A stretch of DNA of 64,000 nt. It comes from Aquisalimonas sp. 2447. GTDB lineage: Bacteria; Pseudomonadota; Gammaproteobacteria; Nitrococcales; Aquisalimonadaceae. A program made the translations under genes and the position numbers. Of the stretch, positions 1-64,000 are shown piece after piece. Where the stretch lies: NCBI RefSeq assembly GCF_012044895.1, contig NZ_CP050695.1, positions 3,874,501-3,938,500 on the forward strand, in the 5' to 3' direction. The notes beneath the pieces are model-generated. The model had not been told where the DNA came from and searched no databases. It saw only the letters and a program-made list of their open reading frames with translations. Numbering within the stretch: position 1 is the first letter of the stretch; every line of letters starts with the position of its first letter.

Positions 1-2
1 GC

Positions 3-611
3 TCGGTGACCGACGGTCGCGCCGACGTGGCCTGGTGTGCGCCCATCAGCGGCGTGCTGTCGGAGATGCAGGGCCACCCGGAGGGGATTCGCTTCCTTGA
101 CCAGCCGCTGGATGACGACGCGGCATGGGAGCGCTGGCTGGAAGTCCGGCCCACCCACGTACCCACGGAAATCGACATGGGCGTCTCCGAAGCGGTGGGC
201 GCGGAAGGCCTTGTCTCCAACTTCTACTACTGGACTCGCGCGGACGCCGACGCGGACTTCATCTACAACCTCGCCCGCTGGTTCCATGAACAGCACGACG
301 AGTACAAGGACACCCACCCGCTGTCCGCCCGTATGTCCCTGGACCTGTTCATGGAATACGTCCGCAACAGTCCGATGCCGGTCCACGAAGGCACAGTGCG
401 TTACCTGGAGGAGATCGGTGAATGGACCGATGAGGACCAGGCCCGCAACCAGGAGGCCCGGGCCAACATGGAAGACTGGCTGGAGGCGCGTGAGGAAGCG
501 CTGATGGCCGCCATGGAACGCGGCATCGAGCCGGACCATGAGAACGAGGAGTTCGTGGAACTGGTCGAGGAGCACACGGACGGGCTACCCACGTTCCGCA
601 CGCAGCTCTGA
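3..611 (+). CDS. TAXI-family TRAP transporter solute-binding protein, C-terminal part
   Basis: Periplasmic solute receptor of a TRAP transporter (TAXI type), cut by the left window edge. The frame is open to base 3, so the GTG at 6 is not the true start. The visible 200-odd residues are very acidic and end in the helical C-terminal lobe of the family. The stretch PVHEGTVRYLEEIGEW fits the TAXI pattern in which a 'P.H.G...Y..E.G.W' segment precedes the C-terminal helices. The permease gene follows 111 bp downstream on the same strand, the usual receptor-permease order. The substrate cannot be told from this fragment; TAXI systems generally import organic acids. The high Asp/Glu content is in line with a salt-exposed periplasm. 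Confidence 0.85.
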   Translation, partial: SVTDGRADVAWCAPISGVLSEMQGHPEGIRFLDQPLDDDAAWERWLEVRPTHVPTEIDMGVSEAVGAEGLVSNFYYWTRADADADFIYNLARWFHEQHDEYKDTHPLSARMSLDLFMEYVRNSPMPVHEGTVRYLEEIGEWTDEDQARNQEARANMEDWLEAREEALMAAMERGIEPDHENEEFVELVEEHTDGLPTFRTQL

Positions 612-722
612 GACCGCGAGCACTGGCGGGTCGTCTCCGGATGACCCGCCAGTCCGCCACGCAGACAACGCAGCGATCCGCTCCCCGCGCGACGGCGCAA
701 TGGCCACCACCCGGGAGGCAGC

Positions 723-2642
723 ATGTCCCAGACCGCTCCCGCCGAAGGCGTTCAGGCGGAGGCCGACGTTACCCGCCTCGGCGACCTGTTTACCTGGCAA
801 AGCCTGCTGTTCGTGGTGCTCTCCCTGGCCGGCGTGGGTGCCGGGATCTTCTACATCTTCGGCTTCACCTTTGATGGGCAACGGCTGATCGAGGCCGAGT
901 ATTACTGGATCTTCATCGGCATCTTCTCGGCAGCCGGGTTCATCGCCCTGCCCGCCCACCGTCGCAGCACCCGCGTGCCCATCTACGACATGATCGCCGC
1001 CATCGCGGCCCTGGGCATCTGTCTGTACTTTTTCCTGCATGCCAGGGAGATGGTCATCACCGGATGGACACACGTCCCGCTGGGTATAGTCGTGTGGGGG
1101 CTCATGCTGGAGCTGGCCCGCCGCAGCGCAGGTGCACCGTTTTTCTTCGTGGTGCTGCTGCTCGGGATGTATCCGCTGGTGGCACATCACATGCCCGGCC
1201 TCCTCGCCGGGCTCAGCTACGACTTCAGTGGCACCATCGAGGCCCACGTCTTCCGCTCCGAGGGCATGCTTGGCATCACCACCAAGATCGCCGCCGAGAT
1301 CATCCTCGGCTTCCTGGTGTTCGCCGGCGTACTCATTGCCACCGGCGCCGGGGATTTCTTCATCAATCTGGCCAACGCCACCTTCGGGCGATTCCGGGGC
1401 GGCCCCGCCAAGGTGGCCATCGTCGCCAGCGGCTTCTTCGGCAGCCTCAGCGGCAGCATCTTCTCCAATATCGCCGGCACGGGAACCATCACCATCCGCA
1501 CCATGAAACGGGTAGGCTATCCGCCGCACTACGCCGGCGCCATCGAGGCGTGCGCATCCACCGGCGGCGTGCTGATGCCGCCGGTGATGGGCGCCATCGC
1601 CTTCGTCATGGCCATCACCATCGGCGTGGAATACCGCACCGTCATGCTGGCGGCGATCCTGCCGTCGTTCCTGTTCTACCTCGGACTCATCCTGCAGGTG
1701 GATGCCTACGCGGCGAAGACCGGCATGAAGGGGCTGGAGCCCGAGGAGATTCCCTCCCTGCGCTCAGTGCTCGCGCAGGGATGGCCATACCTGTCGGTGC
1801 TGGCATTCCTGGTGTGGGGACTCCTGGTCATGCGGTGGGAGTACTACGCCCCGTGGTACGCCTGCCTGCTGATGATCGGCCTGTCGTTCTTCCGGCGGGA
1901 TACGTGGCCCACACCGAGGCGTATCGTCGAGACGCTACGCCGGATCGGCACCCTGATTACCCAGACGGCCGCGATCATCCTGCCCATCGCGTTCGTTGTC
2001 AGCGGACTCACCATCACCGGCGTCACCGGCTCCGTCACGTCCGGCCTGGTGGGCCTGGGCGGCGGCAATCTCTACCTGGTCCTGCTGTTCGGCGTGCTCG
2101 CCTGTTTCATCATGGGCATGGCGGGCCTGGCCATCGTCGCCTACATCTTCCTGGCCGTGACCCTGGCGCCGGCGATCATCGAGCTCGGCGACATGAACAC
2201 GGTGGCCGTGCACTTCTTCATCATCTACTACGCCATGCTCTCGGTCATCACACCGCCGGTGGGCACGGCCGCTTTCCTCGCCGCCACCATCGCCGGCGCC
2301 CGGCCGATGAAGACCTGCCTGACGGCCATGCGGCTTGGCGTGGTGATCTACTTCGTGCCGCTGTTCTTCATTTTCCAGCCGGCCCTGGTGCTGCAGGAGG
2401 AGCTGCTTCACCTGGCGTACCTGCTGCCGTCCATTATCGTCGGCATCGTGCTCATCGCCGGCGGCCTGGAGGGCTATCTGCTCAAGCTGGGGCACGTCAA
2501 CAACTGGCTGCGGCCGTTCATGGTGGTCAGCGGCTTTACCCTCGGGTTTCCGGCGGTGCTGACCACCACCATAGGAGCCGGACTGGCGGCAATCATCTGC
2601 GCCCTGGTGTGGATGGATAACCGTCGGCTGCAGACCGCTTAG
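723..2642 (+). CDS. TRAP transporter permease, DctQ-DctM fusion (4TM/12TM)
   Basis: Inner-membrane permease of a sodium- or proton-driven TRAP transporter, 639 residues. The small (DctQ-like, roughly residues 20-190) and large (DctM-like, roughly 200-639) subunits are fused, as is usual for TAXI systems. Hydrophobic segments run through the whole protein. Two family signatures are visible: a GGVLMPPVMGAIAFVMA segment near residue 280 and ITPPVGTAAFLAA near residue 510. The ATG at 723 has a GGGAGG ribosome site ending 4 nt upstream. It follows the solute receptor and is convergent with the TetR gene, whose end lies 20 bp away. Known of the family: the fused permease works with a TAXI receptor. 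Inferred: uptake of a carboxylate, possibly one feeding the acyl-CoA carboxylase nearby. Confidence 0.92.
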   Translation: MSQTAPAEGVQAEADVTRLGDLFTWQSLLFVVLSLAGVGAGIFYIFGFTFDGQRLIEAEYYWIFIGIFSAAGFIALPAHRRSTRVPIYDMIAAIAALGICLYFFLHAREMVITGWTHVPLGIVVWGLMLELARRSAGAPFFFVVLLLGMYPLVAHHMPGLLAGLSYDFSGTIEAHVFRSEGMLGITTKIAAEIILGFLVFAGVLIATGAGDFFINLANATFGRFRGGPAKVAIVASGFFGSLSGSIFSNIAGTGTITIRTMKRVGYPPHYAGAIEACASTGGVLMPPVMGAIAFVMAITIGVEYRTVMLAAILPSFLFYLGLILQVDAYAAKTGMKGLEPEEIPSLRSVLAQGWPYLSVLAFLVWGLLVMRWEYYAPWYACLLMIGLSFFRRDTWPTPRRIVETLRRIGTLITQTAAIILPIAFVVSGLTITGVTGSVTSGLVGLGGGNLYLVLLFGVLACFIMGMAGLAIVAYIFLAVTLAPAIIELGDMNTVAVHFFIIYYAMLSVITPPVGTAAFLAATIAGARPMKTCLTAMRLGVVIYFVPLFFIFQPALVLQEELLHLAYLLPSIIVGIVLIAGGLEGYLLKLGHVNNWLRPFMVVSGFTLGFPAVLTTTIGAGLAAIICALVWMDNRRLQTA

Positions 2643-2662
2643 CGCAGCCCTCGGTCGGCCGC

Positions 2663-3301
2663 TTACTCAGCGCCGTACGCTACCCGAATAGTGCGGCGTA
2701 CGGCGCCGAAGTGGGCTTCCAGCCTGCTCCAGCCGGAGAACTGGGTGATCGGCGAGCCGAAATGCCACAAGGGGACGATCAGGAGCACGATATCGCTGAC
2801 GGGGGCATCATTGCGCAACTCACCGGTGGCCGCGGCGTGTTCAACGGCGCGGGTGACGCTGTGCTCGAACTCCCGCGACATGGCACGAATGCCCTCGATG
2901 ACATCGTCGCTGATGGAATCACTGCGGGAGCGGGCCCGACTGGAAAGGCTCCAGGGCTGGTGCTCCCTGCCGGTAGGGTTGAACTCCGCGTGGCGCTGCC
3001 GGCAATCCTCCAGGGTCAGCGCCAGGCGCTCGTCCAGCGTCAGGCCCGGGCGGCGCCAGAGTTCGCCAAGCGTGGCCCCGACATGCTCGAACGTTTCGCG
3101 GAAAACCTCGCTGACCAGCGCGCTCTTGTTGCCGAAATGGTAGTGCACGTTCGCCCGCGTGGTACCGACCGTGGCAGCGATATCCCCGTAGGTGACCGGG
3201 TCGGTGCCATGGAGGATGAACAACCGACGCGCCACCGCCTTGATCTGTTCGCGCGTGGACGCAGGGTCCGTCGGCTTGTGGTGGCTCGACTGGGAACTCA
3301 C
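2663..3301 (-). CDS. TetR/AcrR-family transcriptional regulator
   Basis: DNA-binding repressor-type regulator of 212 residues. The helix-turn-helix lies at about residues 37-60 (TYGDIAATVGTTRANVHYHF, with the HYHF that ends the recognition helix), followed by a C-terminal ligand domain. The frame is open upstream to an ATG at 3400, but I choose the GTG at 3301. It has a very good ribosome site (AGGAAGGA ending 5 nt before it), and the longer frame adds a Pro/Arg-rich stretch that would run into the operator region. The gene is divergent from the acyl-CoA carboxylase gene, and a perfect 8-bp inverted repeat lies between them at 3399-3420. Inferred: it represses the carboxylase, its own gene, or both, probably with an acyl-CoA or fatty acid ligand. 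That is typical of TetR proteins beside fatty-acid genes but is not shown here. Confidence 0.88.
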   Translation of the reverse strand: MSSQSSHHKPTDPASTREQIKAVARRLFILHGTDPVTYGDIAATVGTTRANVHYHFGNKSALVSEVFRETFEHVGATLGELWRRPGLTLDERLALTLEDCRQRHAEFNPTGREHQPWSLSSRARSRSDSISDDVIEGIRAMSREFEHSVTRAVEHAAATGELRNDAPVSDIVLLIVPLWHFGSPITQFSGWSRLEAHFGAVRRTIRVAYGAE

Positions 3302-3398
3302 TGGTGTCCTTCCTGTTGCCTGAGCGGGTCGCACCCGATTCGGTGGAGAACGCGGACGGTCAACATTGACTGCCGCCGGGCAGGAATACACCATAAAC

Positions 3399-3420
3399 AC
3401 TGACTTACACGCAAGTCAGT
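3399..3420. promoter_or_regulatory. Probable TetR operator, perfect palindrome
   Basis: ACTGACTT (3399-3406), a 6-base spacer ACACGC, then AAGTCAGT (3413-3420). The two 8-bp arms are exact inverted copies, in the size and spacing range of TetR-family operators. The site lies between the divergent regulator (start 3301) and carboxylase (start 3456) genes, so a bound dimer could block either promoter. A TTGACT hexamer at 3366-3371 could be a -35 for the carboxylase, but no convincing -10 is placed correctly. Confidence 0.7.
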
Positions 3421-3455
3421 TACTAAAAATCGTCGAAAAACACTGGAGCCGACCC

Positions 3456-6400
3456 ATGCCCATCAGCCGGATGCTGATCGCCAACCGGGGCGAGATCGCC
3501 GTACGTCTCGCCCATGCGGCAGCGGAACTCGGAATCGCCACTGTTGGAGTCTACGCAGAAGATGACGCCCACGCGCTCCACACCAGGGTAACCGACCAAT
3601 CCCGGCCGCTGGGTAGTAGCGGGCCTGCTGCCTACCTGGATCAGGACGCCCTGATCGCGGCGGCGCACGCCGAGGGTTGCGATGCCGTGCATCCCGGCTA
3701 TGGCTTCCTCAGCGAAAACGCCGCTTTTGCCCGCCGCTGCGCCGAGGCCCACCTACGCTTCATCGGACCAACACCCGAACAGCTTGCCGCCCTGGGCGAC
3801 AAGGCCCGTGCCCGGGAGCTGGCGCGGCAGTGCGACGTCCCGGTCCTGGAGGGGACGACCGGCCCCGCATCCCAGGAAGCGGTCCACGACTTCCGTGCAG
3901 GCCTCGCTCCTGACGCCACCATGGTACTCAAGGCGGTGGCCGGCGGTGGCGGGCGCGGCATGCGCATCGTCCGCCCCGGCGACGACCTCGCCGACGCCTT
4001 CCGCCTCTGCAGCGACGAGGCCCGGGCGGCCTTCGGTGACCCGGGTCTGTACGCCGAGCAGTTCATGGCGCAGGCCCGCCATGTGGAAGTCCAGGTGCTG
4101 GGTGACCACCACGGCAACACCGTGCACCTGCATGAGCGCGAGTGCAGCCTGCAGCGACGCTACCAGAAACTGGTGGAGATCGCCCCCAGCCCCTCGATCG
4201 CAGACGCAACGCGCCAGCGCCTGACGCGGGCGGCCCTGGCCATGGCGGACGCCGTAGACTACCGCGGTCTCGGCACGTTCGAGTTCCTGGTGGACTCCGC
4301 CACCGAGGCCTTCGCCTTCATCGAGGCCAATCCGCGGCTACAGGTGGAGCACACGGTGACCGAAGCAGTCACCGGCATCGACCTGGTACAGGCGCAGATC
4401 CGCTGCGCCGGCGGCGCTTCGCTGGCGGAACTGGGGCTCAACCAGGAGCAGATCCCGGCACCGATGGGCCACGCCGTGCAGGTGCGGGTGAACATGGAGA
4501 CGCTGGATGCCACCGGCACTCCGCACCCGGCCGGCGGCACCCTCACCGCCTTCGAGCTTCCTGCCGGCCCGGGCGTCCGCGTGGATACCTTCGGCTACGG
4601 CGGTTACACCACCAGTCCTCGTTACGACGCCCTGCTCGCCAAGGTGATCGCCCACAGCCGCGCCCCGGAATTTCGCGGCGCCATGGACAAGGCGTACCGC
4701 GCACTGTGCGCCTTCCGCGTCGAGGGTGTGCCCACCAATATCGGCTTTCTGCAGAACCTGCTTCGGCTGGATGGAGTGCGCAGCAACACGGTCCACACGC
4801 GCTTCGTCGACGAGCATATGGCAACCCTGGCGGTGGCGTCACAGGACCACCCGAAGCTCTGCCACACCGGCACGGCCGGCGAAGCCGCTGCGCCGGGCGG
4901 CACTCAATCTGCCGTTCCCCCTGGAACCACGCCGCTGGAGGCCCCCATGCAGGGGCTTCTGGTGAGCATCGCGGTGGAAGTCGGCGATAGCGTGCATGCC
5001 GGCCAGGAAGTCGCCCTGGTGGAGGCAATGAAAATGCAGCACCCGGTCACGACGCCGGCATCCGGGATCGTCCACCAACTGACGGCCACCGCTGGCGACA
5101 CCGTCGAGGCGGGTCAGCCATTGCTGTTTCTGGAACCCGGCGATCACGCAGCAGGCGCTGAGCAGGAGCAGGCGGAGGTGGACCTGGAGGCCATTCGCCC
5201 GGACCTGGCCGAGCTGCAGCAGCGACAATCCCTGCTCCAGGATGCCGCGCGGCCGGAGGCAGTGGCCAAACGCCACAGGCAAGGCAACCGCACCGCGCGG
5301 GAGAACGTCGAGACGCTCTGCGACCCGGGCTCGTTCATCGAGTACGGCGCCCTCAGTTTCGCCGCCCAGCGTCGCCGACGCAGCCTGGACGACCTGATCC
5401 GCAACACACCGGCGGACGGCCTGATCACCGGCATCGGCGCCGTCAATGGCGAGCTGTTCGACGCCGCCACGGCCCGTTGCGCGGTCCTGGCCTACGATTA
5501 CACGGTGCTGGCCGGCACCCAGGGCACCATCAACCACCGCAAGACCGACCGCATCCTCACTGTGGCCGAAGAGCAACAGTTGCCGGTGATCTTCTTCACC
5601 GAGGGCGGCGGCGGCCGCCCGGGGGATACCGACAACGCGACCAAGATGGCCGGCCTGGATACGCCCAGCTTCGTCAAGTACGCGCGACTCAGCGGCCTGG
5701 CCCCACGCATCGCCGTGGTCAATGGTCGCTGCTTCGCCGGCAACGCCGTGCTGGCCGGCTGCAGTGATCTCATCATCGCCACCCGCAACGCCAGCCTGGG
5801 CATGGCAGGGCCGGCCATGATCGAGGGCGGCGGCCTGGGCACCTTTACCCCCGAGCAGGTGGGGCCCATGGCGGACCAGGTGCCCAACGGCGTGGTGGAC
5901 TGCCTGGTGGCCGACGAGACCGAGGCCGTGGCCACCGCTCAGCGCCTGTTCGCCTACTTCCAGGGCGCGTTGCCCGGCTGGGACGCCGCCGACCAGCGCT
6001 GGCTGCGCCACGGTGTCCCGGAGGACCGCAAGCGCTCCTACGATGTGCGTGCCGTGATCGCCACCATGGCGGACACCGACAGCGTGCTGGAGCTGCGACC
6101 GACATTCGCGCCGGGCATGATCACCGCTTTCATCCGCATCCAGGGTCAGCCGTTCGGGCTACTGGCCAATGAACCGCGCCACCTGGGCGGGGCCATCGAC
6201 GCCGCCGGTGCCGACAAGGCAGCACGGTTCATGCAACTGTGCGACGCCTTCGACCTGCCCCTGGTGAGCCTGTGCGACACCCCGGGCTTCATGGTGGGAC
6301 CGGAGGCGGAGAAGAGTGGACTGGTGCGCCACACAAGCCGCATGTTCGTCACCGCTGCCAGCCTGCAGATCCCGGTGTTCACGGTGGTGCTACGCAAGGG

Positions 6401-6752
6401 CTACGGCCTGGGTGCGCAGGGCATGGCCGCGGGCTCCTTCCACACGCCGGTGTTCAACGTTGCCTGGCCCACCGGCGAGTTCGGTGGCATGGGCCTCGAG
6501 GGTGCGGTGCAGCTCGGTTATCGCAAGGAACTCGACGCCGAACCCACGGAAGAGGCGCGCCAGGACCTCTACGAGCGCCTGGTGGCGGAGGCCTACGAGC
6601 GCGGCAAGGCCGTGAGCATGGCGGCCTCGCTGGAGATCGACGCGGTCATCGATCCCGCCGACACCCGCCACTGGATCCTGCGGGGCCTGGAGTCGACGCG
6701 ACCGCCCGAGCCGCGTCGGGGCAAGCGACGGCCCATGATCGATACCTGGTAG
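3456..6752 (+). CDS. Single-chain biotin-dependent acyl-CoA carboxylase (BC-BCCP-CT)
   Basis: Cytoplasmic enzyme that carboxylates an acyl-CoA using ATP and bicarbonate, 1098 residues, with all catalytic parts in one chain. Biotin carboxylase spans about residues 1-450 (LIANRGEIAVR start, glycine-rich AVAGGGGRGM, ERECSLQRRYQKLVE, EANPRLQVEHTVTE). The biotin-carrier domain is about 490-570, with EAMKM and the biotinylated Lys526. The carboxyltransferase covers about 590-1098. This is the layout of the single-chain long-chain acyl-CoA carboxylases rather than the two-subunit ACC/PCC enzymes. The frame extends upstream to 3366, but ATG 3456 has GGAG 7 nt before it and begins directly with the conserved MPISRMLIANRGE. 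The true acyl substrate is unknown. The adjacent TetR gene and palindrome suggest induction by a metabolite. Confidence 0.9.
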   Translation: MPISRMLIANRGEIAVRLAHAAAELGIATVGVYAEDDAHALHTRVTDQSRPLGSSGPAAYLDQDALIAAAHAEGCDAVHPGYGFLSENAAFARRCAEAHLRFIGPTPEQLAALGDKARARELARQCDVPVLEGTTGPASQEAVHDFRAGLAPDATMVLKAVAGGGGRGMRIVRPGDDLADAFRLCSDEARAAFGDPGLYAEQFMAQARHVEVQVLGDHHGNTVHLHERECSLQRRYQKLVEIAPSPSIADATRQRLTRAALAMADAVDYRGLGTFEFLVDSATEAFAFIEANPRLQVEHTVTEAVTGIDLVQAQIRCAGGASLAELGLNQEQIPAPMGHAVQVRVNMETLDATGTPHPAGGTLTAFELPAGPGVRVDTFGYGGYTTSPRYDALLAKVIAHSRAPEFRGAMDKAYRALCAFRVEGVPTNIGFLQNLLRLDGVRSNTVHTRFVDEHMATLAVASQDHPKLCHTGTAGEAAAPGGTQSAVPPGTTPLEAPMQGLLVSIAVEVGDSVHAGQEVALVEAMKMQHPVTTPASGIVHQLTATAGDTVEAGQPLLFLEPGDHAAGAEQEQAEVDLEAIRPDLAELQQRQSLLQDAARPEAVAKRHRQGNRTARENVETLCDPGSFIEYGALSFAAQRRRRSLDDLIRNTPADGLITGIGAVNGELFDAATARCAVLAYDYTVLAGTQGTINHRKTDRILTVAEEQQLPVIFFTEGGGGRPGDTDNATKMAGLDTPSFVKYARLSGLAPRIAVVNGRCFAGNAVLAGCSDLIIATRNASLGMAGPAMIEGGGLGTFTPEQVGPMADQVPNGVVDCLVADETEAVATAQRLFAYFQGALPGWDAADQRWLRHGVPEDRKRSYDVRAVIATMADTDSVLELRPTFAPGMITAFIRIQGQPFGLLANEPRHLGGAIDAAGADKAARFMQLCDAFDLPLVSLCDTPGFMVGPEAEKSGLVRHTSRMFVTAASLQIPVFTVVLRKGYGLGAQGMAAGSFHTPVFNVAWPTGEFGGMGLEGAVQLGYRKELDAEPTEEARQDLYERLVAEAYERGKAVSMAASLEIDAVIDPADTRHWILRGLESTRPPEPRRGKRRPMIDTW

Positions 6753-6861
6753 ACCACGGGGTAGACAACTCTGGTTACCTCTGCGCTACAGTAAGACGTT
6801 CGCCGGTCGCACCGGTTATCGTGGACGCGGCCGGGTGACGCCATCGGTACAGGACCAGCGC

Positions 6862-7974
6862 ATGGCTTCGGCCCAGGGACTCCGCTCCAGGTTTCTCAAC
6901 TCCACCACACTGGTGTTCGTCGCCATCGTCGTGCTGCTCACCGTGTGGATCGGCAGCGGCATGCTGACCCGCGATCATGCCCCGGTCGCCGAGCGTGAAA
7001 CTCCACCACCCCCCTCGGTGGCGGTGAGCACCAGCCAGGCGGAACCGGTGACCCGGGAAGTGGTTCTGTACGGCGACGTGGAGCCCAACCAGGTGGCCGT
7101 CCTGCGGGCGCGCACCGACGGCATTGTCGAGGAGATGACCAGCACCGGCACCCGGGTCGAGCGTGGCGAGGCGGTGGGCCGGCTCTCCACGGACGACCGC
7201 CAGGCTCGCCTGGCGCGGGCCCGGGCCCAGCTCGCCTCCGCCCAGCGCAACTACGACAGCGCCATGGACATGGTCGAGGACGGGTTTGTCTCCCGCACCG
7301 AGGCGCAGACACGGCTGGCGGAACTGGAAGCCGCACGCGCCGAGCTGCGAACGATTGAGCTGGAGATCGACAACACCACCCTGCGCGCGCCCATCAGCGG
7401 GGTGGTCAACCGCATCGACGCCGATCTGGGGGCGTATGTCTCCATGGGCGGCGAAGTCCTGCAAATCGTCGACAACGACCCCCTGATCGCGGTGATCCAT
7501 GTGCACCAGGCAGCGGCGCCGCGGCTGCGCACGGGCATGCCGGCGCGGGTGGACTTCATCGGTGGCGGCCATCGCGAGGGCAGCATCCGCTACATCGCCC
7601 CGGTGGCCGACGCCTCCACCAGGACCTTCCGGGTGGAAATCGAGGTGGACAACAGCGACCTGGCCCTGCCTTCAGGGCTCAGCGCCGAGGTGGTCGTCCC
7701 CACGGACACGGTGGACGCCCACCGTATATCGCCGGCATTGATTCGGCTGGACGCCCGGGGCCGCATCGGCCTGCAGACCGTTGACGAGGACGACCGCATT
7801 GCCTTTACCCCGGTGGAGGTGATCCGTGCCCGGGCGGACGGCGTGTGGGTCACCGGCCTGCCGGAGCAGGCCCGGGTTGTCACCATCAGCCGCGGCCTGC
7901 TCAGCCCCGGCCAGCAGGTGGAGGTGAACGAGACACCGGGCGACTACGCCCGCCCCGGCGAGGAGCGCCGCTAG
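6862..7974 (+). CDS. RND efflux periplasmic adaptor (HlyD/MFP family)
   Basis: Membrane-fusion protein of a tripartite RND pump, 370 residues. A single hydrophobic anchor lies at about residues 12-32, followed by a Pro-rich linker, a barrel-sandwich (lipoyl-like) domain split by a coiled-coil hairpin of alternating Ala/Arg/Glu helices (about 90-150), and beta-barrel and membrane-proximal domains. I chose ATG 6862 because AGGA lies 7 nt upstream. An in-frame GTG at 6835 has no ribosome site. Its stop codon overlaps the start of the permease gene (TAGTG), so the two are translationally coupled. Because the permease has an in-frame stop, this adaptor may lack a working partner. Confidence 0.88.
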   Translation: MASAQGLRSRFLNSTTLVFVAIVVLLTVWIGSGMLTRDHAPVAERETPPPPSVAVSTSQAEPVTREVVLYGDVEPNQVAVLRARTDGIVEEMTSTGTRVERGEAVGRLSTDDRQARLARARAQLASAQRNYDSAMDMVEDGFVSRTEAQTRLAELEAARAELRTIELEIDNTTLRAPISGVVNRIDADLGAYVSMGGEVLQIVDNDPLIAVIHVHQAAAPRLRTGMPARVDFIGGGHREGSIRYIAPVADASTRTFRVEIEVDNSDLALPSGLSAEVVVPTDTVDAHRISPALIRLDARGRIGLQTVDEDDRIAFTPVEVIRARADGVWVTGLPEQARVVTISRGLLSPGQQVEVNETPGDYARPGEERR

Positions 7975-10900
7975 TGCACGCGATGCTGGCGGCGATCTTC
8001 AGCCGGGTACGCACCGTCATGCTGTTGCTGGTGTTGATCGTCCTCGCCGGCGGCTACTCCTACGTCACGGTGCCCAAGGAGGCGGCCCCGGAGATCGACA
8101 TCCCGTTCTTCGTGGTGAATGTCTCGTATCCCGGCATTTCCGCGGAGGACAGCGCCCGGCTGCTGGTGCAACCCCTGGAGCGCCGGCTGCAGTCCATATC
8201 GGGGCTGCGGCGCATGGATGCCCAGGCCGGCGAGGGATTCGCCACCATCACCCTGGAGTTCGATCCGGGCTTCGACCACCAGGCGGCCCTGCAGAGCGTC
8301 CGCGACGAGACCGACAGCGCCACGCCGGATCTGCCCGCGGGCGCCGATGTCCCGTCAGTGCGCGAGATCGATCTGTCGCTGTTTCCCATCCTCACCGTCG
8401 CCCTCTCCGGCGATGTGCCCGAACGGGAGCTGATCCGCATTGGTCGGGAGCTGGAGGAGCGCCTGGAGTCCATTTCCGGCGTTCTGGAAGCGGAGATCTC
8501 CGGGGCGCGGGAAGACCTGATGGAGGTCATCATCGACCCCCTGGCGCTGCAGTCCCACGGCATCTCGCCGCAGGAAGTGAGCCAGGCCGTCCGCGACAAC
8601 AACCAGCTGGTCACCGCCGGCGCCTTCGACACGGGCTCCGGCCGCATCGGAGTCTCCATCCCCGGGACCATCCAGTCGGTGGCGGACGTGCTGGTGATGC
8701 CGGTGCAGGTGACGGAGACCGCCGTGGTGCGAGTCCACGACGTGGCCGAGGTCCGGCAGACCTTCCAGGATCCCGTCAGCTTCGCCCGCATCGAGGGCCA
8801 GCCCACCATCGGGCTGGATATCAGCAAGGCCTCCGGCGCCAACATTATCGACACCGTCGCCGAGGTTCAGGCCACGGTGCAGGAGATGCAGCGGGAGTGG
8901 CCGGACGCCGTGCGCGTGGACTACCTGCAGAACCAGGCCGACGATATCCAGACGCTGCTGGGCGATCTGGAGAACAACGTCATCACCGCCATCGTGCTGG
9001 TGATGCTCACCGTCATCCTGGCCCTGGGGCTGCGCGCCTCACTGCTGGTGGCCATTGCCATTCCCAGCTCCTTCCTGGCCGGGATTCTGGCCATCAACCT
9101 GCTGGGTTTCACCCTGAACATCGTGGTGCTGTTCGCGCTGATCCTGGTGATCGGGATGCTGGTGGACGGCGCCATCGTCGTCGTGGAGCTTGCCGAGCGC
9201 TACCGGGAGGAAGGCCGCCAGCGGCGGCAGGCATTTCTTGCCGCCGCACAGCGCATGTCCTGGCCGCTGATCGCCTCGGTGGCAACCACCCTGGCGGTGT
9301 TCATCCCGCTGCTGTTCTGGCCTGGCACCGCCGGACAGTTCATGCGCTATCTGCCGGCCACGGTGATCGTCACCCTGACCGCCTCGCTGCTCATGGCCCT
9401 GGTATTCGTGCCGGTGGTGGGCTCGCTGTTCCCGGGCGGCAGATCACCGCTGGCACCGGCGCAGACCACCGCCGGCTCCGGACTGTACCACCGGGCACTG
9501 CGCTATATGGTTGTACGCCCGGGCTTTGCCGTCGGACTCAGCCTGCTGGTATTGCTCGGCGCGTTTGCCGTCTATGGTGCACTGGGCAAGGGCGTAAACT
9601 TCTTCCCGGCGGTGGAGCCGGAGCGCGCACAGATCCAGATCCAGGCTGACGGCAATCTGTCGGTCCAGGAGTCGGACCGCCTGGTGCGGCTGGTGGAAGA
9701 TCGGGTTATCGGCCAGGAGGGCGTGGATCGCGTCTACGCCCGGACCATCGGCTCGGTCGAGGCGCGCCTTGGGGCCAACCTGGCGCCGGATATCATCGGC
9801 ACCATTCAGATCGACTTCGACAACTGGCGGGCCCGGGAGCCTGCCGCCGCGATTCTCGACCGCATCCGCGACGCCACCGACGACATACCGGGTCTCGGCA
9901 TCCAGGTCGAGGAACAGCAATCCGGGCCCGGGGCGGCGCGCCCGGTGCAGATCGAGCTCTCGGCGCGGGACCGCGAGCGGCTGCCGGAGGCGTCACGGCA
10001 ACTGCAGGCACTGATGGCGGAACAGGGCACCTTCGTGGATGTCGCCAGTGACGTGCCGACGCCGCAACCAGAGATCCGCATGCGGGTGGACCGGGAGCAG
10101 GCCGCCCGCTACGGCGTGGACATCACCACCCTGGGCAACACCGTGCAGCTGCTCACCAACGGCCTGCTGCTCGGCTCCTACCTGCCGGATTTCGCCCCGG
10201 ACGAGGTGGACATCCGGCTGCGCTACCCGGTGGAAGACCGGACTTTCGCCCAGTTGGCGGAGCTGCGCATTGCCACCCAGCGCGGCATGATGCCCGTGAC
10301 CAACTTCGTCAGCCTGGAGGCGGCACCGGCACCCTCGGTGATCAACCGGGTGGACGGCCGCAACGTCCAGACGGTCTCCGCCGGCATCGCTCCGGGAACC
10401 ACGGTGACCGCGGAACTCGCGACGCTGTAGGAGGCCATCGACGCCTCCGGGCTGGAGGACCAGGTGGACGTGCGCTTCGCCGGCGAAATGGAAGACCAGC
10501 AGGAGGCGCTGGAATTCCTGATCGTCGCGTTCGTGGTGGCGATCTTCCTGATGTTCCTGGTGCTACTCACTCAGCTCAACAGCATCTTTCAGGGCCTGCT
10601 GGTGCTCTCCGCCATTGTGTTCTCCTTCGCCGGCGTGCTCCTGGGGCTGCTGATTCGTCAGGAACCCTTCTCCATCGTCATGAGCGGGATTGGCATCATG
10701 GCACTGGCCGGCATCGTGGTGAACAACAACATCGTGCTCATCGACGCCTATAACGAACACCGGCGCAACGGCCTCGGCCCCACTGAGGCCGCGGTGCGCG
10801 CCGGCACCGAGCGCCTGCGCCCGGTCCTGCTCACCGCCATCACCACCATCGTCGGTCTGCTGCCCATGGTGTTCGGCATGACCGTGGATTTCCTCACCCG

Positions 10901-11063
10901 GGATCTGTTCTTCGGCGCCCCCTCGGGGCAGTTCTGGATGCAGCTGGCCACGGCCATCGTCGGCGGCCTGGCCGTGTCCACGTTCATTACCGTCCTACTG
11001 ACACCCGCCCTGCTGGCCTGGGACGGCAACCGCAGGCAGGGCAAGCTGGAACGGGCAGCGTGA
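7974..11063 (+). pseudogene. RND efflux permease interrupted by an in-frame amber codon
   Basis: Inner-membrane RND-family (AcrB/HAE1-like) proton-driven exporter. The gene is complete in one frame from the GTG at 7974 (AGGAG 8 nt upstream, overlapping the adaptor stop) to TGA 11063, 1029 codons, except for a TAG at 10428-10430, codon 819. Upstream are the first transmembrane helix, both halves of the porter domain and the helix 2-6 block. Downstream, in the same frame, come the last four or so helices (for example GIMALAGIVVNNNIVLIDAYNEH). The sequence around the stop reads ELATL*EAIDASGLED, and one C-to-T change from CAG (Gln) would explain it. The truncated 818-residue product would lack the C-terminal membrane block and should not work. 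Alternatives are a sequencing error or amber suppression. Confidence 0.85.
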
Positions 11064-11108
11064 CCGGTTCGGTACAGTGGCACCGGCGGCGAGCGATTGC
11101 CCGGCCCT

Positions 11109-11705
11109 TCAAGGCAACGGCTTGACCCAGAACTGAAGGGGCTTGTCCGTTTCCTCCGTCTCACCCACATCGGGCCAGGGGAAATAGGCCACCAGGTCGG
11201 CACGCGGCTGGAAGCCGAAATGCCGCCAGACGGGGTCGAGCGGCTGGTAATCAGCCGGCCGCAAAGGGTGGTCAACCGAGCGCTGGACGGCGCAGAATGT
11301 AACCAGCGCGTAGTCGCCGGAGGAACGGGCGTGGCTCTCGCGTTCCTCGAAGAAGCGGCGATACAGCCCCTGGCCGCGATAGCCGGGCAACAGCACGGAT
11401 TCGGCAAAGTAGAACACCTGCCCCGGATCGATTCCGGCATCCACGAACGGCTTGCGGATTTCCGGCTCCTCGTCGTTCAGGGGCATGGCCGTGGTCACCC
11501 CGACCGGCCGGTCGCCGTCCAGCACGACCAGCGCGAAGGAACGCGACGACTGGACGTAGATATCCAGAAACTTGCGTTCGTACGCCTCGTCTCCTTCGTA
11601 GAGATAGGGCCATTCCCGGAAGACGGTCATGCGCAGCCGGGCGATGGCATCCAGGCGCTGCTCCAGTTCCTTCCCGTAGTACCTTTCCAACTGCAGATCG
11701 GCCAA
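11109..11705 (-). CDS. GNAT-family N-acetyltransferase
   Basis: Predicted acetyl-CoA-dependent acyltransferase of about 198 residues. The family core is visible: a strand SFALVVLDGDRPVGVTTAMPL, then the acetyl-CoA loop region PGYRGQGLYRRFFEERE, which carries the RGQGLY signature, and further C-terminal strands (ALVTFCAVQRS). The substrate is unknown. The frame stays open to 11897, but the extra N-terminus is Arg/Cys-rich and unlike a protein. I favour the TTG at 11705, with GAGG 6 nt upstream, just before the first recognisable helix. The start is the least certain part. The gene is divergent from the thioesterase gene, whose ATG lies about 145 bp away. Confidence 0.8.
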   Translation of the reverse strand: MADLQLERYYGKELEQRLDAIARLRMTVFREWPYLYEGDEAYERKFLDIYVQSSRSFALVVLDGDRPVGVTTAMPLNDEEPEIRKPFVDAGIDPGQVFYFAESVLLPGYRGQGLYRRFFEERESHARSSGDYALVTFCAVQRSVDHPLRPADYQPLDPVWRHFGFQPRADLVAYFPWPDVGETEETDKPLQFWVKPLP

Positions 11706-11850
11706 GATGCACCTCGAGGGCCGGACGCGGGCACGATGCGCCGCGGGTTGGGTTCCACCCGGCGCCGGCCGGCATGATTGCCGCCGGCTTTGCGACCGGG
11801 CATGGTGCTGCCAAGATGCATCACAACCGATGGAATAACCAAGAGTGGCC

Positions 11851-12660
11851 ATGACACCTGCACTGTTTCTGCGCGACGGCGAGCTGTTCCTGCCCACGGA
11901 CGCGGCCCGCGGCCCCTGGAATCCGGACTATCTCCACGGCGGCCCGGTCACCGGGCTTGCTGCCCACGCTCTGACGCAAGCAGCTGCCGGCGCCGGCCTG
12001 CGGCTGGCACGCCTGACGGTGGATCTACTCCGGCCCGTCCCGCAGGCACCGTTGCGTGCGGAAACCCGCCTGGTACGTCCGGGAAAGCGGCTCCAGGTGC
12101 TGGAGGTGAGCCTGTTCACCGGCGACACGGAGGTCACCCGCGCCAGCGGCCTGTTCCTGGAACAGTCGTCAATCCCGGTGCCGGAACATGGCCGTTTCCC
12201 GGCATCGGAGGACGTCCCGCCCGCCGCCAGTGAGGCGGCGAGCCTGTCGGATGCCGCGGGCTGGGGCCGACGCTACAGCCCCCACGGTTTCCACACCACG
12301 GCTGAAGCCGTGGTGCTTGCCGGTGCGCAGGGCGGCGGGCACGGCAGGGTGTGGATGCGACTGCCGCTGCCCCTGGTGGCCGAACAGAGCACGGACTCCC
12401 TGGTGGCCGCCGCTACCCTGTGCGATTTCGGCAATGGCGTGGGGCAGCTGCAACTGGGTGAGCGCCTTGGCAGCATCAATACCGACGTCACCCTCTACCT
12501 GCACCGGCCTCCCGAGGGCCAATGGGTCGGCCTGGATTCCCGCAGCCACATGCAGGAGACGGGGATGGGGCTGGTGGAGACAGCGCTGTTCGACGGGCGA
12601 GGCCCGTTCGGGCGAGTGCTCCAGGCAACCATTGCCATGGCGATCCCCGGGGAGGGTTGA
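11851..12660 (+). CDS. Thioesterase-family protein, double hot-dog (TesB-like)
   Basis: Predicted acyl-CoA thioesterase of 269 residues. The N-terminal hot-dog half has DAARGPWNPDYLHGGPVTGL, in which the 'G.W.....HGG....L' pattern packs the central helix, and the C-terminal half ends with GLDSRSHMQETGMGLVE followed by GRVLQATIA, as in TesB-like proteins. ATG 11851 is preceded by AAGAG 5 nt upstream; a GTG two codons earlier is possible. The next gene begins 2 nt after its stop, so they form an operon. The physiological substrate is unknown, but the window holds many acyl-CoA genes. Confidence 0.78.
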   Translation: MTPALFLRDGELFLPTDAARGPWNPDYLHGGPVTGLAAHALTQAAAGAGLRLARLTVDLLRPVPQAPLRAETRLVRPGKRLQVLEVSLFTGDTEVTRASGLFLEQSSIPVPEHGRFPASEDVPPAASEAASLSDAAGWGRRYSPHGFHTTAEAVVLAGAQGGGHGRVWMRLPLPLVAEQSTDSLVAAATLCDFGNGVGQLQLGERLGSINTDVTLYLHRPPEGQWVGLDSRSHMQETGMGLVETALFDGRGPFGRVLQATIAMAIPGEG

Positions 12661-12662
12661 GC

Positions 12663-12878
12663 ATGCCGTCCGTGCACCCCGACAAGCTGGAACAGAGCAA
12701 GTGGACGGCGCTGATCCCGGAAGGCCGGGAAAAGCACTTCCTGGTGGTCCAGGTCTTCCGGGATCGCTACGGGCATGTCCTGGACGTACTGCTGGAGGCC
12801 GTGCTTACCCGCAAGCGGCAACGACTGCCCTGGCGGGAACTGCGCGACGGCGGCAAGTGGGCGCCGGGCTGGAATTGA
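12663..12878 (+). CDS. TIGR02450/DUF2389 family Trp-rich small protein
   Basis: Small cytoplasmic protein of 71 residues. The family pattern is clear: a SKWTA segment near the start, EKHFLV in the middle, then LLEAVLTRKRQRLPWREL and a final KWAPGW. The function of this family is not known. ATG 12663 lies 2 nt after the thioesterase stop, with GGAGGG 7 nt upstream inside that gene. The reading frame is open further upstream through the thioesterase gene, but those codons are shadow sequence. Confidence 0.85.
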   Translation: MPSVHPDKLEQSKWTALIPEGREKHFLVVQVFRDRYGHVLDVLLEAVLTRKRQRLPWRELRDGGKWAPGWN

Positions 12879-12960
12879 GTGGGCGGCGGCGGATTTTCCC
12901 GACCGCCCGGCAGGTCTTATCCTGAGTGCACGCGATGAGGACCAACAGAGGAGGAACCCC

Positions 12961-13440
12961 ATGGGATTCGCACTATCCAACATGCAGCTGATCAGCCCGG
13001 CGTTCGATCACGGCGAGGCGATTCCGAAGAAACACACGGGTGAAGGTGAGGATGTCTCCCCGGCCCTGTCCTGGAGCGGGGCACCGAGCGGCACGCAGTC
13101 CTTCGCCATCATCTGCCATGACCCGGATGCGCCGCTGGTCACCGACCGGGGCACCTACGGCTTCGTGCACTGGGTCAGTTACAACATCCCCGCCTCGGTG
13201 CACAACCTGGCTGAAGGCACCGAGGATTACGCCTCCGGTCCCAACGACTTCGGCAACCAGGGCTACGGCGGCCCCATGCCGCCGGAGGGCCACGACGTGC
13301 ACCAGTACTACTTCTGGGTGCTGGCCCTCAGCGAGCCGCCGGAGCTCGAGTCGGGGCTGAACATGTGGCAGCTGCTCGAGCGCGTCGAACCCAGCATTCT
13401 CGGCATGAACCGGCTGGTGGGCACCTACGAGCGGGGCTGA
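12961..13440 (+). CDS. YbhB/YbcL-family PEBP (Raf kinase inhibitor-like) protein
   Basis: Phosphatidylethanolamine-binding-protein fold, 159 residues, no signal peptide. The anion-binding pocket motifs are present: HDPDAPL near residue 56 and GFVHWVSYNIP near 72, followed by GYGGPMPPEGHDVHQYYFWVLAL, which contains the conserved P-P-G-H segment. The start ATG has GAGGAGG about 5 nt upstream. Bacterial members are poorly characterised and no partner is evident here. A strong hairpin follows the stop at 13462-13488. Confidence 0.9.
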   Translation: MGFALSNMQLISPAFDHGEAIPKKHTGEGEDVSPALSWSGAPSGTQSFAIICHDPDAPLVTDRGTYGFVHWVSYNIPASVHNLAEGTEDYASGPNDFGNQGYGGPMPPEGHDVHQYYFWVLALSEPPELESGLNMWQLLERVEPSILGMNRLVGTYERG

Positions 13441-13461
13441 ACCTGCCCCCGATGCTCCCGT

Positions 13462-13488
13462 GCGGTGCCGGGCCACCCCCGGCACCGC
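13462..13488. terminator. Hairpin between convergent genes
   Basis: Perfect 11-bp arms GCGGTGCCGGG and CCCGGCACCGC with a 5-base loop, sitting between the ends of the PEBP gene (13440) and the oppositely oriented membrane-protein gene (13493). There is no T-run on either side, so it is a terminator-like or RNA-stabilising hairpin rather than a canonical intrinsic terminator. Confidence 0.55.
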
Positions 13489-13492
13489 CGGT

Positions 13493-14167
13493 CTACCCGC
13501 CGCCATACCCCACCATGAACCACAACCCCACGGCGATCAGGATCACTGCGGTGAGCACCGCCAGATGCGGCATGTAACGCTCCACCACGGCCTTGTGCCG
13601 CTGGTAGCCGACAATCAACAGCAGCGTCGGGACCAGCAGCGCCACGATCACCGCCAGCGAGTAGATCACCATCAGGCTCAGGCAGTGGGTCGTGCCCGCG
13701 CAGATGGCCAGGATCTGGATCGGCTCCTCGTGGGCGATGCCCAGCAGGATCGCCACCACCGCCAGTTGGCCCAGCCCCCTGTCCTGCGGACGCCCGAGCC
13801 GGGCCGCCGCCCAGGCATGCAGGCGCGCCAACGGGCCGGTGCCATGGTGATGATGCCCGTGACCGTGCCCCCGCCGGGCCTGAGCCAGCTCCCAGAGACC
13901 CAGCGCCACCAGCAGCGCCCCGGCCACCACGGGCAGCCAGCCCGCCTCGTGGAGAGCGTACGCGTCGGCCACGAGCAGGAAGACCAGCACCAGGGCAATG
14001 CTGCTCAACAGGTGGCCAACCCCGATCACCAGCGCCGCAATGACACCGGCCAGGTACCGGCGTCGCTGCCGCAGGGCATAGGTGGCGGCAATGGGCCAAC
14101 CGTGGTCCGGAAGGATGCCGTGCAACAGACCGATGCCGATAACCGCGGCCACGAGGCCGGGGGTCAC
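13493..14167 (-). CDS. NicO/NiCoT-like metal transporter membrane protein
   Basis: Polytopic inner-membrane protein of 224 residues with about six hydrophobic helices. The first helix carries HGILPDHGWP, an HX4DH signature typical of nickel/cobalt permeases and RcnA/NicO exporters. A cytoplasmic loop near residue 100 is His-rich (HGHGHHHHG), and a later helix has GIAHEEPIQILAICAG with conserved His and Glu. The metal is not certain: RcnA-type proteins export Ni/Co, but the genomic context (a Zur box 113 bp upstream and divergent znuCBA) suggests zinc or a zinc-responsive role. The start is GTG 14167 with GGAGG 6 nt upstream. The TTG two codons earlier sits on the ribosome site and is less likely. 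Confidence 0.75.
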   Translation of the reverse strand: MTPGLVAAVIGIGLLHGILPDHGWPIAATYALRQRRRYLAGVIAALVIGVGHLLSSIALVLVFLLVADAYALHEAGWLPVVAGALLVALGLWELAQARRGHGHGHHHHGTGPLARLHAWAAARLGRPQDRGLGQLAVVAILLGIAHEEPIQILAICAGTTHCLSLMVIYSLAVIVALLVPTLLLIVGYQRHKAVVERYMPHLAVLTAVILIAVGLWFMVGYGGG

Positions 14168-14276
14168 GGACAACCTCCGATGACCCGCGCACGGAGGTCT
14201 CGGTCGGCCGCGGCAATGGCGCTGTCGTGGCTGCAGGGGTGCATGCCTGCAGTCTAAATTGTGCGGGGCAAAGATA

Positions 14277-14297
14277 AAATGTTATACTATAACAATA
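14277..14297. promoter_or_regulatory. Zur box overlapping the znu promoter
   Basis: TGTTATA, C, TATAACA (14280-14294) is a perfect 7-bp-arm palindrome that matches the core of the gammaproteobacterial Zur operator (ATGTTATAnTATAACAT). It contains a good -10 hexamer TATACT (14283-14288), with a moderate -35 TTGTGC at 14259-14264 and an 18-bp spacer. Zinc-bound Zur would therefore cover the promoter directly. The small ORF and znuCBA follow on the plus strand; the NicO-like gene diverges on the other side. Confidence 0.85.
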
Positions 14298-14309
14298 CTG
14301 GAGATCCGC

Positions 14310-14429
14310 ATGACTGACCGAAACCCGTTACGCGTCACCAACCTCGGCTTGCCGGCCATCGCCAGGCTGGCCTGTATCCTGCCACTGCTGGGGATGCTCT
14401 GGGTCGGCGTACGCTGGGCCATGGGATAA
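14310..14429 (+). CDS. 39-residue predicted membrane peptide upstream of znuC
   Basis: Small ORF of 39 codons directly after the Zur-box promoter. ATG 14310 has GGAG 6 nt upstream. The peptide starts polar (MTDRNPLRVTN) and continues with one hydrophobic helix, GLPAIARLACILPLLGMLWV, ending WAMG. It ends 7 nt before the znuC start, and no other ORF fills this space. Inferred: a Zur-regulated single-span membrane peptide, or a leader ORF that couples translation into znuC. I do not recognise a family. Confidence 0.55.
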   Translation: MTDRNPLRVTNLGLPAIARLACILPLLGMLWVGVRWAMG

Positions 14430-14436
14430 GTGCATC

Positions 14437-15179
<743 letters not shown>

Positions 15180-15180
<1 letters not shown>

Positions 15181-16046
15181 TGGGGGAGCTGCTGGCCCAG
15201 CCGTTCACCGAGTTCGGGTTCATGGCCCGGGCGCTGGTCGCCTGCCTGGCCGTCGGGCTGGGCGCCGCCCCCATGGGGGTGCTGCTGGTCCTGCGCCGCA
15301 TGAGCCTGGTGGGCGACGCCATGGCCCACGCCGTGCTGCCGGGGGTCGCCATCGGCTTTCTGGTTGCCGGGTTCTCGGTACTGGCCATGACCGCCGGCGG
15401 GCTGCTCGCCGGCCTGCTGGTGGCCCTGCTGGCCGGCAGCGTTCACCGCCTCACGGGCCAGCGCGAGGATGCCAGCTTCGCCGCCTTCTACCTGATCGCC
15501 ATGGCCGTCGGTGTGCTGATCATCTCCGTGCGGGGCTCCAGCACCGATCTGATGCATGTGCTGTTCGGCAACCTGCTGGCGGTGGACGATCCCGCGCTGC
15601 TGCTGGTGGCGTGCGTGGCCAGCGGCACCGTCGTGCTGCTGGCGCTGTTCTTTCGCGCCCTGGTGACGGAATGCCTGGACCCGGAGTACCTGCGCGCCTG
15701 TGGCAGCCCCGGGGGGCTCTACCACGGGCTGTTCCTGGGGCTGGTGGTGATCAACCTGGTCGCGGGCTTTCATGCCCTGGGCACGCTCATGGCCGTGGGG
15801 CTGATGATGCTGCCGGCGGCGGCCGCGCGGTACTGGGCCAGCACCGTGGGCGGGCTGATGGCCGTGGCCGTTGCCCTGGCGCTGGCCAGTGCCTGGATCG
15901 GGCTGCTGCTCTCCTACCACCTGGGCGCGGCATCGGGACCCGCCGTGGTGCTGGTCGCCGGCTGCGGTTACGCCGCCTCGGTGATGCTGGGCACCCATGG
16001 CGGACTGATCACGCGGCTACACCTGCGCCGCCATCTGGAGGCCTGA
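15180..16046 (+). CDS. znuB: Zinc ABC transporter permease ZnuB
   Basis: Inner-membrane permease of the zinc importer, 288 residues, ABC-3 family, with about eight hydrophobic helices. The conserved cytoplasmic coupling segment RRMSLVGDAMAHAVLPGVA appears near residues 39-57 (the family 'SL.GDA.SH..LPG' motif). The ATG at 15180 overlaps the znuC stop. The gene for the binding protein follows after 5 nt. The frame is open upstream inside znuC to 15135, but those codons are not part of the family. Confidence 0.9.
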
Positions 16047-16051
16047 TCCCC

Positions 16052-16990
16052 ATGCGACGTGCGATTATCCTGCTTCTGCTCTCGGCTCAGACCACACCGC
16101 TTTCCGCCGGCGAGGTCAGAGTGGTGGCCAGTTTCACCATCGTCGCGGACATGACCCGCGAAGTCGCCGGCGATCGCGCCACCGTGACCACCCTGGTGGG
16201 ACCGGATGGTGATGCCCACGCCTTCGAACCGGCGCCCCAGCATGCGCGGCGCATTGCGGCGGCGGACCTGGTGGTGCGCAACGGGCTCGGCTTCGAGGGC
16301 TGGATGAACCGCCTACTGGAGGCAGCCGACGGCAACGCCCACGTGGTGACGGCCACGGATGGCGTCCCCGCCATCGAGGCGTCGGACCATGCCCATGCGG
16401 GGGAGCATGACCATGGTCACAGCCATGACCACGGCCATGGGGAAGGTCACGGCGATACCGATCCGCACGCCTGGCTGGATGCGGCCCGTGCCAGGATCTA
16501 TGTCAACAACATCCGCGACGGCCTGCAACGCGTCGATCCGGACCATGCCGAGGTCTACGCCGAGCGGGCGGAGGCGTACCTGCAGGCGCTGGAGGCACTG
16601 GATGGCCGCATCCGCCGGACGCTGACAGACATTCCCGGGGATCGCCGCCGCATCCTGACCAGCCATGCGGCGTTCGGCTATTTCGAGGACGCCTACGGCG
16701 TGGAATTCCTGTCACTACGGGGACTCAGCACGGATGCCGACCCGTCCGCGGCAGACGTGGCGGAACTGGTGCGGGCAGTGCGGGCGGAGCGGGTGGCGGC
16801 GCTGTTGCCGGACAATCTCACCGACGCCCGACTGCTGCATCGCATCGCCGAGGAAGGCGGCATGACCGTGGGGCCGAACCTCTACTCCGATGCGCTTTCT
16901 CCGGCGGACGGCCCCGCACCCACCTACGTGGCCATGATGGAGCACAACGCCCGGGTCATTGCGGAGGCGCTGGAGGCGGCGTCCGACTGA
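16052..16990 (+). CDS. znuA: Zinc ABC transporter substrate-binding protein ZnuA
   Basis: Periplasmic cluster-9 zinc-binding protein, 312 residues. It starts with a signal peptide (MRRAIILLLLSAQTTPLSAG, cleavage around residue 20). Zinc ligands are expected at the His in GDAHAFEPAP near residue 53, the His in DPHAW (residue 139), a His in the ILTSHAAFGYF segment and a C-terminal Asp. Between the first two lies a His/Asp/Gly-rich loop, residues 113-139, typical of zinc-specific members. The start ATG has GGAGG 11 nt upstream. Its 3' end overlaps the end of the convergent COG0523 gene by 35 bp. Confidence 0.92.
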   Translation: MRRAIILLLLSAQTTPLSAGEVRVVASFTIVADMTREVAGDRATVTTLVGPDGDAHAFEPAPQHARRIAAADLVVRNGLGFEGWMNRLLEAADGNAHVVTATDGVPAIEASDHAHAGEHDHGHSHDHGHGEGHGDTDPHAWLDAARARIYVNNIRDGLQRVDPDHAEVYAERAEAYLQALEALDGRIRRTLTDIPGDRRRILTSHAAFGYFEDAYGVEFLSLRGLSTDADPSAADVAELVRAVRAERVAALLPDNLTDARLLHRIAEEGGMTVGPNLYSDALSPADGPAPTYVAMMEHNARVIAEALEAASD

Positions 16991-18011
16991 CCGCGTAACG
17001 CCACAGATCCTCCAGGGCATCCCGGCGGAGGTTTTCGCCGATACAGACCAGCGTGGTGCCGGTGACACCTTCGGGCCAGGCCGCCAGCCGCTCGGGCGGG
17101 TACTGCATGCCTTGCACCGCGTGCACCACCACCGGGGTCGTCTCCAGGCCGCGGATGGCCACCATGCCCTTGAGCCGCAGCAGGCGCTGCCCGTGGGACT
17201 CACAGACGGAGTCCAGGAAGGCTTCCAGATCCTCCGGCGCCATGGGCGCGTCCGTGGTCAGGGACACCGTCGCAATGCCGTCATGCCGGTGCGCTTCCGG
17301 GGGACCGGCCGCGGATGCATACACCGGGGGCGTCACGCTCGGGACGACGCTCGCGGATTCCAGCCCCTTTATCTGCAACCAGTCGCGTGCGCCGGCGGAG
17401 GCGCCGGTGGCCAGGATATCCGCCGCAGGCGCGGTTCCCCCGTGGCGGTGGGTGATCGGGGCGTGCAGCTCCCGCGCCCGCAGGGCGGTCGCCAGCGCGG
17501 CCAGCGCGTCGGCGGTCACACGGTCCGCCTTGGTCAGCAGGATGCGGTCCGCCATGGCGACCTGTCGCCGGGCTTCCTCGTGCGCCGCGAGGGTCGCTTC
17601 GCCGTGTTCGGCGTCGATGAGCGTGACGATGCCGTCGAGATGCGTCTCCACGGCCAGCAGCGGATCACGCCGCAGGACCTGGACCACCGGCCCGGGGTCC
17701 GCCAGCCCGGAGGTCTCCACCAGGATCCTGCGGAAGGCGGGAATCTCGCCCCGGGCGGCGCGGCGCAACAACCCCCGGAGACTGCCGGCAAGGTCGCCCT
17801 GCAGGGTACAGCAGATGCACCCCTGGCCCAGGGTGATGATCTCGTCGTCGCCCCCCTCCACAAGCCAGTGGTCCAGTTCCACGTCGCCGAACTCGTTGAT
17901 GACCACGGCGGTGTCCGCCAGGGACGGATCACGCAGCAACTGGTTGAGCAGGGTGGTCTTCCCCGCCCCCAGGAATCCTGTCAGGAGCGTGACCGGGACG
18001 GAGCGGCTCAT
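16956..18011 (-). CDS. COG0523-family GTPase (CobW/zinc metallochaperone type)
   Basis: Predicted metal-chaperone GTPase of 351 residues. N-terminal G domain: Walker A GFLGAGKTT at about residues 12-20, the metal-site CICC near 70, an ETSGLADPGP switch region, and TKAD as the guanine-specificity loop. A CobW C-terminal domain follows from about residue 240, preceded by a short His-containing linker. Members beside znuABC commonly act in zinc allocation under scarcity and are Zur-regulated; this is the inferred role. The ATG at 18011 overlaps the stop of the upstream WD40 remnant (ATGA), indicating a former or present operon with it and the second COG0523 gene. Its end overlaps znuA convergently by 35 bp. 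Confidence 0.88.
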   Translation of the reverse strand: MSRSVPVTLLTGFLGAGKTTLLNQLLRDPSLADTAVVINEFGDVELDHWLVEGGDDEIITLGQGCICCTLQGDLAGSLRGLLRRAARGEIPAFRRILVETSGLADPGPVVQVLRRDPLLAVETHLDGIVTLIDAEHGEATLAAHEEARRQVAMADRILLTKADRVTADALAALATALRARELHAPITHRHGGTAPAADILATGASAGARDWLQIKGLESASVVPSVTPPVYASAAGPPEAHRHDGIATVSLTTDAPMAPEDLEAFLDSVCESHGQRLLRLKGMVAIRGLETTPVVVHAVQGMQYPPERLAAWPEGVTGTTLVCIGENLRRDALEDLWRYAVSRTPPPAPPQ

Positions 18012-18511
18012 GCCGCCACGCCCCCGGGACAGGCCGCCAGGTGCCCGTCGGCGAAGGCAAACACGACCCGACTGGCATCCGGCCGCCACGCCAGACCGGT
18101 CACCTCGCTGTCCCGCAACAGGGTGGCCGCCGGTGTCGTGGCGGTGGGATCCAGCACCACCACCGAACCGTCGCGGCTGCCGCTGGCAATGGCCTGCCCC
18201 CGGGGTGCAAAGGCAAGCGCCCAGATCGGCTTGACGTGCAGGTCCAGCACCATGGGCTCGGTGCCGGCTGGGCCGTCGCCGCCACAATCCCAGATGACGA
18301 GGGACGCGCCCCCGCCCGTGGCCAGGTAGCGCCCGTCCGGATCCCAGCTCAACTCCCGGACCTTGGTGGCATATCCGCGCATGTACAGCTCATCGCCGCT
18401 GTCCAGATGCCAGTAGTGCACCCCGGCCTCCTGCAGCCCGGCCGCGAGCCGGGTGCCGTCTCGGTTCGGTGCCAGGGCGAGCAGCGCCCCCTCCCAGAGG
18501 TACCGGGCCAC
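18008..18511 (-). pseudogene. WD40-repeat protein, 5'-truncated remnant
   Basis: 167 residues of WD40 repeats: YLWEGALLALAPNRDGTRLA, KVRELSWDPDGRYLATGGG, VKPIWALAFAPRGQAIASGS and VTGLAWRPDASRVVFAFADG are successive blades. WD40 proteins encoded beside COG0523 GTPases are usually about twice this long. This ORF starts mid-protein at a GTG without a good ribosome site, and the frame just upstream is closed by a TGA about 30 bp away. Directly upstream is the truncated end of the second COG0523 gene. I read this as a deletion that removed the 3' part of that gene and the 5' half of this one. The stop is coupled (ATGA) to the next COG0523 gene. Confidence 0.75.
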
Positions 18512-18549
18512 GGGTGCCGGATGCCCCGGCCGCCAGCGTCAGCACATGT

Positions 18550-19239
18550 TCACCGACGGGCATGCTGTAGACCCCCCCACTCGAAGGGGTACTCCGGATC
18601 CAGGAAGTCCGGTTTCCAGGTCAGCACCCGGTCCAGTTCGAAGCCGCCCACGTCCAGGATCGCGTCCATGGGCACGTCGGCCTGGCTTGCCCGGTGGATG
18701 CGGGCAACCGCGTTCATGGCACGCAGCCGCTGCTCCAGCGAATCCAGCTCCGCGGCGGTGACCAGGTCGGTCTTGTTCAGCACGATGACGTCGGCGAAGG
18801 CGATCTGCTCGCAGGCTTCGCCCCCGTCATCCAGGTGCGGTCCCGCATGCCGGGCGTCCACCAGGGTGACCACGGCGTCCAGGCGGAACTGCTCGGCCAT
18901 GTCATCGTCCATGAAGAAGGTCTGGGATACCGGCCCGGGATCGGCGAGCCCCGTGGTCTCGATCAGGATGGCGTCGAAGCGGTCCCGGCGGCGCATCAGG
19001 GTGGTCAGGGTACGGATGAGATCCCCGCGCACGGTGCAGCAGATGCAGCCGTTGTTCATCTCGAAGACTTCCTCGTCGGCGTTGACAACCAGAGCGTCGT
19101 CGATGCCCACCTCGCCGAACTCGTTCTCGATCACGGCAATGCGCTTGCCGTGATTCTCGCCGAGAATACGATTCAGCAGGGTCGTCTTGCCTGCGCCGAG
19201 AAAGCCGGTGAGAACCGTCACAGGAATGCGGTCAGCCAT
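18550..19239 (-). CDS. COG0523-family GTPase, C-terminally truncated
   Basis: 229-residue member of the CobW/COG0523 metal-chaperone GTPases; relatives are normally 320 residues or more. The G domain is complete: GFLGAGKTT near residue 12, GCICC near 64, IETTGLADPGP and NKTD. The CobW C-terminal domain is broken. After PEYPFEWGG the frame runs into a 7-G tract (7 C on the plus strand, near 18582-18588) and ends ten codons later as LQHARR-stop. Shifting the frame by one base there restores a family-like VYSMPVGEHVLTLAAG. The start is ATG 19239 with AAGGTG 5 nt upstream; the longer ORF start at 19263 lies inside the Zur-like site. It is probably Zur-regulated; function is doubtful because of the lost domain. 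Confidence 0.8.
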   Translation of the reverse strand: MADRIPVTVLTGFLGAGKTTLLNRILGENHGKRIAVIENEFGEVGIDDALVVNADEEVFEMNNGCICCTVRGDLIRTLTTLMRRRDRFDAILIETTGLADPGPVSQTFFMDDDMAEQFRLDAVVTLVDARHAGPHLDDGGEACEQIAFADVIVLNKTDLVTAAELDSLEQRLRAMNAVARIHRASQADVPMDAILDVGGFELDRVLTWKPDFLDPEYPFEWGGLQHARR

Positions 19240-19259
19240 GGCAGCACCTTTGGCGATAG

Positions 19260-19282
19260 GCAATGTTATACCATCCTATTCC
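19260..19282 (-). promoter_or_regulatory. Zur-box-like site upstream of truncated COG0523 gene
   Basis: On the minus strand the 23-base site ends in GTATAACATTGC and begins GGAATAGGATG. One half (TATAACATT) is exact against the gammaproteobacterial Zur consensus and the other half is degenerate; by hand I count 16 of 22 non-spacer positions matching. It lies about 21-43 bp upstream of the ATG at 19239, the place expected for a Zur-controlled promoter. Confidence 0.55.
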
Positions 19283-19334
19283 TGGTGCCGCCGCCATGCC
19301 AGGGGGTCGTTCCTTCATCAAGGCAACAGCGGCG

Positions 19335-20048
19335 TCAGTCGGTCGTCCGGAAACTCGCGCGGCGGGCCGTGTAGGCGTCGATGAAGGCGCTCATCTGCTC
19401 CTCGTCCCAAGGCTGCAGGCCGCTGATCACCACCTTCTTCCAGCCGGCGCCGATGGCCTCGCCCCCATCGGTGATGCGGAACCGGAGCCATTCCTCGCCA
19501 CGCTTGCCGTCCACATTCAGGGTGGAGTCGTCCAGGTCCATGTCCAGGCCCGGCGTCGGGGTGGCCTCCAGGGTGAAGGCCATGCTGTCGTAGAGCACCA
19601 GCGGGCGCTGCGGGTTGAACATCATCCCCGCGTTACGCATCAGCGGCTCCAGGAACTCCGGGAAGTTGCGACCGGAGAACGCCGTGTAGCGACGCACGAA
19701 CGCCTCCGCCGTCGCGGCCTCCCGCAGCCCGGCACCGGCCCGCTCCACCTCCAGGTACGCCCGGCCCTGGTCATCCGTGACCGTAAACGCATCCGCATCC
19801 GTGTCGGGAAAATGCAGCGGCACATCCCGCCCCACCATGCCGCGGAACCGGAAGGTCATGCGCTCGGACAGCCCGTAGTAACCCACCACCAGCGCAAACA
19901 GCAGATCCCCGGGCACGCAGAAGCGCCGCGCCTCAGCATCGTGAATCGGATTGAAATCCCCTGCCACCTCCTTGGCGAACCGGCTGGCCTGCTCCGCGGA
20001 GATCCGGACCACCGAGCCATCAAAGGAATGGTAGGCATTGAGGAACAT
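19335..20048 (-). CDS. DUF3581 family protein
   Basis: Protein of 237 residues recognised as DUF3581 from its beginning, MFLNAYHSFDG, then RISAEQASRFAKEVAGDFNP and IHDAEARRFCVPGDLLFALV. The GDFNPIH...F..PG segment resembles the active-site layout of hot-dog (MaoC-like) hydratases, so a hot-dog fold is possible, but the function is unknown. The frame is open to 20237. I start at ATG 20048 because the family begins there and the upstream codons are Arg/Cys-rich noise. The ribosome site is weak (GGGAG about 11 nt upstream). Confidence 0.8.
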   Translation of the reverse strand: MFLNAYHSFDGSVVRISAEQASRFAKEVAGDFNPIHDAEARRFCVPGDLLFALVVGYYGLSERMTFRFRGMVGRDVPLHFPDTDADAFTVTDDQGRAYLEVERAGAGLREAATAEAFVRRYTAFSGRNFPEFLEPLMRNAGMMFNPQRPLVLYDSMAFTLEATPTPGLDMDLDDSTLNVDGKRGEEWLRFRITDGGEAIGAGWKKVVISGLQPWDEEQMSAFIDAYTARRASFRTTD

Positions 20049-20192
20049 CGGCAAGGGGGCTCCCTGGCAGTGAAGACAAAGACTGGCCGAAACGCGGCGG
20101 AAACCCGGAAGGTAATCCCTGCAGCGGTCAGAGGCAACGTCCGGGCAGCACCATTGGGAGCGCCACCGACTGCCTCCTCTGCGGGGCATAAC

Positions 20193-20501
20193 GACTGACA
20201 CACCTGGAAAAGAACCATTTATTCTTTTACGTTTCAAAAAGGAGTCGTTATTATTATTCGTCTCCTTAGCGAGGGCGAGCCGGCCGTTTCTTCACTCAAC
20301 CTGCTGGACTGGTTCCCCGATCAGGCTTTCCAGACCGGTGTGGACGTCTACATGCCGGCGACCACACCGCCGGACGGGACCATATCCCTGGTCAGTCAGC
20401 CTCGCGGGGATGCGGACAACCCCCAGGAAATCAATGTGCCGAACTGGGCGTCCAGCGAGCACAGGGTCTCGGTTATCTTCAATGACTACCTTACCGAGTA
20501 G
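20193..20501 (+). pseudogene. Orphan ORF fragment, possible exported-protein remnant
   Basis: A plus-strand frame is open from about 20193 to TAG 20501. It has no ATG, GTG or TTG at a sensible place, although an AAGGAG lies near 20238, a few bases before three ATT codons. The translated part looks protein-like: NLLDWFPDQAFQTGVDVYMP, then a Thr/Pro turn, a beta-rich ISLVSQP stretch and VSVIFNDYLTE at the end. The 'P..A..TGVDVY' pattern weakly recalls DUF4397-type beta domains. I consider it a decayed gene or an ORF with a non-canonical start. The 20048-20676 interval holds no other gene that I can see. Confidence 0.35.
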
Positions 20502-20530
20502 ACGGCTCGCACAGTTCCCATAAAACAATA

Positions 20531-20562
20531 TCAGGGGGTGGTCCGGTTGGACCGCCCCCTGA
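20531..20562. terminator. Terminator-like hairpin
   Basis: Arms TCAGGGGGTGGTCC and GGACCGCCCCCTGA pair over 14 positions (one G-U/G-T wobble) around the loop GGTT. On the minus strand the hairpin is followed by a T-rich stretch (TATTGTTTTAT), so it could terminate minus-strand transcription entering from about 20.7 kb. On the plus strand it lies 30 bp after the orphan ORF stop. Confidence 0.55.
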
Positions 20563-20675
20563 TGATCACCCTCCAACACCCAGGGTCTACCGGCAGGGTG
20601 TACTCAACGTCTTCGATTTCCGGCGACACCCAACGGTGGCGTCGCGGAGCATGACCGACCGCGCATGCAGGCGGC

Positions 20676-20837
20676 TCAGTCCGTCAGGCCCGCCAGGGAA
20701 CGGACGACGCCGTCGTTGGCCTCGGCGTAGGCTTCAGCATCGGGCTGACGCATGAACGCCGCGATCTCGCCGACGCCGTTTTCGGCTGCTTCCTGCTCCT
20801 CGTAGTGGACACCAAGCGTCGCGTCAGCGGTACGCAC
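20676..20837 (-). CDS. Short ORF or gene fragment, 53 codons
   Basis: A minus-strand frame from a GTG at 20837 to TGA at 20676 encodes an acidic peptide with helical character (GVHYEEQEAAENGVGEIAAF, then QPDAEAYAEANDGVVRSLAG and LTD). The amino-acid choice is typical of real coding in this GC-rich genome, and no other good frame covers the interval. No clear ribosome site or family is recognised. It could be a small protein or the C-terminal remnant of a lost gene; an in-frame TGA about 25 codons upstream of the GTG limits its length. Confidence 0.35.
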   Translation of the reverse strand: MRTADATLGVHYEEQEAAENGVGEIAAFMRQPDAEAYAEANDGVVRSLAGLTD

Positions 20838-20978
20838 GTACTGAGAATCGGCAGCCCTCCCTCAGTGCATCGTCGGAGAAGGACCTTAATACAAGTGAGA
20901 CGGGGTTTTAGCGCGTGCCCACCGGAAAAAGGGGATATAGTAAGGAGCAGGCACACGGGCCCCAAAGGCAGGTTTCCC

Positions 20979-22343
20979 ATGGCGCAAGGGCGTTTTCTCA
21001 ACGAACTGCTGACAACACTGACCAGGCGCTACGCCACCCGGATCCGGCCCGGCGAAGCCACGCCGGGACTCCAGGCGGCATCACTCCTGGAGCAGTGCCA
21101 GGCACTTCTGGCCAGTGACAGCGAGGTTGCCAACCTCGCCCAGGCCCGGAACGCGCTCACCACCTACGACCTGCTGACGGAACCCGACCGGCGCGCGTTC
21201 TTTCAGGGCCTGGCGGAACGCTTCGCTCCGGACGCCAACGCCATCGCCGAGGCCTATCAGCGCTACGCGGAGAACCCGGACGGCAGCAACGCCCAGGCGC
21301 TGAACCGCGCCAGCCGTTCCCCACGGCAGGAACTGCTCCGGCGGCTCAACACCCCGCCGGGCCACACCTATGCGCTGGTACGGATGCGTGCGGACCTGCA
21401 GCGCTTTGCCCGTGATGCACCGGAGCTGGAAGCGGTTGATGCCGATTTCATCGATCTCTTCCGTTCCTGGTTCAACCGCGGCTTCCTGGTCATGCAGCGC
21501 ATTGACTGGAACACACCAGCCAGCGTGCTCGAGAAGATCATCGCCTACGAAGCCGTGCACACCATCCAGAGCTGGGATGATCTGCGCCGTCGGATCGCGC
21601 CTGCGGATCGCCGCTGTTTCGGCTTCTTCCACCCTGCCACCGGTGACGAACCGCTGATCTTCGTGCAGGTTGCACTGACCAGGGGACTACCGCAGCAGAT
21701 CCAGCCCATCCTGGGGGCCGACAACCCCGACGCCAGCGCGCTGGAGAACGCCGAGACCGCCGATACCGCCACCTTCTTCAGTATCAGCAACTGTCAGAGC
21801 GGTCTCCGCGGCATCTCTTTCGGCAACTTCCTGATCAAGCAGGTGGTCGAGGAACTCCGTCAGGAGCTTCCCAACCTCAAGCACTTCGTCACCCTGTCAC
21901 CCATCCCCGGATTCGCCCAGTGGGTCCAAGAGCGGGCGGTGGAGGAAAACCCGCCGCTGGATGAACACGAACAGCGCGCTGCGGAGCTGCTGCGGGAGGA
22001 AGACCTGCCCGGCGTTCTGTCCGAGCACGAGAAGGAACTGCACAAGCCACTACTGCGGCTGGTTGCCCGCTACCTAGTCAAGGAAAAGAACGGAGCCGGT
22101 CTGCCGGTGAACCCGGTCAGCCGCTTCCACCTGGGCAATGGCGCCGAGGTCCACCGCATCAACTGGATGGCCGACACCTCTGATAACGGGCTGCGCCAGA
22201 GCCACGGGCTCATGGTCAACTACCTCTACCGCCTCGAGGACATCGAACGGAACCACGAAGGATTCGCCACCACGGGCAAGGTGGCCTGCTCCCGGGAGAT
22301 CCAGAAGCTCCTGCGGCAATCGAAGACGGTCACGCCGGCCTGA
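20979..22343 (+). CDS. Malonyl-CoA decarboxylase
   Basis: Enzyme converting malonyl-CoA to acetyl-CoA and CO2, 454 residues. The N-terminal helical part (about 1-170) is followed by the acetyltransferase-like catalytic domain, which carries EPLIFVQVALTRGLP, FFSISNCQSGLRGISFGNF (catalytic Ser region), LKHFVTLSPIPGF, SRFHLGNGAEVHRINW (catalytic His) and GLMVNYLY. ATG 20979 is taken because the protein-like sequence begins there; the frame runs on to 20805 without family similarity. It has no directly coupled neighbour. Together with the acyl-CoA carboxylase near 5 kb it suggests active malonyl- or methylmalonyl-CoA turnover. Confidence 0.9.
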   Translation: MAQGRFLNELLTTLTRRYATRIRPGEATPGLQAASLLEQCQALLASDSEVANLAQARNALTTYDLLTEPDRRAFFQGLAERFAPDANAIAEAYQRYAENPDGSNAQALNRASRSPRQELLRRLNTPPGHTYALVRMRADLQRFARDAPELEAVDADFIDLFRSWFNRGFLVMQRIDWNTPASVLEKIIAYEAVHTIQSWDDLRRRIAPADRRCFGFFHPATGDEPLIFVQVALTRGLPQQIQPILGADNPDASALENAETADTATFFSISNCQSGLRGISFGNFLIKQVVEELRQELPNLKHFVTLSPIPGFAQWVQERAVEENPPLDEHEQRAAELLREEDLPGVLSEHEKELHKPLLRLVARYLVKEKNGAGLPVNPVSRFHLGNGAEVHRINWMADTSDNGLRQSHGLMVNYLYRLEDIERNHEGFATTGKVACSREIQKLLRQSKTVTPA

Positions 22344-22478
22344 ACTGACGTTGCGGTTACCGATGACCTCCAGGCGTTCACCGTGGCACCGCCTCGCAGC
22401 AACCAGGTGCGCCGGTCGAACTCGCAGATGGGCTCCATCCAGCCGGTGCGGATCGGATGCGGCCTGCCTAGGCGGTCA

Positions 22479-23507
22479 TCAACCGCCCACGTGGGACATC
22501 TCCACCTTCCACTGCAGCGGCTTGCCCTCGATGGGCGCGGTGTTGTTGGTGCGCAGCTCGGAGTAGCGGTCCTCGCGGTTGCGCCAGATCCGCTGGATGA
22601 TGGCGGCGAGCTGGGCATCGTCCACGTTCTCGTCGCGCAGCGGGGTGCGCAGATCGTGGCCCTGGCCGGCGAACAGGCAGGTGAAGAGCTGCCCCTGGGA
22701 GGCCAGCCGCGCCCGGGTGCAGGTGCTGCAGAAGGGCTCGCTCACCGAGGAGATAATGCCGATCTCGCCACCGCCGTCGCGGTAGCGGTAGCGGCTGGCC
22801 ACCTCGCCGGTGTAGTTGGGGTCCAGCGGCTCGATGGGCCACACGGCGTCGAGCTCGTCGCGGATCTGCTCGGCGGTGACCACGTCGTCCAGGCGCCAGC
22901 CGTTGGTGTTGCCCACGTCCATGAACTCGATATAGCGCAGGATATGCGACGTGTGGCGGAAGTACTCCGCCATGGGCACGATCTGGCCCTCGTTCATGCC
23001 GCGTTTGACCACCATGTTCACCTTCACCGGATTCAGCCCGACCCGCGAGGCCGCCTCGATGCCGTCGAGCACCGGCTGCACCGGGTAGTTGACGTCGTTC
23101 ACCGCCTTGAAGACGTCATCGTCGATGGCGTCCAGGCTGACGGTGACACGGTTAAGGCCGGCGTCGGCCAGCGCCTGGGCATGCTGGGGCAGCAGCGAGG
23201 CGTTGGTGGTGAGGGTGATGTCCTCGATGCCGTCGATGTTCGCCAGCATCTCGATCAGGTGCGGCAGGTCCTTGCGCACCAGGGGCTCACCGCCGGTGAT
23301 GCGCAGCTTGCGCACGCCCAGATCGGCGAACACCCGCGTCAGCCGGGTAATCTCCTCGAATGACAGCAGCTCCCGGCGCGCCAGAAAGGGGTAATCCGAC
23401 CCGAAAAGCTCCTTGGGCATGCAGTACACGCAGCGGAAGTTGCAGCGATCCGTCACCGAGATCCGCAGGTCCTGTAGCGGACGTTGGAATACGTCTTCGG
23501 TGCTCAA
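22479..23507 (-). CDS. moaA: GTP 3',8-cyclase MoaA
   Basis: Radical-SAM enzyme of the first step of molybdenum-cofactor synthesis, 342 residues. The N-terminal 4Fe-4S motif CxxxCxxC is Cys22, Cys26, Cys29 (DRCNFRCVYC). RITGGEPL follows, the C-terminal cluster is FCSTC plus a Cys 13 residues on, and the essential C-terminal Gly-Gly is present (SHVGG). I choose the TTG at 23507: GGAG lies 7 nt upstream, and the ATG at 23567 would add a stretch foreign to the family. No other Moco gene is nearby. A GC-rich hairpin lies in the leader (23537-23557). Confidence 0.93.
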   Translation of the reverse strand: MSTEDVFQRPLQDLRISVTDRCNFRCVYCMPKELFGSDYPFLARRELLSFEEITRLTRVFADLGVRKLRITGGEPLVRKDLPHLIEMLANIDGIEDITLTTNASLLPQHAQALADAGLNRVTVSLDAIDDDVFKAVNDVNYPVQPVLDGIEAASRVGLNPVKVNMVVKRGMNEGQIVPMAEYFRHTSHILRYIEFMDVGNTNGWRLDDVVTAEQIRDELDAVWPIEPLDPNYTGEVASRYRYRDGGGEIGIISSVSEPFCSTCTRARLASQGQLFTCLFAGQGHDLRTPLRDENVDDAQLAAIIQRIWRNREDRYSELRTNNTAPIEGKPLQWKVEMSHVGG

Positions 23508-23613
23508 GGCGCCGCTCCTCCTGATTCTGTGCCAATCCGGCCATGATAACAGGCCGGTGAGATACATGATTTGTCAGATTAGCAGAACTCCCGTACCAGA
23601 CCCTAACAGTAGC

Positions 23614-23700
23614 CGTAGGGTGCATCTTGATGCACCTTCCCGACGCCAGCCAACCAGGGTGATTCGATCCAGGGCCGTCGCGGTGCATCAGCACCCTACG
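23614..23700. repeat. REP-like palindrome pair between moaA and cobM
   Basis: At 23614-23636 a CGTAGG end is followed by the hairpin GGTGCATCTTGATGCACC. A degenerate, inverted second unit (GGTGCATCA..GCACC, CCCTACG) closes the block at 23682-23700. The TAG stop codon of cobM (23696-23698) lies inside the final CCCTACG, so the element has become part of the gene end. Confidence 0.8.
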
Positions 23701-24463
23701 GTCCCTCGTCCAGCCCGCGGTACCGGCGGACGTGCTTCGGGTCATACAAGGCACTCTCGCGGAAGCCGGTGGCCCCCAGGGCCGGTCCCACCAGGATCAG
23801 GGCACTGCGCCGCATGGTGAGCGACGCCGTCGCCTCCACCAACTCGCTCAGCGGCGCACGGATCACGGTCTCGTCCGGCCAGCTCGCCCGCAGGACCACC
23901 GCCGCCGGGCAGTCGGCGCCGTACCAGGGCGTTAGCCGCGTCGCCACGTCCTCCAGGACGTGCAGGGACAGGTGTAGGGCCAAGGTGGTCCCGGTCGCGG
24001 CGAACGCCTCCAGCGTCTCCTTCGGCGGCATGGACGACGCCCGCCCCTGGGTGCGCGTGAGCACCAGGGATTGGGCCACTTCCGGGACCGTGAGTTCACA
24101 GCCCAGTGTCGCCGCCGCCGCGGAGAAGGCGGGCACCCCCGGCGTCAACGTGTAGTCGATGCCGGCGGCGTCCAGCCGGCGCAACTGCTCGGCCACGGCG
24201 CTGTAGACGGAGAGGTCCCCCGAGTGCAGCCGCGCCACGTCCAGGCCCCGGGCGTGGGCGGCGGTGATCTCGTCCATGATCGCGTCCAGGGTCATGGGCG
24301 CCGTGTTCACCAGGCGCGCTTCCGCCGGCGCGTGGGCCAGGATTTCCTCGGGCACCAGGGAGCCCGCGTACAGACAGACCGCGCAGGCGGCAATGCGATC
24401 GCGACCACGCAGGGTAAGCAGATCGGGGGCACCAGGACCGGCACCGACGAAATGGACGGTCAT
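23696..24463 (-). CDS. cobM: Precorrin-4 C11-methyltransferase CobM
   Basis: SAM-dependent tetrapyrrole methylase of corrin-ring synthesis, 255 residues. It starts with the family nucleotide-binding entry [18 protein letters not shown], with YAGSLVP near 35, [14 protein letters not shown] (the CobM/CbiF-type GD.S.YSA motif) and [12 protein letters not shown] near 108. The start is ATG 24463 with AGGAGG 5 nt upstream, overlapping the cobE stop (ATGA). It is the last gene of a minus-strand cobL-cobE-cobM operon. Its stop codon lies in a REP-like repeat. Confidence 0.92.
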
Positions 24464-24861
24464 GAACACCTCCTTGCTGATCCGATGGCGGCGGCGCAGG
24501 TGGCGAGGGCCCCGCGCCGCTTCGGGACGATCAGGCGGCGATCACCGCCCAGGACGGCCATGGCCGCCGCCTCGGCCACGGAACCAAGACCCACCGCCCG
24601 CCGGGCCCTGGCGGAATGGCCGGGCACGGCGTACTGCAACGCCTCCAGGGCCTGCTCGTCCGCGTACACGGGCGTCAGGGACAGGCGCTCGGCGACGGGC
24701 TCCAACAGACCGCTCCGGGACTTGCGGGCGGCGGTGGCGAGCAGGCCGCCTTGCGGGGAGACGTCGTGCTCGGCCGCCAGCTCGGCGAGGACGGCCGCGA
24801 CGAGTTCCGCCAGCGCATCCTCGTCACAGCGGCTACCGAACCCGACCCCCAGCGCGATCAC
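24460..24861 (-). CDS. cobE: Cobalamin biosynthesis protein CobE / CbiG C-terminal domain
   Basis: 133-residue protein of the CobE/CbiG-C family. It begins [16 protein letters not shown] (the family 'G.G.....ADEL' entry) and has a central [14 protein letters not shown], then a GSVAEAAAM segment. CobE is required for aerobic cobalamin synthesis but its exact reaction is not settled. The start is GTG 24861, overlapping the cobL stop (GTGA), with GGAGG immediately upstream. The end overlaps the cobM start by 4 bp. Confidence 0.8.
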
Positions 24862-26075
24862 GCCACCTCCAGCGCCCAGATGGTCACCGGCCGCAGGGGC
24901 TGCCAGCCGGTGAATCCGCCCAAGGGTTCCGCACGGCTGACAGCAAGCCGCGAGAGCTCACCGCCCCACTGCGCCGCCGCCCGCGCCAGCACCGCCTCGC
25001 CCTCCACGGTGACGCTGTTGGCCACCAGTCGCCCGCCGGGCGGCAGGGCCTCACGGCAGCGCTCCAGCAGGCCCGGCGTGGTCAGCCCGCCGCCGATGAA
25101 GACCGCGTGCGGCTGCGGGAGATCGGCCAACGCATCCGGTGCGGCGCCGGTGACGCACTGGAGATCCGGCACGCCGCAGGTCCGGGCGTTGTCGGAAACG
25201 AGGGCGCTACGGGCATGGTCGCGCTCCACCGCCACGGCACGATTGGCGGGGTCCGCCAGCATCCACTCGATGGCGATGGCACCGGAGCCGGCGCCCACGT
25301 CCCAGAGTACTTCACCGCGCCCCGGCGCCAGTGCGGCCAGGGTGGCGGCACGGACCTCGCGCTTGGTGATCTGGCCGTCGTGGGCGAACAGGTCATCCCG
25401 CCGGCCGGCGGTCGCCGCGATCACCCGCGCACCGGCGCCAGCGCGACAATCCACGGCAATGGTGTTCAGGTCAGCGGTCTGCTCGTCCGCCCACTGCTGG
25501 GCGGTGGTCTGACGGTGTTGCTCGTTCGGGCCACCCATGTGCGACAGCACGGTGAGCCCCGACGCCCCGAAGCCCACCTCCCGCAACAGACCGGCCAGCG
25601 CCGCCGCGGTGCTGCCGTCCCAGCTCAGGAGCAGCAACCGCGCGCCGTCGTGGAGCCACGGGCGCACCCGGTCCAGCGCGCGGCCGTGCACGGACAGACA
25701 GCGCACCTGCTGCAGCGGCCAGCCCATGCGGGCGGCGGCCAGGGTAAATGCCGACGGCGCGGGGTGGACGCTGATTTCCTGCGGCTCGACGTGGTGGGCC
25801 AGGGTCGCGCCGATGCCGTACCAGAAGGGATCGCCGCTGGCGAGCACACAGGTGGGCCGACCGCGGCGGGCAGTGACCCATGGCAGGGCCCGGTCCAGTG
25901 GCGACGGCCAGGCGATGCGCTCCTGGCCGGGATGTGCCGGGATTAGTCCCAGATGGCGCTCGCCGCCGAAGACGGTATCGGCGGCAGCGAGGGCGTCCCG
26001 CGCCGCCCGCGGGAGGCCGTCGACGCCGTCCTCGCCGATGCCGATAATGGTGAGCCAGGGGGTCACGTCAGACAT
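24858..26075 (-). CDS. cobL: Precorrin-6Y C5,15-methyltransferase (decarboxylating) CobL
   Basis: Bifunctional enzyme of 405 residues that methylates C-5 and C-15 and decarboxylates the acetate side chain of precorrin-6B. The N-terminal CbiE-like tetrapyrrole methylase (about 1-205) starts LTIIGIGEDGVDGL and has VLASGDPFWYG. The C-terminal CbiT-like Rossmann methyltransferase (about 215-400) has WDVGAGSGAIAIEW. ATG 26075 is preceded by GGGAGG. It is divergent from cobK, with a 26-kb-position inverted repeat in the gap. First gene of the minus-strand cobL-cobE-cobM group. Confidence 0.93.
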   Translation of the reverse strand: MSDVTPWLTIIGIGEDGVDGLPRAARDALAAADTVFGGERHLGLIPAHPGQERIAWPSPLDRALPWVTARRGRPTCVLASGDPFWYGIGATLAHHVEPQEISVHPAPSAFTLAAARMGWPLQQVRCLSVHGRALDRVRPWLHDGARLLLLSWDGSTAAALAGLLREVGFGASGLTVLSHMGGPNEQHRQTTAQQWADEQTADLNTIAVDCRAGAGARVIAATAGRRDDLFAHDGQITKREVRAATLAALAPGRGEVLWDVGAGSGAIAIEWMLADPANRAVAVERDHARSALVSDNARTCGVPDLQCVTGAAPDALADLPQPHAVFIGGGLTTPGLLERCREALPPGGRLVANSVTVEGEAVLARAAAQWGGELSRLAVSRAEPLGGFTGWQPLRPVTIWALEVA

Positions 26076-26104
26076 GATGCCTCCCGAAGCGCGAACCCCC
26101 CAAT

Positions 26105-26160
26105 GTGGGAGCGACGAGTCTGTCTCGATGCACGAATGTCGCGACTGACGTCGCTCCCAC
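26105..26160. repeat. Inverted repeat in the cobL-cobK gap
   Basis: GTGGGAGCGAC (26105-26115) and its exact complement GTCGCTCCCAC (26150-26160) flank 34 bp. It lies 30 bp upstream of cobL and 88 bp upstream of cobK. Its size and position resemble an extragenic palindrome unrelated in sequence to the GTAGGG family in this window. It could form a hairpin in the leader of either gene. Confidence 0.65.
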
Positions 26161-26247
26161 AGGGGCGGGGAGTTGTCTGCGCGGCAGACGCTGTTGCCGC
26201 GACCGACCGCCACGCGGGGAGCCCGCCCCGGACAACGGAGCACGACC

Positions 26248-26988
26248 ATGCAGGTCCTCATCCTCGCCGGCACCAGTGAGGCCACCAGCCTGGCTCGGCA
26301 ACTGGACGACCACCCGACCATCCAGGCCCAGGTGTCCCTGGCCGGCCGCACCAGGGCGCCGGAGGTTCCGGACCTGCCGCACCGCATCGGCGGCTTCGGC
26401 GGGGTCGACGGGCTGGCGCAGTATCTGCGGGAGGCGCGCATCGACGCCCTGGTGGACGCCACCCACCCCTTCGCCGCCACGATGACGGCCAACGCCGTGG
26501 CCGCCGCCCGGGCGACGGAGATTCCCCTGGCCATCCTGCGGCGCCCGGAGTGGCAGCCCAGGCCGGACGACCACTGGCTGCCCGTGCCCGACCTGGAGGC
26601 CGCCGCCGATACGCTGCGCGAGCTCGGCCACCGGGTGCTGGTCACCACCGGCCGCCAGGGGCTCGCCGCCTTCCAGCGTACACCGGACAAGCATTACGTG
26701 ATCCGGACCATCGACCCGCCGGAGCCGCCGCCGGCGCTGCCCGATGCGGTCTACCTGCAGGCGCGCGGGCCGTTCCGACTGGACGAGGAGACCGCCCTGC
26801 TGGACGCCCACGGCATCGACGTGATGGTCTCCAAGGCCAGCGGCGGTGACGCCACCTGCGCCAAGCTGGGCGCGGCTCGGGCGCGGGGCATTCCAGTGGT
26901 CATGGTGCAGCGTCCACCGGAGCCGCAGGGGGTGCCGGCATTCAGCGAGGCGGCCGACGTGGTGCGGTGGCTGGAGGGGCATGGTTAG
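26248..26988 (+). CDS. cobK: Precorrin-6A reductase CobK
   Basis: NADPH-dependent reductase of the corrin macrocycle, 246 residues. The N-terminus QVLILAGTSEATSLARQL is the family nucleotide-binding signature, followed by VDATHPFAATMTANA near residue 70, VLVTTGRQGL near 130 and MVSKASGGDATCAKLGAA near 195. ATG 26248 has GGAG 7 nt upstream; the frame is open upstream to 26173 without similarity. It is the only plus-strand cob gene here, divergent from cobL and convergent with cobJ across the repeat-filled gap. Confidence 0.92.
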   Translation: MQVLILAGTSEATSLARQLDDHPTIQAQVSLAGRTRAPEVPDLPHRIGGFGGVDGLAQYLREARIDALVDATHPFAATMTANAVAAARATEIPLAILRRPEWQPRPDDHWLPVPDLEAAADTLRELGHRVLVTTGRQGLAAFQRTPDKHYVIRTIDPPEPPPALPDAVYLQARGPFRLDEETALLDAHGIDVMVSKASGGDATCAKLGAARARGIPVVMVQRPPEPQGVPAFSEAADVVRWLEGHG

Positions 26989-27479
26989 GCTCGTCGGGGC
27001 GGTACTGATACCCCGATGGTGCGTTGTTCGAGGCCGATGGCGGTGCACCGATGCCGAATCGGTGGACCTGAAGGTCCACCCTACGAGGGGTTGGCGGTGC
27101 ATCAAGATGCACCCTACGGGGGGCGTCGGCCTGGCGGGGGTGCTTGGGGTGGCGGCGATGGCCGCCCGGGTGCGCGGTGACGGCGCCGGTGCACGTCGCC
27201 GGGTGGGGGCCGGCGTATCCATGATGCCGGCGGCGAGGACGTACCCCCCGTAGGGTGCATCTTGATGCACCGATGGGGCCTTGTTCGATGCCGAGAAAAG
27301 CGTCGACGCAGGGTGGACCTTCAGGTCCACCGATTCGGCGTCGATGCGCCACCGTGGCTTGCATGTCTGTGGAAGGTGGACCTGAAGGTCCACCCTACGC
27401 GGGGTTCGCGGTGCATCAAGATGCACCCTACGTAGGGCTGCGCGGTGTGTGCCCTCTGTCCGTCGGCGCGCAGATACCT
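26989..27479. repeat. Intergenic block filled with REP-like palindromes
   Basis: No gene is visible in this 490-bp gap between the convergent ends of cobK and cobJ. It holds at least six hairpin units. Type A, GGTGCATCTTGATGCACC or its complement, is at 27096-27113, 27254-27271 and 27410-27427. Type B, GGTGGACCTGAAGGTCCACC or its complement, is at 27061-27080, 27312-27331 and 27375-27394. Units end in CTACG or begin with CGTAGG (one copy has GCAGGG), always on the outside of the hairpin. Longer flanks are also shared: a GATGCCGAATC stretch before 27061 is inverted after 27331, and a TTGTTCGA-GCCGA tract occurs near both 27025 and 27282. This suggests duplication of composite units. Confidence 0.88.
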
Positions 27480-28250
27480 TCATGATCCCGCCACCTCCGG
27501 ATAGGAGCGCGGCGTGTACACCCGGGTGACGCCGCCGTGCCGGAACGCGCGCGTGGTGGACGCGCCCACCAGCACCAGGGTGCGCATGTCGGCGTCCCGG
27601 GGGTCGGCGTCCGCCAGGGTGGTGATGCGGACGGACTCGTCCCCGCCGCGCCCCACGGCCTTGGCCAGGATCACCGGCGTCGCCGGTGCGTGCACCGTGC
27701 GCAGCACGTCCAGGGCGGCGCCGAGCTGCCAGGGACGAGCCCTGGAGATGGGGTTGTAGAGGGCGATGGCGAAGTCCCCCTCCGCGGCCAGGCGCAGGCG
27801 CCGTTCCACCAGCGCCCATGGCTTGAGGTTGTCGGACAGGGACATGACACAGAAATCGTTGCCCAGCGGTGCGCCCAGGCGTGCGGCGGCGGCCTGCATG
27901 GCGGAGACACCCGGCTCCACCGTCACGTCCACGGTGGCCCAGCGTCCTTCATCATCGGCGTCCAGCGCCTCCATCACCGCCGCGGCCATGGCGAACACCC
28001 CGGGGTCGCCGCCGGAGACCACGACAACCCGACCGCCGTCCCGCGCCATGTCCAGGGCATGCTGCGCCCGCGCCAGCTCCTCGCGGTTGTCCGAGGCGTG
28101 GTGCCGCGCCCCGGGGTTATCCACCCGCGTCAGATAGGGACCGTAGCCCACCAGATCCGTGGCCTGCGCCAGGGTGGCCGTCGTCTCCGGCGTCACCCAG
28201 TCGGGCCCGGCGGGCCCGTTGCCGACCACGCGCAGCCAGCCCGCGCTCAT
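27480..28250 (-). CDS. cobJ: Precorrin-3B C17-methyltransferase CobJ
   Basis: SAM-dependent methylase performing C-17 methylation and ring contraction, 256 residues. Family features: LRVVGNGPAGPDWVTPE at the start, DLVGYGPYL near 34, VVVVSGGDPGVFAMA near 76, VEPGVSAMQAAAARLGAPLG near 112 and ALYNPISRARPWQL near 163. ATG 28250 overlaps the cobI stop (ATGA). It is the last gene of the cbiD-ABC-cobG-cobH-cobI-cobJ operon. The convergent repeat block follows it. Confidence 0.93.
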   Translation of the reverse strand: MSAGWLRVVGNGPAGPDWVTPETTATLAQATDLVGYGPYLTRVDNPGARHHASDNREELARAQHALDMARDGGRVVVVSGGDPGVFAMAAAVMEALDADDEGRWATVDVTVEPGVSAMQAAAARLGAPLGNDFCVMSLSDNLKPWALVERRLRLAAEGDFAIALYNPISRARPWQLGAALDVLRTVHAPATPVILAKAVGRGGDESVRITTLADADPRDADMRTLVLVGASTTRAFRHGGVTRVYTPRSYPEVAGS

Positions 28251-28993
28251 CGTCGCTCCCCGGTGCCGGGCACCACGATCATGGAAAAGTACGGCGCCTT
28301 GTCCACGGCCGCCTCGCTCAGGGGGCAGAACCGCTCGGCGTCCATGCTGGAGCGCTCCACGTACCAGGCACGCTCGCTCATGCCGAGGGTCTCCAGCACC
28401 CCGACGATGCGCTCCAGGTTGCTCCCCACCTTCATGATCACCGCCGCGTCGGCGCCGTCCAGGCGCGCCCGCAGGGCCGTATCAGGCAGCGTGCCGGGGA
28501 TCACCGAGAGCACGTCATCGCGCATGGTCAGCGGTGTCGGCAACAGGGCCGCGCTGCTCATCACCGAGGCCACGCCGGGGATCACCGTGGACGGGAACTG
28601 GTCCTTGAGCCGCAGGTAGACGTGCATGAACGAGCCGTAGAAGAAGGGATCACCCTCGTTCAGCACCACCACCGACCGGCCCGCCTGCAGGTGGCCGGCC
28701 AGCATCTCGGCGGCAGCGTCGAAAAAGCCTTCGATCCGGTCCCGGTACTCCTGGGAGGTGTGCGGCAGCTCCGTGGTCACCGGATAGACCATGGGCTCCT
28801 CGCGCTGCGCCGCGCCGATGTGGGCGTCGGCGATCTCGCGGGCGTTGCCGCGCTTGCCCCGTTTGCAGAAGTACGCCACCACGTCGGCGGCGGCGATCAG
28901 TCGCGCCGCCTTGAGGGTGATGAGTTCCGGGTCGCCCGGGCCGGTGCCGATGCCGTAGAGCCGGCCGCCCTCGATTGCTGTCTCTGTCGCCAT
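28247..28993 (-). CDS. cobI: Precorrin-2 C20-methyltransferase CobI
   Basis: SAM-dependent methylase that commits precorrin-2 to the corrin pathway, 248 residues. The start GRLYGIGTGPGDPELITLKA is the family entry; VVVLNEGDPFFYGSFMHVYLRL and VIPGVASVMSSAAL are further signatures. Its start lies 4 nt after the cobH stop, and its own stop overlaps the cobJ start by 4 bp. Confidence 0.94.
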   Translation of the reverse strand: MATETAIEGGRLYGIGTGPGDPELITLKAARLIAAADVVAYFCKRGKRGNAREIADAHIGAAQREEPMVYPVTTELPHTSQEYRDRIEGFFDAAAEMLAGHLQAGRSVVVLNEGDPFFYGSFMHVYLRLKDQFPSTVIPGVASVMSSAALLPTPLTMRDDVLSVIPGTLPDTALRARLDGADAAVIMKVGSNLERIVGVLETLGMSERAWYVERSSMDAERFCPLSEAAVDKAPYFSMIVVPGTGERR

Positions 28994-28997
28994 GGCG

Positions 28998-29630
28998 TCA
29001 CCACCGCTCCGTTGCCAGGGCGTTCACCGCCGCGGCGGCCATGGCGCTGCCGCCGCGACGGCCGAACACCGTCAGGTAGTCGAGATCCGCCGCGTACGCC
29101 GCCAGGGACTCCTTGCTCTCCACCGCGCCGACGAAGCCAACGGGCATGCCCAGCACCGCGGCCGGGCGCGGCGCACCGGCATCCAGCATCTCCAGCAGAC
29201 GAAACAGCGACGTCGGCGCGTTGCCGATGGCCACCACCGCGCCCGCCAGATCCTCGCGCCACAGCTCCATGGCCGCCGCGGAACGGGTGTTGCCCAGTTG
29301 CTCCGCCAGGGCCGGCACGCCCTCGTCGCGCAGGGTGCAGACCACCCGGTTGTCCACCGGCAGCCGCGCGCGGGTGATGCCGTGGGCCACCATCTGGCTG
29401 TCGCAGAGGATCGGCGCGCCGGCGGCAAGGGCCCGCCTTGCGGCATCACCCACGCCCGTGGAGAAGCCCACGTCGGCGGCCAGGTCGGTCATGCCGCAGG
29501 CATGGATCATGCGCACCACCGCCGGCAGCAGGGTTGCGGGAAACCGCGCCAGGTCCGCCTCCGCCTGGATGATGGCGAAGGACTGGCGATAGATCGCCTG
29601 GCCGTCGCGGATGTAATCGAGTTCAGACAC
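28998..29630 (-). CDS. cobH: Precorrin-8X methylmutase CobH
   Basis: Isomerase that moves the C-11 methyl group to C-12 to give hydrogenobyrinate, 210 residues. It starts [20 protein letters not shown] and has [13 protein letters not shown] near 45 with the catalytic His, then [15 protein letters not shown] and [11 protein letters not shown], with [12 protein letters not shown] near the end. I choose GTG 29630 because the family begins there; the frame continues upstream inside cobG. The start overlaps the cobG end by 8 bp, and a GAGGAGGAA ribosome site lies in the last codons of cobG. Confidence 0.93.
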
Positions 29631-31020
29631 GCGTTGTTTCCTCCTCCACGCGCCGGACCACGCTCTCGCGGCCCAGGCGACTGATGAATGCGTCCAGGGA
29701 CTCCCGGGGCGCATGCCGTTCCCGGGCAAACAGGGTGTCCAGCGCCGCCACCCGCCGGCGGACCGTGGCCGGCGGCGCGGGCGGCCAATCCGGGGCGTGC
29801 GCCACGCCCCCGGTCAGGGTCATGGCGTAGTAACCGGCATCCGCCACCAGGGTCACTCCCGCGTGTGCCGGCGCCCCGCAGCCCTTGCCGCAGCCGGAGA
29901 CATGCACCCGCTCCCCGGCCGCCAGCAGGGTCGGCGCCACGGCCTCGAGCGCCAGGGCGTCGTCGCGGGTAGCGGTGGTGGCCGAGGCGCAGCCGGGTGC
30001 GCCAACGCAGGCGCCCAGCCCGCGGCGGGGGTCGGCGGCATCGGTGATCGCGCCCAGCTCGCCCAAGGCGGTGACGGCGGCCGGCTCCATCCCGGTGATG
30101 AGCACACTGCGCCAGGGGGTCAGGCGGAGCGTCGGTGGCGTCTCCGGCGCCAGGCGTCGCTCACGAGCCAGCACCGCCAGTCCCCGGAGCTGCCAGGCCT
30201 CCAGGGCGCCGAACGGGAATTCCGCCTGCAGCCAGCCATCCGCGGCCCGCGGCGCCTGGCGGTCGCCCGGTTCCGGGGCAACGACATCGCCGGACCATGG
30301 CGCCAGCGCGCGGCGGAACGGCGCCTCGCCCCGCTCCAGCAGTGCCGTAGCCATGCGCGGCGGTTGCCCTTCCCCGGCCAGGTCGACAAGCGCCTCCAGC
30401 AGCGCAACGACAGCTGCAGCCGTATCCTGCGGGCCGATCGTGCCCACCGGTCGGGCATCCGCCGCACGCCCTGCCAGGCCAACGCGCCAGGCAACCCCCT
30501 GCGCCACCGGCACGGCGTCCAGGCGCACGTCGGCGTAGACATCCGGGACACCCAGGGTGCCGCCGCCATCGACCACGATTCCGGTCTTGGGCGGCAGACC
30601 GCGCAGTCGCGGATGGTCGGCCACTGCATCCGCCACGGCCCGGGCCACGGGGGCGCCATCGGCCACCGCCGTTGGGTCCAGATCGGTGACCGGGGCGGCG
30701 AGGACATTGCGCACCGCCTCGCGCTCCGGGTCCGCATCCGCCACGCCGGCACGGATCAAGGCGGTCTGGGCGTCGGTCAGGGTTGTCCGGGTGACGCCCC
30801 GAAGCTGCAGGTTGCCGCGGGAGGTCAGTTCCAGCCGGCCATTGCCGTGGCGCTCTGCCGCCGCGGCAAGGGCTTCGGCCTGTTCGAGGGTCAGCCCGCC
30901 GACGGGATGGCGCACCCGCAGCAGCAACCCGTCGCCGCTGGTCATGGGTGCCGCCACGCCGGGGCAGGCACCCCGCACCTGCGGCTGTTGCGGCGTGTCA
31001 TGACTCCGTGTCCGCGTCAT
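29623..31020 (-). CDS. cobG: Precorrin-3B synthase CobG
   Basis: Oxygen-dependent hydroxylase/lactone-forming enzyme of the aerobic pathway, 465 residues, of the sulfite/nitrite-reductase superfamily. Two ferredoxin-like half domains (about 40-120 and 270-330) are followed by the 4Fe-4S ligands: Cys338 and Cys344 (ACVGAPGC), Cys377 and Cys381 (SGCGKGC). This gene marks the oxygen-dependent route. Its ATG overlaps the stop of the ABC permease gene (ATGA), and its end overlaps cobH by 8 bp. Confidence 0.9.
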
Positions 31021-31790
31021 GGCTTCACCCGTGTCCCGCGCGCCACCAGCGCCCAGGCCACGGCCCCGGTGATCACCGTGGCCAGGCCCAGCATGGTGAA
31101 CGTGGTCGTCCAGGGCAGTGCCCCGCTACCCAGCAGCCCATGGCGGAAACCGTCGATGAGGTAGTACATGGGGTTGGCCAGGGACAGGCTCTGCCACGGC
31201 TCGGCCAGGCGCTCCACCGGGTAGAACAGACCGCCCAGGTAGATCAGCGGCGTGAGCACGAAGGTGGCCACCACCGAGGTGTGATCGAAGGTGCGGGCGA
31301 AGATGCCGTTGATCAGCCCGGCGAACGCGAACAGCAGGGCGGCCAGCAACGCCAGGCCCAGCGTGGCACCCGGGTGATGCAGCTGCAGCCCGGTGAGCGG
31401 CAGGGCCAGGGCGGCCACCAGCAGCCCCACCAGCAGCCCACGCAGCACACCGCCGGTGACGAAGCCGGCAACGATGAGCCAGGCGGGCATGGGCGCCACC
31501 AGCAGCTCCTCGATATGGCGCTGCAGCTTGGCGCCGAAGAAGGACAGGGTGACATTGTTGTAGGCGTTGGTGACCACCGCCAGCATGACCAGCCCGGGCA
31601 TGAGGAACTCGGTGTAGCCGACACCGCCCATGGTGCCGATCTCCCGGCCCACCAGCTCCCCCAGCACCACCAGGAACAGCATCGCCGTCACCACCGAGGG
31701 CAGCAGGGTCTGCACCCAGGTGCGCAGGAAACGCCGCAGCTGCTTGACCACCATGCCCCGGTAGCCGAACCAGTACCCGGCCGCACTCAT
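31017..31790 (-). CDS. ABC-2 type transporter permease inside the cob operon
   Basis: Inner-membrane permease of 257 residues with six hydrophobic helices, ABC-2 family (YadH-like exporters). Landmarks are LLPSVVTAMLFLVVLGELVG near residue 30, EFLMPGLVMLAVVTNAYNN near 62 and LTPLIYLGGLFYPVERLAEPW near 185, typical of this family. It overlaps its ATPase gene upstream (stop/start ATGA) and cobG downstream by 4 bp, so it is translated as part of the cobalamin operon. The exported compound is unknown. Such exporters are not among the usual B12 genes. Confidence 0.88.
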   Translation of the reverse strand: MSAAGYWFGYRGMVVKQLRRFLRTWVQTLLPSVVTAMLFLVVLGELVGREIGTMGGVGYTEFLMPGLVMLAVVTNAYNNVTLSFFGAKLQRHIEELLVAPMPAWLIVAGFVTGGVLRGLLVGLLVAALALPLTGLQLHHPGATLGLALLAALLFAFAGLINGIFARTFDHTSVVATFVLTPLIYLGGLFYPVERLAEPWQSLSLANPMYYLIDGFRHGLLGSGALPWTTTFTMLGLATVITGAVAWALVARGTRVKP

Positions 31791-32719
31791 GACGCCCCCT
31801 GCGTGCCGCCGCGGACCCGCTCCAGGAAGAGCTGCTCCAGGCGATTGGTCTTGTTGCGAAGGCTCGCCACCGCCAGTCCCTGGGCGCTGAGCTCGGCGAA
31901 GAGACCGTTGAGGGGTTGGCCCCGGGGCACGTCCACCTCCAGGGTGCGCGGGTCCACCTGCCGCACCGTGATACCGCCAAGATCCGGCGGGCGCGGGTGA
32001 TCGGCGGCGAGGTCCAGCACCAGGGTGTCGTGATCCAGGCCCTGGAGCAGTTCCGCGGGCGTGCCGCGCGCGGCGATGCGCCCGCCGTCGATGAACGCCA
32101 GGTCATCGCAGAGCTGCTCCGCTTCTTCCAGGTAGTGGGTGGTAAGCAGCACGGTGGTGCCGGCGGCGTTGAGCCCGCGCAGCAGCTCCCACAGGGTGTG
32201 GCGCGCCTCCACGTCGACGCCGGCGGTGGGCTCGTCCAGCAGCAGCAGACGGGGTTCGTGGACCAGCGCCCGGGCGATCATCAGCCGCCGCTTGAAGCCG
32301 CCAGAGAGCCCCCAGGCGGTCTGCCGCGCCCGGTCCGCCAGCCCCAGGAGCTCCAGCACCGCCTGGGTGCGCTGCCGGGCGCGGCGGGGGGAGAGGCCGT
32401 AGTAGGCCGCCTGGCTGGCGACGATCTCGCCCACGGGCTCGAAACTATTGAAGTTCACCTCCTGGGGCACCAGCCCGATTCGTCGCCGGGCGGCGACCGG
32501 CTCCCGCGCCAGGTCGTGGCCGAACACCCGGATGCGACCCCGCTCCAGGCGCACCAGCGAACTCAGCAGCCCGATCAGCGTGGTCTTGCCGGCGCCGTTG
32601 GGGCCCAGCAGGCCGAAGAACGCGCCCGCCCGCACTTGGAGATCCACGCCATCGAGCCCGACGCGGCCGCTGGCGTAGCGCTTGGCGAGCCCTTCCATGT
32701 GCAGTGCCGGTGTGCTCAT
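31787..32719 (-). CDS. ABC transporter ATP-binding protein inside the cob operon
   Basis: ATPase of 310 residues, YadG-like, partner of the following ABC-2 permease. Walker A GPNGAGKTT near residue 40, signature LSGGFKRRL near 138, Walker B LLLLDEPTAGVD near 158, and a C-terminal regulatory part. ATG 32719 has GGGAG 4 nt upstream and overlaps the cbiD stop (ATGA). The frame continues upstream within cbiD but without similarity. Inferred role: energising export of an unidentified molecule made or used together with cobalamin. Confidence 0.88.
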   Translation of the reverse strand: MSTPALHMEGLAKRYASGRVGLDGVDLQVRAGAFFGLLGPNGAGKTTLIGLLSSLVRLERGRIRVFGHDLAREPVAARRRIGLVPQEVNFNSFEPVGEIVASQAAYYGLSPRRARQRTQAVLELLGLADRARQTAWGLSGGFKRRLMIARALVHEPRLLLLDEPTAGVDVEARHTLWELLRGLNAAGTTVLLTTHYLEEAEQLCDDLAFIDGGRIAARGTPAELLQGLDHDTLVLDLAADHPRPPDLGGITVRQVDPRTLEVDVPRGQPLNGLFAELSAQGLAVASLRNKTNRLEQLFLERVRGGTQGAS

Positions 32720-33855
32720 GTGACTCCCTGTTCCGCCGTGCCCACCAGGCGCCCACCGCGGTCCACGGCGCACACGTCCAGGGCGATGTCGTCGGGCAGA
32801 CGGCGGCGTGCCTGATCGAAGGCGCGGGCGCAGATGCGGTCCCCCAGCGGGATGCCCGTCTCCCGGCACAGCGCCAGGGCCTCGATGCTGGTATTGCAGG
32901 CGCGCATGCGTGCCTGCAGCTCGGCGGCTGCCCCCAGGGCCCCGGCCTCGTCGGCGAGGCCGTCCAGGTCGATACTGCACTTGCGGCTGTGGGTGTCCGC
33001 GTGGCCGGCGGCGAATTTGCTCAACTTGCCGAAACCGCCGGCCAGGGTGACCCGGGACAGGGGGTGGTGGCGGATGTACTTGAGCACGCCGCCGATGAGA
33101 TCGCCCATCTCGATCAGGGCCATGTCGTCCAGGCCGTAGCGCTCCCGCGCCAGCGCTTCACTGGAGCCGCCGGTGCAGCACGCCACGTGTTCAATGCCGT
33201 TGGCGCGGGCCACGTCCACGGACTGGTGGATGGAGGCGATGTAGGCGGCGCAGGAGAACGGCCGGACGATGCCGGTGGTGCCCAGGATCGACAGCCCGCC
33301 CTGGATACCGAGCCGGCCGTTCATGGTGCGCTGGGCAATCCTTTCACCGTCGTCCACGCCCACTGTTACGTCGAAACCGCCGGCGTAGTCGGCACCGGTT
33401 GCGCACTCCAGCAGGTGATCGGTGATCATCCGGCGCGGCACCGGATTGATGGCCGGCTCGCCCACGGGCACCGGCAGACCGGAGCGGGTGACCGTGCCCA
33501 CGCCGTCGCCGGCGTGAAAGACCACGCCCACCGCGGCGCGCAGGCGCACATGCGCCCAGACCCGGGCGCCGTGGGTGGCATCGGGATCGTCGCCGCCGTC
33601 CTTGATCACACCGGCCAGGGCGCCATCGGCAATGGCGGTGGCATCGTTGAGCGTGAGCTCCACCGTCTGGCCGCGCGGCAGCACCACTCCCGTGGCCGCT
33701 CCGGCGGCTTGACCCAGCGCCAGGCGCGCCGCGGCCACCGCGGCGGCGGTGGCGCACACGCCGGTACTCAGACCGGTGCGCAGGGCACCGGCCGACTCCC
33801 GGCTCTCCGGGCGCATGGTGGCGCTGGTCGTGGTTGCGTGATGATTGTCCGTCAC
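32716..33855 (-). CDS. cbiD: Cobalt-precorrin-5B C1-methyltransferase CbiD
   Basis: SAM-dependent C-1 methylase, 379 residues. Recognisable by ALRTGLSTGVCATAAAVAAA near the start, INPVPRRMI in the middle, LGIQGGLSILGTTGIVRPFS near 185 and VTLAGGFGKLSKFAAGHADTHS near 275. I choose GTG 33855 with AGGA 8 nt upstream. The longer frame to 34170 runs through the cobalamin riboswitch and is not coding. It heads the operon. CbiD belongs to the anaerobic route, but in several aerobic bacteria it stands in for CobF. No cobF gene is visible in this window. Confidence 0.9.
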   Translation of the reverse strand: MTDNHHATTTSATMRPESRESAGALRTGLSTGVCATAAAVAAARLALGQAAGAATGVVLPRGQTVELTLNDATAIADGALAGVIKDGGDDPDATHGARVWAHVRLRAAVGVVFHAGDGVGTVTRSGLPVPVGEPAINPVPRRMITDHLLECATGADYAGGFDVTVGVDDGERIAQRTMNGRLGIQGGLSILGTTGIVRPFSCAAYIASIHQSVDVARANGIEHVACCTGGSSEALARERYGLDDMALIEMGDLIGGVLKYIRHHPLSRVTLAGGFGKLSKFAAGHADTHSRKCSIDLDGLADEAGALGAAAELQARMRACNTSIEALALCRETGIPLGDRICARAFDQARRRLPDDIALDVCAVDRGGRLVGTAEQGVT

Positions 33856-33969
33856 CGGCACGTTCCTGGTCAGGGGAACCGGGGCAGGCAAGGGGGAATC
33901 AGGTGTCAACGGCTTCGGCAGGTCCGGCGCGCTTGACCCGGTTCCACCGCACCCCGCGGTTCCAGGCTC

Positions 33970-34192
33970 CTGCAGGCCGGTCTCCGGGCTCGTGGATGGG
34001 GGCGCGTTGCACTCCCGGCGGACTGCCTTCCCGGCGCGCCGTGGGGCGCAGCCAGTGGCGTCGATCATCCGCCCTGTCCACCTACCGTTGCGGGGGCAGC
34101 GCCGGACTTGCGATGGAGATCGCGCACCGGCTTCCCGATTCTCCTCGCAACCGGTCTGGCTGCGAGACACCTGCGGAACACGGCACCTTAGG
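33970..34192 (-). promoter_or_regulatory. Cobalamin riboswitch upstream of cbiD
   Basis: On the minus strand the conserved blocks appear in order: an AAGGTGCC start near 34190; GGGAAGCCGGTG near 34133; TCCGGCGCTGCCCCCGCAAC near 34105-34086, followed by GGTA; GCCACTG near 34050; GGGAAGG near 34020; and the B12 box GAGCCCGGAGACCGGCCTG at about 33991-33973. This is the standard adenosylcobalamin riboswitch layout. It sits 115 nt before the cbiD start, so B12 would repress the whole operon. The spurious N-terminal extension of the cbiD frame is explained by this RNA. Confidence 0.92.
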
Positions 34193-34295
34193 TGAGGGGG
34201 GCGGGAGGGTCAAGTTGGCGACCTGCAGGGAATTATTTCTTATTTGTACAATCCATATACAATAATGCTGACGCCGATGACAGAGCGATACGACC

Positions 34296-35069
34296 ATGAC
34301 AGCCAACGCTGACGCCGACCGATTCGATGCCACCGTCGATCCCGCCGAGGTGGAACGCTACCGCGCGCTGGCGGACATGTGGTGGCAGCGTGACGGCAAG
34401 CTGTGGCCGCTACACGTACTGAACGAGCTGCGGACCGGTTACATCCGCGACCAGCTGGCAGCACTGCACGGCCGGGACCCCGCGGACCCGGAGCCCCTGC
34501 GCGGCCTGCGCATGCTGGATATCGGTTGCGGCGGCGGTCTGCTGAGCGAGGCCATGGCACGGCTGGGCGCCGACGTCCACGGCGTGGACGTGGTGGACAG
34601 CAACACCCAGGTGGCGCGACTGCATGCCGCCGAACAGGGGCTCGCCATCGACTACGAAACCACCACCGCGGAAGCACTCACCGAGCGCGGCGCCCGCTAC
34701 GACGTCGTGCTGAACATGGAGGTGGTGGAACACGTGGCCGATCTTCCGGCCTTCATGGCGGCGGTGAACCGACTGGTGGCTCCCGGCGGCCACACGTTCG
34801 TGGCCACCATCAACCGCAACCCGGTGTCGTACGTGGTGGCCATCCTGGGGGCGGAGTACATCTTCCGGCTACTGCCCAAGGGCACGCACCAGTGGTCGCG
34901 CTTTCCCACCCCGGAGGAAATCGACACGCTGCTGCAGCGGGACGGCATCCGCGTCATTCGCCGTACTGGCGTGAAGGTCAATCCGCTCACCCGCCGCATG
35001 TGGCTGTCACCCTCGCTGAGCGTGAACTACATGCTGCTGGCGGAGCGGGGGAGACACGCCCGCGCCTGA
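34296..35069 (+). CDS. ubiG: Ubiquinone biosynthesis O-methyltransferase UbiG
   Basis: SAM-dependent methyltransferase acting at two O-methylation steps of ubiquinone synthesis, 257 residues. The N-terminal segment WWQRDGKLWPLHVLNELR and the SAM motif MLDIGCGGGLLSEAMARLG near residue 72 are diagnostic, followed by VVLNMEVVEHVADLP and the C-terminal SRFPTPEEI. The start ATG has only a weak ribosome site. Upstream, an AT-rich stretch (34231-34264) holds possible -10 sequences (TATACA/TACAAT), but the -35 is poor. No other ubi gene is adjacent. Confidence 0.92.
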   Translation: MTANADADRFDATVDPAEVERYRALADMWWQRDGKLWPLHVLNELRTGYIRDQLAALHGRDPADPEPLRGLRMLDIGCGGGLLSEAMARLGADVHGVDVVDSNTQVARLHAAEQGLAIDYETTTAEALTERGARYDVVLNMEVVEHVADLPAFMAAVNRLVAPGGHTFVATINRNPVSYVVAILGAEYIFRLLPKGTHQWSRFPTPEEIDTLLQRDGIRVIRRTGVKVNPLTRRMWLSPSLSVNYMLLAERGRHARA

Positions 35070-35125
35070 AGAAACACCAAGCCAGGCGCGTCAGTGCATA
35101 GAGGGCGATGACAACGATCCGTTGC

Positions 35126-35392
35126 CTAGTGGGCGGACTCGCCGGGCTCCAGGGCGGGCTCGACCTCGATGATGCGCGCGGAACGGCTTTCCACGTCCAC
35201 GTCGATGCGGTACTCGCCGGGTTGCAGCACATCCGTGGACAGCGCTTCTTCCACCACCTCGCGCTCCTCATCGGTGAGCGCGCCGCCATGCTCGTTTACA
35301 AGCTCCACTGCGTTATCCTCGGCGCCAGCAACAGCGAAGGTCAGCAGCGTGAAGCCGGCCGTGAATACTGCGCGCAACAGGAATCTCGTCAT
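35126..35392 (-). CDS. Small exported protein, 88 residues
   Basis: Begins with a signal peptide (MTRFLLRAVFTAGFTLLTFA, cleavage after AVAGA near residue 25). The mature part is about 62 residues and very acidic (LVNEHGGALTDEEREVVEEA, then IDVDVESRSARIIEVEP). ATG 35392 has GGAG 7 nt upstream and is preferred over the ATG five codons earlier. The gene lies between ubiG and a divergent amine oxidase (32 bp gap). No family is recognised. Inferred to be a periplasmic protein of unknown role. Confidence 0.65.
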   Translation of the reverse strand: MTRFLLRAVFTAGFTLLTFAVAGAEDNAVELVNEHGGALTDEEREVVEEALSTDVLQPGEYRIDVDVESRSARIIEVEPALEPGESAH

Positions 35393-35424
35393 GCAAGTTC
35401 TCCACATCGGACGCCGCCCATCCC

Positions 35425-36699
35425 ATGGCTGATAGCGACGTCATCATCGTTGGCGCCGGCGCGGCGGGCATTGCCGCGGCCCGACATCTGCAACGTCAGG
35501 GTCTCCACTGCCGGATCATCGAGGCCGGCGACCGCATCGGCGGGCGAGCGTGGAGTGATGGTACCAGCCTCGGTGTGCCCTTCGACCGGGGGTGTGCCTG
35601 GTTTCACTGCGGCGGCCGCAACCCCCTGGTGCCCCTGGCCGACATCCACGAAATCACCTACGGCGGCAATCCCTGGAACGCCTATCATCTCCAGAGCGGG
35701 CTCCTGGACGCCATGGAGTCCAGGCGACTGCGGGAGAGGGTTGCGGCGGACGTGGAATCACTCTGCGCTGCCGGGCGCGCTGGGCGGGATCCGTCCGCCG
35801 CCGACATGCTCGACCCCGAAGCCCCGCACCGCGCGGTGCGGGATTACCTGATCTCCGCCATCAACGGCGTCGCCCTCGAAGACTATGCCTGTGCCGAAGC
35901 CGCCGCCGATGATGACACTGGCGAGAACTGGATCGTCCATCAGGGGATCGGCACCCTCATGACACGCCTCGCCAACGGCCTTGACGTGGTGACCGGCTGC
36001 CCGGTGCGGTGGGTGGACACCACGGAGCCGGAGGTCCGCGTGGGAACCGATGACGGCACCTTCAGCGCCGGCGCTGTCCTGGTCACCGTGTCCACCGGCG
36101 TGCTCGCCGCAGGGGCCATCGAATTCCGGCCGTTGCTGCCCGAACGCAAGCGCCAGGCGGTGGCCGCCCTGCCCATGGGCATCGCCGAGAAGATCGCCCT
36201 GCGCTTTGTCAGCAACCCGTTCCCGTACCCGCCGAACACCTATCTGATCGTCCATGCCCCGGGCGACGAGCACGCGTTCGGGCTGCACCTTTGCCCCGCC
36301 GGCCATCCCGTCGCCGTGGGCTACGCAGGCGGACCACTGGCCGAGTGGCTGAACAGGCAGACCGACGCAGCGGCGATGGAGTTCGCCCTGGAACGGCTCG
36401 CGCGCGCGTTTGGCAACGACCTGCGGGACAAGGTCATCGCCCACACCCGAACCCGCTGGGCCGATAACCCACTGACCCGGGGCAGTTACTCCGCCGCCCG
36501 CCCCGGCGGCGGCCACGCCAGCCGCCGTGTGCTGGCCGAGCCGGTGGGAGAGCGTCTGTTCTTCGCCGGCGAAGCCACCGATCCCACGGACTTCGCCACC
36601 GTTCACGGCGCCTGGCAGTCGGGGATACGGGCAGCCCGGGAAGTGGTCCGGCAATGGGGGAAGGAAGCGGAAGATGGAAGGCTGGCGCAGGGCGACTGA
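35425..36699 (+). CDS. FAD-dependent amine oxidase (flavin monoamine oxidase family)
   Basis: Flavoenzyme of 424 residues without an obvious signal peptide. The N-terminal FAD-binding motif is IIVGAGAAGIAAARHL (residues 7-22), then EAGDRIGGRAWS near 36, both typical of amine oxidases. The C-terminal FAD contact is ERLFFAGEATDPTDFATVHG, about residues 373-392, with GAWQSGIRAA after it. The enzyme should oxidise a primary or secondary amine, but the substrate (polyamine, amino acid or other) cannot be read. It is divergent from the small exported protein gene. REP-like palindromes begin just after its stop. Confidence 0.88.
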   Translation: MADSDVIIVGAGAAGIAAARHLQRQGLHCRIIEAGDRIGGRAWSDGTSLGVPFDRGCAWFHCGGRNPLVPLADIHEITYGGNPWNAYHLQSGLLDAMESRRLRERVAADVESLCAAGRAGRDPSAADMLDPEAPHRAVRDYLISAINGVALEDYACAEAAADDDTGENWIVHQGIGTLMTRLANGLDVVTGCPVRWVDTTEPEVRVGTDDGTFSAGAVLVTVSTGVLAAGAIEFRPLLPERKRQAVAALPMGIAEKIALRFVSNPFPYPPNTYLIVHAPGDEHAFGLHLCPAGHPVAVGYAGGPLAEWLNRQTDAAAMEFALERLARAFGNDLRDKVIAHTRTRWADNPLTRGSYSAARPGGGHASRRVLAEPVGERLFFAGEATDPTDFATVHGAWQSGIRAAREVVRQWGKEAEDGRLAQGD

Positions 36700-36707
36700 C
36701 TCGCAGA

Positions 36708-36970
36708 GTCCATCTTGATGCACCGGCGAGGATATGCCGGCCCAGCCGTAGCCAGCCCAACCGTAGGGCGGACTTTCAGGTCCGCCGATGGCGTTCGGGT
36801 AAACCACCATGGCGTGTATGCCCGGTAACGGCGGACCTGAAGGTCCGCCCTACGTTGCTTCCGGGCCGGGCCACTGGCTCGTAGGGTGCATCTTGATGCA
36901 CCGCAATCACCCCGCATCCAGCCACCTTGGTTGGCCGGTCTCCAGAAGGTTCATCAAGATGCACCCTTCG
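36708..36970. repeat. Cluster of REP-like palindromes
   Basis: Five units lie in the 293-bp gap between the amine oxidase and the convergent TauE/SafE gene. A degenerate type-A unit is at 36708-36723. Type-B units with GC-shifted arms (GGCGGAC..GTCCGCC) are at 36762-36786 and 36830-36854. Type-A units are at 36880-36902 and 36948-36970 (the last with CTTCG for CTACG). The two type-B units are inverted relative to each other, and so are the last two type-A units. Arm changes are compensated on both sides (TG/CA versus CG/CG), which supports selection for the hairpin. Confidence 0.88.
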
Positions 36971-36992
36971 TTTCCGGATCGCACGGGAAAGG

Positions 36993-37724
36993 TCAGTCGA
37001 TCAGCGCGGTCACCATCGCCGCCACCGCCGCCACCGCCGAGACGCCCAGCAACGCCGGGCGCAACCAGTCGCGATCCAGCCAGGCCGCCAGCCGGCCGGA
37101 AAGCCAGAAACCGACAGCGACACCCGGCAGCAGGCTCAGGCCCATGAGCAGCTCCGGCACGCCGAACCGCCCGAACGCCGCCAGCGTGCCGATAATGATC
37201 ACGCCCCCTGGCACGAATACCGCAGACAGGGTCCCGCGCAGCCGGGCACCGTGATAGTGCTGGAAGGCCAGCGCCAGCGGGGGGCCGCCGATGGACGTGG
37301 TGGTCGCCATGAGCCCGGCCAGACCGCTGGCCATGAATACATGATGCTGCCGCGGGCGACCGATCCGGCCCACGGCGCTAAGGGCGACGCCCAGCAACAC
37401 CAGGGCGCCGAAGACCAGACCGAGCAGATCCTGGGCAATCACGGCCAGCACGGCGATACCGGCCAATGCGCCCGGCACCTGCCCGACCACCGCCCAGCCG
37501 GCATCGGGAAAATGCACGGCGCGCCAGTCACGCAGCAGGATCATCATGGGCAGGCACATCCCCGCCAACAGCATGGGCCCGGGGATCAGTGCGGGCTGGA
37601 TGAGGTAGAGCAACGGCGCCCCCACCAGCGCCACGCCAAAACCGATGGCCCCCTGGATCAATGAACCACCCAGGATCACCAGCGTGGCCAGGACCCATTC
37701 GGTGAGGCTGAGAGGAATATCCAT
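36993..37724 (-). CDS. TauE/SafE (TSUP) family membrane permease
   Basis: Polytopic membrane protein of 243 residues with about eight hydrophobic segments. It begins with a short tail followed by GGSLIQGAIGFGVALVGAPLLY, the first TSUP repeat motif, with the second-half motif near SGLAGLMATTTSIGGPPLAL (residue 134). TSUP proteins export or take up sulfonates, sulfite or small organic acids; the substrate here is unknown. ATG 37724 has GGAG 4 nt upstream. It is in the same orientation as the hydrolase and acyl-CoA genes upstream but separated by 117 bp. Confidence 0.85.
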   Translation of the reverse strand: MDIPLSLTEWVLATLVILGGSLIQGAIGFGVALVGAPLLYLIQPALIPGPMLLAGMCLPMMILLRDWRAVHFPDAGWAVVGQVPGALAGIAVLAVIAQDLLGLVFGALVLLGVALSAVGRIGRPRQHHVFMASGLAGLMATTTSIGGPPLALAFQHYHGARLRGTLSAVFVPGGVIIIGTLAAFGRFGVPELLMGLSLLPGVAVGFWLSGRLAAWLDRDWLRPALLGVSAVAAVAAMVTALID

Positions 37725-37841
37725 GGAACTCCGGCGACAACGGCACGACCCGCCGTCGGCTCACTCCCGAGGCGACGAAACGGGGAGTCTACCGGCACCG
37801 CCGGAGCGAATCGAGTCGGGGCGCCAGGCACCTGCCGCGCC

Positions 37842-38615
37842 TCAGCCGATAAAATCTCTCAGCAGGCGGACAACGGCCTGCGGTTGCTCCACCGGCGGCA
37901 GATGCGCGGCATCGGAAACGATTTCCAGCCGGGCGCCATCGATGCGCCCGGCAATGGCCTCGGCGGCGGACACCGGCGTGCCGGGATCCTCGGCGCCGAC
38001 GACCACCATCGTCGGCCGGTCGATGACGTCCACCATGGGCTCCAGGTCCATGGTGCCAATGGCCTCGCAGCAGCCCGCATAGCCTTCTGGAGGAGTGCGG
38101 AGGAACATGTTGCGGATGCCGGCCACCGTGGTTCCGGTGCGGAACGCCGGCGTGAACCAGCGCTCCATGGCGCCGTCCACCAGGCCACCCAATCCCTCGG
38201 CGCGGACCTGGGCGGCACGCTCTGTCCACATGGCCGGCTCCGGCATGCGCATGGTGGTGTCGCAAAGGATCACGCTTTGCAGCCGCTCACCGTGGGCTCC
38301 GGCCAGCTGCTGCCCGACCATGCCGCCGATGGACAGGCCGCAGAAGTGCACCCGGTCCAGTCCCAGACCATCCATGAGCGCCACGCAGTCCTCCGCCAGG
38401 CCCGCGATGGTGTAAGGGCCGGACGGAACCGAGGTAAGACCGTGGCCACGCATGTCGTAGCGCAGCAGGCGGTAGTGGTCACGTAACCGCTCTGCCACCA
38501 AATCCCACATGCGGAAGTCGGTACCCAGGGAGTTGGCGAACATCAGCACCGGGGCGTCGGCAGGGCCTTCGAGGGTGTAATGGATGACGCCGCTGCCGTG
38601 TTGGAGGAACTGCAT
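37842..38615 (-). CDS. Alpha/beta hydrolase, 3-oxoadipate enol-lactonase-like (PcaD)
   Basis: Hydrolase of 257 residues with the PcaD layout. There is an early strand PVLMFANSLGTDFRMWD (oxyanion region, 22-38), LLRYDMRGHGLTSVP near 50, nucleophile Ser95 in the elbow CGLSIGGM, and a cap domain with TPEGYAGCCEA-like sequence. The acidic residue lies in VVGAEDPGTP and the catalytic His in DAAHLPPVEQP near the end. ATG 38615 has GGAG 5 nt upstream. PcaD opens beta-ketoadipate enol-lactone, but no other catechol or protocatechuate gene is in this window, so the activity assignment is by similarity only. Confidence 0.82.
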   Translation of the reverse strand: MQFLQHGSGVIHYTLEGPADAPVLMFANSLGTDFRMWDLVAERLRDHYRLLRYDMRGHGLTSVPSGPYTIAGLAEDCVALMDGLGLDRVHFCGLSIGGMVGQQLAGAHGERLQSVILCDTTMRMPEPAMWTERAAQVRAEGLGGLVDGAMERWFTPAFRTGTTVAGIRNMFLRTPPEGYAGCCEAIGTMDLEPMVDVIDRPTMVVVGAEDPGTPVSAAEAIAGRIDGARLEIVSDAAHLPPVEQPQAVVRLLRDFIG

Positions 38616-38655
38616 TGTGTCTCCTGCTCTTTCCGCGCATTCGAGGTCGGGTTGG

Positions 38656-38724
38656 TCGCGGCTTGCGCCGCTCCTACAGCCGAACCGGGCGATGCCGTGC
38701 CCGCAGGAGCGGCGCAAGCCGCGA
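38656..38724. repeat. 20-bp perfect inverted repeat
   Basis: TCGCGGCTTGCGCCGCTCCT (38656-38675) is repeated in exact inverted form at 38705-38724, with 29 bp between. It lies between the pcaD-like gene and the crotonase gene on the minus strand and could form a strong hairpin. Its sequence is unrelated to the GTAGGG units, one of which follows 20 bp away. Confidence 0.85.
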
Positions 38725-38743
38725 GCCAGTGTCCGGGCTGCCG

Positions 38744-38768
38744 TGTAGGGTGGACCTTCAGGTCCACC
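38744..38768. repeat. REP-like palindrome, type B
   Basis: A TGTAGG end followed by the type-B hairpin (arms GGTGGACC / GGTCCACC, loop TTCA), as in the cobK-cobJ gap. It lies 15 bp downstream of the crotonase stop codon. Confidence 0.85.
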
Positions 38769-38782
38769 GTCAAGCCCGGAAC

Positions 38783-39634
38783 CTACTCCGGGCCCTCCAG
38801 AGGCGGTCGCACCGGCGGCAGATCAGCGAACTCGCCGGGGCGCTTCTCCGCATTGGCCTGCATGGCCTCGCGGATCTCCGCGTGCTGGAGCATGCTGGCA
38901 TTCCACACGCCCACGTAATCCAGGGTATCCGCCACCGAGTGATCGCGGGCGTAGTTCGCCATGCGCTTGGTGCCGTGGATGGCCAGGGGCGCCTTGGCGG
39001 CGATCTCGCGGGCGATGCCCATGACCTCGGCCAGCATGGTGTCCTGGTCCGGGTAGACGCGGTTGACCAGCCCTACCGACTGCGCCTCCGCCGCCGGCAT
39101 GCGCCGGCCGGTGTAGGCCAGCTCCCGGGCCACGCCTTCCGGGATCAGCTTGAAGATGCGCGGGAACGTGCCCACGTCGGCGGTCATGCCGATATTGATC
39201 TCGTGGATGGTGATGAAAGCGTCGTCGGTGGCATAGCGCATGTCGCAGGCGGTCACCAGATCCACCCCGCCGCCGATGCAGCCGCCCTGGATGGCCGCCA
39301 GCACCGGCACCCGGCAGCGCTCCAGGCAGGTGAAGGTCTCCTGCATGGCGCGCACGGTATTCTGGAACCGCAGCCCCGCCTGACGCTCGGCCATGGGCTC
39401 ATCCGGCGCCGCGGCGATGGACTGGAACGCCTTGATGTCCAGCCCGGCGGTGAAGTGCGGCCCGGTGGAGGAGATCACGATCACCCGCGCGCGGGCGTTG
39501 TCATCAATGTCACGCACGATGTCAGGCAACTCCCGCCAGAACGACGGGATCATGCTGTTGCGCTTTTCCGGGCGCTTGAGCACCAGGTGCGCAATCCCGT
39601 TATCGATGGTGACGTCAAAGCATTCGTGGCTCAC
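38783..39634 (-). CDS. Crotonase-family enzyme, dienoyl-CoA isomerase-like
   Basis: Acyl-CoA enzyme of 283 residues. Oxyanion-hole strands are present: GPHFTAGLDIKAFQS near 58 and AAIQGGCIGGGVDLVTACD near 113. The active-site region ITIHEINIGMTADVGTFPRI has Glu145 and Asp153, the Glu/Asp pair that defines delta3,5-delta2,4-dienoyl-CoA isomerases (ECH1 type) rather than plain enoyl-CoA hydratases, and continues AYTGRRMPAAEA as in that family. This enzyme would handle unsaturated fatty acids with odd-numbered double bonds. The start is GTG 39634 with GGAG about 5 nt upstream. It lies 33 bp after the acyl-CoA dehydrogenase gene, probably in one operon. Confidence 0.83.
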   Translation of the reverse strand: MSHECFDVTIDNGIAHLVLKRPEKRNSMIPSFWRELPDIVRDIDDNARARVIVISSTGPHFTAGLDIKAFQSIAAAPDEPMAERQAGLRFQNTVRAMQETFTCLERCRVPVLAAIQGGCIGGGVDLVTACDMRYATDDAFITIHEINIGMTADVGTFPRIFKLIPEGVARELAYTGRRMPAAEAQSVGLVNRVYPDQDTMLAEVMGIAREIAAKAPLAIHGTKRMANYARDHSVADTLDYVGVWNASMLQHAEIREAMQANAEKRPGEFADLPPVRPPLEGPE

Positions 39635-39667
39635 GTGATCTCCTCCCGGTCCGGGTTCCCCTGGTTT

Positions 39668-40807
39668 TCAGTAGCCGCGCAGCCGGGCGAAGCGCGCTGC
39701 GTGGTAGCGCTGGTCGCCGAAGGTCTGCTGTGCGGCGCGGGCACGCTTGAGGAACAGGCCGATGTCGAACTCATCGGTCATGCCCATGCCGCCGTGCAAC
39801 TGCACCCCCTCATTGGTGGCCAGCTCGGCGACACTGCAGGCCCGGGCCTTGGCCAGGCTACACAGCTGCTCCACATCGTCGGCACCTTCGTCCAGGGCCG
39901 ACAGGGCCGCGATCACTGCGGACTTCACCAGTTCGATCTCGCTGAACAGGTGGGCGGCCCGATGCTGCAGCGCCTGGAAAGAACCAATGGTGACCCCGAA
40001 CTGCTTGCGCTCCTGCATGTAGCGGACGGTGCGCTCGAAGGACTCCAGGGTCAGGCCCAGCAACTCGGCGGCGAGGTGCGCGTTGGCCGCACAGAGCACC
40101 GGCTCCAGCACGTTGAACCCTCGGTCCACCTCGCCCAGCACGGCCTCCTGGGGCACTTCCACCTCGTTGAGGCGCACCTCCGCCACCCGGCGGCTGTCCA
40201 CGGTAACGATGGGATCCACCTCGACGCCGTCGGTGGACGGGTCCACCAGGAACAGAGTGATTCCCTCCCGGTGGTTACTGTCACCGGATGTGCGTGCCAC
40301 CACGATCAGGTGATCGGCCACGTGACCGTCCACCACGAAGCCCTTGCAACCATTCAGGGTATACCCGCTGCCGTTGTGCTCGGCGCGGGTGCGGACGAGC
40401 TGCGGGTTGTGCCGGGCGGACTCGTCCACTGCCAGCGCCACTAACGCCTCACCCTGGGAGAGAGCGGCCAACAGCGCCTGCTGCTGCTCGTTTCCGGCAC
40501 GCTCCAGCAGCAGCGCGCCCACCACGGCGGTGGACAGTAGCGGCGAGGCGGTCAGGGTGCGTCCCGTCTCCTCAAAGATTTGCCCCATGCCCACATGCCC
40601 GAAGGCGAATCCGCCGTGTTCCTCGGGGATCAAGGTGCCGGCGAAGCCCTGCTCTACCATGGCTGCCCAGACATCCCGGGAGAAGCCCTCCGGGTTGCCC
40701 TCATCCCGCAGCCGGCGCATCTCGGTCACCGGTGCGCGTTCCTGCAGGAAGCCCCGGGCGGAGTCCTTGAGCATCTGCTGTTCTTCGTTCAGTACCAATG
40801 TCGTCAT
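39668..40807 (-). CDS. Acyl-CoA dehydrogenase (smaller partner of a pair)
   Basis: FAD enzyme of 379 residues. N-terminal helical domain (EEQQMLKDSARGFLQERAPV), beta domain with KGFVVDGHVADHLIVVART, and C-terminal helices with VRYMQERKQFGVTIGSFQALQH and VQLHGGMGMTDEFDIGLFL. The frame is open to 41131, but ATG 40807 starts the family sequence. It lies 20 bp after another acyl-CoA dehydrogenase in the same direction. Such divergent adjacent pairs can form mixed tetramers; this is inferred. Substrate chain length is not determinable. Confidence 0.88.
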   Translation of the reverse strand: MTTLVLNEEQQMLKDSARGFLQERAPVTEMRRLRDEGNPEGFSRDVWAAMVEQGFAGTLIPEEHGGFAFGHVGMGQIFEETGRTLTASPLLSTAVVGALLLERAGNEQQQALLAALSQGEALVALAVDESARHNPQLVRTRAEHNGSGYTLNGCKGFVVDGHVADHLIVVARTSGDSNHREGITLFLVDPSTDGVEVDPIVTVDSRRVAEVRLNEVEVPQEAVLGEVDRGFNVLEPVLCAANAHLAAELLGLTLESFERTVRYMQERKQFGVTIGSFQALQHRAAHLFSEIELVKSAVIAALSALDEGADDVEQLCSLAKARACSVAELATNEGVQLHGGMGMTDEFDIGLFLKRARAAQQTFGDQRYHAARFARLRGY

Positions 40808-40827
40808 GACCGTTAACCTTTCCGTCG

Positions 40828-42006
40828 TTACCCGAGCCCGAGGATGTTCCTGGCGATGATGTTGAGCTGCACCTCGGAGGTGCCGCCCTCGATGGAGTTG
40901 CCCTTGGAGCGCAGCCAGTGGCGCGGCAGCTGGCCGGCCTTCTCGCTCTTGCCTTCCCAGACCAGGGCGTTGCCGCCATTCATGGCCATGAGAAGCTCCT
41001 GGCGACGCTTGTTGAGCTCGGTGCCGTAGTACTTGAGCATGGCCGACGCCGCGCCCACACCCTGACCGGCCTTGGCCTCCTCGCTCACCCGCTCGGCGGT
41101 GAGCTCGAAGGCGCGAGCGTCCAGATCCCACTGGGCAACCTCGCTGCGCAGCATGTCGTCGGCCAGGCGGCCGTCCTCCAGGCCAATGGCGTCCACCGCC
41201 TGCTCGGCCAGAGTCTTGCTACCAGCCGCCGTGCGGCCGAAGCCGCCGATCATCTCGCGCTCGTGGGTCAGCAGGTACTTGGCAATGGTCCAGCCCTGGT
41301 CCACTTCACCCACCACCTGATCCTTCTCCACGCGGACGTTGTCGAGGAACGTCTCGCAGAAGGGCGAGCTACCGGAGATCAGGGTGATGGGACGCGTGGA
41401 AACGCCCGGCGTTTCCATGTCGAACAGCACCAGGCTGATGCCCTGCTGCTTCTTCACGTCCGGGTTGGTGCGCACCAGGCAGAACATCCAGTCGGCCTTG
41501 TCGGCGTAGGAGGTCCAGATCTTCTGGCCATTGACGATGAAGTGATCGCCCTTGTCCTCGGCCTTGGTCTGTAGCCCGGCCAGGTCGGAACCGGCCCCGG
41601 GTTCGCTGTAACCCTGGCACCACCGGATCTCGCCCCGGACGATGGGCGGCAGATGCTGCCGCTTGAGGTCCTCCGAGCCAAACTTGAGGATGGCCGGGCC
41701 GATCATCCACACACCGAAACTGTTCAGCGGCGGCCGCGCACTGATGCGCGCCATCTCCTCGCGCAGGACCTTTACCTGCGCCTTGTTCAGACCGCCACCA
41801 CCGTACTCGGTGGGCCAGTCCGGCGCAGTCCAGCCGCGCTCGGCCATGCGCTCCAGCCACAGGCGCTGGTCCTCACTCTTGAACACCCACTTGCGCCCGC
41901 CCCAGCAGGCGTCATCGTCACTGGTAATGGGCGTCCGCATGCTGTCAGGACAGTTGGCTTCCAACCATTCCCGGGTGTCACGCCGGAATGTGTCCAGATC
42001 CGTCAT
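40828..42006 (-). CDS. Acyl-CoA dehydrogenase (larger partner of a pair)
   Basis: FAD enzyme of 392 residues. It has the ACAD middle domain with RWCQGYSEPGAGSDLAGLQT, the flavin and substrate contacts, and KIWTSYADKADWMF. The C-terminal helices end with NSIEGGTSEVQLNIIARNIL, the EGG-TSE segment that contacts FAD. ATG 42006 has GAGGAG about 9 nt upstream. It is the first gene of the minus-strand acyl-CoA operon and diverges from the acyl-CoA ligase gene. A long inverted repeat sits in the shared 255-bp control region. Confidence 0.9.
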   Translation of the reverse strand: MTDLDTFRRDTREWLEANCPDSMRTPITSDDDACWGGRKWVFKSEDQRLWLERMAERGWTAPDWPTEYGGGGLNKAQVKVLREEMARISARPPLNSFGVWMIGPAILKFGSEDLKRQHLPPIVRGEIRWCQGYSEPGAGSDLAGLQTKAEDKGDHFIVNGQKIWTSYADKADWMFCLVRTNPDVKKQQGISLVLFDMETPGVSTRPITLISGSSPFCETFLDNVRVEKDQVVGEVDQGWTIAKYLLTHEREMIGGFGRTAAGSKTLAEQAVDAIGLEDGRLADDMLRSEVAQWDLDARAFELTAERVSEEAKAGQGVGAASAMLKYYGTELNKRRQELLMAMNGGNALVWEGKSEKAGQLPRHWLRSKGNSIEGGTSEVQLNIIARNILGLG

Positions 42007-42177
42007 GAGTCACTTCTCCTCTTTTGATCAACGCGGAGAATGCCACGGCTCGCCGTCCCACGCTAACCCCCGGGAGGCACCGCGGGCACGCTGCGCCGCG
42101 GAACCCATACGGCGGTGTTTGGTCACACTGTTACTGCCGGTTGTGTCGACGCCGCGGGGGCGCGACACTGCACTCAA

Positions 42178-42228
42178 GGAGACGCTGAGCAATTGGCGCG
42201 GAGTGCGCGTGAATTGCTCAGCGTCTCC
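42178..42228. repeat. Palindromic element, GGAGACGCTGA family, copy 1
   Basis: Perfect 17-bp arms GGAGACGCTGAGCAATT (42178-42194) and AATTGCTCAGCGTCTCC (42212-42228) enclose 17 bp that contain a further CGCG pair. It lies between the divergent acyl-CoA dehydrogenase and acyl-CoA ligase genes, ending 33 bp before the ligase start. A diverged copy occurs at 62421-62476. This looks like a small mobile or extragenic palindrome, perhaps a MITE-like unit. Confidence 0.85.
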
Positions 42229-42261
42229 CGACAACCACACACCAAGAAGCAGGAGGAGACG

Positions 42262-43896
<1,635 letters not shown>

Positions 43897-43903
43897 GCCC
43901 TGA

Positions 43904-43932
43904 GCATGCGGGGGCAGATCGCCCCCGCATGC
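43904..43932 (+). terminator. Strong hairpin after the acyl-CoA synthetase gene
   Basis: GCATGCGGGGGC and GCCCCCGCATGC pair perfectly over 12 bp with a 5-base loop AGATC, starting 8 bp after the stop codon. No T-run follows, so termination may rely on the hairpin alone or with other factors. Confidence 0.6.
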
Positions 43933-44101
43933 TCCGCCGCCGCACCCCGGGCGTGCAGACGCCCGCACATCTGCATCATCACGGTGCACCCCGGCATCGT
44001 TCTCCATCCGGGTCGGCGAAACCCCGCCATTGGCTGTTGGCGCACCCCTCCCCCTCCGGTACGCTCAAGCGAGTTCCCGCACCAGAGGGTGGAGCCCGGA
44101 C

Positions 44102-45556
44102 ATGACCGTCGACTGGCAGGCGTACAAGACCAAGGACTTCTACGATGAACTGATCGATTCCAGCGGCAAGATCCGCAAACCTGCCCGGGAACTCATGACC
44201 TACCTGGATTCCCTGTCCACCGACGAGATCCGGGAACGGCAGAAGGCGGCGGAACTGGCCATCCTGGAGATGGGCATCACCTTCACGGTGTACTCCGAGG
44301 GCGAGAACATTGATCGCGCCTGGCCCTACGACATCATTCCGCGGATCATCGACGCCGCCACCTGGCGGGACGTGGACGCCGGCCTGCGCCAGCGGGTGCG
44401 GGCCCTGAACATGTTCATCGCCGACATCTACGACGAACAGGCAGTGATCAACGACGGCGTCTTCCCCAGGGAGCTGCTGAAGAACTCCGTCAACTTCCGC
44501 CCGGAATGCATTGGCGTGAAGCCGCCCCAGGGCGCCTGGGCACACATCTGCGGCTCGGACCTGATCCGCGATCACAAGGGCGACTTCATGGTGCTGGAGG
44601 ACAACCTGCGGGTGCCCTCCGGCGTGTCGTACATGATGGAAAACCGGGTGCTGACCAAGCGGGTGTTCGGCGAGTTGTTCGAGAGCACCAGCATCGAACC
44701 CGTGGGCAACTACCCCACCCGGCTGTTCGACATGCTCGCGGCTCTGTCCCCCCGGCCCATGGACTACCCCGAGGTGGTGGTTCTCACCCCCGGCATCTAC
44801 AACTCTGCCTACTTCGAACACTCCTTCCTGGCCCAGCACATGGGCGCGGAACTCGTCGAGGGCTCCGATCTCATGGTGGCCGCTGATGATTGCGTGTATA
44901 TGCGCACCATCGACGGCCCCAAGCGGGTGGATGTCATCTACCGTCGCATCGACGACCTGTTCCTGGACCCGGAGGTGTTCCGAAAAGACTCCGCTCTGGG
45001 CGTGCCCGGCCTCATGCGCGCCTGGCGCAAGGGCAATGTTGGCCTGGCCAACGCCCCCGGCGCCGGCGTCGCCGACGACAAGGTGGTGTACGCCTTCGTC
45101 CCGGACTTCATCCGCTACTACCTGGCCGAGGAACCGATCATCCCCAACGTGCCCACCTACCGCTGCTACCTGGACGACGAGCGGGAATACGTGCTCGACC
45201 ACCTGGATGAACTCGTGGTCAAGCCGGCCAACGAGTCCGGCGGCTACGGCATGCTCATCGGCCCGACCTCCACCAAGAAGGAGCGGACGGCCTTCGCCCG
45301 GCAGATCCGCAAGGACCCACGCAACTACATCGGCCAGCCGCTGATCCGCCTGTCCACGGTGCCCACGGTCACCGACGGCAGCGTCGAGCCCCGGCATGTG
45401 GACCTGCGACCGTTCGTCCTCAAGGGCGACGACATGTACGTCACCCCCGGCGGGCTCACACGGGTGGCCCTGCGCAAGGGGTCCACCGTGGTGAACTCCT
45501 CCCAGGGCGGCGGTAGCAAGGACACGTGGATCGTCGATACACAGGAGGGGCGCTGA
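44102..45556 (+). CDS. Circularly permuted ATP-grasp protein (type 2)
   Basis: Predicted ATP-dependent carboxylate-amine ligase of 484 residues, the stand-alone circularly permuted ATP-grasp family. Landmarks: NFRPECIGVKPPQGAWAHIC near 137, FMVLEDNLRVPSGVSYMMEN near 163, VVLTPGIYNSAYFEHSFLA near 225, DVIYRRIDDLFLDPEVF near 280 and YVLDHLDELVVKPANESGGYG near 364, which holds the ATP-binding Lys; near the end is YVTPGGLTRVA. ATG 44102 has GGAG 7 nt upstream. It overlaps the alpha-E gene (TGATG) and leads the six-gene cluster. The product of such ligases is not known; peptide bond formation is predicted for the family. Confidence 0.88.
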   Translation: MTVDWQAYKTKDFYDELIDSSGKIRKPARELMTYLDSLSTDEIRERQKAAELAILEMGITFTVYSEGENIDRAWPYDIIPRIIDAATWRDVDAGLRQRVRALNMFIADIYDEQAVINDGVFPRELLKNSVNFRPECIGVKPPQGAWAHICGSDLIRDHKGDFMVLEDNLRVPSGVSYMMENRVLTKRVFGELFESTSIEPVGNYPTRLFDMLAALSPRPMDYPEVVVLTPGIYNSAYFEHSFLAQHMGAELVEGSDLMVAADDCVYMRTIDGPKRVDVIYRRIDDLFLDPEVFRKDSALGVPGLMRAWRKGNVGLANAPGAGVADDKVVYAFVPDFIRYYLAEEPIIPNVPTYRCYLDDEREYVLDHLDELVVKPANESGGYGMLIGPTSTKKERTAFARQIRKDPRNYIGQPLIRLSTVPTVTDGSVEPRHVDLRPFVLKGDDMYVTPGGLTRVALRKGSTVVNSSQGGGSKDTWIVDTQEGR

Positions 45557-46503
45557 TGCTCTCGCGGGTCGCTGAACGGGTCTACTGGATGGGGCGCTAC
45601 CTGGAGCGGGCCGAGAGCACCGCGCGGCTGGTGAGTGCATACTCCAACGAAGTCATGGATTTGCCGCGGGACATCAGTCCCAGCTGGCACAGCCTGGCGG
45701 ACATCACCGGCGCCAACGAGGCCTTCGCCGGACACTACAAGAATTACGACGAGCGCAACGTGGTCAAGTTCCTGCTCGCCGATACGTTCAACCCCGGCTC
45801 CGTGCTCACCTCGGTGCGCGCCGCCCGGGAGAATGCCCGCACCACCCGGGAACTGCTCCCCACCGAAGCCTGGGAAGCCATGAACCGGCTGTACCTGTAC
45901 GTCAAGGAGCATGCCCAGAAGTCCCTGGCGCGCCGCCACCGCTTCGACTTCCTGCACGAGGTCATCTTCCGCTGTCAGCACCTCAGCGGGCTGCTGGACG
46001 GCACCATGAGCCACGACTCCGCCTACGACTTCGTGCGCCTGGGGCAGAGCCTGGAGCGCGCCGACATGACCACCCGCATCGTCGACAGCGCCGTGACCAT
46101 TCTCATGCCCCGCGAGGAGGCCCCCAGCGAGTACGACAACATCTTCTGGGTGAACGTGCTGCGCTCACTGTCGGCACTGCAGATGTACCGCCAGCGCATT
46201 CACCCGCGGGTGGTAGGGCCGGACGCGGTGCGCTTCCTTTTGCAGGACTACTTCTTCCCGCGGGCGTTCGCGTACAACATCGCCGTCGGCGAAGGCTGCC
46301 TGAAGGCGCTGCCACGCAACGACGCGCCCCTGCTCCGGGTCGGTCGCCTGCAGCGTCGTATTCAGGAAGCCATGCCCCGGGAGATGGGCCTGGAAGAACT
46401 CCACGCCTACATCGACACCCTGCAGGAGGGGATCGGTGACATCCATGAGCAGGTGGCCGACGTGTGGTTCCGGATGACACCGGACACGGTGCCCACCGCC
46501 TGA
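45556..46503 (+). CDS. Alpha-E domain protein
   Basis: All-helical protein of 315 residues. The N-terminal signature MLSRVAERVYWMGRYLERAE is typical of the alpha-E family, which is nearly always encoded beside or fused to circularly permuted ATP-grasp proteins. Helical repeats continue through VKEHAQKSLARRHRFDFLHE and FVRLGQSLERADMTTRIVDS, and the end has GDIHEQVADVWF. Function unknown; it is presumed to be a binding or substrate-holding partner of the ligase. Coupled to the ATP-grasp gene by a TGATG overlap, and followed 22 bp later by the transglutaminase-amidoligase gene. Confidence 0.87.
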   Translation: MLSRVAERVYWMGRYLERAESTARLVSAYSNEVMDLPRDISPSWHSLADITGANEAFAGHYKNYDERNVVKFLLADTFNPGSVLTSVRAARENARTTRELLPTEAWEAMNRLYLYVKEHAQKSLARRHRFDFLHEVIFRCQHLSGLLDGTMSHDSAYDFVRLGQSLERADMTTRIVDSAVTILMPREEAPSEYDNIFWVNVLRSLSALQMYRQRIHPRVVGPDAVRFLLQDYFFPRAFAYNIAVGEGCLKALPRNDAPLLRVGRLQRRIQEAMPREMGLEELHAYIDTLQEGIGDIHEQVADVWFRMTPDTVPTA

Positions 46504-46525
46504 CTGCGCCGGGGAACGCCCCACC

Positions 46526-49500
46526 ATGGCCATCCACGTCGGTATCGAGCACCACACCGGGTATCACTTTGACCGGGACGTTCACCTGTCACCCCACCTG
46601 ATCCGCCTGGCACCGGCGCCACATACGCGCACGCCGGTGCACCGGTACCACCTGGCGATCCAGCCGGAAAACCACCATTTACAGTGGCAACAGGATCCGT
46701 TCGGCAACTGGCTGGCACGGGTACGCTTCCCCGAACCGGTACGATCGCTGGCGATCACGGTGCATCTGACCGCGGAGCTCAGCGTCTTCAATCCGTTCGA
46801 CTTCTTCGTCGAGCAGCACGCGGAGACGTTCCCGTTCCGCTACGACGCCCTGCTGCGGGAAGAGCTCCAGCCATACTTCGAGACCACTGACACCGGACTG
46901 CTGCTGCGGCAATGGCTCGCCGCCGTGGACCGTTCCCCACGCCCCATCGTCCACTTCCTGGTGGCCATCAACCAGCGCCTGCAGCAGGACATCGGCTATA
47001 CCGTACGCATGGAACCGGGCATCCAGAGCTGTGAACAGACTCTGGAGCGGGGGATCGGCTCCTGCCGCGACACCGGCTGGCTGCTGGTGCAGATCCTCCG
47101 GCATCTGGGCCTGGCGGCCCGCTTCGCCTCCGGCTACCTGGTGCAGTTGCGCGCCGACGAGAAGGCCCTGGACGGCCCCTCCGGCACCGAGGAGGACTTC
47201 ACCGACCTGCACGCCTGGGCGGAGGTGTATATCCCCGGCGCCGGCTGGATCGGCCTGGACCCCACTTCGGGACTGTTCGCCGGCGAGGGACACATCCCCC
47301 TGGCGTGCACTCCGGAGCCGGTGAGTGCCGCCCCCGTCACCGGGTTTACCGACCCCTGCGAGGTGGAGTTCGAGTTCGCCAATCGGGTGATTCGCGCCCA
47401 CGAGGACCCCAGGGTCACCGCGCCGTACGATGACACCCAGTGGGCCGCCGTGCAGGCCCTGGGCCGGCGCATCGACGCCGAGCTGGACGCCATGGACGTG
47501 CGCCTGACCATGGGTGGCGAGCCCACCTTCGTCTCCGTGGATGACATGGAGTCCGCGCAGTGGAATACCGAACCCCTCGGCCGGCACAAGCGGGAGCGGG
47601 CGGAGGCCATGCTGCACCGCCTCCGGGACCGATTCGCCCCCGGCGGACTCCTGCATCACGGACAGGGCAAGTGGTACCCCGGGGAACCCCTGCCGCGCTG
47701 GGCCCTGGGCTGTTTCTGGCGCACCGACGGTGAGCCCCTGTGGCAGGACTCGTCGCTGCTGGCGGACGAGCGCGACGCGTCGGACCACACCACCGCCGAT
47801 GCCCGGGCGTTCGCCGAGCAGCTGGCAACCCGCCTGGGCACGGATCCGGGCCATGTCCTGACCGGGTACGAGGACTGGCTCTATTACCTCTGGCGAGAAG
47901 CCAGCGGCCCGCCGGACGTGGACCCCATCGCCCTGGACTGGGCACCGGCCTACCGGGATGATCTGAGCCTGGCACTGGCCCGCGGCCTGGACACGCCCGT
48001 GGGTTATGCCCTGCCGCTGCAGTGGGACAATGACACCGAAAGCTGGCAATCGGGCCCGTGGCCATTGCCCGGCGGGACGCTGACCCTGGCGCCCGGGGCC
48101 GCGCCCATGGGGCTGCGCCTGCCCGTCGCTGAACTGCCCGCGCGGACCGCCGCCCCGGTGCGGCGCGGCACATCGCCCCGGGCGGCCACCGCGCCCGGGC
48201 CGGGACAGACCGGCGCGACGACCGGACAGCCTGCCGCCGCCGAGGCGGCAACCGATGCCTCCGTGACGGTTCCCCGCACGGCCCTGTGTGTCGAAGCCCG
48301 GCAGGGGCACCTACATGTCTTCCTGCCACCCGTGCGGGGGTTCGAGCCCTTTGTCACCCTGATCGAAGCCATCGAGGCCACCGCCGCGGAAACCGGCACC
48401 GCCGTGCTCCTGGAAGGCTTCGAGCCGCCGCGCACGCCGGCACTGGAGGCGCTCCGGGTAACGCCGGACCCGGGTGTCATCGAGGTGAACATCCACCCGG
48501 CCCGGGACTGGGACAGCCTCGAGCAGACCACCGTGGCCCTCTACGAAGATGCCCGGCAGGCCCGCCTCGGCACCGAGAAGTTCATGGTGGACGGGCGCCA
48601 CTACGGCACCGGCGGGGGTAACCACGTCACTCTGGGCGGGCCGACCCCGGCGGACAGCCCCTTTCTGCGCCGGCCGGACGTGCTGCGTTCGCTGATTACC
48701 TACTGGCAGCACCACCCGGCCCTGTCATACCTGTTCTCTGGGCTGTTCCTGGGGCCCACATCCCAGGCGCCGCGGGTGGACGAACGCGGCGAGGCTTTCG
48801 TGCCCATGCTGGAGAAGGCCCTGAGCCTCATCGGGGCCGACACGCCCCCGCGGCAGGTGGACCGCACCCTGCGCAGCTGCCTGGCGGACCTCACCGGCAA
48901 CACCCACCGCGCGGAGTTCAGTATCGACAAGCTCTGCGCCGCGGACCACGGTAGCGGCGCCCAGGGCCTGGTGGAGTTCCGCGCCTTCGAGATGCCGCCG
49001 CATCCGCGCATGAGCCTGGCGCAGATGCTGCTTCTGCGTGCGCTGGTAGCCCGCTTCTGGCAGACTCCGTATCACCATTCGCTGGCCCGCTGGGGCACGC
49101 TGCTCCACGACCGCTTCCTGCTGCCCCACTACACCTGGGAGGATTTCCGCGAGGTCGTCGCCGACATGAACGCCGCCGGCTACCCGGTGCAGGAGAGCTG
49201 GTTCGCGGCCTTTCACGAATTCCGCTTTCCGGTCCTGGGACGCGCCAGTTACGACGGAGTGCAGCTGGAACTGCGCACCGCCCTGGAACCCTGGCCGGTG
49301 GTGGAAGTGCAGAGCTCCATCCAGCGGTCGTCCCGGGCGGTGGACTCCTCCGTGGAGCGGGTGCAGATCCGCTGTTCCGGGCTGGATCCCGACCGCCACC
49401 TGATCACCTGCAACGGCCGTCGGGTGCCGCTGCAGTGCACGGGCACGCCGGGGGACTACGTGGCCGGCGTGCGCTTCCGCGCCTGGCCGGACCCTCTGGG

Positions 49501-49825
49501 CCGCCACCCCACCGTGCCCGTCCACGCCCCGCTGGTGTTCGACCTGGTGGACACCGGCCTGGGGCGGCCGGTGGGCGGCTGCGTCCACCATGTCGCCCAC
49601 CCCGGCGGTCGCGCCTACGACACCGTCCCCATCAACGCCAACGAGGCCGAGGCGCGCCGCATGACCCGCTTCTGGGACTGGGGCCACAGCCCCGGCGGCG
49701 ACACCCGGCCGGACTGGCTCGCCGCGCTGCGGATGCGCCGCGGCGACCCCGCCACACCACCGGCGGAGGAACCGGACCCGGATTGCCCCCACACCCTGGA
49801 TCTGCGTCGGGAGCCCCGCTCATGA
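46526..49825 (+). CDS. Transglutaminase - DUF2126 amidoligase fusion, catalytically complete
   Basis: Large protein of 1099 residues. N-terminal transglutaminase-associated beta region (about 1-120), transglutaminase core (about 150-270) with Cys180 in GSCRDTGWLL, His229 in DLHAWAEVY and Asp in GWIGLDPTSG. A DUF2126 putative amidoligase domain follows (about 320-1080), with LTMGGEPTFVS at 328-338, QGKWYPGEPLPRW near 380, VIEVNIHP near 652 and GGGNHVTLGG near 696. DUF2126 belongs to the glutamine-synthetase-like COOH-NH2 ligases. The start ATG has only a weak ribosome site. Its end overlaps the next gene (ATGA). Predicted to cleave or transfer peptide bonds with one domain and form them with the other. 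Confidence 0.86.
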   Translation: MAIHVGIEHHTGYHFDRDVHLSPHLIRLAPAPHTRTPVHRYHLAIQPENHHLQWQQDPFGNWLARVRFPEPVRSLAITVHLTAELSVFNPFDFFVEQHAETFPFRYDALLREELQPYFETTDTGLLLRQWLAAVDRSPRPIVHFLVAINQRLQQDIGYTVRMEPGIQSCEQTLERGIGSCRDTGWLLVQILRHLGLAARFASGYLVQLRADEKALDGPSGTEEDFTDLHAWAEVYIPGAGWIGLDPTSGLFAGEGHIPLACTPEPVSAAPVTGFTDPCEVEFEFANRVIRAHEDPRVTAPYDDTQWAAVQALGRRIDAELDAMDVRLTMGGEPTFVSVDDMESAQWNTEPLGRHKRERAEAMLHRLRDRFAPGGLLHHGQGKWYPGEPLPRWALGCFWRTDGEPLWQDSSLLADERDASDHTTADARAFAEQLATRLGTDPGHVLTGYEDWLYYLWREASGPPDVDPIALDWAPAYRDDLSLALARGLDTPVGYALPLQWDNDTESWQSGPWPLPGGTLTLAPGAAPMGLRLPVAELPARTAAPVRRGTSPRAATAPGPGQTGATTGQPAAAEAATDASVTVPRTALCVEARQGHLHVFLPPVRGFEPFVTLIEAIEATAAETGTAVLLEGFEPPRTPALEALRVTPDPGVIEVNIHPARDWDSLEQTTVALYEDARQARLGTEKFMVDGRHYGTGGGNHVTLGGPTPADSPFLRRPDVLRSLITYWQHHPALSYLFSGLFLGPTSQAPRVDERGEAFVPMLEKALSLIGADTPPRQVDRTLRSCLADLTGNTHRAEFSIDKLCAADHGSGAQGLVEFRAFEMPPHPRMSLAQMLLLRALVARFWQTPYHHSLARWGTLLHDRFLLPHYTWEDFREVVADMNAAGYPVQESWFAAFHEFRFPVLGRASYDGVQLELRTALEPWPVVEVQSSIQRSSRAVDSSVERVQIRCSGLDPDRHLITCNGRRVPLQCTGTPGDYVAGVRFRAWPDPLGRHPTVPVHAPLVFDLVDTGLGRPVGGCVHHVAHPGGRAYDTVPINANEAEARRMTRFWDWGHSPGGDTRPDWLAALRMRRGDPATPPAEEPDPDCPHTLDLRREPRS

Positions 49826-52800
49826 GCGAGCCCGCACCCCGCATTGCCCTGCGTCACCGGCTGGACTACCGGTTCGACCGACCGGTACGGCTGTCCACTC
49901 ACTGGCTGCGGCTGTGCCCGGCTCCCGGCACCCGCGCCAACGTCACCGCCTACACGTTGCGGGTGGATCCGCGCACGCATTTCCTGAACTGGCTCCGCGA
50001 TCCTTTCGAGAACCATCTGGCGCGGCTGGATCTGCCGGAGCCGGTCCGCCACTTGACCCTGGACGTGGAGATCCTGGCAGAACTGCAACCGGTGAACCCC
50101 TTCGACTTCCTGACGGAGCCCTACGCCGTCAGCCACCCCTTCGACTACCCGGAACAGCTTGCCCGCGATCTCGCGCCGTACCTGCTGCAGCCGGCCTGCG
50201 GACCGGCCACACGTGCCTGGCTTGCCGGGCTGGACGGTACCGCGACCCCCACCATCGAGCGTGTCACCGCCCTCAACCAGCGCGTCGGCGAGAGCCTCGC
50301 CGCGGCGGACGTCGACACCCCTGGCAGCGTCGATACCGATGCCGTGCTCGCCGCCGGTACCGGCTCCCCGCGGGCACTGGCGTGGCTGCTCACCCTGGCA
50401 CTGCGCCATTGCGGGGTCGCCGCACGACTGGTGTCCGGCTACCGGCTCACCGGCACCACGCCGGACTATCACGCCGCCCTGGCCGCCTGGGTGGAGGCGT
50501 ACCTGCCCGGCGCCGGATGGATCGGCATGGACCCGGTGACGGGTCTGTTCACGGCGGAGCAGCACATCCCCCTGGCCACTGCCGCCGATCCGCTGCGCCT
50601 GCGGCCGGTGGTCGGCTACCGGGAGGCCTGCGAGGAGACCGTAAGTGAGCACCTGCAGGTGATCACCCTGGCAGACCGGGAGGCGGACGGGCCCTACACC
50701 GACGCGCAGTGGACCACCATCGGAGAGACCGCCGCCGAGGTGGATAAACGCCTGCAGGACCACAACATCGCTCTGACCGGCGCGACCGCACTGGAATTCA
50801 CCCGTCCGGATCACACGGCGGCACCGGAATGGCGCACCACGGGCCCGGGTCCGGACAAGCTGGCCACCGCCGAAAGGATGGCCCGCCGGCTGCGCGACCG
50901 GCTTCTCCCGGGTGGGGTGATCTGTACCGGCCAGGGAGAGTGGTTTGCCGGGGAGCCGGCGCCGCGCTGGCGCATCCACTGCATTGCTCGCCGGGATGGC
51001 ACGCCGGCGTGGCAGGAACCGGCCCTGCTGAATGTGCCGGGGCGGGATGACAGTCCCGGGCAGGAGGCCGTGCTGACCCTGGCCACCGGCATCGCCCAGC
51101 AACTGGGCCTCGCCCCGGAGGACCTTCTGTCGGCCCACGAGGACCAGCTCTACGCCCTGTGGAACGACGGCCTGGCCGCGGACTTCCAGCCCGATGCCAA
51201 CGATCTGGCCACACCGGAGGCGCGCCTGGCCCTGGCGCGGCACCTGGATCGTGCCCACGGCGCACCCACTGGATTCGTGCTCCCGCTGCACCGGGATCCG
51301 CATACGGGCACCTGGCGCAGCGGCCCGTGGCCCACCCGGCGCGGGACGGTGACGCTGCTCCCCGGCGAGGCGCCCATGGGCTTCCGGCTGCCGCTGGGCG
51401 GGCTGCCCCGGGCCGCGGCGGGGCGGGTGGAGCCGCCGCCGGCCCGCTCGCCGTGGGATGCCAACGCACCGCTCGCGCCCGCGCCGGGGAACAGCGGCGC
51501 CGCGACCGGGGCCGACCTCATACCCACCACAGCCCTGTGCGTGGAGCGCCGCCAGGGCCGGCTCCACGTCTTTCTGCCGCCGCTGGCCAGCAGTGACGAT
51601 TTCCTCTACCTGGTGGGCGCCGTCGAGGCCGCCGCCACCGAACACGGATTGCCCCTGCATCTGGAGGGCTACACGCCACCCGCCGACCCGCACCTGCAAT
51701 GCCTTGAACTGGAACCGGAAACCGGCACCCTGCGTATTACCGTGCCGCCAGCGCCGGACTGGCACCAGGAGTGCGCCTGGCTGCAGGCGGTCTATGGCGA
51801 GGCGCAATGCCTGGGACTGGCCGCCTGGACCGGTGACCCCGATCTACCAGCACCGGCGGGACAGCGAGCAGGTCGCCAACTGGGCGGACCGACCCCGGCC
51901 ACTAGCCCGTTCCTGCGCAACCCGGGGCTGCTGCGCTCGCTGCTGCTCTACTGGCAGCGCCACCCCAGTCTCTCCTACCTGTTCGCCGGCCCCCGGGTCG
52001 GCGCCGACGGCTGGGCGCCGCGACTGGACGAAGTCAGCGGCAGCCACATGCACGAACTGGTACTGGCCCTGGAACGCCTGCCCCACGGCGACTGCGACCG
52101 GCCCTGGCTGGGGGACCGTGTGCTCTCGCACCTGGTCACCGATCCCACCGGCGACCCCCGGGGCGGCGAATTCCGCCTGCACCGGTTGTATCCAGCGGGC
52201 GCGGGCAACGAACGGCTGGGCATAGTGGAGCTGCACGCCTTTGCCATGGCGCCGCACGCCGGGCTCGCCGCCCTGCAGTCACTGCTGCTGCGGGCCATCG
52301 TGCTGCGGCTGGCGGAGCATCCGGAGAGCGGTGCCCCGGTGCCCTGGGGCACCGCCCTGCACGACCGCTTCCTGCTACCCGAGGTCCTGCAGCGGGATTT
52401 CGACGCAGTCCTGGCCGAACTCGCCGAGTGCGGCGTCAGCCTCGATGCTCGCTGGTTCGCGCCCTGGGTGACATGGATGTTCCCGCAACTGGCCGACCTG
52501 CACGCGGGCCCGGTTCGCCTGCGCCTGCAACCCGCGCTGGAACCCTGGCCGGTGCTGGCGGAGGAGAGCACCGGCCGGGGCAGCTTCCGTTTCATCGATC
52601 CGGCCAACGCCCGTTTCCAGGTGCACCTCAGCGGCCTGACGCCCGGCCGCCACGTGCTGCTGTGCAACGGCCACCGCGTCCCGTTGCAGGAGACCGGCAG
52701 GGCGGGGGAAGCCGTGGCCGGGATCCGCTGCAAGATGGCCGATCCGCCGGCCACGCTGTATCCCGGTGTCCCGCCGGTCCGCGCCCTGGTATTCGACCTG

Positions 52801-53097
52801 GTGGACACCTGGACTGGCCGGACCCTTGGCGGCTGTACCTACGAACTTCCCGACACCGGCACCTGGAGCCCTCCCCCGCTGTCACCAGCCACGGGTATCA
52901 CGACTCCGACGCCTCCCGGCTCACCGGCAGAGGCGCGGCCGGCGCCACCGGGCCCTCCCCCGGGGTTCTGTGCCCGCGGGCGCGTCCTGCCCGAGGGCAG
53001 CCCGCGGACACCCGCCGTGCCACCGGGCCCGTCCGCCAGCCCCGAGGCGCCGTACCTGCTGGATCTGGCGGACCCACGGCCGGGATCAGTACCATGA
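49822..53097 (+). CDS. Transglutaminase - DUF2126 paralogue with lost active sites (pseudoenzyme)
   Basis: 1091 residues, alignable along most of its length with the preceding protein (shared GAGWIG.DP.TGLF, VNPFDF, HVFLPP, LGGPTP..SPFLR, SLSYLF.G, ALEPWPV segments). The catalytic positions are replaced. The transglutaminase Cys becomes Pro183 (TGSPRALAWLL) and the His becomes Ala221 (ALAAWVEAY); only the Asp remains. In the amidoligase domain GGEPTF is replaced by GATALEF near 320, VNIHP by ITVPP near 640, and the GGGNH loop near 680 is missing. The reading frame is long and intact, so it is probably a maintained non-catalytic partner. The last 75 residues are Pro-rich. ATG 49822 overlaps the preceding stop. 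Confidence 0.84.
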   Translation: MSEPAPRIALRHRLDYRFDRPVRLSTHWLRLCPAPGTRANVTAYTLRVDPRTHFLNWLRDPFENHLARLDLPEPVRHLTLDVEILAELQPVNPFDFLTEPYAVSHPFDYPEQLARDLAPYLLQPACGPATRAWLAGLDGTATPTIERVTALNQRVGESLAAADVDTPGSVDTDAVLAAGTGSPRALAWLLTLALRHCGVAARLVSGYRLTGTTPDYHAALAAWVEAYLPGAGWIGMDPVTGLFTAEQHIPLATAADPLRLRPVVGYREACEETVSEHLQVITLADREADGPYTDAQWTTIGETAAEVDKRLQDHNIALTGATALEFTRPDHTAAPEWRTTGPGPDKLATAERMARRLRDRLLPGGVICTGQGEWFAGEPAPRWRIHCIARRDGTPAWQEPALLNVPGRDDSPGQEAVLTLATGIAQQLGLAPEDLLSAHEDQLYALWNDGLAADFQPDANDLATPEARLALARHLDRAHGAPTGFVLPLHRDPHTGTWRSGPWPTRRGTVTLLPGEAPMGFRLPLGGLPRAAAGRVEPPPARSPWDANAPLAPAPGNSGAATGADLIPTTALCVERRQGRLHVFLPPLASSDDFLYLVGAVEAAATEHGLPLHLEGYTPPADPHLQCLELEPETGTLRITVPPAPDWHQECAWLQAVYGEAQCLGLAAWTGDPDLPAPAGQRAGRQLGGPTPATSPFLRNPGLLRSLLLYWQRHPSLSYLFAGPRVGADGWAPRLDEVSGSHMHELVLALERLPHGDCDRPWLGDRVLSHLVTDPTGDPRGGEFRLHRLYPAGAGNERLGIVELHAFAMAPHAGLAALQSLLLRAIVLRLAEHPESGAPVPWGTALHDRFLLPEVLQRDFDAVLAELAECGVSLDARWFAPWVTWMFPQLADLHAGPVRLRLQPALEPWPVLAEESTGRGSFRFIDPANARFQVHLSGLTPGRHVLLCNGHRVPLQETGRAGEAVAGIRCKMADPPATLYPGVPPVRALVFDLVDTWTGRTLGGCTYELPDTGTWSPPPLSPATGITTPTPPGSPAEARPAPPGPPPGFCARGRVLPEGSPRTPAVPPGPSASPEAPYLLDLADPRPGSVP

Positions 53098-53200
53098 CCC
53101 GACCCGGGACCAGGCCGGGAGGCCGGAGCGGGAATCAGGCTTAGCGCGGCGGGGCTGCTCGGGTTATTCTGGCGACGATCAACAGCCCCCAGGCCCTTTC

Positions 53201-55753
53201 ATGTCAGCCAGCCCCGAGTCCACGCTCCTGTCCACGTACCATCGTCTGTCCGACCAGCCGGACGAGATGTTCGCGGCCAATGGCCAGGTGCGCGCCACCT
53301 GGCAGTACCTGGCGGACGCTCTGGACGCACTGGGCGTGGACAACCTCCGGCAGCGCCACGGGCAGGCACGGCGCCTGCTGCGCGAGCGCGGTGTGACCTA
53401 CAACGTCTACGGCGATCCGCAGGGCCAGGAGCGCAGCTGGGACCTGGACCCGATCCCGGTGCTCATCGGCAGCGATGAATGGGCCCAGGTGGAAGGCGCG
53501 CTGCAGCGCCGGGCCGAGCTTTTCAACCTGATTCTCAAGGACATCTACGGTCCGCAGGAACTGTTGAAACGCGGGCTGCTGCCGGCGGAGGTAGTCTACG
53601 GCCACAGTGGCTTCCTGCGGCCGTGCTACCCGTACGATCCGGAGCTGGCGCACCCGCTCACGATCTATGCGGCCGACCTGGCCCGCACCAATGACGGGCG
53701 ACTGCATGTGGTCGGCGACCGCACCCAGTCGCCCTCCGGCGCCGGCTACGCCCTGGAGAACCGGGTCGTGATGAGCCGGGCCATGCCGAGCCTGTACCGG
53801 GAGTCCCACGTGCACCGCCTGGCGCTGTTCTTCCAGAACCTGCGCGCCAGCCTGGCGGCGCTGGCCCCGGACCGTGGACAGGACGAGCCCAGCGTGGTTG
53901 TGCTCACCCCGGGCCCGCTCAACGAGACCTACTTCGAACACTCGTTCCTGGCCAGCTACCTGGGGTACACGCTGGTGGAAGGGGGTGATCTCACGGTGCG
54001 CGACGGCCGGGTCTGGCTCCGGTCCATGGGCCGTCTGGAGCCGGTGGACGTGATCCTGCGGCGGCTCGACGATGACTACTGCGACGCACTGGAACTGCGC
54101 GGCGACTCCCTGCTGGGGGTCCCCGGCCTCACCGAGGCGGCGCGACGCGGCAACGTGGCCCTGGCCAACCCGCTGGGTGCGGGGGTCCTGGAGAATCCCG
54201 CCCTGCACGCCTTTCTGCCGGGGATCGCCCAGTACTTCCTCGGGCACGAACTGGATCTGCCCACCCTGCCAACCTGGTGGTGCGGTGATCCCGACTCGCT
54301 GGAACACGTCATCGCGCACCTGGACGAGCTGGTGATCAAACCCATTGCACCGGGGTCAGGGCCTGCGACGCTGTTCGGCAGTGCTCTGGATGCGTCAGGC
54401 CGGGAGACCCTGGCCCGGCGCATCCAGAGCGCGCCGCACCGATTCGCCGCCCAGCAGCAGGCACGCTTTTCCTCGGTGCCCACCCTGGGCGAGCAAGGGC
54501 TGGAACCCCGCGCAGCCACGCTGCGGGCCTTCCTGGTGGGGCGCCCCGACGGCTATGCCGTGATGCCGGGCGGGCTCACCCGGATCGCCCCGGCGGCGGG
54601 TGAACTCAACGCCTCCAACCAGGCGGGCGGGGTGTCCAAGGACACCTGGATCGTCGCCTCGGAACCGGTGCGGGAAGTCAGTCTCATGAGCACCGAGGGC
54701 GGCATGGATACCCCCACGGACCGATCGGCCGCCCTACCGCCGGCGGCCACGGAGAACCTGTTCTGGATGGCCCGCTATGCCGAGCGGGCGGAACACGGGC
54801 TGCGCCTGCTGCGGGTGATCCTGCGCCTGCAGCGAACCGCCCAGGACTATAGCGACCCGCTGGATCAGCAGACCCTGGAAACGCTGCTGATGGCCCTGAC
54901 CCGGGTCACCGACACCCGGCCCGGCTTCCTGTCCGGCAACCCGACGCTGCTTGCCGATCCCATGCCCGAGTTGCGCTCCGTCCTGCGGGACCCTGGCCGG
55001 GTCGGCACGGTGGCATTCAACCTCCAGGCCATGCTGGCGGCCTCCCACGCGGTACGGGATCGTCTCTCCCAGGACACATGGCGGGTGATCGGCAACATCC
55101 GCGCGCGTCTGGCGGAAGGCGGTAACGGCGATCCGGGACCGGAGCTGGATGAAGCCATCACCCTCCTGGCAGCGGTGCGTGGGCTTCAGGACGACACCAT
55201 GGTGCACAGTCAGGCCTGGGGGTTCCTGGAACTGGGCCGTTGCGTGGAGCGCGGGCTGCTCACCAGCAGCCTGCTGCGGGCCACCATGAGTACGCCCCGT
55301 GAGACGCGCCTGGAATCCCGGGTACTGGAAGCGGTGCTAAGCCATCTGGAGAGTGTCAACGCCTACCGGCGGAAGAATCACCAGGTGGCCCAGGCCCGGC
55401 CGGTACTGGACCTTGTGCTAATGCACGAGCGTAACCCCCGTGCGGTGGGCTACCAGCTGGCGCGGCTCAAGGCCGCGCTCCAGGCTCTGAGCACCTCCGC
55501 ACGCGACAGCGGCCTGAGCCAGGAGGAGCGTCTAATCCTGGAGGCGCACACAGCCCTGCAGCTCAGTGATGCAGACAAACTGGCGGCAACGGACAGCGAT
55601 GGCGACCGTCGTACGGAGCTGGATCAGCTGCTGGCCCGCACCTGGCGGTTGCTGGACCGCACCGCCCGCACCCTGGCCGAATCCTATTTCACGGACCCCC
55701 GTGGCCCGCGCCAGCTGACCGCGGCCAACACCGAGCTGCAGGAAACGCGCTGA
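53201..55753 (+). CDS. Fused circularly permuted ATP-grasp - alpha-E protein
   Basis: 850 residues. The ATP-grasp part (about 1-500) has IYGPQELLKRGLLPAEVVYG near 111, VVVLTPGPLNETYFEHSFLA near 230, DVILRRLDDDYCDALEL, LDELVIKPIAPGSGPATLFG near 376 and YAVMPGGLTRIA. After a linker (about 495-515) comes the alpha-E part, starting ENLFWMARYAERAEHGLRLL. It is thus a diverged, fused duplicate of the two stand-alone genes at 44102-46503. ATG 53201 lies 103 bp after the paralogue stop; its ribosome site is weak. It overlaps the next transglutaminase gene (TGATG). Confidence 0.87.
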   Translation: MSASPESTLLSTYHRLSDQPDEMFAANGQVRATWQYLADALDALGVDNLRQRHGQARRLLRERGVTYNVYGDPQGQERSWDLDPIPVLIGSDEWAQVEGALQRRAELFNLILKDIYGPQELLKRGLLPAEVVYGHSGFLRPCYPYDPELAHPLTIYAADLARTNDGRLHVVGDRTQSPSGAGYALENRVVMSRAMPSLYRESHVHRLALFFQNLRASLAALAPDRGQDEPSVVVLTPGPLNETYFEHSFLASYLGYTLVEGGDLTVRDGRVWLRSMGRLEPVDVILRRLDDDYCDALELRGDSLLGVPGLTEAARRGNVALANPLGAGVLENPALHAFLPGIAQYFLGHELDLPTLPTWWCGDPDSLEHVIAHLDELVIKPIAPGSGPATLFGSALDASGRETLARRIQSAPHRFAAQQQARFSSVPTLGEQGLEPRAATLRAFLVGRPDGYAVMPGGLTRIAPAAGELNASNQAGGVSKDTWIVASEPVREVSLMSTEGGMDTPTDRSAALPPAATENLFWMARYAERAEHGLRLLRVILRLQRTAQDYSDPLDQQTLETLLMALTRVTDTRPGFLSGNPTLLADPMPELRSVLRDPGRVGTVAFNLQAMLAASHAVRDRLSQDTWRVIGNIRARLAEGGNGDPGPELDEAITLLAAVRGLQDDTMVHSQAWGFLELGRCVERGLLTSSLLRATMSTPRETRLESRVLEAVLSHLESVNAYRRKNHQVAQARPVLDLVLMHERNPRAVGYQLARLKAALQALSTSARDSGLSQEERLILEAHTALQLSDADKLAATDSDGDRRTELDQLLARTWRLLDRTARTLAESYFTDPRGPRQLTAANTELQETR

Positions 55754-56640
55754 TGCGGTACCGGATCACCCACCGCACGGACTACAGCTACGCGCAGCCC
55801 ATCATCCGGGGTTACAACGAGGCTCGGCTGGCACCGCGGAACACGGCGGTCCAATCGGTACACAGTCACGGCGTGACCATCTACCCGGCCCCGGCCTATC
55901 GGGCCGAGCGGGTGGACTTCTTCGGCAACGGGGTGCTGCACTTCGCCATGCAGCACCCGCACAGCCAGCTCACGGTCACCGCGGTGAGCGAAGTCGAGCT
56001 CCTGCAGGGAGCGGCAGACCAACAACTGGCCAACGGCATGGCCTGGGAGCAGGCTGCCACTGCCACCCGTGGCGACTGCAGTCCGAATGGCCTCGACGCG
56101 CGGCAGTACCTGCTGGCGTCCCCGCAGGTCCCGCTCAGCGACGAGGCCCTGGCCTATGCACAAAGCTCATTCCCTCCCGGGCGAACGGTTACCGACGCGG
56201 TGGCCGACCTCATGGGCCGGATTCACCAGGAGTTCGCCTACGACCCCACGGCCACCACCGTGAGCACACCCATCGACCGGGTGTTCCGGGATCGCCGCGG
56301 CGTGTGCCAGGACTTTGCTCATTTGGCCATCGCCTGCGTCCGCAGCATGGGCATCGCCGCCCGCTATGTCTCCGGCTACCTGGAGACACTGCCGCCGCCG
56401 GGACAGCAGAAACTCCAGGGCGCCGACGCTTCGCATGCGTGGTTCGCGGTCTACGACCCCAGCCTGGGCTGGATCGACTATGATCCCACCAACAACGTCG
56501 TGCCCATGGACCAGCACATCACCACGGCCTGGGGTCGCGACTACGGGGACATCTCACCTTTGAAAGGGGTCATTTTCGGTGGCTCCGGCGGGCAGCGCAG
56601 CCACGTGGCCGTGGACGTGGAGCGGCTGACGGAGTGCTGA
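55753..56640 (+). CDS. Transglutaminase-family protein, small
   Basis: 295 residues, cytoplasmic by appearance (no signal peptide). The N-terminal beta domain starts MRYRITHRTDYSYAQPI. The transglutaminase core has DRRGVCQDFAHLAIACVRSM (catalytic Cys, near 188), ASHAWFAVYDPSLGWIDYDP (His near 229 and Asp near 244) and NNVVPMDQHI, so the triad is complete. It probably acts as a peptidase or amide transferase within the cluster. The start overlaps the ATP-grasp fusion stop. It is the last gene of the system; an IS30 element begins about 110 bp downstream. Confidence 0.89.
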   Translation: MRYRITHRTDYSYAQPIIRGYNEARLAPRNTAVQSVHSHGVTIYPAPAYRAERVDFFGNGVLHFAMQHPHSQLTVTAVSEVELLQGAADQQLANGMAWEQAATATRGDCSPNGLDARQYLLASPQVPLSDEALAYAQSSFPPGRTVTDAVADLMGRIHQEFAYDPTATTVSTPIDRVFRDRRGVCQDFAHLAIACVRSMGIAARYVSGYLETLPPPGQQKLQGADASHAWFAVYDPSLGWIDYDPTNNVVPMDQHITTAWGRDYGDISPLKGVIFGGSGGQRSHVAVDVERLTEC

Positions 56641-56749
56641 AGCATTCTCCGGAGGCCTACAAAAGCCTTACTCGAACCACGAATTTCTTGACACGGCCGC
56701 GCAACACGCCGAGAGAAGCTTCATGGCCAGGGATGAACCTTAGGCTCAA

Positions 56750-57815
56750 CCTTCAAGTGCAACACCTGCCCCCTTGGGAGGTAGGCTGTTGCGATGAATA
56801 CCGGATACCGACACCTCAGCAGTGAAGAGCGCGCCGTGATCTTCTGTGAACACCAACGGGGCATGAGCATTCGAGAGACGGCTCATCGGATTGGTCGCTG
56901 CCCAGCGACTGTGAGTCGTGAACTGCGGCGCGGGCACTCGCCAGCCACAGGCGCGTATTGCCCGACGCACGCCTCGCAGGCATACAGGGCGCGGCGCAGC
57001 CGCTGCGGGCGGGGCCAGAAATTGGTGGCCGGCACATGGCTTCATGCCTGGGTGCGCGATCGGTTGATCCACAGGGCTTGGTCGCCGGAGCAGATCGCCG
57101 GCAGACTTAAGGCCATGGACCCCGATGATCCCGACAAGTACGTCAGCCACGAGACCATTTACGCGGCCATCTATGCCCACCCGAAAGGGACGCTGCGCAA
57201 GGCGATGATCGATGCTCTGCGCCGAGCCAAGGGCCAACGCGGCCAGCGGCGAACAACGCCGGCGGGCGGCTCCATGGTTCCCGAATCGCTGCGCATCCGC
57301 CACCGACCCGAAGAGATCGAACAGCGCCTGATGCCGGGCCACTGGGAAGGCGACTTTATCAAGGGCGCGTACAACCGCTCGGCGGTGGGCACCGTTGTCG
57401 AGCGCAAGACGCGCTTCGTGGTGCTCAGCAAAATGAACGCAACGACCGCTGAAGCCGCCCTGGAGGGCTTCTCCCGGCAGATGGGTTATCTGCCCGCCAT
57501 CCTGCGCCAGAGCATGACCTACGACCGGGGCAGCGAAATGGCCTGTCATGCCGAACTGGCTCGGCGCTTGAGACTCGATATCTGGTTCGCCGATCCGCAC
57601 GCGCCGTGGCAGCGCGGCAGCAACGAGAACACCAATGGCCTGCTGCGCCAGTTCCTGCCCAAAGGTGCAGATCTCAGCGAAGCCAGCCAGACCCAGCTCA
57701 ACGACATTGCGCGGCTGCTCAACCAGCGCCCCCGCAAAACGCTCGGCTGGAAAACACCCGAAGAGGCCATGAACGAAGAGCTTCATGCGTTCTCAAAATC
57801 CGTTGCACTTGATTC
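56750..57815 (+). mobile_element. IS30-family insertion sequence, apparently complete
   Basis: The transposase gene is flanked by short inverted ends: TCAAGTGCAAC at 56753-56763 and its complement GTTGCACTTGA at 57802-57812. Less perfect similarity may extend a few bases outward. The right end overlaps the last codons of the transposase, as in other IS30 elements. The outer boundaries are estimated to within about 10 bp, and no target duplication can be confirmed by eye. The element sits between the ATP-grasp/transglutaminase cluster and a decayed IS256-type transposase. Confidence 0.8.
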
Positions 57816-57819
57816 TTGA
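56794..57819 (+). CDS. IS30-family transposase
   Basis: DDE transposase of 341 residues. The N-terminal helix-turn-helix (SSEERAVIFCEHQRGMSIRE and AHRIGRCPATVSRELRR) is followed by the catalytic domain: Asp in PGHWEGDFIKG, Asp in MTYDRGSEMA and Glu in QRGSNENTNGLLRQFLPKG. All three are present and the frame is intact, so it may be active. The C-terminus has RLLNQRPRKTLGWKTPEEAM, typical of IS30. GGGAGG lies about 12 nt before the ATG. Confidence 0.93.
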   Translation: MNTGYRHLSSEERAVIFCEHQRGMSIRETAHRIGRCPATVSRELRRGHSPATGAYCPTHASQAYRARRSRCGRGQKLVAGTWLHAWVRDRLIHRAWSPEQIAGRLKAMDPDDPDKYVSHETIYAAIYAHPKGTLRKAMIDALRRAKGQRGQRRTTPAGGSMVPESLRIRHRPEEIEQRLMPGHWEGDFIKGAYNRSAVGTVVERKTRFVVLSKMNATTAEAALEGFSRQMGYLPAILRQSMTYDRGSEMACHAELARRLRLDIWFADPHAPWQRGSNENTNGLLRQFLPKGADLSEASQTQLNDIARLLNQRPRKTLGWKTPEEAMNEELHAFSKSVALDS

Positions 57820-57829
57820 ATCCAAGGGG

Positions 57830-58470
57830 TTACGTGCTGCAGGCTGTCCAGGCCCATTGAGCGGCACCCCGTCGCACACTCCTCGGTCTGCTCAGTGAGT
57901 ACGGCCACCAGCAGGCGGGTCAGCGCCTCGTCGCTGAGGAAGATGGCCACGATATTGCTGCGGCGCTTGACATCCTGGTTCACCCGCTCCAAGCAGGTTG
58001 GTGGAGCTGATCTTCGACCTCACCGCGGCCGGATAAGCCATGTGCCCTAGCACATCGTTTTGGGCCTCGTCCATCGCCGCAGCCACCTTCGAGGACTGCC
58101 CGCGGAGCTGATCGGCCACGTTGCGCCATTACTCCCGGGCTTGGCCCTGGTCCTGCTGAGCGAAGACCGTGCGCACCATCGCTGCCACCATGTCCTGGTG
58201 GGGCTTGGCGACATAGAAGAGGATGCCGCGGCAGAAGTGCATCCGGCAGCACTGCCAGTTCGCCTGAAGCACCTTGCTGGCTGCGCGCTTAAGCCCCTGG
58301 TGGGCGTCGAAGATGACCAGCTCCACCCCACTCAGGCCCCGCCCCCGAGGGGCTCACGCAGGGAATGCTTTCAGAAGCCCTCGGTCTCGCTGGTGCCCAC
58401 GCGCGGGCCAAGCACCTCCCGGCGGCCCTAGGTGTTCACGCCCAACGCCATCACAATTATGTCCATGACC
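57830..58470 (-). pseudogene. IS256-family (mutator-type) transposase remnant
   Basis: Fragments of one transposase read on the minus strand in order: GRREVLGPRVGTSETEGF, VELVIFDAHQGLKRAASKVL, CRMHFCRGILFYVAKPHQDM, WRNVADQLRGQSSKVAAAMD, DVLGHMAYPAAVRSKISSTN and ERVNQDVKRRSNIVAIFLSD. They are broken by stop codons (near 58430, 58370 and 58125) and at least one 1-base frameshift near 57993. Only the C-terminal half of the protein remains. The IS30 right end lies at its 3' boundary, so the IS30 may have inserted there. No gene lies between 58470 and 58638. Confidence 0.82.
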
Positions 58471-58638
58471 TCAAATCCAAACCCACCAACTGAGGTGGGG
58501 TAACTCCACCCGACACGGGAAAATTCGACACCGGCTCGAACTTGCGATAGGTTTCGAGTGCAACAACCCGAGACGCCAGGCTTTTTGGCCAGCGCCAAGT
58601 GCGAATAACAATGAAACGGGTACGGAGCGCTCGATCCT

Positions 58639-60879
58639 ATGGCTGACTCTCCCCCACCGCCGGGAGTGGGCAACCAGGGGGATGCCAACGACGAACACGC
58701 GTTGGATGGTTCCCTGACGGCGAACGAACTCGCGGCACTGCTCGACGGGATCAGGGAACAGATCGCCATCGTTGATGCTGCGGGACGTCCGCGCAAACGC
58801 CCGAACAGGGACACGCAAGTACTCCCCGTTGACGACACAGCCGTTCCGGAGACGGAGCGGCGCGCGCTGCGGGACGCCATACGTGAGTGCGCCGAACTGG
58901 GTGTCCCTCGGGACACGGACTACAGGGTCCACACCGGACAGCGCACGACACGGCGTCATGCCCGGCTGCGGCCCACCGGAGATGGCTGCGTGCTGCTGGC
59001 ATGGCAGGACGCGGCCACGGCAGAGGGCACGATTCCGGCGCTCAGCCGCCGCTATCAGATCGAGACCCTGCTCGCGCGCATTGCCGACAACCTGACCAAC
59101 GCCACCCCGGACGGCATCGATGCCGCCATCGATGCTGCCCTGGCCGAAGCTGGCCGGGAATGCGGGGCGGATCTGGCGCACGTCTACCAGATTGCCGACA
59201 GCCACCGCCATCTGCGCAACAGCCACCACTGGCGCCGTAGCAGTGCAACCGGCGGCCAGGCGCCCTACCGACGCCTGCCGCTAAGGACACTGCCATGGGT
59301 CATGCAGTCCATGCGTGAAGGCAGTGCCCTGCCCGTGAACCGCGCCGACCACCTCCCTGCCGCCGCCCGCCATGAACGCGCCCTGCTGGCCGAGCGTGAC
59401 ATCCAGTCGCTGCTGGCGGTGCCCGTGACTTTCTCCGGCGAACTGCACGGCCTGATCGGCTTCGAGACGGTCACGCCACACGACGGCTGGTCACGGGACA
59501 CCATCTACCTGGCGCGTCGCCTCGGCGAATTGGTGGCGGCAGCACTGCAGCGCAAGCAGTCCGAGCAGCGCATCTTCCGGCTTGCCTACTTCGATCAGCT
59601 CACCGGGCTGCCCAACCGCCTGCTGTTGCGCAGCCGCCTCAGCACACTGTTGCGCCTGCGGCGACGGCCATTCGGTCTGGTCCTGATCGATCTGGACGAC
59701 GCCAGCATTCTCAACGACCTCATGGGGCACGATGTGGGCGATCTCCTGCTGCGCACGCTGAGCAGCCGCCTGCAGCAGTTTGCCGGCACCGGCGAGATTC
59801 TCGCCCGCTGGGGCGGCGACGCCTTCATGCTCACGGTACCCCTGGATGACGATCAGCCGTCGCGGACCGCCGAGCGGCTCGCCGCCCTGCGCCATGCGCT
59901 GTCTGCCCCGGTGCATATCGACAGCCACCAGATCCGCGTTTCATCGTGCATGGGCATGGCCACCCACCCGCGTCACACCAGCGAAGTCGACGAAATGATC
60001 CGCTTCGCGGAGATTGCCCTGAACCAGGCCAAGCGGCAGGGCCGCGACTCGATGGTGGTGTTCGATGCGGAAATGCAGCGGCGTGCAGCCCGGCGCAACC
60101 GGGTTGAGCGCCGCCTCCGGGAGGCGGTGGAAGCGCGGGCCTTCGACCTGCACTACCAGCCCCAGGTCTGCCTCCGCAGCGGCGAGCTTTGCGGCGCCGA
60201 GGCGTTGATCCGCTGGTACGACGAGGAACTTGGCCAGGTGGCGCCGGATCGCTTCATCGACCTGGCGGAAGAGACCGGACTGATTCTGCCCATGGGCGAA
60301 TGGCTGGTGGAGCGCGCCTGCTCGGATCTCGCCCGCTGGCACAGCCAGGGGCTCAACGTCCCCCGCGTCGCCATCAACGTGGCCGGGCCGCAGCTGCTGG
60401 ATGATCAACTGACAACGGTACTTGAGCGGGAGCTGCGGCGGAACGGCCTGCCCGCAAGTGCCCTGGAACTGGAAATCACGGAAAGCGCCCTGATGCAGCA
60501 CCGGGAGCCGAGCCTGCAACTGCTCCACCGCCTGCGGGAGCTCGGCATCGGCATCGCCGTGGACGATTTCGGCACCGGCTATTCGTCACTCAGCCAGATC
60601 AAGCACCTGCCGGTATCGAAGCTCAAGATCGACCGCTCGTTCATTCAGGATATCTTTGCCGACCCTGACGACCGCGCCATTGTCACCGCCATCATCGCCA
60701 TGGCCCGCCAGCTGGAGCTGCAGGTTGTCGCCGAAGGGGTCGAGACGATGCAACAACTGGCGTTTCTTCGTGAGCAACGCTGCGACATGGTCCAGGGATA
60801 CATTTACGGCCATGCTGCAGCACCGACCACCTTCCTCCGCCGCATGCTGGATGCCACGCCGGGCCGGCGCCTGGCCTAG
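58639..60879 (+). CDS. GAF-GGDEF-EAL protein with degenerate GGDEF motif
   Basis: Cyclic-di-GMP protein of 746 residues, no membrane segments. N-terminal region with a possible PAS-like part (40-135), a GAF domain (about 145-300), GGDEF (about 310-475) and EAL (about 485-740). The GGDEF signature is GGDAF (392-396), with Ala replacing the catalytic Glu, so cyclase activity is unlikely. The EAL domain keeps EAL (521-523), the conserved Asn in INVAGPQLLD, ELEITES, DDFGTGYSSLSQIK (from 642), KIDRSFI and VVAEGVET, so it should be an active phosphodiesterase. The GAF domain may sense a small ligand. The ribosome site is weak (GGAG about 11 nt upstream). Confidence 0.9.
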   Translation: MADSPPPPGVGNQGDANDEHALDGSLTANELAALLDGIREQIAIVDAAGRPRKRPNRDTQVLPVDDTAVPETERRALRDAIRECAELGVPRDTDYRVHTGQRTTRRHARLRPTGDGCVLLAWQDAATAEGTIPALSRRYQIETLLARIADNLTNATPDGIDAAIDAALAEAGRECGADLAHVYQIADSHRHLRNSHHWRRSSATGGQAPYRRLPLRTLPWVMQSMREGSALPVNRADHLPAAARHERALLAERDIQSLLAVPVTFSGELHGLIGFETVTPHDGWSRDTIYLARRLGELVAAALQRKQSEQRIFRLAYFDQLTGLPNRLLLRSRLSTLLRLRRRPFGLVLIDLDDASILNDLMGHDVGDLLLRTLSSRLQQFAGTGEILARWGGDAFMLTVPLDDDQPSRTAERLAALRHALSAPVHIDSHQIRVSSCMGMATHPRHTSEVDEMIRFAEIALNQAKRQGRDSMVVFDAEMQRRAARRNRVERRLREAVEARAFDLHYQPQVCLRSGELCGAEALIRWYDEELGQVAPDRFIDLAEETGLILPMGEWLVERACSDLARWHSQGLNVPRVAINVAGPQLLDDQLTTVLERELRRNGLPASALELEITESALMQHREPSLQLLHRLRELGIGIAVDDFGTGYSSLSQIKHLPVSKLKIDRSFIQDIFADPDDRAIVTAIIAMARQLELQVVAEGVETMQQLAFLREQRCDMVQGYIYGHAAAPTTFLRRMLDATPGRRLA

Positions 60880-60897
60880 TGTCCTGTAACCCGCCCC

Positions 60898-61722
60898 TCA
60901 GGGCACCAGGATCACCGAATCGGGGAGCTTGATCTCCATGGCCACGGGCAGATGGTCCGACACCGGGTAGTCGACGACTTCGGCCCGCTCTACCTGGAGT
61001 GATGACGACACCAGGATATGGTCCAGCGGATGCAGCGGCCGCCAGCTCGGATAGGTAGGCATCAGCAGGGTGGGTTCGCTGAGGCTGGTACGGTCCAGCA
61101 GCGCGCGGATTTCCCGGCTCTCCGCCGGACAGTTCAGATCCCCCATGACCACCACGTGCTGCAGCGGTGCAATCAGGTCCGCCACATAGCCCAGCTGACG
61201 CATGCGGGTCCGCGCCCCCAGGGCCAGGTGCAGCAGAATGACGTGCAGGGGCTCGCCGGGGCCGCCGAAGGTCATGTGCAGGGCCCCGCGCCCGGGGATC
61301 ATACCCGGCAGCGCGTGTTCGCGGATCTCCAGCGGCCGGTAACGGCTCAGGAATCCGTTGCTGTGCCGGGCCAGCTTGCCGATGCGACGGTTGGTCTGGT
61401 CGTGCCAGTAGGGGAACCCTCCCAGGCGGCTCACGAACTCGGTCTGGTTGATGAAGCCGCTGCGCAGACTGCCGCCGTCCACCTCCTGCAGACCCACCAG
61501 GTCGTAGGGCCGGGTCAGCCGGGCGACCCGCTTCAGCGTGCGCGGGCGATCCGCATGGGGGAACAGGTGCTGCCAGCTACGGGTCACGTAGTGCCCATAG
61601 TGACTGCTCTGGATGCCGGTCTGGATATTGTACGTCAGCAGCCGCAGCCGGCCCGGCGTGTTACCGGCCAGCTGCGGCTCGTGCTCGGTTTCCAGCTCCG
61701 GAGCAGCGGTGCGATCGTTCAC
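60898..61722 (-). CDS. Endonuclease/exonuclease/phosphatase (EEP) family protein
   Basis: Metal-dependent phosphohydrolase fold of 274 residues. Motifs: LRLLTYNIQTG near residue 27, DLVGLQEVDGGSLRSGF near 75 (catalytic Glu), VVVMGDLNCPAESREI near 190, and PLHPLDHILVSSS with YPVSDHLPVAMEIKL at the end (catalytic Asp-His). It has no signal peptide. The substrate could be DNA, a phosphoinositide-like lipid or another phosphodiester. The start is GTG 61722, overlapping the dsbA stop by 4 bp (GTGA), so it is coupled to dsbA. Confidence 0.88.
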   Translation of the reverse strand: MNDRTAAPELETEHEPQLAGNTPGRLRLLTYNIQTGIQSSHYGHYVTRSWQHLFPHADRPRTLKRVARLTRPYDLVGLQEVDGGSLRSGFINQTEFVSRLGGFPYWHDQTNRRIGKLARHSNGFLSRYRPLEIREHALPGMIPGRGALHMTFGGPGEPLHVILLHLALGARTRMRQLGYVADLIAPLQHVVVMGDLNCPAESREIRALLDRTSLSEPTLLMPTYPSWRPLHPLDHILVSSSLQVERAEVVDYPVSDHLPVAMEIKLPDSVILVP

Positions 61723-62348
61723 TGAGTTTCTTCGTGTTCCTTGTCCACCAGGTACCGGATGATATCCAGCATCCTCTCCTGGCCGCCAGCGGCACGCACA
61801 TCAACCACATATTTCCCGGCCACACCGACGGTGGGGGTGGAGCGGACCTGGTGGGCCCGGGCGGAGCGCTCGGCGCGGCGCAACTGCGAGTCCACGGAGA
61901 AGGAGTCCCAGGCGTCGAGAAAACCTTCCTGGTCGCCGCCCTGCTCGGCCACCACCTCGCTGATGGCATCCGCGCCCTGCAGTTGACGGTTGTCGTTGTG
62001 CAGGGCATCGAAGATTGCGGCGTGGGAATCATCCACGGCGTCCACGGCACTTGCCGCATAATAGGCGCGTGCCAGCGGTTCCCAGCTCTGGTTGAACACC
62101 ACCGGGTTATGCACGAGCTGCGCCTTGTCACCAAGGCTCGCCATCAGCGACTCGATGCGAGGCCGGAACGTATGGCAATGCGGGCATGCGTAGGAGAAGA
62201 ACTCGCGCACCTCGACCTTACCGTCATCCACACTGGTGGACACGGGCTCATCCAGTACCTGGTAATCCTGGCCCGCCTGGAAGCTCTGTGCCATCGCTGC
62301 CACCGGGGCCAGCAGGAATACTGCCAGCAAGTAGCCCATCCATTTCAT
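61719..62348 (-). CDS. dsbA: Thiol:disulfide interchange protein DsbA
   Basis: Periplasmic disulfide oxidase of 209 residues. Signal peptide MKWMGYLLAVFLLAPVAAMA, cleaved near residue 20. The thioredoxin-fold active site is Cys55-Pro-His-Cys58 (FFSYACPHC), with the cis-Pro loop RSTPTVGVAGKYVV near 170. It introduces disulfides into exported proteins and is recycled by DsbB, which is not in this window. It lies downstream of resB-ccsB in the same direction, separated by a palindromic element at 62421-62476. Confidence 0.94.
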   Translation of the reverse strand: MKWMGYLLAVFLLAPVAAMAQSFQAGQDYQVLDEPVSTSVDDGKVEVREFFSYACPHCHTFRPRIESLMASLGDKAQLVHNPVVFNQSWEPLARAYYAASAVDAVDDSHAAIFDALHNDNRQLQGADAISEVVAEQGGDQEGFLDAWDSFSVDSQLRRAERSARAHQVRSTPTVGVAGKYVVDVRAAGGQERMLDIIRYLVDKEHEETQ

Positions 62349-62420
62349 CTCATGCCCTCTCTCGTTCTGTTATTCCTTACACTAGCGTCAGACCGCGCCG
62401 CCAAACGGCAGTTCCCGCCA

Positions 62421-62476
62421 GGGAGACGCTGAACCAGCCGGGAGCGCGTGTCCGCGCGAATTATTCAGCGTTTCCT
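62421..62476. repeat. Palindromic element, GGAGACGCTGA family, copy 2
   Basis: Begins GGGAGACGCTGAACCAG and ends AATTATTCAGCGTTTCCTT, so its ends are imperfect inverted copies, and its interior GCGCG tracts resemble those of the copy at 42178-42228. It runs into the stop codon of ccsB (62476-62478) and lies about 70 bp before dsbA on the minus strand. It could act as an attenuating hairpin between the two genes. Confidence 0.75.
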
Positions 62477-63639
62477 TAAAGCTCGCCGTAGGAGTGCAGA
62501 CCGCTGAGGAAGATATTCACACCCAGGAACGTGAACGTCACCACGAACAGCCCCACCACGGCCCACCATGCCATGGGCGTGCCGCGCCAGCCCTTGGTGA
62601 AGCGCAGGTGCAGCCAGGCGGCGTAGTTCAACCAGGTGATCAACGACCAGGTCTCCTTGGGATCCCAGCTCCAGTAACCGCCCCATGCCTCGGCCGCCCA
62701 CAGGGCACCCAGGATGGTGGCAATGGTGAAGAAGGCGAAGCCCAGGGCAATGTTCTTGTACATGAGATCATCCATGACCTCCGGCGACGGCAGGCCGCGC
62801 CGCTGCCAGGCATCAGGCATGCGCGCCTGAATGAGGTAGGCCACGCCGATCATGGCAGCGATGGCGAACGCCCCGTAGGCGACGAAGTTCGTCGGCACGT
62901 GGATCTTCATCCACCAGCTCTGCAGCGCCGGGATCAGTGGGTCGATCTCGTGGGCGCCCTGAACGAAGTGGTACCACAGCAGAAAACCGATGGACGCCGC
63001 GATGATCAGACCGACGAACCCCCCCAGCGCCCGGGTCTGATAGCGGTACTCGTAGTACAGGTAGATCAGCCCGGTGGTGAAGGCGAACAGGACGAACACC
63101 TCGTAGAGGTTGGTCACGGGAATACGCCCCACCTCCGGAGCGATCAGGTAGGACTCCCACCAGCGCACCAGCAGGCCTACCAGACCCGCGCCGCTGGCCA
63201 GCCACATCATGGCCGTACCCAGCCGCTCCAGGAACGCGGCCCGGCCCAGCAGTCCGGCAAAGTAGACCACGGGCGCCGCCAGGAACAGCGCGCACATCCA
63301 CATGATGGCGGCCTGGCTGGAGAGCAGGTAGTTCAGGAAGAAATCGCTCTCGGCCGCGGCCAGGTCCGGATAACGCATCACCGCGAACAGCGTCACGACG
63401 GCGACGATGATGGTGAACAGCCGCGCCGGTTTCCACATCCAGCCGATGGCCACGGTGGACGCCCAGGTCAGGTACAGGATGCCGTGCTCGTAGCGGTCCA
63501 TCCAGGGCGCGAAATGGTAGCTGGCATACACACTGCCGAGCAGCAACGCCACAGCCCAGACCCAGTCGAACAGGGACAGGCGCGCGAGAAAGCCGCGATC
63601 GTCGTAGGTGTGTTCACCAAGAATCTGCTGGGTACTCAT
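62476..63639 (-). CDS. ccsB: Cytochrome c biogenesis protein CcsB (CcsA/ResC family)
   Basis: Haem-handling membrane protein of the System II cytochrome c pathway, 387 residues with about eight to ten hydrophobic segments. The periplasmic WWD haem-binding signature is WGGYWSWDPKETWSLITWL near residues 315-333, and conserved His residues flank it. It works with ResB to export haem and attach it to apocytochromes. ATG 63639 has GGAG 7 nt upstream and overlaps the resB stop (ATGA). Its stop lies in a palindromic element. Confidence 0.92.
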   Translation of the reverse strand: MSTQQILGEHTYDDRGFLARLSLFDWVWAVALLLGSVYASYHFAPWMDRYEHGILYLTWASTVAIGWMWKPARLFTIIVAVVTLFAVMRYPDLAAAESDFFLNYLLSSQAAIMWMCALFLAAPVVYFAGLLGRAAFLERLGTAMMWLASGAGLVGLLVRWWESYLIAPEVGRIPVTNLYEVFVLFAFTTGLIYLYYEYRYQTRALGGFVGLIIAASIGFLLWYHFVQGAHEIDPLIPALQSWWMKIHVPTNFVAYGAFAIAAMIGVAYLIQARMPDAWQRRGLPSPEVMDDLMYKNIALGFAFFTIATILGALWAAEAWGGYWSWDPKETWSLITWLNYAAWLHLRFTKGWRGTPMAWWAVVGLFVVTFTFLGVNIFLSGLHSYGEL

Positions 63640-64000
63640 GTGTTGTCTCCGTTCACCCCGTTGGCGGCATCCCTGCGGCGATCTCCGAATCGTTGCTCAA
63701 GATCCCCCTCCAGCTTGCCAAAGGCCTTGGCAAAGCCCATGGGATCGCGCTGGCTGGATCCAGCCAGCAGCACCTGCGCGCCGCGGGATGCAGGCCGCAC
63801 CCAACACCACACGCGCCGGTGGGCCACGTAGAACAGCAGGAATATCCCCACCGTCAACAGTAGCGACCCGAAGTAGACAATGTTCTGGCCTGGTGCCCGT
63901 GCGATCTGCAGACCGGTGGCCTGGCGGTGATCGAAGTCGGTGAGCTCCAGGAACACGGGCGCTTCGTACTCTGCCAACGCCGTCATGGCGGTAATGGCGT
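63636..64000 (-). CDS. resB: Cytochrome c biogenesis protein ResB, C-terminal part
   Basis: The last 120 or so residues of ResB (Ccs1); the rest lies beyond the right window edge. The frame is open to the last base, so the ATG at 63986 is internal. Visible are the end of the periplasmic domain (FLELTDFDHRQATGLQIARA), the PGQNIVYFGSLLL segment, the last transmembrane helix (TVGIFLLFYVAHRRVW) and a cytoplasmic tail with FAKAFGKLEGDLEQRF. The partner CcsB gene overlaps by 4 bp. Confidence 0.9.
   Translation of the reverse strand, partial: AITAMTALAEYEAPVFLELTDFDHRQATGLQIARAPGQNIVYFGSLLLTVGIFLLFYVAHRRVWCWVRPASRGAQVLLAGSSQRDPMGFAKAFGKLEGDLEQRFGDRRRDAANGVNGDNT

Follow-up and report, generated by a model that had tools for sequence, protein, structure and literature searches.

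The DNA analysed here, referred to as the window, is a stretch of 64,000 nucleotides (3874501-3938500) within a 3.97-Mb single-contig genome, and the host is a salt-loving bacterium of the genus Aquisalimonas. Over the permease, the best named matches at the locus were 84-85% identical and came from Aquisalimonas lutea CECT 8326 and an Aquisalimonas MAG. Read along the minus strand, the locus opens with a cobalamin riboswitch (RF00174, 33958-34189; cmscan 87 bits, E 4.5e-20, gathering score 31.5), which is followed by cbiD, encoding cobalt-precorrin-5B C1-methyltransferase (32716-33816; NF000849, 462 bits; TIGR00312, 391 bits). The next two genes encode an ABC-2 exporter, with an ATPase of 310 amino acids (31787-32719; Pfam ABC_tran) and a permease of 257 amino acids (31017-31790; ABC2_membrane, E 8e-35). 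After this pair come cobG, for precorrin-3B synthase (29623-31020; TIGR02435, 287 bits vs a cut-off of 234.8), cobH, for precorrin-8X methylmutase (28998-29627; NF006136, 341 bits), cobI, for precorrin-2 C20-methyltransferase (28247-28993; NF004647, 323 bits), and cobJ, for precorrin-3B C17-methyltransferase (27480-28250; TIGR01466, 270 bits), which ends the co-directional run. The start of cbiD is uncertain, with ATG 33816, GTG 33855 and GTG 33861 as the candidates, and the riboswitch lies 96-141 bases ahead of the likely starts (GTG 33861 to ATG 33816). Past cobJ, a repeat stretch is followed by cobK on the plus strand (precorrin-6A reductase, 26236-26988) and then, again on the minus strand, by cobL (CbiE and CbiT; 24858-26063; TIGR02467 and TIGR02469 over their cut-offs), a cobE-like gene with the CbiG C-terminal domain (24460-24861; PF01890) and cobM, for precorrin-4 C11-methyltransferase (23696-24469; TIGR01465, 299 bits), with moaA beyond it. 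The cobK assignment concerns an open frame with a guessed start, which we take to be cobK from its position and from familiar sequence features; its slot and orientation are identical in five other clusters.

The exporter genes are joined to their neighbors and to each other by 4-base ATGA overlaps. The original prediction had named two of these, between cbiD and the ATPase gene and between the permease gene and cobG, and both were confirmed; the overlap between the ATPase and permease genes is a third. A 4-base overlap alone is an ordinary bacterial operon junction. When the junctions were compared across the six genomes that carry the pair, the cbiD/ATPase junction was -4 in all six (GTGA in one), the ATPase/permease junction was -4 in five and -1 in one, and the permease/cobG junction was -4 in four, the remaining two being spaced by +10 and +79. 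Since the arrangement is kept across genomes, it is more than chance. A GGAG-like sequence is found just 5' of the ATPase start. Also, when 26900-34400 was scanned with simple consensus patterns, nothing terminator-like appeared, and the only promoter-like match was a weak one within the coding run, at 28.3 kb.

The permease scored over the cut-off of the YadGH-like subfamily (NF011648/PRK15066, 308.2 bits vs 225) and, as in the YadGH-like exporters (PF01061 and PF00005), an ATPase gene and a permease gene form a pair. The description of the exporter as YadGH-type stands at the subfamily level, but the pair belongs to a separate clade, distinct from the ordinary YadGH-like copy that this genome carries elsewhere (L001/L050; 45% identity). 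Identity to the other listed YadGH-like copies in the class was 41-51%, and to E. coli records annotated yadH it was 50%. In trees built from 46 sequences of each chain, the six cob-linked copies, whose identity to the other copies listed does not exceed 51%, formed one clade on a long stem with a 100/100 branch and did not fall among the ordinary YadGH-like copies in either tree. DrrAB and NodIJ were among the nearest named NCBIfam ABC-2 subfamilies for both chains, but the scores were below their cut-offs (drrB 80.6 vs 223, drrA 237 vs 312, nodJ 54 vs 207). Among proteins of solved structure, the ABCA lipid transporters are nearest to the ATPase in sequence, and a phmmer search with the permease against PDB sequences gave no match at E 0.01. 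The ATPase motifs GPNGAGK, LSGG and LDEP, which we take to be the Walker A, signature and Walker B motifs, are kept in all six cob-linked copies.

The pair lies between cbiD and cobG in every one of the six genomes found with this clade, which represent three families. At the order level, the permease and CbiD served as queries against 54 genomes; CbiD matched in nine, and permeases of more than 80% identity were found only in the three Aquisalimonas genomes having cbiD. The other two genomes of the genus (G006, and G008, which is 82% complete) had neither a cbiD match nor a cob-linked third copy. Three more permeases, at 69-72% identity, were found among the 369 genomes of the class (G141, G173 and G287, from the two other families, f93 and f125), and the fetched regions place the pair between cbiD and cobG there as well. 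The next permease in the class was at 51% identity among the matches listed. At the phylum level (398 genomes), there was no further permease match above 50% among the matches listed, and the orders of G287 (three genomes; one other, 82% complete) and G141 (12 genomes; 11 others) yielded no additional copy. A plasmid search returned 62 records, all below 60% identity, and 30 of them are listed. At one more distant locus (L009, 36% identity), only the pair matched of 20 window proteins searched across 20.7 kb, and no cob operon was seen. The gene order is identical in all six clusters, including the reversed cobK between cobJ and cobL. The original prediction had proposed a survey of cob operons for the gene pair, whose restriction to this strain would have counted towards a refutation; the pair occurs in six genomes of three families, each time between cbiD and cobG, which rules out a strain-specific accident.

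Most cob operons surveyed are without the pair. CbiD matched in 37 of the 369 class genomes. A CbiD of at least 65% identity to this one was present in four class genomes including this one (G000, G141, G173 and G287), all with the pair, and in G031, which is of the same order, CbiD is at 64% and the pair is not beside it. The cbiD loci were surveyed by tblastn and profile with a query that began 12 codons ahead of the likely ATG start, and they comprised 38 loci of 45 genomes with a match (flanks up to 1.5 kb; five loci cut by contig ends). The pair was present at six of the 38 and absent from the other 32. Around CobG, no permease-like frame was found in any of 60 other Pseudomonadota neighborhoods (7.5 kb per side, one contig-cut), and four of these had an ATPase-like frame near the edge without a permease. 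The 60 loci were hand-picked from 91 listed CobG-family places, and each had at least six matching cob queries, which is a tblastn count in which methyltransferase paralogues cross-match. Nine of the 60 pair-free loci also match cbiD and, thus, a pathway with CobG plus CbiD is not generally in need of the pair. G000, eight weaker places and 22 places where the match starts at model position 5-7 were omitted from the CobG survey. Since 20 of these 22 had no other cob gene and no pair in 1.5-kb flanks, they look like other sulfite/nitrite-reductase-type genes. Because the pair is absent from 60 CobG neighborhoods and 32 cbiD flanks, it is, as far as surveyed, an addition specific to one lineage rather than a general component of B12 synthesis, in contrast to the core corrin pathway genes. 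To this extent, the earlier statement that such exporters lie outside the known B12 pathways was borne out.

A same-strand cobalamin riboswitch was found 5' of the pair in all six genomes. In the three Aquisalimonas with the pair (this genome, L007 and L008), it stands directly before cbiD. In G173 and G287 it precedes cobN, and in G141 it precedes a BtuB-like gene that is itself before cobN. From the riboswitch, these three longer runs read (btuB-)cobN, an exbB-like gene, DUF2149, cobO, cobB, cobA and cbiD. All the matched genes in them are on the same strand and some stretches are without annotation; a single transcript probably covers the whole run. These three genomes also have a second riboswitch on the far side of the cluster, outside it and ahead of a gene for a TonB-dependent receptor. 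The upstream RF00174 element on the same strand and the co-directional genes make the pair a member of the cobalamin-riboswitch regulon, in which it is presumably co-transcribed with its neighbors. Translational embedding of the pair in a B12 operon downstream of a riboswitch, as was predicted from this one sequence, is therefore conserved in six genomes and three families.

Selection on the pair was estimated from dN/dS by the Nei-Gojobori method. Within Aquisalimonas (dS 0.4-1.0), the values were 0.16-0.22 for the permease and 0.20-0.28 for the ATPase, compared to 0.14-0.26 for cobH, 0.13-0.24 for cobI, 0.19-0.34 for cobJ and 0.32-0.40 for cobG. Between families, the permease reached 0.32-0.39, similar to most other genes. 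The pair is under purifying selection and evolves about as slowly as the core cob enzymes. These values and the intact ATPase motifs rule out a decayed or idle insertion. We also counted residues that are fixed in a clade and rare elsewhere, with L003, L009 and L057 excluded from the comparison set. The cob clade had 54 in the permease and 28 in the ATPase, and four ordinary YadGH-like clades had 23/24, 11/17, 8/21 and 27/26 (pooled 69/88). H170, R194 and H217 are examples of residues specific to the cob clade. Fisher tests of the cob clade against these controls gave p = 0.0017 for the pooled counts and 0.065, 0.016, 0.0005 and 0.11 for the single clades, values that serve only as a guide, the residues being non-independent. 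Since two of the four single controls were non-significant (0.065 and 0.11), the support for remodeling of the permease is moderate. Conservation towards the rest was lower for the permease than for the ATPase in the cob clade (0.44 and 0.50), whereas in the four ordinary clades the permease was the more conserved chain. With this moderate support from sequence comparison, the transmembrane chain appears to have been remodeled once and then held. The pair, thus, differs from ordinary YadGH in its separate long-stem clade, in its preferentially remodeled permease and in its place in a cob operon with a cobalamin riboswitch. The divergence from ordinary YadGH being mainly in the permease suggests a new substrate. 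AlphaFold2 models of four permeases had a mean pLDDT of only 52.7, which was too low for mapping the remodeled residues onto a cavity. No substrate hint was seen among the neighbors of the ordinary copy L050 or of L057, the nearest outsider in the permease tree.

The reading that we favor, with a probability of roughly 40%, is that an exporter was recruited to the corrin pathway and expels a by-product or a leaked or oxidized precorrin, the substrate and the direction of transport both being predicted. The pair would be a paralogue that split off from the ordinary YadGH-like exporter and became a fixed part of the corrin operon of one lineage. At low cobalamin, it would be made together with CbiD and CobG, since the riboswitch, together with the overlapping frames, would couple the level of the exporter to that of the corrin enzymes. 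The pump, presumably made up of two permease and two ATPase chains, could use ATP hydrolysis to drive a tetrapyrrole of the corrin pathway outward across the inner membrane. Its likeliest cargo would come from the oxygen-dependent reactions around CobG, either as a by-product or as a precorrin that has leaked, been oxidized or reached a dead end. Until cobalt is inserted, corrin intermediates are sensitive to oxygen and light, and CobG uses oxygen. A pump made at low B12 would be badly timed to discard B12 or cobalt and well timed for products of corrin synthesis. This timing, the sensitivity of precorrins and the use of oxygen by CobG led us to prefer the export of a by-product or of a leaked or oxidized precorrin. 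More tentatively, the pair could be the first dedicated exporter of a bacterial corrin pathway, derived from YadGH, with a permease re-tuned to a corrin or precorrin and its dose locked by the overlaps and the B12 riboswitch.

Transport of B12 itself was considered in both directions. A BtuC-like importer permease was found at a separate place in all six genomes (100, 88, 80, 60, 42 and 40% identity). The match at 60% is from G141 and crosses one in-frame TGA, and the 42% and 40% matches adjoin a BtuB-like gene. BtuB-like receptors were present in all four genomes examined. With these genes present, B12 uptake seems covered and the pair need not import; replacement of BtuCD by the pair is ruled out by the BtuC-like permease in all six genomes. 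The pair resembles BtuCDF in being an ABC transporter in a cobalamin-riboswitch regulon, and a BtuCDF-type system is encoded at another locus of the same genome, but BtuCDF has a FecCD permease and a periplasmic binding protein and the pair has ABC2_membrane. In the outward direction, the pair could export a finished corrinoid, either cobalamin or a cobamide, so that B12 is released to neighbors, and a pump within the operon would match the B12 supply to the rate of synthesis. However, cobalamin riboswitches usually turn expression off when cobalamin is plentiful, so the pump would presumably be silenced at that point, the opposite of what product export calls for, and the BtuC-like importers in all six genomes and the BtuB-like receptors in the four examined would counteract release. 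This makes finished-corrinoid export improbable. Another possible explanation is that the pair exports a lipid, an envelope component or a drug and was fixed in the operon by chance, with no corrin cargo. Most ABC-2 exporters carry lipids, glycans or drugs, and the kinship of the ATPase with the ABCA transporters and the DrrAB-like drug exporters among the NCBIfam matches point the same way. The identical slot in three families, where most of the overlaps persist, the lack of the pair in the two Aquisalimonas without a cbiD match and the remodeling of the permease relative to ordinary YadGH-like copies argue against this explanation, which we regard as rather unlikely.

Movement of cobalt or a cobalt chelate, inward or outward, seems very improbable. 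Inward transport would be unusual for an ABC-2 fold. In contrast to the CbiMNQO and CbtJKL importers, the pair has an ABC2_membrane permease, neither CbiM nor FecCD, and is accompanied by neither a CbiM-type nor a binding-protein gene in the cbiD-cobG interval of any of the six clusters. These cobalt importers do offer a precedent, since they are encoded or controlled with B12 synthesis, in B12 operons and B12-riboswitch regulons, according to PMC7689651. The same review describes cobalt import as controlled by products such as adenosylcobalamin and efflux as generally controlled by cobalt itself, and assigns efflux to other protein families. Cobalt export, one of the roles offered in the original prediction, is therefore disfavored and, given the B12-type control and the protein family of the pair, unlikely.

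Compatible with any of these functions, one ready-made operon could have spread between families, in which case the six occurrences would count as one event and say less about function. This is quite possible, since the gene order with the reversed cobK is the same in all six and no more copies were found in the orders of G141 (11 others) and G287 (one other, 82% complete). On the other hand, even if there was a single event, purifying selection has kept the pair intact, and its overlaps mostly persist, despite divergence to about 70%; a common origin would therefore weaken the functional argument without cancelling it. The six genomes form one operon lineage and may go back to one recruitment with later block transfer.

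The route by which compounds of the B12 pathway leave bacterial cells is, to our knowledge, not settled, and the pair is a testable candidate for a pump of such a compound. According to a 2024 paper, genetics gave no sign of a B12 exporter in the system studied, and lysis was assumed (PMC11525543). In the literature as partially covered here, nothing was found that describes an ABC-2 exporter within a cob operon, including portions of PMC11525543, PMC8123684, PMC10924375 and PMC7689651; the words export and efflux are absent from the portion of PMC8123684. The case indicates that a very conserved pathway can acquire a transport gene in one lineage, and the pair would help reveal which precorrins leak or harm. 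The named strain Aquisalimonas lutea CECT 8326 carries the pair in its B12 operon and provides a concrete gene pair for deletion.

The putative cobK gene (26236-26988) lies between cobJ and cobL on the strand opposite to the cob operon. This reversed arrangement was found in all six clusters compared, namely those of the window, L007 and L008 (both from Aquisalimonas), L054, L055 and L056, and is an inversion that has been retained in three families. The window also carries two kinds of REP-like palindromes, GGTGGACCTNNAGGTCCACC and GGTGCATCNNGATGCACC, which were counted across its whole length with up to 2 mismatches allowed. Five copies of GGTGGACCTNNAGGTCCACC and seven of GGTGCATCNNGATGCACC were seen, compared to 0.01 and 0.05 expected, respectively. 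The palindromes are grouped in the gap between cobJ and cobK (27039-27438), with further copies in other spaces (23619, 36707-36965 and 38749).

In a comparison of ten genes from the operon and cluster, cobG (29623-31020) evolves the fastest, with a within-genus identity of 59-63% versus 71-88% for the others. Besides the cob-linked permease, no YadH-level copy was found by genome search at E <= 1e-60 in G287 and G173, two genomes outside Aquisalimonas; many genomes of the class differ in this respect.

A second B12 locus with a riboswitch, L122, is located elsewhere on the window's contig (G000:C1:126081-139712) and contains BtuB-like, CobN, ExbB-like, DUF2149, BtuF-like and BtuC-like genes, an ATPase, and CobB/CobO/CobQ-type genes. 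A further cobalamin riboswitch, the strong hit L123 (G000:C1:172858-173090; 95.5 bits), precedes two genes, one for a TonB-dependent receptor and the other a PepSY_TM gene. This pair is an unusual target for a cobalamin riboswitch and could provide a route for cobalt or corrinoid uptake.
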